Both the position numbers and the translations under genes were made by a program. Below are positions 1 to 38,008 of a stretch of DNA of 38,008 nt, piece by piece. The notes below the pieces were generated by a model, which did no database searches, was not told the origin of the DNA, and was given only the letters and a program-made list of their open reading frames with translations. Source of the stretch: Terriglobia bacterium (lineage in GTDB: Bacteria > Acidobacteriota > Terriglobia > Acidiferrales > UBA7541); assembly GCA_020072805.1 (NCBI GenBank), contig JAIQGC010000036.1, positions 1 to 38,008 of the forward strand, given 5' to 3'. How positions within the stretch are numbered: the stretch's first letter is position 1; each line of letters opens with the position of its first letter.

Positions 1-1056
1 GAAGCGAGTAACCACATAGAGGTCCTGATCGGACCATTCGTAGCGCGGCATTTTGCTCTTGGGGAGAAATTCCTGGGGATTGCGCAGCCAGGCGGCCAGC
101 CAATCGGGATTGACTTTGCTGCCGACCTTGGTGAGTTCGGGCCCGATGTCTCCGCCAATGAGTTTGGTTTCGCCGGCGCGGGTCGCGGCCAACGGATGGC
201 AGGTGGTGCAAAACATCTGGCGGAAGCGTGCTTCGCCCTGATCGGCGAGATCCGGGCTGTTTTGCAGGGCCGCGACAACTTTGGGATCGAAAACGTAGGG
301 TTCCACCGGCTTGCCGCGCAGGGAGCTCAGGTAGGCGACCAGGCTGCGAAGTTCGTCTTCGCTGAGGCGGAACCGGGGCATGCGCGGCTCCATCTGGTAG
401 CCGCTGACGACGGTATTGCCGGAATCATCGAGGAGCGTGCGCGGCTCTTTCAGCCACTTGTAGAGCCATTCGGGGCTAACTTTGCCGGCAATGTCGGTGA
501 GGTCCGGGCCGAGCATGGCCGGGCGGTCGATGCCATCCATGCGGTGGCAGCCGACGCAACGGAATTCGCTGAGCAGAAGGCGTCCACGGTTGAGCTGGGG
601 AGCGTCCGGAAGATCGGCACGATGGCAGAGACCGCAGGAAGCCTGAAGATAACGGGCGGGAAGAAGAGTCTGCGCCGGGGCGAGTGCAGGCTGGTGGGCC
701 TGGTCTTTTTGCGCGGCGTCGCCCTGACCGCGGTGACAAACGGTACAGCCCCAGTCCTTCCCGTGATGCGGGACGAGCGGGTCCACGCGGCCGGGTTGCT
801 GAAACGAAAGCTGCGCGGAACTAGGCGGTGGGACTTGGGGATGACACGTCACACAGCGTTCGGCGGCGTTTAACTGCGGCGTCCAAAGCTGGCTGGCCGG
901 CGCGGAGTTTTCCTGAGCGAATGCAGCCTGGGCGGACAGCAGGAGCGCGGCGCAGCACAGGGGAGCGGAAAGGAACAAGGAGAGGCGGCGGAAGCGCGGC
1001 GAGGAAGAAAGCTGGGAAGACTTTAGAATCGGCGGGATTTTGCGCGTGGTCTCCAT
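1..1056 (-). CDS. Multiheme c-type cytochrome (C-terminus beyond window)
   Basis: Read from the reverse strand, the frame is open for 352 codons and runs off the left edge. The first residues are basic and are followed by a hydrophobic signal segment ending near AAFAQE (about residue 48), so the protein is exported. Five CXXCH haem sites are visible: CVTCH (68-72), CTVCH (104-108), CGLCH (141-145), CVGCH (167-171) and CTTCH (283-287). The last two each begin a class-I cytochrome c-like domain and are followed by likely axial Met residues in MPRF and KMPRY. The first three sit in a less typical N-terminal part. ATG at 1056 is preceded by AGAGGA at good spacing; ATG at 1071 is an in-frame alternative. 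The gene lies 44 nt after the NrfD gene and is probably co-transcribed. It probably carries electrons from the FeS/NrfD complex. More haems may lie beyond the edge. Confidence 0.85.
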   Translation of the reverse strand, partial: METTRKIPPILKSSQLSSSPRFRRLSLFLSAPLCCAALLLSAQAAFAQENSAPASQLWTPQLNAAERCVTCHPQVPPPSSAQLSFQQPGRVDPLVPHHGKDWGCTVCHRGQGDAAQKDQAHQPALAPAQTLLPARYLQASCGLCHRADLPDAPQLNRGRLLLSEFRCVGCHRMDGIDRPAMLGPDLTDIAGKVSPEWLYKWLKEPRTLLDDSGNTVVSGYQMEPRMPRFRLSEDELRSLVAYLSSLRGKPVEPYVFDPKVVAALQNSPDLADQGEARFRQMFCTTCHPLAATRAGETKLIGGDIGPELTKVGSKVNPDWLAAWLRNPQEFLPKSKMPRYEWSDQDLYVVTRF

Positions 1057-1100
1057 CCGGTTTCCTCTCATCGGTCGCCTGCCTGGAGCATCCTTGCCGG

Positions 1101-3140
1101 TCAGTGAGGCTGTTTGTCCCGGTCCGAGCGGCGCATGCGCCAGAGAATCAGGTAGCCAAAGGCGTAGATGAACACGAGCCACATGAAGCCATAAAACATG
1201 ACGAAGGGAAGCCCGATGGCGGCGGTGGCGTAGGGAGCGATAAGCACGCCGGCGGTGGGCAGCGCGGGAGCCGGGCGCGCGCCAAAATCCACGGGGATCT
1301 CCGCTCGGGCGCCGCCGAAGGAGTCATCGCCGCCATAGGCCACCAGCAAGGGATATTTGCCGTAGCGATGGTCGCGAACAATGAGTTCGGCTTTTCCTTC
1401 TTCGTTGGTGGGGCGGCTGCCGTATTGCACCAGGCCAAAGGAGGTGCGCAGGGAAAAGCTGACGGGTTGCATAGCTACCGGAGCGCCGCTCGCGTCCTTT
1501 AAGGTGGCTTTCAGGGAGATGACGGAAGGCGGCGTTTCGTTTTCGGCATTTTTGGAGCCGAAGGAGAGATGACCGAAGAGTTGCGAAAGGCCGTTCTGCA
1601 CGCGCCCGGCCGTGAAGGAATCCGGCGGGCCATCTTCCGCGGAGGAAGCGGAAAGTTTGTCCGAAGGGAGAGCTTGCCATTCGAGAGAAAGCGCGGTGGG
1701 CGCGGGTTTGCGGGGCTTGGGGGATTCGCCCGCATGGGCCGTGCCAGCGGCGAGAGAGAGCGTGAGCAGAATGACGGAGATGGAGGAGATGGAACCCCAG
1801 TTAGAAGAAGGGGACGCGGCGGGTGCTGCTTCCGTCATCGCCGGTTCGGGTTCGCGAGTCTCCCAGATGGAGACCATGGGGAAGAGCTTGGAGAAGAGGC
1901 CATAGATCAGCAGAAAAATAGCGATGGCGGCCGCAGTGACGGACCATTCCACCCAGGTGGGGCGATAGTGCGTCCATTCCCAGGGAATTCTCTGCCCGGG
2001 AAGGAAGGGGCTGGAGAGCGTGGGAACGACGATGAGATAGCGCTTGGCCCAGGCGCCGATAATGGCCAGGAAGGAAGCCAGGGCGACGCCGGGGATGGTA
2101 AGAGATTTGTGGCTGCGCAGGCCCAGCACGGCGATGAGCAGCAGCAGGGGAAGGAAAACGCCGATGGCCTGCACGGTCCAGAACATGGGGGCGTAATCGC
2201 CGAAGAAGAGCCGGGTGAGATATTCCTTTTCGATGCCCTCAAATTTGTAGCCCATGGTCAGGTATTCGTTGATGTTGAAATATAGATACAGCATGGCGAA
2301 GGAGAGCAGGAGCAGGCCGAGATTGCGGAAATGCACGGGTTCGAGATAGTCCTGCAAGCGAAGGACGCGGCGCAGGACGAACATGGAGAAGATCACCGCG
2401 GCCGCGCCGGAATAGATGGCGCCGACAACAAAATAAGGGCCGAAGATGCTGCTGTTCCATCCGGGGCGCAGGGTCATGGCAAAAATCCAGGAGACGACGG
2501 TGTGCACGGAGATGGCCAGAGGAATGATGACCACGGCCATGATGGAGATGGCGCGCTCGAGCAGGGTCCACTGCGTCGCGCTGCCGGTCCAGCCCAGGGA
2601 AAGTTTTTTGTAGAGGCGGCGGCGCCACGCGCCCAGAGAGGACTGCTCGGCGAGCAAGGCGAAATCGGGAATCATGGGGAGATAGAGATAGAGGATGCAG
2701 CCGGTGAGATAGGTGGAGACGGATAGGACGTCCCAGAGAATGGGCGATTGAATGCGGCCGTAGCGGAAGAGGTTGAGCATGCGGTCGGGGCGGCCGAGGT
2801 CGATGATGACCATGGGCGCGCCGATGCACAGGGCGAAGACGGTGATGGCCTCGGCGAGGCGGGTGATGGGGCGCCGCCATTCGGTTTCGGTGACGCGGAG
2901 GATGGCGGAAATCAGCGTGCCGGCATGGCTGATGCCGATGAAGAAGACGAAGTTGGTGATATACAGACCCCAGGAAACTTCATCGCGCATGCCGGTGACG
3001 ATGAGGCCGTGGCGAAGCTGGTGCACGTAGGCGTAGAGGCCCCAGAGCACGATGGCCAGCAGGAAAGCGATCCACTGGTAAAACCGGGGCGAAGCGACGT
3101 TGAGGGTGCTGAGCAGGTGTGCTTCTCGTTTGGAAATCAC
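1101..3140 (-). CDS. NrfD/PsrC-type quinol-oxidoreductase membrane subunit with C-terminal Ig-like extension
   Basis: Residues 1-430 form a polytopic membrane protein with about ten hydrophobic segments. They resemble the NrfD/PsrC/DsrP/ActC family, which exchanges electrons between quinones and a periplasmic iron-sulfur partner. Family members are usually 300-480 residues; this one has 679. The extra part starts with a hydrophobic stretch at about 450-470 that ends in GTAHAGES and looks like a signal peptide. A soluble region follows, including an Ig-like beta stretch (about 540-620), and then a final membrane segment (about 632-665) with a basic tail. The ATG overlaps the stop of the ferredoxin gene by 4 nt (ATGA), which implies translational coupling. 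The membrane core is certain from composition. The family assignment is strong given the ferredoxin neighbour. The role of the extension is unknown. Confidence 0.85.
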   Translation of the reverse strand: MISKREAHLLSTLNVASPRFYQWIAFLLAIVLWGLYAYVHQLRHGLIVTGMRDEVSWGLYITNFVFFIGISHAGTLISAILRVTETEWRRPITRLAEAITVFALCIGAPMVIIDLGRPDRMLNLFRYGRIQSPILWDVLSVSTYLTGCILYLYLPMIPDFALLAEQSSLGAWRRRLYKKLSLGWTGSATQWTLLERAISIMAVVIIPLAISVHTVVSWIFAMTLRPGWNSSIFGPYFVVGAIYSGAAAVIFSMFVLRRVLRLQDYLEPVHFRNLGLLLLSFAMLYLYFNINEYLTMGYKFEGIEKEYLTRLFFGDYAPMFWTVQAIGVFLPLLLLIAVLGLRSHKSLTIPGVALASFLAIIGAWAKRYLIVVPTLSSPFLPGQRIPWEWTHYRPTWVEWSVTAAAIAIFLLIYGLFSKLFPMVSIWETREPEPAMTEAAPAASPSSNWGSISSISVILLTLSLAAGTAHAGESPKPRKPAPTALSLEWQALPSDKLSASSAEDGPPDSFTAGRVQNGLSQLFGHLSFGSKNAENETPPSVISLKATLKDASGAPVAMQPVSFSLRTSFGLVQYGSRPTNEEGKAELIVRDHRYGKYPLLVAYGGDDSFGGARAEIPVDFGARPAPALPTAGVLIAPYATAAIGLPFVMFYGFMWLVFIYAFGYLILWRMRRSDRDKQPH

Positions 3141-3955
3141 GAATGCATCTCCAGTGCCTTCTTTTCATCGGGCGTGGGATATTTCCGGCTGGCCGGAGGA
3201 AGGTAATAGACGCGCGGCTCGGTGCCCAGCTCTTCAAGGAGGCGGAAGGCGGCGCCGCGCTTGGCGATTTTGGTAAAGGGAATGGTTTCGCCCTTGGAGT
3301 TGGTGACCCCGTCTTCCATTTCGTCGCCGAAATAGACGGCGCCCATTTTGCAGCCCTGGGCGCAGGCGGGGAGTTTTCCTTCGCGCAGCATGTGCGGGCA
3401 GAAGATGCATTTTTCGACGACGCCCTTGCGGTGCGGGTAGTTGTATTCCATGGAATAGGGCTGGGAAAGCTCCGCGGCGGTGTGCGGCGGCTCGCCCCAA
3501 TTGAAGGCGCGCGCGGAATAGGGGCATTGCGCGATGCAGTTGCGGCAGCCGATGCAGCGCTCCTGGTCCATCATGACGATGCCGTCGGTGCGCTTGAAGG
3601 TGGCGCCGACGGGACAGCCGCGCACGCAGGGGGGGTTATCGCACTGCATGCAGGGGCGGGCCAGGAAGTAGCGGCCCGCGGCGGGATTGTCCACGACTTC
3701 GAACACCTTGACCCATTCCTGCATGGGCGGAACAAAGTGCATGGCGCCGCAGGCGCGCGTGCAATCCCGGCAGCCGTCGCATTTGGCCAGGTCAATCACC
3801 ATGACCCATTTCTGATTGGTGGGAGCCACCGAACGCGCCGGAAGCACTTCGCGGAAGACCGTGGCGGAGATGCCCTTCACGACGGCCCAGGAAGCGACGA
3901 TGGCGCCGGTTCCGCGAGCCAGGAATTGGAAAAAACTTCTACGCGGAAGCGTCAT
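3137..3955 (-). CDS. Tat-exported four-cluster [4Fe-4S] ferredoxin subunit (NrfC/PsrB/DsrO-like)
   Basis: The N-terminus has a twin-arginine signal (RRSFFQF followed by a hydrophobic stretch), so the folded protein should be exported. Sixteen cysteines fall in four groups: 59/62/65/69, 102/105/110/114, 134/137/140/144 and 183/186/198/202. This is the arrangement of the electron-transfer subunit that docks on NrfD-type membrane proteins. The length of 272 residues is usual for the family. The gene starts 9 nt after the cupredoxin stop and overlaps the NrfD start. No molybdopterin catalytic subunit is seen in the cluster, so the protein may simply link quinol oxidation to the cytochrome and cupredoxin. 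Which named complex it belongs to (Nrf, Dsr, Hmc or alternative complex III-like) cannot be settled from this window. Confidence 0.9.
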   Translation of the reverse strand: MTLPRRSFFQFLARGTGAIVASWAVVKGISATVFREVLPARSVAPTNQKWVMVIDLAKCDGCRDCTRACGAMHFVPPMQEWVKVFEVVDNPAAGRYFLARPCMQCDNPPCVRGCPVGATFKRTDGIVMMDQERCIGCRNCIAQCPYSARAFNWGEPPHTAAELSQPYSMEYNYPHRKGVVEKCIFCPHMLREGKLPACAQGCKMGAVYFGDEMEDGVTNSKGETIPFTKIAKRGAAFRLLEELGTEPRVYYLPPASRKYPTPDEKKALEMHS

Positions 3956-3964
3956 GGATTGTCC

Positions 3965-4381
3965 TCACTGGGTAACCACCAGATTCATTCGCATGTCATC
4001 GTGCCCGTCGCCGCATTTCACAGTGCACTCGATCAGGTATTCTCCGGGGTCGGCGGGCGCCACCAGGGTGAAGTCCTGCACGCCCTCTTTCAGGCGCAGG
4101 TCCCAGCCCTGGTCTTTCAGTTCCTTGATCGTGAAACTGTGGACGGTTCCGTCCTTGTCCCACTCACCGGCCTTGTGCGCCGTGATATGCAGACGCAGAA
4201 CCTCCCCGGCCTTTACGGTGATGACCGGCTTGGCCTGCCCGGGGATCTTGAAACGGTTGTCCTTGTCCGCGGTTACGTTGATGATCTTCGGCGCGCCGCG
4301 AGCCACCCGAGGGGTCTGGCCCAGAAGCAAGAACCCGCCGAGCACCACGCTGCCTGCCAGGAAGTACCGGGAGAAACGCAT
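3965..4381 (-). CDS. Small exported cupredoxin with CuA-type ligand pattern
   Basis: The protein has 138 residues, with a signal-type hydrophobic N-terminus (about 5-29) and a single cupredoxin domain. The C-terminal motif CTVKCGDGHDDM gives C119-x3-C123-x3-H127-x2-M130, and an upstream histidine lies at 81 (TVHSF). This matches the binuclear CuA spacing of cytochrome oxidase subunit II and nitrous oxide reductase rather than a type-1 blue copper site. No transmembrane helices of a normal CoxB are present. A strong Shine-Dalgarno (GGAGGTGAG) precedes the ATG. It is the first gene of the cluster with the ferredoxin, NrfD and cytochrome, so it probably acts as periplasmic electron carrier or acceptor. 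Copper binding is inferred from the motif. Confidence 0.8.
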   Translation of the reverse strand: MRFSRYFLAGSVVLGGFLLLGQTPRVARGAPKIINVTADKDNRFKIPGQAKPVITVKAGEVLRLHITAHKAGEWDKDGTVHSFTIKELKDQGWDLRLKEGVQDFTLVAPADPGEYLIECTVKCGDGHDDMRMNLVVTQ

Positions 4382-5086
4382 TGTCTCACCTCCACAAGAA
4401 CGAGTTCATCCGTGCGCCGCGCAATTCAACTTCAGATCGCTTTGATTCTGGGTAAATTCGTCGAAAGAAAATTGGCCGGAGTGCACCCGTTGAAATGTCG
4501 GCGCTGGATCTCTGACCAAAGCTACAAGATAGGTGAGTATCACGATCGCGTATTCCCCTGCTCCTTCAAGAGCATGAAGAGAAACAATCAAGAAATTCTG
4601 GGTATCTACTCTGAATTTAGATAAAGCAGTTGGACTACCATCTCTCAGAAATAGATCGAGGTTGGATTTAAATCCTTAATTATCATGCAATCGCAAGCTT
4701 GAACTCTGCGTTGAAAGCCAATTCTAAGAAATTCCCGAGAACCGGTTATATGCGCTAAATTTCGCTAATATGTGGCTTTTGACTCAAATACATAAATCCC
4801 TCAAGACCTACCGCTATTCACGATTAACTTATTAATTTTAAATCGTTTATGTGGATTGTGCGGACCACAGCCAGTTCATTGCCAAAATCCGAGGGGACTC
4901 CTGAATGCGCGAAATTTCGCTACATTATGGGCTAAGTCAGGCATAGGACTTAGCCGCCGATTTTTAGGAAGGCACTTAATCGAGCAAGGAAGGCGTCATG
5001 TCCCCCGATGTTCCCAATTTCGTCTGTGACTCGGAGGAGACACAAAAGGTCAACTAATCAAATTCTTAGCGATTATTAAAAATCAG
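4382..5086. other. AT-rich spacer with no convincing gene
   Basis: This 0.7 kb stretch between the cupredoxin gene and tRNA-Lys is clearly richer in A and T than the rest of the window, most strongly between about 4600 and 5085. It has stops in all frames. A 61-codon reverse frame near 4406-4591 has no recognisable features. The sequence holds two copies of a palindrome-containing motif and presumably the promoter of the cupredoxin operon, though no good -35/-10 pair was found. No integrase or attachment repeat was seen. Confidence 0.6.
4750..4933. repeat. Two copies of a 28-29 nt motif centred on GCGAAATTTCGC
   Basis: Copy 1 is at 4750-4777 and copy 2 at 4905-4933, 155 nt apart. Both share ATGCGC(T/G)AAATTTCGCTA followed by ATATGTGGCT or ATTATGGGCT. 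In copy 2 the core GCGAAATTTCGC (4909-4920) is a perfect 12-bp palindrome; in copy 1 one base breaks the symmetry. They could be operator sites for the divergent region or a leftover repeat. Function is unknown. Confidence 0.5.
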
Positions 5087-5161
<75 letters not shown>

Positions 5162-5183
5162 ACTGAAGAAATGCGCTGAAAAA

Positions 5184-5213
5184 ATTTTACACGGGATTAC
5201 CCGTTTTGTCGAA
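5184..5213 (-). promoter_or_regulatory. Promoter of tRNA-Lys with inverted repeat in the spacer
   Basis: On the minus strand TTCGAC (5208-5213) and TAAAAT (5184-5189) are separated by 18 nt, placing a start a few bases before the tRNA 5' end at 5161. The spacer contains ACGGGATTACCCGT (5191-5204), a 5-bp inverted repeat with a 4-nt centre, which could bind a regulator or be chance. Confidence 0.55.
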
Positions 5214-5245
5214 TCGCCCCGCCCGGCCCGCGGCGCCGCCCGCGG

Positions 5246-6211
5246 CTACTTCTTCTCCCGCAGCTTGACCACCAGCTCACGCGCCACTTCCCTGGCCCGC
5301 GCCAGATCGCCCGGCTCAAAGGAGATCGCTGCCACGCGCGGGTGCCCGCCGCCGCCGAACTTCTCCGCGAACGACGCCAGATTGACGCTCAGGTCGCCGG
5401 GATTCCACGGATTCGAGCCCAGCGAAACCTTCGAGCGCACCGCCGACTTGCTCACGCTGATCGAATACGTGCACTCCGGATGCAACAGGTAGGGAATAAA
5501 CTTGTTGTAGCCTTCCAGGTCCAGGTCGCTTACGTCAAAAAACATCACGCCGTCGCGCGCCTCGATGCGCTCGCGCAGCACCTCGATGGATTTCCTATGC
5601 CGCTCCAGCAGCGGCCCCAGGTGCTTGGCCACCATCGGCAGCTTGACCACTTCCGCCAGCGACCGGTAAGCCACCTCCGGAATAATCCGCGCGGGAAGTC
5701 CCTCCTCCGGCGCGGCTTCGATTACCAGCGCCAGTTGTGTGGCCGGCTCGGTCATGCCCACGGCAAATTCCGGCGTGGGATACTGCGCGCCGTCAATGAT
5801 GTCGCCCCAATAAATCAGCTCGGCCAGCGGCTGCGTGTCGTATCCAAATTTCTCCCGCGCCACCGTGGCGATCAGCTTGGTGCAGGACTTGTACTCCGGC
5901 TCGTAATAAAAATGCGCGCCGGCGGGCCGCTGCCGGTACTGCTCGGCGTCGGCAGGCGTCAGGAAGGCGCTCTGGTGATGGTCGAACCACCAGGTCACCC
6001 GCGGTGAATTCGAAAACTTGAAATCCACGATGACGTTTTCGTCCCCGTCGAAGAGGTCGTCTTCCCAGGGCTTGGCCGCGCGGTGGGTCATCCCCGAAAA
6101 ATGGAATTCCGCCTGGGCATCGATTTTTTCGCGGTAAAAACGGTGGAAAAGCGCCGCCGAGGCCATGCCGTCAAAGCAGCGATCGTGAAAACAGAGACGA
6201 ACCCTTGTCAT
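5246..6211 (-). CDS. DHH/DHHA1-family phosphoesterase-like protein
   Basis: The 321-residue protein starts with an FHDRCFDGMAS segment typical of the first metal-binding motif of DHH proteins. It carries the family signature WWFDHHQS around residue 75-82 and ends with a DHHA1-type GGGGHPRVAA motif near 287-296. Such proteins are Mn-dependent phosphodiesterases acting on short oligonucleotides or cyclic dinucleotides (NrnA/RecJ-related), or on other phosphate substrates. There is no extra RecJ OB domain, so nanoRNase-like or unknown specificity is more likely than RecJ. It is a cytoplasmic single gene, with tRNA-Lys downstream on the same strand. The substrate cannot be told from sequence. Confidence 0.8.
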   Translation of the reverse strand: MTRVRLCFHDRCFDGMASAALFHRFYREKIDAQAEFHFSGMTHRAAKPWEDDLFDGDENVIVDFKFSNSPRVTWWFDHHQSAFLTPADAEQYRQRPAGAHFYYEPEYKSCTKLIATVAREKFGYDTQPLAELIYWGDIIDGAQYPTPEFAVGMTEPATQLALVIEAAPEEGLPARIIPEVAYRSLAEVVKLPMVAKHLGPLLERHRKSIEVLRERIEARDGVMFFDVSDLDLEGYNKFIPYLLHPECTYSISVSKSAVRSKVSLGSNPWNPGDLSVNLASFAEKFGGGGHPRVAAISFEPGDLARAREVARELVVKLREKK

Positions 6212-6429
6212 AACGGAGCGGAAACGCCTTTCTCTCCCCCGGACTGCCCGGGGGACTCACGCAAAGTCCTCCAATTTCTCGCTTGGGGGCGGGAAAGTCA
6301 AGCGGAAACAGGGAGAGGCAGTGAATTCCATTTCCGGCAGCCCTGCTATGCAGGAGTCAAAAAAGTTGTCCATTTCGTAGTACAACAATTGTGAGACGAA
6401 ATTCCATCTTTACCCTCAAGAGAGTTAGA

Positions 6430-7401
6430 ATGTGTCTAATTATGGCTATCAGACGCGGTCGATATCTCTACCGATTGATTACAGTCATTGGTGGCCTGAT
6501 TGTCTTTTCCGCAGTCTTACGCTGCGAAGAACCTATTCGGGTCACAGCCTGTGAACTCAAGCGGACACCCGCAGCTTTTAACCACAAGTTGATTGAGGTG
6601 ACCGGATTCGTGTCTCATGGATTTGAGGACTTCGGACTATTCGACCCGAGTTGTCCTTCGTGGCCTTATGTCTGGGTGGAGTACGGGGGCATACATAAAT
6701 CCGGCACAATGTACTGCTGTGGGGTCTCAGCGGAAAGGACTCGCCCTGAAGAGCTTGTTGTCGAAGGTATAGAAGTTCCACTGACAACAGACGAGATTTT
6801 CGATGCTTTTGACAAGCTTATCCAGACGAATCCGGATACTTTGGTCCGCGCCACTTTCGTTGGGCGTTTTTTCGCGGGAAAGGAAATTCGACACCCCAAA
6901 GGCGAAATGGGGTGGGGCGGTTACGGGCACATGGGATGCTGCAGTCTGTTCGTGATCCAAAAAGTCCTCTCAGTAGCTCCTCATGAGCGCAAAGATTTGG
7001 ATTATGGTGCCTCTCCAGACCAACCAAATATCGGCAAGACCGGCTGCGGTTACCGAGACCTGCTCCGGGCAGATCAATATCCAGATTGGATTGAGGCCCA
7101 GCACACAGCAGACCATCAACAAAACGATTGGGTTTTCGATGACCCGAAGCAAGTTGCTACAGCCGCATTGAGCCATTTAGCAAAGATAGATGAGAAGACG
7201 GCTGCGAGAGTGAGAAAGTCCCGGCAGTTGCAGGGGCGAATAATCTATGATTTGAAGACAAACGGAGGGAAAGTGACTTACATGATTGTAGTCAGCCGGC
7301 CGTATCTTCTGTCCTTTTACGCAGAGGACCCTAAGAAAATAGCCTGGGTTGTAATCGCCGCATACAAATCCTCATGCGACGAAAAACTCCTCAGCGAGTA
7401 A
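6430..7401 (+). CDS. Exported protein of unknown function, low GC
   Basis: The gene encodes about 323 residues. A signal peptide is visible: basic RRGRYLYR, then a hydrophobic stretch ending near VLRCEEP. The Cys before EE could even be a lipoprotein site, but the lipobox is poor. The frame opens at GTG 6391, but ATG 6430 (preceded by AGAGAG) or ATG 6442 put the signal peptide at the N-terminus and are better starts. The first half (TPAAFNHKLIEVTGFV) resembles a small beta-barrel with several Cys (CPSW, YCCGV, MGCCSL). No catalytic motif is recognised. Base composition and codon use are lower in GC than neighbouring genes, which suggests a different origin or relaxed selection. Neighbours give no functional clue. 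Confidence 0.65.
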   Translation: MCLIMAIRRGRYLYRLITVIGGLIVFSAVLRCEEPIRVTACELKRTPAAFNHKLIEVTGFVSHGFEDFGLFDPSCPSWPYVWVEYGGIHKSGTMYCCGVSAERTRPEELVVEGIEVPLTTDEIFDAFDKLIQTNPDTLVRATFVGRFFAGKEIRHPKGEMGWGGYGHMGCCSLFVIQKVLSVAPHERKDLDYGASPDQPNIGKTGCGYRDLLRADQYPDWIEAQHTADHQQNDWVFDDPKQVATAALSHLAKIDEKTAARVRKSRQLQGRIIYDLKTNGGKVTYMIVVSRPYLLSFYAEDPKKIAWVVIAAYKSSCDEKLLSE

Positions 7402-7543
7402 CTATTTGCAGTGCTGGATCAAGTCGGTCTAAGTGCGGCGCGAAAACTTGTCAGCCTAACGGCTGATAAGGGTCCATCCCTCCTCCAACCCCCACATCTG
7501 TTATCCTTAGTTGTGACCATTCCGCAGGAGAACACCGCTTAAT

Positions 7544-9367
7544 TTGGCTCCCCTCATTCATGCTCAGGGAATCTCGAAACGCTTTGGCAGCGCCCCGCTT
7601 TTCCAGGACATCACCTTCAGCGTCTCCGAGGGCGGCCGCATCGGCCTGATCGGCCCCAACGGCTCCGGGAAATCCACGCTGCTGGCGATTCTGCACGGGC
7701 GGGTCAAGCCCGACTCCGGCGACGTCGCCGTGCGCAAGCGCACGCGCCTGGCCAGCGTCGCGCAGGATTCCGAGTTCCCTGCCGATGCTACCGTCCGCTC
7801 GGTGATCGAAAGCGCGCTAGACAGCGCCGGCGTGCACGAATCCGATCACGCCGGGCGCATGGCCGAAATCATGGGCCGCGCCGGCCTCGACGACCTCGAC
7901 GCTCCCGCCGCCAAGCTCTCCGGAGGCTGGCGCAAGCGCCTGGCTATCGCCGCAGCGCTCGTGCAGCATCCCGATATTCTGCTCCTCGACGAGCCCACCA
8001 ATCATCTCGATCTCGCCGGCATCGAATGGCTCGAAGGCGTCCTCGCGCGCGCGCCCTTCGCCTGCGTGGTGGTCAGCCACGACCGCTATTTCCTCGAAAA
8101 CGTGGCCACCGAAGTGGTCGAACTCGACCGCGTCTATGAGGACGGCCTGCTGCGCGTCGAGGGCAACTACAGCCATTTCCTCGAAGCCAAGGAAGCCTAC
8201 CTGCATTCGCAGCGCAAGCACCAGCAGGCGCTCGAAAATCGCGTGCACACGGAAATCGAATGGCTGCGCCGCGGCCCCAAGGCCCGCACCACCAAATCCA
8301 AATCGCGCATCGGCAAGGCCCACGAGATGATCGGCGACCTGGCCCAGCTCAACGAGCGCACCCGCGCCGTTTCCGCGCAGATCGATTTTTCCGCTTCCGG
8401 CCGCAAGACCCGCCAGCTCGTCGAACTCGCGGACGTCAGCTACTCCATCGGCGAGCGCACGCTTTTTAAAGACATCGATTTCAGCGTCACCAACGGCATG
8501 CGCGTCGGCCTCGTCGGCCCCAACGGCAGCGGCAAGACCACGCTCCTGCGCCTGCTGCGCGGGGAGATGCCGCCCACCTCCGGCACAATCCGCCGCGCCG
8601 AGCCTCTGCGCATCGTCTATTTCGACCAGAGCCGCCAGCTCGATCCCAATGTTTCTCTCCGCCGCGCTCTCGCTCCGGACAGTGACTCCGTCATCTATCA
8701 GGACCGCGTGATTCACGTGGCCGCCTGGGCCGACCGCTTTCTCTTTGCCGCCGAGGACCTGGAAACGCCCGTGGGCCGTCTTTCCGGCGGCGAGCGCGCC
8801 CGCGTGCTCATCGCTCAGCTCATGCTGCAACCCGCCGACCTGCTCCTGCTCGACGAGCCCACCAACGACCTGGACATTCCCACGCTGGAAATTCTCGAAG
8901 AGTCGCTGCTTGAATATCCCGGCGCGCTGGTCCTGGTCACGCACGACCGCTTCATGCTCGACCGCGTTTCCACCATTGTTCTGGGACTCGATGGCGAGGG
9001 CGGCGCCGAGCGCTTCGCCGATTACCGGCAATGGGAAGAGTGGCAGGATTCGCCGAAGAAAAAGACAACGTCAAAACAGTCCGCTGCGGCCCGCCCCGCG
9101 ACTGCGGCGGCTCCAGCGGCTCCGGCTTCCGCTCCCGCCGCGAAGAGCAAACTCTCCTACAACGAAGCCCGCGAACTCGCCGGCATCGAACAGCGCATCG
9201 CCGAGGCCGAGCAACTTCTCCGCGCCAAACACGCCTCCATCGAAGACCCCGCCATCGCCAGCGACGCTCCGCGCCTGCACGCCGCCTGCCTGGAACTCGA
9301 AGAGGCCCAGCGCACGGTAGATACGCTCTACGCCCGCTGGGCCGAACTCGGACAGAAGCAGGCCTGA
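7544..9367 (+). CDS. ABC-F family ATPase, Uup-like
   Basis: The protein has two ABC cassettes in one chain with no membrane segments. Cassette 1 has Walker A GPNGSGKST (37-45), signature LSGGW (125-129) and Walker B LLLDEPTNHLD. Cassette 2 has GPNGSGKTT (325-333), LSGGE (413-417) and LLLDEPTNDLD. The linker between them (about 205-290) is the ABC-F P-site tRNA interaction region. An Ala/Pro/Lys-rich spacer leads to a C-terminal coiled coil (about 538-605) as in Uup. ABC-F proteins act on ribosomes or, for Uup, also affect DNA transposition and ribosome maturation. The start is TTG at 7544; AGGAG lies about 13 nt upstream, which is long, but an in-frame stop at 7514 leaves no ATG. At 607 residues it is full length. 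It is convergent with the next gene, 12 nt apart. Confidence 0.88.
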   Translation: MAPLIHAQGISKRFGSAPLFQDITFSVSEGGRIGLIGPNGSGKSTLLAILHGRVKPDSGDVAVRKRTRLASVAQDSEFPADATVRSVIESALDSAGVHESDHAGRMAEIMGRAGLDDLDAPAAKLSGGWRKRLAIAAALVQHPDILLLDEPTNHLDLAGIEWLEGVLARAPFACVVVSHDRYFLENVATEVVELDRVYEDGLLRVEGNYSHFLEAKEAYLHSQRKHQQALENRVHTEIEWLRRGPKARTTKSKSRIGKAHEMIGDLAQLNERTRAVSAQIDFSASGRKTRQLVELADVSYSIGERTLFKDIDFSVTNGMRVGLVGPNGSGKTTLLRLLRGEMPPTSGTIRRAEPLRIVYFDQSRQLDPNVSLRRALAPDSDSVIYQDRVIHVAAWADRFLFAAEDLETPVGRLSGGERARVLIAQLMLQPADLLLLDEPTNDLDIPTLEILEESLLEYPGALVLVTHDRFMLDRVSTIVLGLDGEGGAERFADYRQWEEWQDSPKKKTTSKQSAAARPATAAAPAAPASAPAAKSKLSYNEARELAGIEQRIAEAEQLLRAKHASIEDPAIASDAPRLHAACLELEEAQRTVDTLYARWAELGQKQA

Positions 9368-9379
9368 GCGCCCGCCCCG

Positions 9380-12300
9380 TTACTTCCCCGCTTCCCCGGG
9401 CTTCTCCGCCGCGGGCGCGATGGGCGGTATATTGTTCTTCTTGATGGCCTCGTTCAGAGCCGCCAGATTTTTCGCCTGGATTTCCTTCCAGGCGTCCAGC
9501 TGCTTCTCCAGCCTTCCGCTCAGTTCCTCGAACACTTCATACTCCGGCGCCGTCGGCGCCGCGTCCGCGCCTTCCACCGTCCCCTTCAGCGACATCAACT
9601 GGTCCGCCGTCTGAATCGGATAATTCAGCGGGTCCTGACTGCTCTTGGATTTCGGCTGGATGATTTTCTCCTCCACGGCGTTCATCTTCTTCACCACTTC
9701 CCCCGCCGCTTCCAGCACCGCCTTGGCCGACTCATCCGCCGCCAGCCGCTTCTGCAGTGCTTCGATCTGCCCGCGCACGCTGCGCATCTGGTTCACCGCC
9801 GCGTGCCCGGCGCTCGCTCGCTCGGCGATTCGCCGCGCTAGCTCCGCCTGCTTTTCGAAATCCGCCTGCGTCGCCGCCACCCGCGGGTCCTTCACGATCT
9901 CCACCGCCGCTGTGTACGTTTTCCCCGCCGCGGTCAGCTTCACCTGATACGTTCCCGGCGCCGCCAGCGCTCCCGCCGGACGCCCGCCCCAGCTCACCGC
10001 TCCCGGCACCTTCACCGGCGCTTCTCCCTGCATGTCCCACACAAAGCGGTTCAGCCCGGCTTCCGCGGGCAGTTTTTCCCCGCCGCCTCGTCCGGAGAAT
10101 TCGCCTTCTTCGCCTCCGGCTTCCGCTTCGCCTTCGCCGGATTTCTTGCTGGAATATTTCCGCACGCTCCTTCCCTGCGCGTCCAGAATCTCCAGCGTCA
10201 CCGCTTCCTTGTCTTTCGGCGCGGCCTTCAGCCAGTAATCAATCATCGCTCCGCTCGGCGGATTTTCTCCCGCCGGCATCCCGCCGGGAATCACGAATCC
10301 CGGCCCGCGGAAGCGCACCGCAGCCGCTGGCGCGAAAAGATGCGCCTCTTCTTTGACCGTCTCCGCCGTGGTCTCCCGCAGCGCCGTGATGTTGTCCAGT
10401 ATCCAGAACGAGCGCCCGTGCGTCGCCGCCACCAGGTCGTTCTCCTGCACCATCAGATCATGCACCGGCACGGCGGGAAGGTTCAGCCGCAGCGCTTGCC
10501 AGTGCGCCCCGTCGTCGCTCGAATAAAATACGCCCGTCTCCGTCCCGGCAAAGAGCAGTCCCTTGCGCTTGGGATCTTCGCGCACCGCGTGCACGTAGGC
10601 CGTCTCCGGCAATCCCGTGGTCAGCTTCGTCCAGGTCTTGCCGTAGTCCGCCGTCTTGAAAATGTACGGGCGATAGTCGTCCAGCTTGTGGCGGTCCACC
10701 GCCACGTAGGCCGTTCCCGCCGCGTGCGGCGAAGCATCGATCAAGCTGATCATGCTCCATTCGCCAAACTCCTTCGCCGTCACGTTCGTCCAGTGCTGCC
10801 CCGCATCGCGCGTGATGTGCACCAGCCCGTCGTCGGTTCCCGCCCACAGCACGCCCTTTTCCACCGGCGATTCCGCCAGCGCGAAAACCGTGTCGTAATA
10901 TTCCACGCTGGTGTTGTCCTGCGTCAGCGGCCCGCCCGAGGACTGCTGCTTGCTCTTGTCGTTCCGCGTCAGGTCGCCGCTCACCGCCGTCCAGCTCATC
11001 CCGTTATCCTTCGTCAGGAACACCGCTTCCCCGCCGTGATAGAGCAGGCTCGGATCGTGTTTCGAAATCAGGATCGGCGCCGTCCACTGAAAACGGTGCT
11101 TCAACTCCGCCGCTCCCGCGCCCATGGCGACGAACTCGCTTGCCGTACTCTGTACGATGTTCTTGTCGAAGCGCGTGATCATTCCGCCGTACGACCCCGC
11201 ATAGATAATCGCGGGATTGCGCGGATCGGCCACCACGTAGCCCGATTCCCCCCCGCCCACGTCGTACCAGTCCGTATTGTCAATCACTCCGCCGTCGCTG
11301 CGGCTGGCGATGGACACCGTCGAATTGTCCTGCTGCGCCCCCAGGACGCGGTAGGGAAACGAATTGTCCGTCGAAACATGATAGAACTGCGCGGTCGGCT
11401 GGTTCGCCTGCGTCGTCCACGTCTTCCCGCCGTCGTGCGTCACCGTGGCCCCGCCGTCGTTGGCATTGATCAGCCAGTCCGTGTTCGTCGGATCGATCCA
11501 CAGCCCGTGGTGATCTCCGTGCGGCGCGCGCACCGCGGCAAAATTCTTTCCTCCGTCAACCGAGCGGAACATCGTCGCGTTCAGCACGTACACCGTCTCC
11601 ACGTTCCTGGGATCGGCGAAAATGTGATGGTAGTACCACGCCCGCTGCGTGAAGCGGTGGTCCCCGTTGATGAGGTTCCAGCTTTCTCCTCCGTCGTCGC
11701 TCCGGTAGATTCCGCCCTTTTCCGCTTCGATGATCGCGTACACCCGCTGGCTGTTCCCGCCGGAGACCGTCACTCCGATCTTCCCCAGCACGCCCCCCGG
11801 CAGCCCGTGGCCTTCGAGCCGCGTCCAGGTCGATCCGCCGTCGCTCGACTTATACAGTCCGCTGCCCGGCCCGCCGCTGGTCAATCCCCACGGCGAACGC
11901 TGCGCTTCCCACATCGCGGCAAAAAGAATCCGCGGGTTCGCCGGGTCCATCGCCAGGTCAATCGCGCCGGTCTTGCTGTCCTTATAGAGCACCTTCTGCC
12001 AGTTCTTTCCGCCGTCCGTCGAGCGGTACACCCCGCGCGTCTCATTCGGTCCATAGGCATGCCCCAGCGCCGCCACGTACACCACGTCCGCATTCTTGGG
12101 GTCCACCACGATGCGCGCGATATGCTGCGAATCATCGAGCCCGATCCGCGCCCACGTCTTCCCCGCGTCCACCGACTTGTACATCCCGTCGCCAAACGAA
12201 ATATTTCCCCGAATGCAGGATTCGCCCGTTCCCACGTAAATCACGTTGGCATCCGAAGGCGCCACCGTGATCGCCCCCACCGACATGATTCCCGTCTTGT

Positions 12301-12637
12301 CCGTCAGCGGCGTCCACGCCAATCCCCCGCTGGTCGTCTTCCAAACTCCCCCAGCCACCGCGCCGAAATAATACGTGTTCGCATCGCCCGCCACTCCCGC
12401 CACAGCCAGCGCCCGCCCGCCGCGGAACGGCCCGATCTGCCGCCACTTCATCGCCTTCAGCGCGACTTCCTCACCCGCCTGTGCCGCGGGCGCCGCTGCC
12501 TCGGCCTGTTTCGCTGGCTCCGCCGGCTTGCTCTGCTTGGGCTTTTTCGTCTGCGCCGCCAGCCCCGCGCTCCACGCCGCCGCGCACAGCATCACCAGCG
12601 CCCAATAAATCGCCATCCGCTTCGCAGTCCGCACCAT
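9380..12637 (-). CDS. Large secreted Asp-box (BNR/sortilin-VPS10-like) repeat protein
   Basis: The protein has 1085 residues from ATG 12637, which has a purine-rich Shine-Dalgarno (GGAGAGGGAGAG). An upstream open frame to 12874 encodes only low-complexity RERGRGRER and is rejected. A signal peptide ends near SAGLAAQ, followed by a Lys/Pro/Ala linker. At least ten Asp-box motifs of the form S/T-x-D-x-G-x-x-W are spread over the first two thirds, for example STDGGKNW, SSDGGSTW, SDDGGESW, THDGGKTW, TRDAGQHW and TADYGKTW, which implies one or two ten-bladed beta-propellers. The C-terminal third has a Gly/Glu-rich insert, a beta domain and a helical coiled-coil part. Such proteins are often labelled glycosyl hydrolase, but no catalytic residues can be assigned. 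The role is unknown; extracellular or outer-surface binding is likely. Confidence 0.85.
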   Translation of the reverse strand: MVRTAKRMAIYWALVMLCAAAWSAGLAAQTKKPKQSKPAEPAKQAEAAAPAAQAGEEVALKAMKWRQIGPFRGGRALAVAGVAGDANTYYFGAVAGGVWKTTSGGLAWTPLTDKTGIMSVGAITVAPSDANVIYVGTGESCIRGNISFGDGMYKSVDAGKTWARIGLDDSQHIARIVVDPKNADVVYVAALGHAYGPNETRGVYRSTDGGKNWQKVLYKDSKTGAIDLAMDPANPRILFAAMWEAQRSPWGLTSGGPGSGLYKSSDGGSTWTRLEGHGLPGGVLGKIGVTVSGGNSQRVYAIIEAEKGGIYRSDDGGESWNLINGDHRFTQRAWYYHHIFADPRNVETVYVLNATMFRSVDGGKNFAAVRAPHGDHHGLWIDPTNTDWLINANDGGATVTHDGGKTWTTQANQPTAQFYHVSTDNSFPYRVLGAQQDNSTVSIASRSDGGVIDNTDWYDVGGGESGYVVADPRNPAIIYAGSYGGMITRFDKNIVQSTASEFVAMGAGAAELKHRFQWTAPILISKHDPSLLYHGGEAVFLTKDNGMSWTAVSGDLTRNDKSKQQSSGGPLTQDNTSVEYYDTVFALAESPVEKGVLWAGTDDGLVHITRDAGQHWTNVTAKEFGEWSMISLIDASPHAAGTAYVAVDRHKLDDYRPYIFKTADYGKTWTKLTTGLPETAYVHAVREDPKRKGLLFAGTETGVFYSSDDGAHWQALRLNLPAVPVHDLMVQENDLVAATHGRSFWILDNITALRETTAETVKEEAHLFAPAAAVRFRGPGFVIPGGMPAGENPPSGAMIDYWLKAAPKDKEAVTLEILDAQGRSVRKYSSKKSGEGEAEAGGEEGEFSGRGGGEKLPAEAGLNRFVWDMQGEAPVKVPGAVSWGGRPAGALAAPGTYQVKLTAAGKTYTAAVEIVKDPRVAATQADFEKQAELARRIAERASAGHAAVNQMRSVRGQIEALQKRLAADESAKAVLEAAGEVVKKMNAVEEKIIQPKSKSSQDPLNYPIQTADQLMSLKGTVEGADAAPTAPEYEVFEELSGRLEKQLDAWKEIQAKNLAALNEAIKKNNIPPIAPAAEKPGEAGK

Positions 12638-12799
12638 GATTGCTCTCCCTCTCCAAACTTTCCTGGAACCCGCATTATCTTCCGCCCAACCACCACCAGC
12701 CAAAAACCGGAAGAGAATGCCGCATTGTAACCGATAAGCCTGCACAAGAGACGTGACCCTCTCCCCCAGCGTTTCAACATTGACCTCTCGCCCGGGGTG

Positions 12800-12832
12800 C
12801 CGCACCCTTTGCGCTCTTCGCAAAGGGTGCGG
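12800..12832. terminator. Strong 14-bp hairpin next to polypyrimidine tract
   Basis: CCGCACCCTTTGCG (12800-12813) and CGCAAAGGGTGCGG (12819-12832) form a perfect 14-bp stem with a 5-nt loop. On the plus strand it is followed by TTTT and a TCT-rich tract to about 12870. It lies between two minus-strand genes. On the minus strand the following bases are GC-rich, so it is a poor intrinsic terminator for the upstream flavoprotein gene and may instead be a repeat-type hairpin. Confidence 0.5.
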
Positions 12833-12880
12833 GTTTTCTCTTTCTCTTCCTCTTCCTCTTTCTCTTTCTTGCACCCTCCG

Positions 12881-14065
12881 CTAAATCGCCCGCCCCGCCG
12901 CCGCTCCCGACGCCCACGCCCACTGAAAGTTGTAGCCCCCCAACTGCCCCGTCACGTCCACCACCTCCCCGATAAAATACAGCCCCGGCACTTCCCGGCA
13001 CTCCATCGTCTTGCTCGATAGCTCGTCCGTATCCACTCCCCCCGCGGTCACTTCCGCCTTCTCGTAGCCCTCCGTCCCGCTGGGCGCCAGCACCCATCCG
13101 TGCGCCTGCTCTTCCATCTCCGCCAAATCCTCGTTGCTCAACCCGCGCGGCTTGTGCGCTGCAAACCACGTCTCCGCCAGCCGCTTCGGCAAGACTTCTT
13201 CCAGCGCCCGCCGCGCCGCCGCCAGGTTGCGCACCTTCCCCTCGCGCAGCGCCGCGGTCACCTCCTTCCCCGGCGCCAGGTCAATCCGCAGCTTCCTACC
13301 CTTCTTCCAGTACGAGGAAATCTGCAAAATCGCCGGCCCGCTCAATCCGCGGTGCGTGATCAGCATCTTCTCCCGAAACACCGGCGCCGCTTCCTCCGCA
13401 CCCTCCACGCTCGCCACCACCTCCGCCGACACTCCCGCCAACTCGCAATACCTCCCGCGTTCCTTCCCGGCGAGCGTCAGCGGCACCAGCCCCGGCCGCG
13501 TCGGAATAATTTTCAATCCGAACTCCCGTGCGATCTCATACCCCAGTGCCGTCGCTCCCATCTTGGGAATGGAAAGCCCGCCCGTGGCCACCACCAGCGC
13601 CGGCGCCTCGAACTCCGCCGCTTCCGTGCGCACGATAAATCCGTCCGCCCGGCGCACCTCGCGAATCCGGCTCTTCAAGAAAATCTCCACGCCGCCCGCG
13701 CGGCATTCCTCCTCCAGCATCTCCAGAATTTCCCGCGCCGACCCGTCGCAGAAAAGCTGCCCCAGCGTCTTTTCGTGATAGGCGATGCCGTGCTTTTCCA
13801 CCAGCGCGATGAAATCCGCCGGCGTATACCGCGCCAGCGCCGACTTGGCAAAGTGCGGGTTCGCCGAAATGAAATTCTCCGCCCCGCAATGCAAATTCGT
13901 GAAGTTGCAGCGGCCCCCGCCCGAAATCAGAATCTTCTTCCCCGCCTGCTCCGCGTGATCCAGCACGGCCACCCGCCGCCCGCGCCGCCCCGCCTCCGCC
14001 GCGCACAGCAGCCCCGCCGCACCCGCCCCCAGCACCAGCGCGTCGAATTTTCGCTTCAATCCCAC
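12881..14065 (-). CDS. BaiN/HI0933-family NAD(P)/FAD-dependent oxidoreductase
   Basis: The protein has 394 residues. An N-terminal FAD-binding Rossmann motif GAGAAG (12-17) is followed by the family hallmark GKKILISGGGRCNFTN (42-57). A second nucleotide-contact region VVATGG lies near 155-160, and the C-terminal FIGEVVDVTGQLGGYNFQ segment is typical of HI0933-like flavoproteins. Family members (BaiN, YhiN) are cytosolic flavoproteins whose physiological substrates are mostly unknown; BaiN acts on bile acid intermediates. Length is normal and no domain is missing. It stands alone, with 98 nt to the upstream operon end, and no regulatory site is evident. Confidence 0.88.
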   Translation of the reverse strand: MGLKRKFDALVLGAGAAGLLCAAEAGRRGRRVAVLDHAEQAGKKILISGGGRCNFTNLHCGAENFISANPHFAKSALARYTPADFIALVEKHGIAYHEKTLGQLFCDGSAREILEMLEEECRAGGVEIFLKSRIREVRRADGFIVRTEAAEFEAPALVVATGGLSIPKMGATALGYEIAREFGLKIIPTRPGLVPLTLAGKERGRYCELAGVSAEVVASVEGAEEAAPVFREKMLITHRGLSGPAILQISSYWKKGRKLRIDLAPGKEVTAALREGKVRNLAAARRALEEVLPKRLAETWFAAHKPRGLSNEDLAEMEEQAHGWVLAPSGTEGYEKAEVTAGGVDTDELSSKTMECREVPGLYFIGEVVDVTGQLGGYNFQWAWASGAAAGRAI

Positions 14066-14164
14066 ACTGCCACCCCATCCCCGCCGTACTCACACCTCAT
14101 TCCGGCGGGCAGACCATGCATCATAAAGCAGGAATTCGCGTGCCGCACTTGCTATCGGCGCGGA

Positions 14165-14932
14165 TTAAGGACGGACATAGCCGGGGCTGGCGGGTGGAAC
14201 GTAATCCTGTCCGTATTTATTTTTGTGGGACAGCGTGAACTGGGGATTCTCGGCGAGTTCGATCGGGTCCAGCGTGTGGGCGGTCTCCGAAATCGTCACA
14301 ACCCGCTCCAACTTTTTCAGCTCTTCCACGCTGCTCCGCTCATACCACACGTGCAAGCGGTAGCTTCCCGCCACCACATCGCGCAGCGTCACCCGCCCGG
14401 AGCGTTCGGAAACGGCAAAGTATGGCGTGGGGACCGCCACGACAATCGCGCTCATCTCCGGGTGAATATTGCAAAACAAGAAGCTCACACCCGCGCGATC
14501 AAAATGCACGGTATGGCTGGTCCCTGCTTCGTAGAGACCCAGGTCAAAGCGCTTGCCGTTGAACAGCGAAAAGACATTGTGAAAAAAAGGATCCTTGTTG
14601 GGAAACTGCACCTCGGCGCCGGTCTGCACAACCAGAAGATGCGGCTCGAAACTCTTGTTTTGCTGGGTCAGGCGCAGCGCTTGTCCTGTGCGCGGCGCGC
14701 CCGGCGGAACTTCCGCGGACGGCTCCAGCGGCGTAAGCCAGACCACCACGTTCGAGGCATCGGCCAGGCGTTCACCTCCGTCCTTCTCCCCGCCCGCTTT
14801 GTGCTTCACGATGGACACTTCCCCGCTGACGGCCAGGCGCTGTGCGGCCGCCGCGCCTGCCCCGGCGCAGAAACAGATCCCTCCAAGGCATATCCCCTTC
14901 CGGAAGATCCGTGTCCACTGTGCTGTGCGCAT
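14165..14932 (-). CDS. Secreted plastocyanin-like (type-1 copper) protein
   Basis: The protein has 255 residues with a signal peptide ending near AGAAAAQ. The central cupredoxin domain shows H118 (FFHNV), then C154-x2-H157-x2-M160 in FCNIHPEM, the type-1 blue copper pattern. It is followed by a small beta domain (about 170-215) resembling carboxypeptidase-regulatory/Ig folds. Proteins of this build are often annotated as methylamine utilisation or plastocyanin-like. The ATG overlaps the porin stop by one base (TGATG), so translation is coupled. The longer open frame to 15772 runs against the porin in another frame and is discarded. It is the third gene of the kinase-porin-cupredoxin operon. 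A role in electron transfer or copper handling is inferred. Confidence 0.8.
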   Translation of the reverse strand: MRTAQWTRIFRKGICLGGICFCAGAGAAAAQRLAVSGEVSIVKHKAGGEKDGGERLADASNVVVWLTPLEPSAEVPPGAPRTGQALRLTQQNKSFEPHLLVVQTGAEVQFPNKDPFFHNVFSLFNGKRFDLGLYEAGTSHTVHFDRAGVSFLFCNIHPEMSAIVVAVPTPYFAVSERSGRVTLRDVVAGSYRLHVWYERSSVEELKKLERVVTISETAHTLDPIELAENPQFTLSHKNKYGQDYVPPASPGYVRP

Positions 14933-16530
14933 CAGAATGTGTACCCCAGAACCACGTTCAGGTGGTTCGCCGTATTGAATTCGCCGTAACTCTCCGTGGT
15001 GCGCAGGTGGCGGTACTCCACAGAAAAAAGCACATCGGAGCGCGGCTGATAAATAAAATTCGCCAGGGTCGCTTGGTTCCGCGCCAGCACGGACTCGTAG
15101 AAAATCGGCAGGGAAGAAAACAGGCGGATCTGGCTCGCAAAGGGATTGTCCTGCCCGTAGGCGGCGTTGATTTCGAATTTGGCCCGGGGCTTGAATTTCA
15201 GCTGCACCCAACCGCCCATCGAGTTCAGCCCCTGCACCATCGTCGCCGGGTCCGCGAGCAGCCCGCTCACGAGCACCGTCTGGCCGATGGCTCCGCCCAG
15301 GCCTCCCACGGCGCGGCCGCGGTAAAACTCCCCGCTGAGGTCGAAGAATTTTCCAAGCGGCAGCAGCGCGTCCGCGGTTCCCGTCCAGGCATCCACGCTG
15401 CGTCCCCATCCCCAATCCTGGCGGGCATAATAACCGCCCACGCCAGCGCTCACGCTCCGCCCGAAAAACGGACGGCTCCAGGCCACCCGCGCGGCGTAAG
15501 CCGGCTGGTCGGACTTCTCGCCGTTCGTAGGCGCGCGGAAATATTCGTTCGCGGGCAGTTCCCCTGAAATCGAATCCAGAATGCCGCCTTGCAGCAGCAA
15601 GCTGCTGGAGCCCGGCAACCCAACGCGATGCTCGATGCGCACCTGCGGCGTCCAGCTCCACAAGGCCCCGGCATAGGAAAACGCGGGAGCGGCGAGAGAA
15701 GCGATGGACGAAGGCGCCAGCGGCGCGAAAAACAGGTGATCCTGCCCCGCCACCAGGGACGTATGGGCCCAATCCAGGCGAATCGTGCCGGTGCGCAGTC
15801 TCATCAGCCCCGTCGAGTTTCCGTAAGGCACTCCGGGAAAGCCCGCCGCAAAATCGAATTTCAAATCGGCGCTGCTGCGCGCCCCGGCGATGTCCGGCCC
15901 AAATACCTGCAACCCAATCTGCGACTGCCGCAGAGAGCCTCCGAAAGCTCCTTTCGAATCGAGTGCCTGCGGGGCAACTGCGAACTGGGGAAAATCCTGA
16001 TTGTCCACCGCGCCGCGATTGCCATAGAGATTCAGCAGCACGATCCCGGAAAGCCGCAGCCGGTACTTCGACCCGCTTTCCACCTTGGTCTGAACCTGAT
16101 CGTTGATCTTGCCGTCGGCCAGCTCCTGATTCTCTTCCAGCCGGTCGAGGCGTTCCGGGACGCTCAACCCCTGCCCGGGCGCGGGACCACCGGCCGCTCC
16201 CGGGGTCACCGGAAAGACTGCCTCCTGCGGCGGCGCGGGCGGCGCTTGCTGCCCCCGGACCAGCTCCAGCTCCCGCCGCAGCGCCAGCACTTCCTCCCGC
16301 AATCCCTGATCTTCACTGCGCAGTTCGCTCATCTGCCCGTGCAAGGCCTGGACCTGCGCCTGCACTTCGTGCAGCGTTTCCACAAGCAACTTCAGTTCTG
16401 TTGCCGCGGACGCGGCCGTGGCGGCCTGCGCCGGCGCCTCCTGCGCCCGCGCGGAAGCCGCGCTCAGCAGCAACAATCCTCCGGCGACGCACATCCGCAT
16501 ACGGCTTCTCCTGCTGCCCTTGCTTCGCAT
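14932..16530 (-). CDS. Outer-membrane porin-like beta-barrel with N-terminal coiled coil
   Basis: The protein has 532 residues from ATG 16530, chosen because AGGAGG sits 5 nt before it; ATG 16551 lacks a ribosome site. A signal peptide ends near ASARAQE. Residues about 40-95 are a heptad-like coiled coil (LVETLHEVQAQVQALHGQ), then a Pro/Gly linker. The rest is alternating polar/aromatic beta strands ending in an aromatic residue (VLGYTF), the usual signal for outer-membrane barrel insertion. Coiled-coil-anchored porins of this kind are seen in several Gram-negative phyla. It follows the sensor kinase by 42 nt and precedes the cupredoxin, so expression may respond to the kinase. The transported solute is unknown. 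Confidence 0.82.
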   Translation of the reverse strand: MRSKGSRRSRMRMCVAGGLLLLSAASARAQEAPAQAATAASAATELKLLVETLHEVQAQVQALHGQMSELRSEDQGLREEVLALRRELELVRGQQAPPAPPQEAVFPVTPGAAGGPAPGQGLSVPERLDRLEENQELADGKINDQVQTKVESGSKYRLRLSGIVLLNLYGNRGAVDNQDFPQFAVAPQALDSKGAFGGSLRQSQIGLQVFGPDIAGARSSADLKFDFAAGFPGVPYGNSTGLMRLRTGTIRLDWAHTSLVAGQDHLFFAPLAPSSIASLAAPAFSYAGALWSWTPQVRIEHRVGLPGSSSLLLQGGILDSISGELPANEYFRAPTNGEKSDQPAYAARVAWSRPFFGRSVSAGVGGYYARQDWGWGRSVDAWTGTADALLPLGKFFDLSGEFYRGRAVGGLGGAIGQTVLVSGLLADPATMVQGLNSMGGWVQLKFKPRAKFEINAAYGQDNPFASQIRLFSSLPIFYESVLARNQATLANFIYQPRSDVLFSVEYRHLRTTESYGEFNTANHLNVVLGYTF

Positions 16531-16572
16531 CCAGGCCTCCTCTCTCCGCATATTTGCAGCCCGCTGAAACCC

Positions 16573-18786
16573 TCATCCCCCCGCCAGAACCGCGCTCACT
16601 TTCTCCACCAGCGTTTTCCGCGAAAACGGTTTTTGCAGCGGGCGAGCCTGCGCCGACTCCCCCTCCGGCTGCCCCGTGGAATACTCGGAATAGCCGGACA
16701 TGAACACCACCTTCGTACCCGGACGGAGCGCCTTCAATTGCCCGGCCAGTTCCAGCCCGCCCATGCGCGGCATGACCATGTCGCTCACCAGCAGGTGAAT
16801 GGTTCCTTCGTGCCGCGCGGCAACCTCCATCGCTTCCACCCCGTCCTTCGCTTCCAGAACGCAATACCCGTTTTCCCTCAGAAAGTCGGCGGCCAGCTCA
16901 CGAACCCCCGTTTCGTCTTCCACCACCAGCACGGTTTCATTCCCCCGCGGAATCTCCGCCGCCCTGCTTTCTTCCCCCGTCGTTGCCTCTTCTCCTGCGG
17001 ACACGGGCAAATAGATTTCAAATGTCGCTCCCTCTCCCGGAGCGCTTTCCACGCGGATAAAACCGCCGCTCTGCTGCACCACGCCATAGACTGTCGCCAG
17101 GCCCAGCCCGGTTCCCTTGCCCACATCCTTGGTGGTGAAGAACGGCTCGAAGATGTGCGCTTTGGTTTCCGCGTCCATGCCATGGCCCTGGTCCGCCACG
17201 GAGAGCAGCACGTACCGCCCCGGCGAAAGCGGCGGGCGCTTGTTCGCCTCCGCTTCGTCCAGGGTGACGGTTCGCGTGCCCACCACGATCCGGCCTCCCC
17301 CGGGCATGGCATCGCGCGCGTTCACCGCCAGATTCAGCACCACCACTTCGATCTGCCCCGGATCGGCGTACACCGTGGCCGCCTCCGGGCCCGGCTGGAA
17401 AACAAATTCGATGTGCTCCCCGATCAATCGCGGCAGCATCTTGCCCATGTCCGCGACCACCGCATTCAAATCCAGGATGCGCGGCTGCAGCATCTGCTTC
17501 CGGCTGAAGCTCAGCAGTTGCCTGGTCAGCGTCACCGCCCTCCCCGCGGCCTTCTGCATCTGCTCCACGCTGCGCCGGCTGCGGGCGTCGCTGCCCACGC
17601 GGTCGGCCAGAATATCCCCGTTGCCCACGATGATGGTCAGCAGATTATTGAAGTCATGGGCCACTCCTCCGGCCAGCCGGCCCACCGCCTCCATCTTCTC
17701 GCCCTGCCGGATGCGCTCTTCCAGTTGCCTCTGCTCACCCAGCGTCTTCTTCAGGTTGCTGCGCATGCGGTCGAAGGCTCCGGTCACTTCCGCCACTTCG
17801 TCCCCTCCCCCGCTCTCCAGCGGATAGTTGAAGTCACCGTGCTGTAGCGCGCGAACTCCCACGACCAGATTCGCCAGCGGCCGGGTGAACGTGTCCGAAA
17901 TCCAGAAGGCCAGAAGGCTTCCGGCCAGCACCGTCACAATTCCCAGCCCCAGCAGGAGACGGTTCAGCTCGCGGAGAAATCCCGCGGCCTTATCGAGCGA
18001 CCGTAAAACGCTCAGCGAGACAGGCTCGCCGTCATCGGAAAACAGGCGCATGCTGGTCACCAGATAGCGCTCGCTTCCCAGGGCCACCTCCTGCGGCTCC
18101 AGCTGCTGGACTCCCACGCCTCCGCCCATCTGCCGCGTCCACTCCGCCTGCTGCACGGGTTGCAGCGTGCTGGCCACCAGCGTCCCTCCATAGCGGAACG
18201 CCACTTCGCTGGCCGCCAGATTGCCGAAGTCCCGCGCGGCCCGCCCATCGATTTCATGTCCCACGGCCAGATAGCCGATGGCCGAGTTTTCCGAGGCCGC
18301 GCCCAGATAGATGGGCTGAATCCACACTTCGAAAAGATGCCCGCCGCTGTACCACCAATTGCGCGCCTCCGCTCGGCGCAGCGAATGTTGCAGCAATTCC
18401 TGCGCGGTGCCTCGCGCCATCGCCCCGTCGCTCGCCTGCAAGGCCGCCACCCGGCCCATGCGGTCGCCCAGCACCAGCAAATCGCTGCCGCTCGTGCGCC
18501 AGATGCCGGCGGAGGCGTCCTGAATCGTGGCGGCGTCCCGCGTGGTCATCAAGGCCCGCACGATGGGCAGATCCGCCAGCAATTCCGCGGACCGCGTCAG
18601 CGCCAATTCCCGCTGCCGTTCGAAACTTTGGTAGGTATTGATCGAGTATTGCAGGTCGTCCCGGAGCGTCTGGCGCAACTGTATCTCCACGCTGTAGCGC
18701 ACGATCCACAGCGCCGCGCTGCTCAGCCCGGCGGAGATCGCCACCAGCGAAAGGAGAAATTTTGTGCGCAGCCGAATCTTTCTCAA
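16573..18786 (-). CDS. Hybrid sensor histidine kinase with C-terminal receiver domain
   Basis: About 737 residues from TTG 18786, which has GAGGGAAG 5 nt upstream and puts KIRLRTKFLL directly before the first membrane helix. The frame stays open to TTG 18852. Order: TM1 (about 10-28), an extracytoplasmic sensor domain (about 30-270), TM2 (about 275-298), HAMP (to about 348), a dimerisation helix with phospho-accepting His 377 in GGVAHDFNNLL, and an HATPase domain with N box NLAVNARDAMP, G1 box ADQGHGM and G2 GTGLGLATVYG. The receiver has DE near its start, phospho-Asp 669 in VSDMVMPRMGG and a KPF motif near the end. It heads the operon with the porin and cupredoxin. No separate response regulator is nearby, so the output partner is unknown. 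The sensor fold looks like Cache-type, but that is not proven. Confidence 0.88.
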   Translation of the reverse strand: MRKIRLRTKFLLSLVAISAGLSSAALWIVRYSVEIQLRQTLRDDLQYSINTYQSFERQRELALTRSAELLADLPIVRALMTTRDAATIQDASAGIWRTSGSDLLVLGDRMGRVAALQASDGAMARGTAQELLQHSLRRAEARNWWYSGGHLFEVWIQPIYLGAASENSAIGYLAVGHEIDGRAARDFGNLAASEVAFRYGGTLVASTLQPVQQAEWTRQMGGGVGVQQLEPQEVALGSERYLVTSMRLFSDDGEPVSLSVLRSLDKAAGFLRELNRLLLGLGIVTVLAGSLLAFWISDTFTRPLANLVVGVRALQHGDFNYPLESGGGDEVAEVTGAFDRMRSNLKKTLGEQRQLEERIRQGEKMEAVGRLAGGVAHDFNNLLTIIVGNGDILADRVGSDARSRRSVEQMQKAAGRAVTLTRQLLSFSRKQMLQPRILDLNAVVADMGKMLPRLIGEHIEFVFQPGPEAATVYADPGQIEVVVLNLAVNARDAMPGGGRIVVGTRTVTLDEAEANKRPPLSPGRYVLLSVADQGHGMDAETKAHIFEPFFTTKDVGKGTGLGLATVYGVVQQSGGFIRVESAPGEGATFEIYLPVSAGEEATTGEESRAAEIPRGNETVLVVEDETGVRELAADFLRENGYCVLEAKDGVEAMEVAARHEGTIHLLVSDMVMPRMGGLELAGQLKALRPGTKVVFMSGYSEYSTGQPEGESAQARPLQKPFSRKTLVEKVSAVLAGG

Positions 18787-18949
18787 GGCGTCTTCCCTCG
18801 ACCGCAAACTGGACCTTGACCGGCGAGCCTCTCCCCACGGAAAGGCAGGCAACTACATGCCCAGCGCCTGCGGATTCATCCTTCTCCGCGGCGCACCCCA
18901 AAATACAAAACGCCCCCCGCAGCGTTCTTCCCCCGGGGGGACAACTTCG

Positions 18950-18978
18950 ACTATAGAGCGGGCGCTCCGCCGCAACAA
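18950..18978 (-). promoter_or_regulatory. Sigma70-like promoter of the kinase-porin-cupredoxin operon
   Basis: On the minus strand TTGTTG (18973-18978) and TATAGT (18950-18955) are separated by exactly 17 nt. This gives a start near 18943 and a leader of about 155 nt before the preferred kinase start at 18786. The leader contains ATGAATCCGCAG... ending in TAG just before TTG 18852, a possible 8-codon leader peptide in the same frame. Confidence 0.55.
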
Positions 18979-19150
18979 TTTTTCCGAACGATAACTGTTC
19001 CTGTGAGTTACTTACCGATGCGCGCCATTCCGCGCGGTCGGCGCCCCGGAAACAGGATTGCCGGCGCTGCTTTTCTTTTTCTTTCCCCGCCGCTCCCCAT
19101 CCCCGACCTCTTCCGCTACAATCACTCCGCACCCAGGAGCGCCCCTGCGC

Positions 19151-20455
19151 ATGACCAACCCCGCCGACTCTTCCTCCCCCGCTGCCCAATCCCCGCGTGG
19201 CATCTTCAGCCTCTCCTGGCTCGCCCAAGCCTCCGCCCCCGAGCGCCAGTCCCTCGTCGCCGGCGGCCTCGGCTGGATGCTCGACGCCATGGACGTCATG
19301 CTCTACTCCCTCGTCCTCACCTACCTCATCCGCAATTTCGGCATGGACACCGCCACCGCCGGTTTCCTCAACTCCCTCACCCTCGCTGCCTCGGCTATCG
19401 GCGGCTTCCTCTTCGGCGTCGTCGCCGACCGCATCGGCCGCACCCGCTCCCTCATGCTCTCCATCCTCGTCTATTCCCTCGCCAGCGCCGCCTGCGGCCT
19501 CTCCCACAACGTCACCCAGCTCGCCTCCTTCCGCTTCCTCCTCGGCCTAGGCATGGGTGGAGAATGGACCACCGCCGCCGCGCTCATCGCCGAAACCTGG
19601 CGCCCCGCGCATCGCGGCAAAGCCCTCGGCCTTATGCAGTCGGCCTACGCCATCGGCGAAGCCATCGCCGCCCTCGTCGTCCTCTTCGTTCTCCCCCATT
19701 TCGGCTGGCGCGCCGTATTTTTCGTCGGTGTTCTCCCCGCTCTCCTCGTTCTGTGGATTCGCCGCCGCGTCCCCGAGCCGGAACTCTGGCTCCAGCGCAG
19801 CCGCTCCTCCGCATCGCAATCACAATCGCCATCCTCCCAGCCACCCTCCTCCCCCTGGAAACTTCTGCGCGGCCCCGTCCTGCGCAACGGCCTCCTGGCC
19901 ACGGCCATGAACGCCTGCGGCATGTTCGGCTATTGGGGCCTCTTCACCTGGATTCCCGCCTACCTTTCGCTCCCCGTCGAACAGGGCGGCCGCGGCCTCA
20001 GCCTCGTCAAGACCACCTCCTTTTTCCTTCTGCTCACTTTTGGCAAATGGCTCGGCTACGCCCTCTTCGGCTTCTTCGCCGACGCCATCGGCAGAAAAAA
20101 ACCCTACTTCCTCTATCTGCTCACCGCCGCCGCCCTCGTTCCCCTCTACGCCTCCGTCCACCGCCCCCTCTGGCTGCTGCTCCTGGGCCCGCTGGTGGCC
20201 TTCTTCGGCACCGGCTTCTTTTCCGGCTACGCCGCCATCGCCAGCGAAATTTTTCCCGGAGAAATCCGCGCCGCCGCCATGGGCTTGAGCTACAACATCG
20301 GCCGCGGCCTCTCCGCCGCGGCTCCCTTTGCCGTCGGCGCCCTCGCCAAACACTACGGGCTCGGCCCCGCCTTCTTCTTGCAGGCCGCCGCCTTCTTCCT
20401 CGCCGCCCTGCTCACGCTCGCGCTCCCCGAAACACGCGGCAAGCAATTGGATTGA
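19151..20455 (+). CDS. Major facilitator superfamily transporter (metabolite:H+ symporter type)
   Basis: The 434-residue protein has about twelve hydrophobic helices in two halves. The loop after TM2 carries the MFS motif FGVVADRIGRTRS, and the matching loop in the second half has FGFFADAIGRKKP. The central loop (about 215-240) is hydrophilic and Ser/Gln/Pro-rich. Sequence style (LDAMDVMLYS in TM1, GLGMGGEWTTAAALI) fits the sugar/aromatic acid:H+ symporter families. ATG 19151 is preceded by CAGGAG about 11 nt upstream; upstream in-frame codons belong to a non-coding stretch. TACAAT at 19117 could be its -10. The substrate cannot be told. Transcribed divergently from the sensor kinase operon. 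Confidence 0.85.
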   Translation: MTNPADSSSPAAQSPRGIFSLSWLAQASAPERQSLVAGGLGWMLDAMDVMLYSLVLTYLIRNFGMDTATAGFLNSLTLAASAIGGFLFGVVADRIGRTRSLMLSILVYSLASAACGLSHNVTQLASFRFLLGLGMGGEWTTAAALIAETWRPAHRGKALGLMQSAYAIGEAIAALVVLFVLPHFGWRAVFFVGVLPALLVLWIRRRVPEPELWLQRSRSSASQSQSPSSQPPSSPWKLLRGPVLRNGLLATAMNACGMFGYWGLFTWIPAYLSLPVEQGGRGLSLVKTTSFFLLLTFGKWLGYALFGFFADAIGRKKPYFLYLLTAAALVPLYASVHRPLWLLLLGPLVAFFGTGFFSGYAAIASEIFPGEIRAAAMGLSYNIGRGLSAAAPFAVGALAKHYGLGPAFFLQAAAFFLAALLTLALPETRGKQLD

Positions 20456-20531
20456 TGGAATTGGAAAACAGGAAGGAAAAACCAGTGAAAAAAATGCCTG
20501 CCACGTCAAGAAATAACTAAGGTTCAAAATA

Positions 20532-20589
20532 CGCTGTCATCCTGAGCGCAGCGATTGGAGATTCCGACCGGGTCGGAAAGGATCTCAAC
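20532..20589 (+). repeat. Dispersed intergenic repeat, copy 1
   Basis: Starts CGCTGTCATCCTGAG, contains AGATTCCGAC and ends GTCGGAAAGGATCTCAAC. TTCCGAC-CGG-GTCGGAA forms a 7-bp hairpin. It is shared with the copy at 22991-23065, which differs in the middle. It lies between the ends of the convergent MFS and DUF3891 genes. Repeats of this wording are, from memory, common in Acidobacteriota and related genomes. Confidence 0.7.
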
Positions 20590-20621
20590 CGTAACTGTTG
20601 GCAACACGCCCCATTTCGCTT

Positions 20622-21425
20622 CTACTTCGCGCTAATCGTAAACTCCAGCAACTCCTCTTTCGCTTGCCCCAGCGCCTCGCGCAACTCCGCATCGTCGCGG
20701 TAACTCCTTCGCGGAATCCGCCGCGCCTTGATGCCCATCTCCAGCGCCTCCCGCCGGAACGGATACGGCGCAATTGTCACCTTATTCTCTCCGCTGGGCC
20801 GCAACTGCCATTGCGCGTCCTGCTGGTCATCGAGCGGCGCCGGAGCCAGCGTCCCGGCCGCGGGCGGCGCCATGCAGAAATACAGCGAAAGCCGGTCCAC
20901 CATCTGCAATCTCTTATAGTTGGCCCACAGCGCGCGCTCCTCCGCCTCGCCGAATCCCTTCCCCGCGCCCAATTGCCCGCGCAGATGCTGCTGCTGATCC
21001 TCCATCCGCTCGCGAAAGCCCTTCACAATCGCTTCCATCTCCGGCGAGTACCGCTCCAGCTTCAGCCCCGGGTCGGTCCCGTAGCGCTGCGAATAAATTC
21101 CCGTGCAGTGCATGCTCACCAGCAACCCCGCGTACCAATCCAGTTTCAGCACATTCTTGATCCCCTGCTGGTAGAACGACAGGTGCTCCGCGATCGCCAC
21201 GGCCGTGAATTGCCACGGCTCGCGCGTTGCCGGATCGATCCGCGGACTCTCATCCCATTCCCGCCACCCGTTGTCGTGCTCCGCCGCAGCCAGCCGGAAC
21301 GATTCGAACGGCTCCGGCCGCGCAAACGTCTCGTTGCCCCATTCTGTCGCGAACTCCCCGGACAGCGCCGCATGATCGGTCTGCCGGATCAGCAGAAAAC
21401 AATCTTCGCGGCTCTGCACGATCAT
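20622..21425 (-). CDS. DUF3891 family protein
   Basis: The 267-residue cytosolic protein has no signal or membrane segment. The N-terminal half has histidine-rich motifs typical of the family: RQTDHAALSGEFA near residues 14-26, AAAEHDNGWREWDESP around 46-61 and LVSMHCTGIYSQRYG around 103-117. Together these may form a metal-binding HD-like pocket. The remainder is helical with RLSLYFCMAPP near 178-188. The family has no assigned biochemical function to my knowledge. The gene is alone, convergent with the MFS gene and upstream of tRNA-Leu on the other strand. No paralogue is seen nearby. Assignment is by recollection of the family pattern. Confidence 0.7.
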   Translation of the reverse strand: MIVQSREDCFLLIRQTDHAALSGEFATEWGNETFARPEPFESFRLAAAEHDNGWREWDESPRIDPATREPWQFTAVAIAEHLSFYQQGIKNVLKLDWYAGLLVSMHCTGIYSQRYGTDPGLKLERYSPEMEAIVKGFRERMEDQQQHLRGQLGAGKGFGEAEERALWANYKRLQMVDRLSLYFCMAPPAAGTLAPAPLDDQQDAQWQLRPSGENKVTIAPYPFRREALEMGIKARRIPRRSYRDDAELREALGQAKEELLEFTISAK

Positions 21426-21582
21426 CGCTGGATTCCTTTCCCGGGGTTTCGCGGCTTTACCGCCCGCACAGGTCTCTTTCCCCTCTTATACCTTATTCCC
21501 CTCTCCATCACACCAGCCTCGCAAGGGACTGGTTCATTCCCCGCCACTCCCGGTATAGTGTTGATGTGCAGGTCCCCTCCGC

Positions 21583-21669
21583 GCGGGAGTGGCGGAACTG
21601 GCAGACGCACCAGCCTTAGGAGCTGGCGGCCGCAAGGCCATAGGGGTTCAAATCCCTTCTCCCGCACCA
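21583..21669 (+). tRNA. tRNA-Leu (anticodon TAG)
   Basis: Acceptor GCGGGAG pairs with CTCCCGC. The anticodon arm CCAGCCTTAGGAGCTGG has TAG in the loop. The long variable arm (CGGCCGCAAGGCC) marks a class II tRNA, the T arm is GGGGTTCAAATCCC, and CCA is encoded. Length is 87 nt. A TATAGT box at 21553-21558 is a plausible -10; no good -35 was found. Confidence 0.95.
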
Positions 21670-21673
21670 TATC

Positions 21674-21681
21674 TTTTTTTT
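21674..21681 (+). terminator. T-run ending tRNA-Leu transcript
   Basis: A run of eight T starts 4 nt after the tRNA CCA end. With the stable tRNA fold upstream it probably serves as an intrinsic terminator. Confidence 0.4.
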
Positions 21682-21789
21682 CATAAACCGGGGCTTTCCC
21701 CTTTTCTCCCGCCCCGTTTTGCGATATGACTGCTTGTCAATAACCGCCGTCTTCCCGGCGCGCAATGATTCCAATTCAAGGATACGGTC

Positions 21790-22917
21790 ATGGGCCAAAG
21801 CGTGCGTGAAATCCTGAGTCTCTACAATCCCTCAACCTCCCTGGAGCGCGCCTGGACCATCCCCGCTCCCTGGTATTTCGACGAGCGCATCGCCGCTCTC
21901 GAACGCGACGCCGTCTTCGCCGGCGCCTGGCAGGTCGCCGGCCGCGCCGATCAGGTCCGCGTGCCGGGCCAATTCTTCACCGCCGATGTCGCCGGCGAAC
22001 CCCTCGTCGTCGCCCGCGGCGAGGACGGCGTCCTCCGCGCCTTCTTCAACGTCTGCCGCCATCACGCCGCCGCCGTCGTTCCCGAAGCCCGCGGCTGCGC
22101 CAAGAATTTCCGCTGCCCCTATCACGGCTGGACCTATGGCACCGACGGCGCCCTCAAGGGCATGGTCGAATTCGAGGGCGTCCGCGATTTCGACCGCGCC
22201 CAGAACGGCCTCATCCCCGTTCGCCTGGATGTCTGGGAAAATTTCATCTTCGTCAATCTCGATGGCCGCGCCGCCCCCCTCGCCGAATTCCTCGGCCAGG
22301 CCGCCCCGCTCACCGCTCCCCTCGAACTCTCCCAATCTCTCCGCTTCTTCGACCGCCGCGTCTACACCCTCAACTGCAACTGGAAGGTCTATATCGACAA
22401 CTACCTCGACGGCGGCTATCACGTCCCCCACGCCCATAAGGATCTCAGCAGCGTCATCGACTATCCCAACTACACCATCGAAAACTACGAACGCTGCTGC
22501 CTGCAATCCAGCCCCCTCGCCTCGGATAACTCCTCCGACGCCGCCACGGCCGCCACCCGCCAGGGCCGCGCCTTCTACCTCTGGATCTATCCCAATTTCA
22601 TGATCAACTCCTACGCCGGCGTCATGGACACCAACCTCGTCCTCCCCCTCGGCGTCAACAAATGCGCCGTCATCTTCGACTACTATTTCTCCGACCTCTC
22701 CCCCGCCACCGAAGCCCGCAATCGCCAGAGCATCGCCGTCAGCGAAAAAGTTCAGGACGAGGACATGGCCATCTGCGATTCCGTCCAGCGCGGCCTGGCC
22801 TCCCGCGCCTATCTCGCCGGACGCCTCTCCGTCCGCCGCGAAGCCGGCGAATACCTCTTCCACCACCTCCTCCACGCCGACCTCACCGCCGCCCTGGCCC
22901 GCTCCCCGGTACCCTGA
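21790..22917 (+). CDS. Rieske non-haem iron oxygenase, choline-monooxygenase-like
   Basis: The 375-residue alpha-type subunit has Rieske [2Fe-2S] ligands C89-R-H91 and C109-PY-H112 (CPYHGWTYG). The mononuclear iron site is in NYLDGGYHVPHAH with H211 and H216, the bridging Asp 207, and a likely carboxylate at D330 in EDMAICDSVQ. The NYLDGGYHVP wording is very close to plant choline monooxygenase and bacterial GbcA/carnitine-type oxygenases, which oxidise quaternary ammonium compounds. A reductase is needed, but none is next to it. The start is supported by CAAGGA before the ATG. The gene stands between tRNA-Leu and a repeat, without operon partners. The substrate is inferred only from motif similarity. 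Confidence 0.85.
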   Translation: MGQSVREILSLYNPSTSLERAWTIPAPWYFDERIAALERDAVFAGAWQVAGRADQVRVPGQFFTADVAGEPLVVARGEDGVLRAFFNVCRHHAAAVVPEARGCAKNFRCPYHGWTYGTDGALKGMVEFEGVRDFDRAQNGLIPVRLDVWENFIFVNLDGRAAPLAEFLGQAAPLTAPLELSQSLRFFDRRVYTLNCNWKVYIDNYLDGGYHVPHAHKDLSSVIDYPNYTIENYERCCLQSSPLASDNSSDAATAATRQGRAFYLWIYPNFMINSYAGVMDTNLVLPLGVNKCAVIFDYYFSDLSPATEARNRQSIAVSEKVQDEDMAICDSVQRGLASRAYLAGRLSVRREAGEYLFHHLLHADLTAALARSPVP

Positions 22918-22990
22918 CACACCCCGGCCATGACGCACCGGACACCAGGGCACAACCCGGCCCGCCCTGACAGACTCCACAAAAAACAAG

Positions 22991-23065
22991 CGCTGTCATC
23001 CTGAGTCCCGGTGCCTTTTACCGGGACGATCGAAGATTCCGACTCCTGTCGAAAAGGATCTCAAC
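22991..23065 (+). repeat. Dispersed intergenic repeat, copy 2
   Basis: Begins CGCTGTCATCCTGAG and ends GTCGAAAAGGATCTCAAC, as in copy 1 at 20532, with AGATTCCGAC inside. The middle differs and carries its own hairpin TCCCGGT...ACCGGGA. It lies between the Rieske gene and the end of purU. Confidence 0.7.
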
Positions 23066-23155
23066 TTCAATGTGTGGGGAAAATTTAAACCCGCAGACCA
23101 CCCGGACTTCTTCTTAGCCCGAATCCCGAATCTACCCAGCGACCGGTGCTCTTCC

Positions 23156-23179
23156 CACGAGTCACCAATCACGAGTCAC
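23156..23179. repeat. Short direct repeat CACGAGTCAC
   Basis: CACGAGTCAC occurs at 23156-23165 and 23170-23179, and AGTCAC again at 23181-23186, just before the purU stop. Low-complexity tandem sequence with no evident role. Confidence 0.5.
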
Positions 23180-23191
23180 AAGTCACTGCTT

Positions 23192-24046
23192 CTAGTCGAA
23201 AATCACCGTCTTCTTCCCATGCAGAATAATGCGGCTCTCGGCGTGCCATCCCACCGCCTTCGACAGCACCACCTTCTCCAGGTCCCGCCCCTTGGCCACC
23301 AGATCCTCCAGCTCGTCCCGGTGCGAAATCCGCGCCACTCCCTGCTCGATGATCGGCCCGTCGTCCAGCACTTCCGTCACGTAATGCGCCGTGGCCCCGA
23401 TCAGCTTCACGCCCCGCTCGAACGCCTGATGGTGCGGCTTGGCCCCGATGAACGCCGGCAAAAACGAATGGTGAATATTGATGATGCGGTTCGGATAATG
23501 CCGGATGAATTCCGCCGAAAGCACCTGCATGTACCGCGCCAGCACCACCAGCTCCACGCCATTCTCGCGCAGCAGCTCCAGTTGCCGCCGCTCCGCCTCC
23601 GCCTTGTTCTCCTTGCTCACCGCGATCACGTGATAGGGTATCCCGTAGAAATCCGCATGCCGCTTCGCATCCGTATGATTGCTCAGGATCAGCGGAATCT
23701 CGCAGCGCAGCTCCCCGCTGTGCCACCGGTAGAGCAGATCCACCAGGCAATGGTCGTATTTCGAAACCAGCAGCGCCACCCGCGGCTTGTGCGCCGATTG
23801 CGCCAGGTCCCATTTCGCCCGCAACCTCTCCGCAATCGGCCCAAACTCCCGCGGAAAATCCTTCAGCTCCATCCGGAACCCTGCAAGGTCCCATTCGATC
23901 CGCGCCAGAAACAATCCCTCTTCCTTGTCCACGTGCTGCTCGTAATGCAGAATATTGCCGTCATGCTTATAAATAAATTCCGCCAGGGCCGCGTTCAGCC
24001 CCTTCTGGTCCGGGCACTGCAACAACAAAATCGCGCTGTTTTTCAT
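23192..24046 (-). CDS. purU: Formyltetrahydrofolate deformylase
   Basis: The 284-residue cytosolic enzyme releases formate from 10-formyl-tetrahydrofolate, balancing one-carbon units and feeding PurT. The N-terminal ACT-like regulatory domain (about 5-85) begins AILLLQCPDQKGL. The C-terminal formyltransferase-fold domain has the catalytic Asn190 and His192 in NIHHSFLPAF and Asp228 in VLDDGPII. GAKPHHQAF and ATAHYVTE are typical of PurU rather than PurN. Length matches the family. A clear ribosome site GGAAGGAG lies 7 nt before the ATG. It is a single gene on this strand with its own promoter-like boxes. Confidence 0.92.
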   Translation of the reverse strand: MKNSAILLLQCPDQKGLNAALAEFIYKHDGNILHYEQHVDKEEGLFLARIEWDLAGFRMELKDFPREFGPIAERLRAKWDLAQSAHKPRVALLVSKYDHCLVDLLYRWHSGELRCEIPLILSNHTDAKRHADFYGIPYHVIAVSKENKAEAERRQLELLRENGVELVVLARYMQVLSAEFIRHYPNRIINIHHSFLPAFIGAKPHHQAFERGVKLIGATAHYVTEVLDDGPIIEQGVARISHRDELEDLVAKGRDLEKVVLSKAVGWHAESRIILHGKKTVIFD

Positions 24047-24071
24047 CCGACTACTCCTTCCAGGTCCCCCA

Positions 24072-24096
24072 ATTATACATTAAGTTGCGTTGTCAA
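24072..24096 (-). promoter_or_regulatory. Consensus -35 and -10 boxes with short spacer upstream of purU
   Basis: On the minus strand a perfect TTGACA (24091-24096) and a perfect TATAAT (24072-24077) lie only 13 nt apart. Normal spacing is 16-18, so this pair would be weak or need an activator, or only the -10 is used. It sits 26 nt upstream of the purU start codon. Confidence 0.35.
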
Positions 24097-24265
24097 CCAT
24101 CGCCTCCACCCGTCTCATGTTGGTGGGACAGGAGTTAGGCCTGTTCCTGACTACCCCTCTTGCCTTGCTTTGACTTACGTTGCGGCTGGAGTGCCTGCAA
24201 AGTTCATTCGCGAATGCTGACTGTAGGGCGATTTCATATGTCCGGTAAGTACGTTAATCAGGACT

Positions 24266-24931
24266 TTAGAAATATGAGGGGAGCAGCGCAGATAGCCCTA
24301 AAAACACAAGAAAGGCAATCACCAAGAACAGAACACTTCCAACCAGGCCCCATCCGATCGCGTTCCAACCGTTGGAGGGCATGGCATTTGGGTGAGTGGC
24401 TTGCCATTCGCTGAATTCCTTCTCCATTAGGACAGGGAAAATCAATAAGAATGCGACATGTGCACCGAATGCTACGAACCGTGACAGGAACTCGGGAATG
24501 AGCAACAGAACCCCAACCTCCGCTGCCGTCACGCCTAGTGCGAGGAGCATAACCTTCTTGGCGATTTGTTCGTGGCCCATACGGCGCAGGCTAACGGCCA
24601 CGACCAGTGCACCTGCGACAGGACCAAAGAAGAAAGCGATGTGCCCCGCAGCTTTCGGTCGCCACGGTGGTGCTGTAGCCATCTGGGAAAGCAGTGGCGC
24701 CGGAACTATCTGGGGCGCGACATTATCAGTTTGCCCGCGAGTCCCAATTCTGCGCAGATTCTCTTCTTCGCGAAAAGAGCTTATCTTTTCCGCGCTAATT
24801 CCACGCATTCCTAATTCCCTTGTGAGAAAGGCTTGGGCCTCGGAAGTCAATTGGTCTGATTCCATCGCCAATCGCAAGAGTTCTTCGTACGTTTTGGCTT
24901 GATATACCCCGGCGAGATCCCCACTCCGCAT
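24266..24931 (-). CDS. Integral membrane protein of unknown function
   Basis: About 221 residues from ATG 24931; TTG 24967 is an in-frame alternative, and neither has a good ribosome site. The N-terminal 90 residues are soluble (RSGDLAGVYQAKTYEELLRL, then an ELGMRGIS segment). The C-terminal part has four hydrophobic segments (about 98-115, 125-145, 150-165 and 195-218). Base composition is somewhat lower in GC than neighbours. No enzyme motif is recognised. It precedes (in minus sense) the purU promoter region and lies divergent from the tig operon. Confidence 0.6.
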   Translation of the reverse strand: MRSGDLAGVYQAKTYEELLRLAMESDQLTSEAQAFLTRELGMRGISAEKISSFREEENLRRIGTRGQTDNVAPQIVPAPLLSQMATAPPWRPKAAGHIAFFFGPVAGALVVAVSLRRMGHEQIAKKVMLLALGVTAAEVGVLLLIPEFLSRFVAFGAHVAFLLIFPVLMEKEFSEWQATHPNAMPSNGWNAIGWGLVGSVLFLVIAFLVFLGLSALLPSYF

Positions 24932-25032
24932 GGCGCGAATGATATTTAGCCCAAGCGATAAAAGCAAGTGCTCTCAGTGTCATAGCCGGGCGATGATTCG
25001 CTTGCCTCGTTCTCAACTCCCGGTAAGTCGGG

Positions 25033-25137
25033 TTACTGGACAAGCGGAATCACCGCGGGGGCCTCGCGTCGCCAAGATACCCGCATGAGCTTTGCACCAT
25101 CGTAGCCGCGGTTTACATGAAAAAGCGCAGTCTTCAT
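25033..25137 (-). CDS. Possible 34-residue small protein
   Basis: An ATG at 25137 opens 34 codons (starts MKTALFHVNRGYDG, ends VIPLVQ). A G-rich stretch (GGGGAGATGGGG) is just upstream. It lies divergent to the tig promoter. A chance frame of this size is common, so support is weak; it is listed because the region is otherwise empty. Confidence 0.15.
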   Translation of the reverse strand: MKTALFHVNRGYDGAKLMRVSWRREAPAVIPLVQ

Positions 25138-25164
25138 CGGTCCCCATCTCCCCTCCTCCCGCCG

Positions 25165-25194
25165 TTGACTGCCCCTCACACCCTGCCCTATACT
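25165..25194 (+). promoter_or_regulatory. Sigma70-like promoter of the tig-clpP-clpX block
   Basis: TTGACT (25165-25170) and TATACT (25189-25194) are separated by 18 nt. A start near 25201 gives a leader of about 182 nt before the tig ATG at 25383. The rest of the gap 24968-25382 holds no convincing gene besides the weak 34-codon frame. Confidence 0.6.
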
Positions 25195-25382
25195 TTATCT
25201 TGCGTTGCTTCCTCGCCGTCTGGCCTTCCTGGCACTTCCCGTTGCCCATGAAGCTGTGAGAGTGCGAACAAGCGGACGCGCCATTTTCCCTGGCAGCAAC
25301 AGCGACTGCGGCCCCCGGCCAGCCCGGACCCAGCAGCCCGCCTGAACCGAAATTCGAGCAAGAAAGCGACAGAGGACCAACG

Positions 25383-26663
25383 ATGAGCGAAGCAACCTGC
25401 CGGCGCGAACTGGATCTGGAAATTGCCGCCGAAGTTGTGGCCAAGGCCACCGACAAAATTGCCAAGGAAATGGCCCGCGTCGCCCGCGTCCCCGGCTTCC
25501 GTCCCGGTAAAGCCCCCCTCTCGCTCATCCGCCGCCGCTTCGCCGACGAGATCAAGGGCGAAGTCCTGCAATCGCTCGTCCCCGAGCACGTCGAAAAAGC
25601 AGTCACCGAGCAGAACCTCACCCCCGTCTCCCAGCCTCAAGTCGACAAGCTGGACTACGCTGACGGCGGCCCGCTCAAGTTCCGCGCCATCTTCGAAGTT
25701 CTTCCCGAAATCAAGCTCGCCGAATACAAGGGCCTCGAAATCCAAATTGAAGAGACCCCGCTAACCGACGACAACGTCGCCAAGGCTCTCGAAGAGATGC
25801 GCGAGCGCGCCTCTTCTTTCGCTCCCCTCGAAGGCCGCGCCTCCGCAAAAGGCGATTTCGTCGAAATGAAGCTCCACGGCACCCCCTCCGAGGGCGGCGA
25901 TCCCATCGAAGCCGATCGCGTCCTCTGCCATCTCGGCGCCGAGGAAACCCTCGAAGCCTTCAACGAAAATCTCCTGGGCGTCAAAGCCGGCGATCACAAG
26001 GAATTTTCCGTCGTCTATCCCGCCGACTATCCCGACGCCAAGCTTTCCGGCAAAACTTTTCAGTACGCCGTGGACGTGCTCGGCCTCAAAACCAAGACGC
26101 TCCCCGAACTCAACGACGAATTCGCCAAGGACGTGAGCGACCTGTCCACCCTCGAAGAGCTTCGCGCCGATATCCGCAAGCGCATGGAGCACTCCATCGA
26201 GCACCGCAGCAAGGAACTGGTCCGCGAGAAGCTCTTGGCCGCCCTCGTCAAGCTGCATGACTTCCCCGTGCCCCAGGCCCTCGTCGAACACCAGATGGAC
26301 GTGCGCATCGAACGCGTCCTGCGCTCGCTCGCCCAGCAGGGCGTGGACCCCCGCGCCGTCAATATGGACTGGGCCGGCCTGCGCAGCCGCCAGCAGGAGA
26401 AGGCCAGCGACGACGTCAAGGCCGAACTCATCGTCGACCGCATCGCCACCGAGGAAAAAATCGATGTCTCCGAAGCCGACGTCGACGCCGAACTCGAACA
26501 CCTCGCTTCCCACAGTGGCGATTCCGCAACCGACCTCCGCGCTCGATTGACAAAGCAGGGGTCGCTCGATAGGATGAAAGCCAAGCTGCGAAGCGACAAG
26601 ACTCTCGACTGGCTCGCGCAGAATTCCCGGATTCAAACGGTCGCCGCGGCGGAAGCGAAGTAA
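25383..26663 (+). CDS. tig: Trigger factor, ribosome-associated chaperone
   Basis: The 426-residue chaperone binds the ribosome exit tunnel and shields nascent chains. The N-terminal ribosome-binding domain carries the signature [18 protein letters not shown] (about residues 36-53; family GFRxGKxP). The peptidyl-prolyl isomerase domain (about 140-230) starts near [12 protein letters not shown]. The helical C-terminal arms (about 240-415) are full length. AGAGGA lies about 7 nt before the ATG. It is first in tig-clpP-clpX-lon, 44 nt before clpP, an order found in many bacteria that links folding and degradation of new proteins. Confidence 0.93.
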
Positions 26664-26707
26664 GGAACAGAGCGAATCCGGGTCCTTCGGACGGAATTTC
26701 CCAAACC

Positions 26708-27328
26708 ATGAAAAACAACAACGATCCTTCCTATAACGGCACGACGCTGATTCCCATGGTGGTCGAACAGACCAGCCGTGGCGAACGCGCCTACGACATC
26801 TATTCCCGCCTCCTCAAAGAGCACATCATTTTCATCGGCACGCCCATTGACGACCACGTCGCCAATCTGGCCACCGCCCAGATGCTCTTTCTGCAGGCCG
26901 AAGACCCCGAAAAAGACATTCAGATCTACATCAATTCCCCGGGCGGCTCCATCACCGCCGGCCTGGCCATCTACGACACCATGCAGTTCGTCAAGCCCGA
27001 CGTGGTCACCACCTGCGTCGGCCAGGCCGCTTCCATCGCCGCCGTCCTGCTCGCCGGCGGCGCGCCCAAAAAGCGCTTCGCCCTGCCCAACGCCAGAATC
27101 CTCATTCACCAGCCCTGGATGAGCGGCCTCGGCGGACAGGCCACCGACATCGACATCCATGCCAAGGAAATCATTCGCATGCGCGAGATGCTCAATAAAC
27201 TCCTCGCCCAGCACACCGGCCAGCCGCTCGATAAAATCGAAAAGGACGTCGAGCGCGATTACATCATGAGCGCCGCGCAGGCCAAGGAATACGGAATCAT
27301 TGACGACATCATTTACAAGCAGCGCTAG
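26708..27328 (+). CDS. clpP: ATP-dependent Clp protease proteolytic subunit
   Basis: The 206-residue serine peptidase forms the tetradecameric barrel that works with ClpX. The catalytic triad is visible: Ser109 in [10 protein letters not shown], His134 in LIHQPWMSG, and Asp184 in VERDYIMS. The substrate-strand motif [16 protein letters not shown] is intact. The N-terminal propeptide is short, and the first residues after it ([19 protein letters not shown]) match the processed form of other ClpPs. The sequence SIAAVL replaces the usual SMGAFL, a mild variation. It is co-transcribed with tig; clpX follows after 187 nt, longer than expected. Confidence 0.95.
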
Positions 27329-27369
27329 AACGCACCGCCTGTCCCCGTTGCGTTTCTCTTTCGCCGCCT

Positions 27370-27460
27370 GTTCAGTCTAAGTTTTGGAGACATCAACCCG
27401 CTGTTGCGCACTTGTAGTCATGCAGCCCTTTTTCCTGCGCGCCGCGGCCAGTTCAGCCTA
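27370..27460. repeat. Pair of GTTCAGYCTA motifs between clpP and clpX
   Basis: GTTCAGTCTA (27370-27379) and GTTCAGCCTA (27451-27460) are 81 nt apart in the 187-nt gap. The second one overlaps TAGAAT (27459-27464), a possible -10 for a separate clpX transcript. No matching -35 was found. Confidence 0.3.
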
Positions 27461-27473
27461 GAATGACAAATAG

Positions 27474-27495
27474 AGCGCCTTCCTGTAGGGGCGCT
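27474..27495 (+). promoter_or_regulatory. Hairpin just upstream of clpX
   Basis: AGCGCC (27474-27479) and GGCGCT (27490-27495) form a 6-bp stem with a 10-nt loop, followed by TTT, 20 nt before the clpX GTG. It may modulate read-through or translation, or be neutral. Confidence 0.3.
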
Positions 27496-27515
27496 TTCAA
27501 GGGGCCGGTACACCG

Positions 27516-28769
27516 GTGAAAAAATTTAATCCAGACGAGCCGTTGCGCTGTTCCTTCTGCCATAAATCGCAGGAACAGGTCGAAAAACTGATCAGTTCGC
27601 CTTCCGACTATCCCCGCGCCTACATCTGCAACGAGTGCGTCAACGTCTGCCAGACCATCCTCGACGACGAGAAAAAGGAACAGCCCGCTACCTCCCCCGC
27701 CAAGCGCCTTCCCCGCCCCCAGGAAATCAAACAGTTTCTCGATGGCTACGTCATCGGCCAGGACCGCTCCAAGAAAAAACTCGCCGTCGCCGTCTACAAC
27801 CACTACAAGCGCATCTTCCTCAACAAGCAGCCCGGCGAAGTCGAGCTCACCAAGTCCAACATCATGCTCATCGGCCCCACCGGCACCGGCAAGACTCTCC
27901 TCGCGCAAACCCTTTCCCGCATGCTGGACGTCCCCTTCGCCATCGTGGACGCCACCACCCTCACCGAAGCCGGCTACGTCGGCGAGGACGTCGAAAACAT
28001 CATCTTGAAGCTGCTGCAGGCCGCCGACGGCGACGTTCAGAAAGCCCAGCAGGGCATCATCTATATTGACGAGATCGACAAGATCGCCAAGAAAGACGAA
28101 AATCCCTCCATCACTCGCGACGTTTCCGGCGAGGGCGTGCAGCAGGCCCTGCTCAAGATTCTCGAAGGCACCATCGCCAACGTTCCTCCCCAGGGCGGCC
28201 GCAAGCACCCGCACCAGGAATTCACCCCGGTGGACACCACCAATATTCTCTTCATCTGCGGCGGCGCCTTCGTCGGCCTCGAAAAAGTCATCGAAAAGCG
28301 CGCCGGACGCCGCTCCCTCGGTTTCCATACCGACGCCACCCCGGCTTCCACCCTGCGCCGCAACACCGAACTCCTCGATCAGGTTCAGCCCACCGATCTC
28401 ATCCGCTACGGCCTGATCCCCGAATTTGTCGGCCGCCTTCCCGTCATCGGCGTGATGAGCGACCTGGACAAGACCGCCCTCGTGCGCATCCTCACCGAGC
28501 CCAAGAACGCCCTGCTCAAGCAGTACCAGCGCCTCTTCGAATTTGAAAATGTCCGCCTGCGCTTCACCGACGACGCCCTCGAAACCGTCGCCGAAATGGC
28601 CATGCAACGCAAGGTCGGCGCCCGCGGTTTGCGCATGATTCTCGAGGATCTGATGCTCGAACTCATGTACAACCTGCCCATGCAGCGCAAGTCGCGCGAA
28701 TTTGTCGTCACCGCCGATATGGTCCGCGGCCACGAAATCAACTGGAGTTTGCTCGAGAAGGCCGGCTAA
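27516..28769 (+). CDS. clpX: ClpX ATPase, specificity subunit of ClpXP
   Basis: The 417-residue AAA+ unfoldase has an N-terminal zinc-binding domain with C12, C15, C38 and C41 (CSFC...CNEC). Walker A GPTGTGKT lies at 120-127, Walker B IIYIDEID at about 181-188 and the pore loop GYVGED near 153-158. The sensor/arginine region [14 protein letters not shown] is intact. The start is GTG at 27516 (GTGAAAAAATTT), with AAGGGG upstream. Length matches the family. lon begins 32 nt downstream. Confidence 0.95.
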
Positions 28770-28801
28770 GGCCGCTCCGAGCTCCGTAGTTCAGGGGTCT
28801 C

Positions 28802-31210
28802 ATGTTCAACAGGGAAAAACAGGAAATCAAGCGCGTGCCCATGATGCCCGTGCGCGATATGGTCATCTTTCCTCTTCAGATGACTCCCTTTATCGTCGGC
28901 CGCGAAGCCTCCGTGCGCGCCCTCGAAGAGGCCCTCGCCGGCGAAAAGAAAATCTTCCTGGCCACCCAGCACGACGCCTCCGTCGACGACCCCAAGGCCG
29001 AGGAAATCTACGCCGTCGGCACCCTCGCCAATATCGTCCAGAGCGTCAAGCTGCCCGACGGCAATATCCGCGTCCTGGTCGAAGGCGTCGAGCGCGCCCA
29101 GACCGTCTCCGTCGCCAACGAGGAAGGCTTCCTCCGCGCCAGCGTCCGCGTTCTCGCCGCCCGCTCCGAATCCACTCCCCAGACCGATCAGCTCGTCCAG
29201 AAAACAGCCGCCCTCTACGAACAGTTCATCAAGCTCTCCCAGAGCATGAACTACGAAACCATGATCGCCGCTGCCCGCGTCGAAGACCCTTCCCGCCTCT
29301 CCGACACCATCGCCGCCAATCTCCAGCTCCCCGTCGACGAAAAACAGGAACTGCTGGAAATGGCCGACCCCGTCGAGCGCCTCAACCGCATCTCCGACAT
29401 CCTCGAAATCGAAATCGAAAAGCTCAACGTCGACCGCAACATCAATACCCGCGTCAAGCGCCAGATGGAACGCGCCCAGAAAGAGTATTACCTCAACGAA
29501 AAACTCAAGGCCATCCAGAAGGAACTCGGCCGCGGCGAAAAAAGCGAAATCGATGAACTGCGCAAAAAAATCGACTCCCTGGGCATGTCCAAGGAAGTCC
29601 ATGAAAAGGCCGTCCAGGAGCTCAAGCGCCTGGAAATGATGCCCCCCATGTCCGCCGAATCTACCGTCAGCCGCAACTACCTCGACTGGCTCATCGCCGT
29701 GCCCTGGAAGAAGCGCTCCAAGGAAATCCGCGACATCCTCGCCGCCGAAAAAATCCTCAACGACGAGCATTACGGCCTGGAAAAGGTCAAGGAACGCATC
29801 CTCGAATTTCTCGCCGTGCGCCAGCTCGTCAAGAATCCCAAGGGCTCCATCCTCTGCTTCGTCGGGCCTCCGGGCGTCGGCAAAACCTCCCTGGCCACCT
29901 CCATCGGCCGCGCCACCGGCCGCAAGTTCGTCCGCGTCTCCCTCGGCGGCGTCCGCGACGAGGCTGAAGTCCGCGGCCACCGCCGCACCTACATCGGCGC
30001 CCTGCCCGGCCAGATCATCCAGATGATGAAGAAGGCCGGCACGGTCAACCCCATCTTCGTTCTTGATGAAGTCGATAAAATGTCCACCGACTTCCGCGGC
30101 GATCCGTCCTCCGCCCTCATGGAAGTTCTCGACCCCGAACTCAATCACGCTTTCGTCGACCATTACCTCGACGTCGAATACGACCTTTCGAAAGTCATGT
30201 TCGTCTGCACCGCCAACGTCCTGCACACCATTCCCCAGCCCCTCCAGGACCGCATGGAAATCCTGCGCATCCCCGGCTACACCGAGCAGGAAAAAATGGA
30301 AATCGCCAAGCGTTTCCTCGTGCGCAAGGCCCGGCAGGCCTGCGGCGTCAGCGATAAGCAGATGAATTTCACCGACGACGGCCTGCTCCACATCATCCGC
30401 CATTACACTCACGAAGCCGGCGTGCGCAGCCTCGAACGCGAAATCCAGAACATCACCCGCAAGGTCGCCCGCAAGGTGGTCACCGAGGGCCCCGCCTTCG
30501 CCGTCACCATCGTCCCCGAAAATATCAAGGATTTCCTCGGCATTCTCAAGTACCGCGAGATGTGGCTCGAAAAGAAAAACGAAATCGGCCTGGCCACCGG
30601 CCTGGCCTGGACCGAAGTCGGCGGTTGCGTCCTCTCCACCGAAACCACCCTCATGGAAGGCAAGGGCCGCCTCACGCTCACCGGCAAACTCGGCGACGTC
30701 ATGCAGGAATCCGCCCAGGCCGCCATGAGCTATATCCGCTCCCGCACCGCGCAGTTCGGCCTCCCCAAGGACTTCTACCGCAACGTCGAAATTCACGTGC
30801 ACGTTCCCGAAGGCGCCATCCCCAAGGACGGCCCCTCCGCCGGCATCACCATCTGCACCTCCATGGTCAGCGCCCTCACCCGCATCCCGGTGCGCTGCGA
30901 CTTGGCCATGACCGGCGAAATCACCCTTCGCGGCAAGGTTCTCCCCATCGGCGGCGTCAAGGAAAAATTGCTGGCCGCCCACCGAATGGGCTTGCGTACC
31001 ATCATCCTTCCGAAGGACAATGAGAAGGACCTGGCGGACATCCCCCAGGAGATCCTCTCCAGTTTGACGATTCAATTAGCCGAAACCATGGATGATGTTT
31101 TGCAGATTGCCCTGGAGCGGCCCATCGTCATCACGGAGAATGGCGCCATCGCGCCCGTCGCCGAGCCTTTTACCGGCTCCGCCGAGAAAGACAAGAGTTT
31201 GACCAACTAG
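28802..31210 (+). CDS. lon: ATP-dependent Lon protease
   Basis: The protein has 802 residues, nearly full E. coli length. The N-terminal substrate domain (1-200) begins with [14 protein letters not shown] coiled-coil linker follows, then the AAA+ module with Walker A GPPGVGKT (355-362) and Walker [11 protein letters not shown]. The protease domain has catalytic Ser679 in PKDGPSAG and Lys722 in GGVKEKLL, the same numbers as in E. coli. Lon degrades misfolded and regulatory proteins in the cytosol. ATG 28802 is 32 nt after clpX, so tig-clpP-clpX-lon is probably one transcript, possibly with internal starts before clpX. Confidence 0.96.
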
Positions 31211-31380
31211 CTGCGTCGAGTGCCTCGCCGGCCCGCCTTGCGGACGGCTTGTCTCGATGGTTCCGATGCGGCATGAGGTTAATGCAAGTCTGGTTTGCCC
31301 CTTCTGGCGAGTCTGTTTTTTCGCTCTCCAGTGCGGCGCGCCAATCGAAAGCACAATCCTGAAACTTAAGGCAATCACCT

Positions 31381-32685
<1,305 letters not shown>

Positions 32686-32718
32686 ACTGTCTCTAGTTAT
32701 TCCGCCCATTTCCCGTAG

Positions 32719-32738
32719 GGGCACGGCTCGCCGTGCCC
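32719..32738. repeat. Palindrome GGGCACGG-CTCG-CCGTGCCC
   Basis: A perfect 8-bp stem with a 4-nt loop, 34 nt after the rho stop. No T-run follows, so it is more like an extragenic palindromic repeat than a terminator. The related sequence at 33065 begins the same way. Confidence 0.6.
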
Positions 32739-32941
32739 GCTCTTCGCCTATTCAACCAAATCTGCTTCAAGCTCCCCGCAACCCGCGATTGAGAATCGCA
32801 TCATCCTCAGCCTCATGCGCACGTACCGTCTCCACCCGCACCGGCATCCCCGAAACCAACGCCCCATCCTGGTACCTCTCCGCCGTCCACAGCGTCGATG
32901 CCGTCTCCGCCTGGCTCTTTCTTTTCTCCCGCCTTTGTAGG

Positions 32942-32961
32942 GGCCGGGCTTCAGCCCGGCC
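32942..32961. repeat. Palindrome GGCCGGGCT-TC-AGCCCGGCC
   Basis: A perfect 9-bp inverted repeat with a 2-nt centre, preceded by TGTAGG. It is the same style as the hairpins at 33656 and 33694 (GGGCTTCAGCCC and GGGGCTTTAGCCCC), so these are probably members of one family. Confidence 0.65.
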
Positions 32962-33064
32962 TCTTTCTTTCACCACCCAATCCACCGCTCCGCACCACAA
33001 TCCCCCATAAACAATTTCGGCTCCCATCCAGGGAGCCGCCGTCGTATATTTCCCGTGGGGCCAC

Positions 33065-33111
33065 GGCACGATTGCTCCGGCTGTGTCCCGGACAGCAGTC
33101 GGAGCCGTGCC
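33065..33111. repeat. Long imperfect hairpin
   Basis: Nested complementary blocks GGCACG/CGTGCC, CTCCG/CGGAG and GCTGT/ACAGC enclose a GTCCCGG loop over 47 nt. The outer part matches the palindrome at 32719. Confidence 0.5.
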
Positions 33112-33122
33112 CGCTCTTTGTG

Positions 33123-33144
33123 GCACAGCCATTCTTGGCTGTGC
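33123..33144. repeat. Palindrome GCACAGCCA-TTCT-TGGCTGTGC
   Basis: A perfect 9-bp stem with a 4-nt loop, 11 nt after the previous hairpin. Same extragenic class. Confidence 0.6.
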
Positions 33145-33405
33145 GCCTACACCGCACCCCGGACAACAATTGGGGCCACGCCCATCCTCCGCTTACTCCC
33201 ACCGAATCTGCTTCAAACTCCACTCAACCTGATTGAAAATCGCATCATACCATCGCCCGTACCAGTTTCGAATTTAGTACCCCCTTGCGCCCAATGCTAA
33301 AATAGTACTTTGTCCGCAGGCCCGAGCCTCATCCGCTCCGGCTTCAAGAGGTCCCCCAATGCCCCCAACCTCGCTCCCCGCCAACCACCCACAGCAGCCC
33401 ACTCG

Positions 33406-33545
33406 CCACTCTCTTCCAACCCCTTTCTTTGCCACTCTTACAAACACTCTGCATCAATATCAAAACACGCCACTTCAACCCCGTGTATTTGCCACTCTTA
33501 CAGACTTCTCCTCTGTAACTATCTTTACTTGCCACTCATACGAAA
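33406..33545. repeat. Tandem repeat of about 62 nt carrying GCCACTCTTACA motifs
   Basis: GCCACT starts occur at 33406, 33431, 33469, 33491 and 33531. Units beginning 33406 and 33469 align over about 45 nt (GCCACT, then a TCAACCCC-like stretch, then TTTGCCACTCTTACA(A/G)AC), and a third partial unit starts at 33531. On the minus strand the motif reads TGTAAGAGTGGCAAA. Spacing between all motifs is not a multiple of three, so coding is unlikely. It could be a protein-binding array or a degenerate satellite. Confidence 0.6.
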
Positions 33546-33655
33546 ACAACCGGGGTGGGGGGTGTCTCTTTTTTCGGAATCTTAAAGTATTACTTGAAGT
33601 TTTTGCTATGACGATGGGCTCGCCGGAGGAACATCTTGCTGTCTCTCGAAAGGGG

Positions 33656-33675
33656 GTCAGGGCTTCAGCCCTGAC
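33656..33675. repeat. Palindrome GTCAGGGCT-TC-AGCCCTGAC
   Basis: A perfect 9-bp inverted repeat, 2-nt centre. One of three hairpins within 100 nt downstream of the DUF885 peptidase gene. Confidence 0.65.
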
Positions 33676-33693
33676 AACGCCAGCGCAAAACCT

Positions 33694-33709
33694 AGGGGCT
33701 TTAGCCCCT
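33694..33709. repeat. Palindrome AGGGGCT-TT-AGCCCCT
   Basis: A perfect 7-bp inverted repeat, same family style as the preceding one. Confidence 0.6.
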
Positions 33710-33733
33710 GAGGAACTGACCCTCGGCATTTTT

Positions 33734-33755
33734 CGGCGGACTGAAAAATCCGCCG
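33734..33755 (-). terminator. Hairpin directly after the DUF885 gene
   Basis: CGGCGGA (33734-33740) and TCCGCCG (33749-33755) form a 7-bp stem with an 8-nt A-rich loop. It begins 3 nt beyond the stop codon of the minus-strand operon. It could end that transcript, though only a weak A/T tract follows. Confidence 0.4.
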
Positions 33756-33757
33756 CC

Positions 33758-35605
33758 TCAGCGCGCCGCTTGCCCGGCGATCCACGTATTGACGTGCTGT
33801 TCCAGAAGATTGAGCGGCACCGGCCCCTGTTCCAGGACGGCGTCGTGAAATTTCCGCACGTCGAATTTCGCGCCCAGTTCTTTTTCCGCTTTGCTGCGCA
33901 GCGCGCGGATTTTCAGTTGGCCGAGTTTATACGCCAGCGCCTGCCCGGGCCAGACGATGTAGCGGTCGATTTCCACGGCGATGTCCTGATCGGTCTTGCT
34001 GGTGTTTTCGCGGAAGAAGGCGATGGCCTCTTCCCTGCTCCAGCCCATCGAGTGCATCCCGGTATCCACCACCAGGCGCACGGCGCGCCACATTTCATAA
34101 GTCAGCTGGCCGAATTTGGAATAGGGGTCGGTATAAAAACCCATCTCCTCGCCCAGGCTTTCGGAATAAAGCCCCCAGCCTTCGGTAAACGCGGAATAGC
34201 CGAGATTTTTTCTGAATTCGGGAACGCCTTCCATCTCCTGCCCCAGCGCAATCTGCAAATGATGGCCGGGAACGGATTCGTGCATGGAAAGCGCTTCCAT
34301 CTCCCACTTGGGCCGCGCTTCCAGTTTGTAGGTGTTCACGAAGAACTGTCCGGGACGGCCGGCTTCCGGCGAGCCGGGCTGGTAGTAGGCGGTGGTCTGC
34401 GACGGCGCCTTGAAATCGGGGATGGGCGTGACGCCGTAGGTCAGCCGGGGAAGTTTGCCGAAGAGCCGCGGAAGCTGCGGATCGATTTTCTTGACGATGA
34501 CGCGGTAGCCATTCTCCAAATCTTCCGCGCGAGTGTAATAAAAACGCGGATCGCTGCGCAGGAACGCGGTGAATTCCGCAAAGCTTCCCTTGAATCCGGA
34601 CGCGGCGATCACCTGATCCATTTCCGCGCGGATGCGTTTCACTTCCGCGAGGCCGATTTCGTGAATCTGCGCGGGCGTCAGGTCCGTGGTGGTCTGCCAG
34701 CGCACGCGGAATTCATAGCCGGCCTTGCCGTTGGGCAGGGATTGCGTGGAAATCTCCGCGGGGCAGGCCGGGAGATAGGTTTGCGCGAGATAGTCGTGCA
34801 GCTTGCCGAAAACCGGGACAAAACTTTCCGTATAAATCGCCTTGGCGCGCGCGGTCAGGCGAAGGCGTTCCGGCTCCGGGAATCCCGCCGGGAATTTTTT
34901 GAATGGCGCGAGCAGCGCGCTGGCCAGCGGCTCGGCGGGAACGAGGTCGGCAACCTGCTTGGGAAGATCGCGCAAGGGTACGCGCGGCGGAGCGTAGCCG
35001 CGCTTCAGTCCCTCTTGCAGCAGAGCAAGATTCTGCTCAACGGCGCGGGGCAGCGCTTCCAGCCGCGCGAGAATGTCTTCGTAGTCGGCCACGGTCTGAT
35101 GCGGCATGAGCGCCAGCGTGCTGGCGGCCTGCGAGCCGACGTTGGCCATCTGATTCATGGGCATCAGCAGATTGCGCTGCGCCACGGAAGGAAACGGAAA
35201 GGGATCATCGCCAAAACGCATCCCCGCTTCGGCGTTTTCCAGCGTCTGCATGTAGAGATCGAAATTGACGCGCTCGAATTCCGGCAAAGCCGCGCGGGAA
35301 AAACTTTTCAATTGTTTCAGGCTGGCCTCGAGCATTTCCGCGCGGCGGGCGATGCCTTCGGGGGAGTCGTCGGTCCAGCGGCGGTTCTGGCCGGGAAAGC
35401 CGGTCTCCGTGGCCATCTCCGGATTTTCCGCCATCCAACGGCGCCAGTCCTCGTCGAGATAGGCGCGGAAAGCGCGCGCGGTCTCCCGGGAGCTCTTTTC
35501 CGTGGAGGCAGAAGCTGCCGCAGGCTGCTGCGCGCGAGCCGGAGCGAGCGCGCAGAATGCGCCCAGAATGGAGAACAGAGCGAGACGGGCAACGAGGCGG
35601 TTCAT
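33758..35605 (-). CDS. Exported DUF885 family zinc-peptidase-like protein
   Basis: The 615-residue protein has a signal peptide ending near APARAQQ. The body is all-helical, as in DUF885 proteins, which resemble M32/M3-type metallopeptidases. The probable zinc site is HESVPGHH (442-449) with Glu475 in SAFTEGWGLYSE as third ligand; Glu443 would be the catalytic base. The nearby MEALSM and NTYKLEARP segments are typical for the family. It is likely periplasmic. It is the last gene of the run mutL-fabI-cmk-DUF885, 20 nt after cmk. The ATG at 35605 follows GGAGGGAAG. Peptidase activity is inferred, since the substrate is not known. Confidence 0.85.
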   Translation of the reverse strand: MNRLVARLALFSILGAFCALAPARAQQPAAASASTEKSSRETARAFRAYLDEDWRRWMAENPEMATETGFPGQNRRWTDDSPEGIARRAEMLEASLKQLKSFSRAALPEFERVNFDLYMQTLENAEAGMRFGDDPFPFPSVAQRNLLMPMNQMANVGSQAASTLALMPHQTVADYEDILARLEALPRAVEQNLALLQEGLKRGYAPPRVPLRDLPKQVADLVPAEPLASALLAPFKKFPAGFPEPERLRLTARAKAIYTESFVPVFGKLHDYLAQTYLPACPAEISTQSLPNGKAGYEFRVRWQTTTDLTPAQIHEIGLAEVKRIRAEMDQVIAASGFKGSFAEFTAFLRSDPRFYYTRAEDLENGYRVIVKKIDPQLPRLFGKLPRLTYGVTPIPDFKAPSQTTAYYQPGSPEAGRPGQFFVNTYKLEARPKWEMEALSMHESVPGHHLQIALGQEMEGVPEFRKNLGYSAFTEGWGLYSESLGEEMGFYTDPYSKFGQLTYEMWRAVRLVVDTGMHSMGWSREEAIAFFRENTSKTDQDIAVEIDRYIVWPGQALAYKLGQLKIRALRSKAEKELGAKFDVRKFHDAVLEQGPVPLNLLEQHVNTWIAGQAAR

Positions 35606-35625
35606 GATTCCCTTCCCTCCAGTGG

Positions 35626-36327
35626 TCAGACGATCTCTTTTTCGCGCTCGCGGGCCAGCAGGACAATCAGGCGAGCGGTCTCTTCCGCGTCCATGGCGGA
35701 ATTGTCCACGAGCACGGCGTCGGCGGCGCGGACCAGCGGAGAAACCTGGCGTTCGCGGTCGCGGCGGTCGCGTTCGCGCACTTCCTCGACGACCTGCGCC
35801 AGCGTAAACGACTCGCCCTTTTCCTGGTGTTCCTTCCAGCGGCGCTCGGCGCGGATTTCCGGAGAAGCTTCGAGAAAGATTTTCAGTTCGGCGCGCGGAA
35901 AAACGACGGTGCCGATGTCCCGGCCTTCCATGACCACGCCGCCTCCCGCGCCAGCCCGCTGCTGCTCGGCGACGAGCACCTGGCGCACGGCGGCGATGGC
36001 GGCGATGCGCGAAGCGGCTTCGGCGACGCGCTCGGTGCGGATTTCGGAAGTAACTTCGCGCACGTCGAGAAATACGCGGTTTTTCACGCCGGCGGCGGCC
36101 TGCTCCGGCGAGGGAGGTTTCAGTTCGATGTGCGTTTCGCGGGCCAGCGTAGCGAGCGCGGATTCGCCGTCGAGAGCCATGCCGCAGTCGAGGGCCTTGA
36201 GCGCCAGCGCGCGGTACATCGCGCCGCTATCGAGATAGAGGTAGCCGAGCAGGCCGGCCACCTGGCGGGCGACGGTGCTCTTGCCGGAACCGGCGGGACC
36301 GTCAATCGCGATGGTGAGTTTGCGCAT
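35626..36327 (-). CDS. cmk: Cytidylate kinase
   Basis: The 233-residue cytosolic enzyme phosphorylates CMP and dCMP. P-loop GPAGSGKST is at 10-18, followed by YLYLDSGAMYRALAL, the NMP-binding motif. The CMP-specific region EGRDIGTVVFP lies near 134-144 and the LID arginines in RERDRRDRERQVSPL near 184-198. Length is usual. It starts 24 nt after the fabI stop, so it is co-transcribed with it. Confidence 0.94.
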   Translation of the reverse strand: MRKLTIAIDGPAGSGKSTVARQVAGLLGYLYLDSGAMYRALALKALDCGMALDGESALATLARETHIELKPPSPEQAAAGVKNRVFLDVREVTSEIRTERVAEAASRIAAIAAVRQVLVAEQQRAGAGGGVVMEGRDIGTVVFPRAELKIFLEASPEIRAERRWKEHQEKGESFTLAQVVEEVRERDRRDRERQVSPLVRAADAVLVDNSAMDAEETARLIVLLAREREKEIV

Positions 36328-36351
36328 GCGCGGTTTTTTTCGAATGCGCCG

Positions 36352-37116
36352 CTAAACCGCCATGATGTTCGAACCGCAATCGACGTACAGCGTTTCGCCG
36401 GTGATTCCCGAGCCACCGTCGGAAAGCAGAAAGCTGGCGGTGGCGCCGACTTCGGAGGGTTCGACGTTGCGCCTGAGCGGGGCGCGCTCGGCGTGCACGC
36501 GAAGCATTTCGACAAAGCCGGCGACGCCGCGCGAGGCCAGCGTCTTGATGGGCCCGGCGGAAACGGCGTTGACGCGGATGCCTTTGGGACCGAGGTCGTT
36601 GGCCAGGTAGCGCACGGTGGCTTCCAGAGCGGCTTTGGCCACGCCCATGACGTTGTATTTGGGGACGACTTTTTGCGCGCCGTGATAGGTCATGGTGATG
36701 ATGGCGCCGCCGGAAGTCATCAGCGGAGCGGCGGCGCGAGAGACGGCAATGAGGGTATAGACGCTGACGTCGTGGGCGATTCGAAAACCTTCGCGGGAAG
36801 TGTTGACGAAATCACCCTTGAGATCGGCTTCGGGAGCGAAGGCCACGCTGTGCACGACGCCGTGGAGGACGCCGTAACGCTCGCGGAGAGTTTCGAACAG
36901 GCTGGCGATCTGCTCGTCGTTCGAAAGATCGCAGCGGAAGCCGGCGGCGCCGGGAAGTTCGGCGATGAGGTCCTTGGCTTCGAGCTCCAGGCGTTCGTTC
37001 TGGCAGGTGATGGCCAGCTGCCAGCCGTCGGCGTGAAGTTTTTGCGCGATGGCCCAGGCGATGCTGCGCTTATTGGCCAGGCCGAAAATGACCGCTGTCT
37101 TCTTGGTGTCCGTCAT
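36352..37116 (-). CDS. fabI: Enoyl-[acyl-carrier-protein] reductase (NADH)
   Basis: The 254-residue short-chain dehydrogenase family enzyme performs the last step of each fatty-acid elongation cycle. The N-terminal GLANKRSIAW motif (12-21) is typical of FabI. The catalytic pair is Tyr154 and Lys161 in YNVMGVAK, with the assisting Tyr144 in MTYHGAQ. RVNAVSAGPIKTLASRG and the C-terminal GITGETLYVDCG are also characteristic. The start is ATG 37116, 55 nt after the mutL stop. Confidence 0.93.
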   Translation of the reverse strand: MTDTKKTAVIFGLANKRSIAWAIAQKLHADGWQLAITCQNERLELEAKDLIAELPGAAGFRCDLSNDEQIASLFETLRERYGVLHGVVHSVAFAPEADLKGDFVNTSREGFRIAHDVSVYTLIAVSRAAAPLMTSGGAIITMTYHGAQKVVPKYNVMGVAKAALEATVRYLANDLGPKGIRVNAVSAGPIKTLASRGVAGFVEMLRVHAERAPLRRNVEPSEVGATASFLLSDGGSGITGETLYVDCGSNIMAV

Positions 37117-37171
37117 TCGTTCTCTCCGTGCGCAGGCTTTTGCCGCCTGCGCTCAACATGGCTGACTTGTT

Positions 37172-38008
37172 TCAAATCCGGTGGAACGCGCGCTCGATCT
37201 CCTTGACCGAATAACGCAGAACGACGGGCCGGCCGTGCGGGCAGCTCATGGGCGCGTCGGTCCTGGCCAGCTCGGCGAGGAGCCAATCCATCTTGGCCTG
37301 GTCGAGCGGCATGTTTACTTTAATGGCTGCGTGGCAGGCTGTCGAGGCGGCAATTTTGGCCTGCAGCGTGTCAATGGAGATGGCGGCGTTTTCGCGGTCG
37401 ATGCCATCGAGAATTTCGGTGAGGAGTTGTTCGGCGTCGGAGGTGGCCACGCCGGCGGGAACGGCCTGGATGGCGACGGTGCGGGGGCCCATGAGGGAGG
37501 ATTCGAAACCGTTGGCGGAGAGTTCCTCGGCGATTTTTTCGAAAACGGCGAGCTGGCGCGGGGAAAGTTCGGCCATGAGAGGCATAAGCATGCGCTGGGA
37601 TTCGACTTTGCCGGCGCGGCGCGCGGCGAGATGCTGCTCGAATAGGATCCGCTCGTGGGCCACGTGCTGGTCAATGATCCACAGACCCTGGGCGTTGACG
37701 GCGACGATGAAGCTGGAGCTGACCTGGCCGAGCGGTTTCAGGTCGGTGATTTCGTCGGGGCGCGGGAGCGTGGCGGGAGCGTCGGCGTAGGAGCCGGTGT
37801 GCGAGCCGGGCCAGTCCATGACGGGATAGACGCGCGGGGCGGCAGGGCTGCCAAAAGTCGAGCCGGGTTCGAAGGAGAAGCGCTGCTCCTGCGGAGGAAG
37901 CGGGGCGGCGGTGAGATCGAATGCGCCGTAGCCGCCGTCGGAGCCGGTGGAGGAAGGAAGATTTTCGGAACCGATGCCGGTGGAGAGTTCGCCGATGGGC
38001 ATTCCCAT
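37172..38008 (-). CDS. mutL: DNA mismatch repair protein MutL, C-terminal part
   Basis: The last 278 codons are in the window and the frame is open at the right edge, so the ATPase N-terminus lies outside. A variable Gly/Pro-rich linker comes first, then the dimerisation/endonuclease domain from about ITDLKPLGQVSSSFIVA. The endonuclease metal motif reads DQHVAHERILFE (usual DQHA-x2-E-x4-E, with V for A), followed by ACHAAIK and CPHGRPVV. These mark a nicking-type MutL, as in bacteria without MutH. The ATG at 38008 is just the window edge, not a proven start. Confidence 0.92.
   Translation of the reverse strand: MGMPIGELSTGIGSENLPSSTGSDGGYGAFDLTAAPLPPQEQRFSFEPGSTFGSPAAPRVYPVMDWPGSHTGSYADAPATLPRPDEITDLKPLGQVSSSFIVAVNAQGLWIIDQHVAHERILFEQHLAARRAGKVESQRMLMPLMAELSPRQLAVFEKIAEELSANGFESSLMGPRTVAIQAVPAGVATSDAEQLLTEILDGIDRENAAISIDTLQAKIAASTACHAAIKVNMPLDQAKMDWLLAELARTDAPMSCPHGRPVVLRYSVKEIERAFHRI

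Follow-up and report, generated by a model that had tools for sequence, protein, structure and literature searches.

The window, a stretch of 38,008 nucleotides that makes up the entire contig C122, opens with four genes in the order CuA–FeS–NrfD–cytochrome, all of which (4/4) lie on the minus strand according to ORF analysis. Base 1 is the contig end, so the cytochrome gene is incomplete in the window; its missing end was located on another contig, C135, of the same genome (G000), which belongs to a soil acidobacterium. The features are as follows.

3965..4381, minus strand: CuA-type cupredoxin, predicted to be exported, 138 aa (ORF list, profile scores, ligand alignment)
3137..3955, minus strand: Tat-type periplasmic FeS protein, 272 aa, 16 Cys, DsrO-like (ORF list, profiles, PDB)
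1101..3140, minus strand: NrfD-type membrane protein with Ig-like domain and C-terminal helix, 679 aa (Pfam, AF2, Foldseek)
1..1071, minus strand: octahaem cytochrome c, N-terminal part, 5 of 8 CXXCH (ORF, orthologue match)
G000:C135:25751-26476, minus strand: octahaem cytochrome c, C-terminal part, orthologue residues 457-698 (match to orthologue)

The initial annotation had described the genes as packed in one direction, and this holds, as do the 9-nt gap between CuA and FeS and the 4-nt overlap between FeS and NrfD. Its 44-nt gap between NrfD and the cytochrome applies to a start at METTRK and shrinks to 29 nt at the start that matches the orthologues. The at least five haems that it had counted correspond to five CXXCH motifs in the window, where the gene is cut, and to eight in two intact orthologues. 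A search for a conserved neighbourhood found the complete cluster in identical order in two genomes of the same genus, G007 and G009, with 76–95% identity, so the arrangement is not a product of chance; relatives of its core occur in three phyla. With C135 placed left of base 1, the octahaem end lies at the contig end, close to an operon for Rieske and cytochrome b proteins that also encodes a paralogous octahaem cytochrome (60% identical to the part in the window), and no ActB-type subunit was noticed there.

The 16 cysteines reported for the FeS protein were confirmed, and its RR within PRRSFFQF is, we assume, the Tat motif. The protein is predicted to carry four [4Fe-4S] clusters. Its best NCBIfam profile is DsrO (179.7 bits, under the cut-off of 200), followed by QrcC, and HmcB also stays below its cut-off (71.7 bits versus 420). 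In the PDB sequence search the best chain was 2vpw_B, ‘NRFC PROTEIN’, and the FeS part of ActB was matched as well.

What had been taken for a plain NrfD protein needs correction, because the 679-aa product consists of an NrfD part (about residues 1–440), an Ig-like domain (about 540–616) and an extra C-terminal helix (637–675). Pfam recognizes NrfD with 134.6 bits and Big_1 with 28.1 bits, the latter below its cut-off of 34.9; the best NCBIfam model is DsrP (136.3 bits, below the cut-off of 350). An AF2 model with a mean pLDDT of 65.8 has an ActC-type NrfD fold according to Foldseek, with 6btm_C (ActC) as the best match (E 1.2e-17) and 8k9e_C, 6lod_C and 6f0k_C following (to 2.4e-15). The positions of the quinone site (a conserved Ser and an acidic residue or His in TMH2) were taken from PMC8076601. 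The NrfD of the window retains S164, D169 and R395 of ActC but has Asp, as in DsrP, for H139 and Ile for D253; its D114 and S132 are invariant in nine NrfD sequences, two of which come from molybdenum-bearing Chloroflexota loci. Most residues of the quinone site are conserved.

In the CuA protein the candidate copper ligands are H81, C119, C123, H127 and M130, whose spacing, H...CxxxCxxxHxxM, provides five side chains that we take to be a CuA ligand set. They align with COX2 of the same genome and are invariant in five acidobacterial copies, one of which has an extra residue between the cysteines, and the Met is replaced by Leu in the CuA-like domains of two Chloroflexota loci (L107 and L125). 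Comparisons of the whole protein stayed below the cut-offs of NCBIfam CoxB (21 bits versus 147.7) and Pfam Cupredoxin_1 (20.1 versus 27), a PDB sequence search returned nothing at E 0.1, and the profile comparison with COX2 was weak (probability 5%, E 0.007). Structure prediction did not confirm a CuA fold: the AF2 model, built from a three-row alignment, had a pLDDT of 56 and comparison with PDB structures gave no meaningful match, so the predicted structure was dropped as evidence. We infer that the protein is loaded with copper. It could also be a mere neighbour with another task, for instance in delivering copper or assembling an oxidase, a reading suggested by a distant CuA-motif protein in L045 that is encoded near a 490-aa, 13-Cys protein presumably resembling an oxidase assembly factor. 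We consider this highly improbable: the CuA gene precedes the FeS gene in the five acidobacterial copies, and in three Chloroflexota loci (L062, L107 and L125) a single polypeptide after NrfD combines the Ig/TM domain with a CuA-like one. Matches of the CuA pattern to FeS proteins (L144, L137 and L136) were left out of these counts.

The reported lack of a molybdenum subunit was upheld in that no ActB-type subunit stands beside the intact orthologues in G007 and G009, and requires a qualification in that a divergent, sulfite-oxidase-type molybdopterin-domain gene lies 1.3 kb from CuA in G009, on the opposite strand and with a ferric-reductase-like partner. This gene was not seen beside the cluster in G007 or in the window. 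Among 41 molybdenum-free loci, some of them cut by contig ends (those of G007 and G009 are intact), ActB is beside NrfD in none, versus 16 of 17 loci of the alternative complex III (ACIII) type that served as controls, seven of which had also trained the ActB profile; most of the 41 were chosen by FeS E-value, and loci were sorted into the two sets after their gene content had been viewed. The ActB profile found nothing in 40 of the 41, the exception being L109, with a weak 45-bit match at its edge, on the other strand. Conversely, the Ig/TM domain occurs in 38 of the 41 loci (19 of them trained the profile and the remaining 19 matches are independent) and in none of the 17 controls. It is absent from L111 and L135, whose contigs break off within NrfD or directly behind it, and from L138, where a short contig carries FeS and no NrfD.

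Searching 61 genomes with the octahaem cytochrome produced 22 match rows from 17 of them; four rows represent copies of the module (G000 in two pieces, G007 and G009). Ten of the 18 other matches were checked, and all ten have cytochrome b upstream, nine together with subunit IV. The operon on C135 has a paralogous octahaem, with Rieske and cytochrome b in place of FeS and NrfD. The strongest profile matches of the octahaem protein are class-I cytochrome c and CBB3, then FixO. It might nevertheless be a catalytic or outward-facing subunit, acting with the copper protein in extracellular electron transfer or as an Mcc-like reductase. The sulfite reductase MccACD, which has eight haems according to PMC8076601, resembles the module in combining an octahaem cytochrome with FeS and NrfD. 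The N-terminal part of our protein passes the cut-off of Cytochrome_C7 (33.5 bits versus 24.8), and the domain of the MtrC/MtrF outer-membrane cytochromes is below threshold in the octahaem (22.7 of 30 bits) and above in the paralogue (34.9). There are also weak hints of the extracellular acceptor raised in the initial annotation: about 1.2 kb beyond the fragment on C135 lies a gene whose 499-aa product has a single N-terminal CXXCH and no Pfam or NCBIfam match and in our judgement resembles cytochrome-porins, and in G007 a gene for an outer-membrane receptor of the TonB type lies about 1 kb past the octahaem. However, G009 has a histidine kinase in that place, and neither the receptor nor the molybdopterin-domain gene of G009 is common to the viewed flanks of the three genomes. 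Unlike MccACD, the module has an octahaem that is mainly class-I by Pfam. At E 1e-3 it matched 10 PDB sequences, none of them an octahaem reductase; the matched chains are of oxidase-type, NorC-like, SCO/cytochrome and dihaem kinds. We therefore regard a catalytic or outward-facing octahaem as quite unlikely.

Relatives in which FeS–NrfD–Ig/TM is accompanied by CuA, a cupredoxin or haem c were found in Acidobacteriota, Chloroflexota and Bacteroidota, in three census samples that each include a centre genome already known to carry the gene; 21 neighbourhoods of 29 FeS matches were examined in Chloroflexota and 10 of 10 in Bacteroidota. The exit carrier is not constant among them. Other Chloroflexota loci pair the module with haem c or a cupredoxin, and haem c accompanies it in 10 of 13 Bacteroidota loci. 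Nor does the octahaem accompany every module: G047 has the module and no octahaem match, and L069 has a tetrahaem instead. The terminal oxidase that the initial annotation had suggested as recipient is a neighbour in one distant relative, L057 of Bacteroidota, which adjoins a cbb3 oxidase (COX1/FixO fusion, FixP, FixG).

We propose, with somewhat better than even confidence, that the module is a molybdenum-free quinol:CuA/cytochrome c oxidoreductase and thus a functional counterpart of complex III, in line with the earlier suggestion of a quinol:cytochrome/cupredoxin oxidoreductase. The largely conserved quinone-site residues and the company that this type of cytochrome keeps with cytochrome b point to this role. 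Quinol, probably menaquinol, would be oxidized at a periplasm-side site of NrfD (D114, S132 and D137); electrons would travel by way of the Tat-exported subunit and its four FeS clusters to the CuA protein near the Ig domain, then to the octahaem cytochrome, with three closely spaced haems followed by five class-I-type domains, and on towards an oxidase. For this route we infer complex formation, haem loading, the direction of electrons, the quinone type, proton movement by NrfD and the final acceptor. Points against the role are the bc operon and the two clusters of ACIII type that the host already possesses, the inconstant octahaem, the CuA fold that modelling did not confirm, the Leu in place of the ligand Met in L107 and L125, the Ile at ActC D253 and the molybdopterin-domain gene of G009.

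Electrons might instead flow in reverse, from a periplasmic donor through octahaem/CuA and FeS to quinone, with NrfD as the site of its reduction, as happens in Qrc and Nhc. FeS subunits of the Qrc type act in quinone reduction, which counts against the forward direction, and QrcC is second to DsrO among the profiles of our FeS protein. The Asp at the TMH2 quinone position is shared with DsrP, QrcD and NhcC. QrcABCD is a cytochrome c3:menaquinone oxidoreductase according to PMC13059093. Against this direction, cupredoxins and monohaem c are the carriers found next to relatives, in one case by the cbb3 oxidase, and in the ten loci checked out of 18 the octahaem comes after cytochrome b. CuA and class-I haems usually have high potentials, so quinone reduction would be uphill. 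Reverse flow is unlikely in our assessment, and oxidation of quinol remains the reading that we favour.

A match to a described complex was sought, and ACIII, DsrMKJOP, Nhc/Hmc and Mcc each fail in at least one tested feature. ACIII (ActABCDEF) is similar in its proposed role as quinol:electron-carrier oxidoreductase and in ActC, the nearest counterpart of the NrfD core by both sequence and fold. Unlike ACIII, the module lacks the molybdopterin-like part of ActB, has Asp in place of His139 and adds the Ig/TM domain and CuA; the intact G007 and G009 clusters have one NrfD and an octahaem, with no second NrfD (ActF) or pentahaem ActA. DsrOP provides the best NCBIfam models for both FeS and NrfD, but the module is under both curated cut-offs, and no further dsr gene was noticed alongside it. 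The Nhc/Hmc/Ohc type also unites a multihaem cytochrome with FeS and NrfD without molybdenum, but the module has class-I cytochrome domains, CuA and Ig/TM, and a low HmcB score; its cytochrome, mainly class-I by Pfam, passes in its N-terminal part the cut-offs of Cytochrome_C7 and of Cytochrom_c3_2 (25.1 bits versus 25). Such molybdenum-free sets were already known from Nhc and Mcc (PMC8076601), and PMC10732223 mentions unnamed NrfD clusters with multihaem cytochrome and FeS in Planctomycetota and KSB1 MAGs, stated to be unlike described complexes. What is unusual about the module is the presence of CuA and of an Ig/TM domain. We saw no description of this gene set in the open-access (PMC) literature consulted. 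We know of no precedent for a CuA protein through which electrons leave a quinol oxidoreductase instead of entering an oxidase.

Of 149 Acidobacteriota sampled, 32 have a DsrP that exceeds its cut-off, and G000 is not one of these; in an NrfD tree a long branch with support of 100/100 separates the module from six acidobacterial DsrP. This tree omits 17 of 90 collected rows (12 further ACIII-type, four DsrP and one distant), and its midpoint root falls on the long DsrP branch. With DsrP outermost, the best tree places the molybdenum-free sets as paraphyletic, outside the ACIII-type clade; a single molybdenum-free clade was not rejected (p-AU 0.107), so we make no claim of paraphyly. Tentatively, and with less confidence than in the role itself, we suggest that FeS, NrfD and Ig/TM define a distinct, unnamed class of complex-III-like quinol oxidoreductases in three phyla, with CuA, a cupredoxin, monohaem c or octahaem c as interchangeable exits; this class may be the ancestral stock of ACIII before it gained the molybdopterin-like subunit. 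ACIII replaces complex III in many bacteria, and its large molybdopterin-like subunit carries no molybdenum. If our reading is true, the module would be a minimal system for quinol oxidation and NrfD energy coupling without that subunit, and a candidate intermediate in the evolution of ACIII.

The initial annotation had claimed a gene set comprising a CuA protein, an FeS protein, NrfD and a multihaem cytochrome, and this content is borne out by four minus-strand genes at the left end of the window, which is the whole of contig C122 from a 3.98-Mb, 157-contig genome; base 1 is the contig end.

3965–4381, minus strand: ORF, CuA
3137–3955, minus strand: ORF, FeS protein with 16 Cys
1101–3140, minus strand: ORF, NrfD, 679 aa
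From base 1, minus strand: ORF, cytochrome, cut at the contig end

The FeS protein scores highest against DsrO (179.7 bits) and NrfD against DsrP (136.3 bits), below the cut-offs of 200 and 350, respectively. The NrfD core is followed by a domain resembling Ig folds (Big_1 at 28.1 bits, under the cut-off) and then a last long helix, modelled with modest confidence (mean pLDDT 65.8) as strands at 540–616 and a helix at 637–675. Around residues 453–463 a hydrophobic stretch precedes the motif AHA-G and resembles the remnant of a signal peptide, which would fit the fusion of a once separate secreted protein to NrfD. A tRNA-Lys (CTT) lies upstream of the CuA gene (5087–5161, minus strand).

The genes left of base 1 could be read in two genomes of the same genus, G007 and G009, in which the cluster is intact. 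Their orthologues comprise a CuA protein of 138 aa (90–91% identity to the window), an FeS protein of 272 aa (93–95%), an NrfD-Ig protein of 680 aa (86%) and a cytochrome of 701/702 aa with eight CXXCH motifs (76% over the window's part), and no ActB-type subunit was found beside them within the searched stretch. An Rrf2-type regulator lies directly upstream of CuA in both (loci L039 and L040, about 6.05–6.6 kb). The G009 locus also carries a pair divergent from the CuA cluster:

L040:3868–5471 (G009), opposite strand to CuA: molybdopterin-binding-domain protein (Oxidored_molyb, 105 bits, about 1.3 kb from CuA) and ferric-reductase-like membrane partner

The regulator gene stands between this pair, which is reminiscent of MsrPQ, and CuA. 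The gene tested on the corresponding side in G007 is a glycosyltransferase, and no molybdopterin-domain gene was seen flanking the window's copy of the cluster.

The part of the host cytochrome that the window lacks, corresponding to orthologue residues 457–698, was found at the end of contig C135, at 81–83% identity to the orthologues versus 62% for the paralogue, so C135 probably adjoins the window on its left, with about 91 codons of the cytochrome unassembled. C135 is ordered as follows.

Beyond the octahaem fragment: Rrf2-type regulator adjoining the octahaem end (L005:16097–16603); 499-aa protein without a family match, carrying a single CXXCH at its N-terminal end (L005:14573–16072); adjoining 209-aa cupredoxin-like protein, amicyanin/plastocyanin-like, between the two octahaem loci (L005:13886–14515)
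Further on: 630-aa FeS/pyridine-nucleotide protein, Rieske protein, cytochrome b6, subunit IV, second octahaem

The two octahaem loci are on separate contigs in both G007 and G009. Within the window, 14267–16551 encodes a protein 33% identical to the 209-aa protein, beside a 539-aa protein without a family match.

Searching with the FeS protein at E 1e-55 gave matches in 3 of 396 Acidobacteriota, 18 of 301 Chloroflexota and 7 of 296 Bacteroidota genomes, each sample including its centre genome. We compared 41 molybdenum-free loci, several of them cut by contig ends (7 Acidobacteriota, 21 Chloroflexota and 13 Bacteroidota), with 17 control loci for alternative complex III (ACIII) or ACIII-like sets. 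NrfD carries an Ig/TM domain as a fusion, or is followed by one, in 38/41 versus 0/17, and an ActB-type subunit lies beside NrfD in 0/41 versus 16/17, the contig of the remaining control (L047) beginning immediately ahead of NrfD. The exit carrier differs between loci. The Acidobacteriota pair CuA with an octahaem (window, G007 and G009) or with a tetrahaem (L069). Three Chloroflexota loci encode the Ig/TM protein and a CuA-like domain as one polypeptide, others having a mono- or dihaem cytochrome c or a cupredoxin with two domains (L109, L118); the NrfD-Ig fusion in this phylum (L112, L117) is apparently of independent origin. Ten of the 13 Bacteroidota loci have a monohaem c as carrier; the one in L057 is part of the Ig/TM polypeptide, with a cbb3 oxidase downstream.

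Several Chloroflexota loci (L107, L108, L110 and L062) have two uncharacterised exported proteins (about 190–270 aa and 500–550 aa) downstream of NrfD; those of L062 gave no convincing family match. In 13 of 14 Bacteroidota FeS proteins (for example, in L146, L142 and L137) the first cluster motif is missing its second Cys (CKNARKC, where the window has CDGCRDC), a change that might indicate a [3Fe-4S] cluster. In another acidobacterial genome, G047, the ends of contigs C105 and C14 (loci L041 and L042) overlap by exactly 87 bases; joined there, the contigs would read FeS-NrfD, an opposite-strand gene that we take to be ArsR-like, and CuA-FeS-NrfD-NrfD-NrfD, giving four NrfD-Ig copies in this one genome.

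Predicted structure and profile comparison gave no support for a CuA fold, so the CuA assignment is a putative one based on residue pattern. Candidate ligands H81, C119, C123, H127 and M130 show no variation across five acidobacterial copies and align with COX2 of the same genome; the L041 copy is one residue longer between the Cys. All five are present in L062, with a loop one residue shorter, and Met is replaced by Leu in L107 and L125.

For a candidate quinone site, S164, D169 and R395 of Rhodothermus marinus ActC are retained as S132, D137 and R367 in the window's NrfD, with H139 replaced by D114 and D253 by I219. D114, S132, D137 and R367 are invariant in nine sequences from three phyla, two of them from molybdenum-bearing Chloroflexota loci. 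One study places an Asp at the TMH2 position of D114 in DsrP, QrcD, HybB and NhcC and describes the Ser as conserved in all NrfD-like subunits except ActF (PMC8076601); on possible proton pumping by NrfD, another found gating by the QrcD residue proposed as gate unsupported (PMC13059093).

The octahaem cytochrome has three closely spaced N-terminal CXXCH motifs, in a part that also matches Cytochrome_C7, and five further class-I-type haem domains, four of which carry MPx[FY] after the haem, where a Met ligand usually sits. The paralogue passes the cut-off for the MtrC/MtrF outer-membrane domain and the module's octahaem does not. A search at E 1e-60 returned 22 rows in 17 of 61 relatives, four of which belong to the module itself (one each in G009 and G007, two pieces in the host). 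Among the 18 others, cytochrome b lies upstream in all ten returned as loci and checked, nine also with subunit IV and one with a divergent cytochrome b and Rieske protein. This octahaem type is therefore frequently encoded after a cytochrome b complex, and the genus's NrfD module owns a separate copy. The same search found no octahaem in G047 despite its NrfD-Ig and CuA, and an argument from the octahaem is not valid for every module.

The NrfD proteins of acidobacterial CuA sets form one clade (9 rows, 100/99), separate from an ACIII-type clade (19 rows, 100/99) and from DsrP (6 rows on a long branch, 100/100). If DsrP is placed outermost, the molybdenum-free sets fall outside the ACIII-type clade, but a single molybdenum-free clade is not rejected (p-AU 0.107). 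Searches of the open PMC literature turned up no description of this gene set. The module is a member of the NrfD/FeS family and belongs to none of the named complexes tested. The quinol:cytochrome/cupredoxin oxidoreductase proposed initially is the best explanation, the main argument for quinol oxidation being the frequent position of the octahaem type behind a cytochrome b complex. On balance we favour a module that would work like an analogue of complex III, passing electrons from quinol to CuA and cytochrome c.
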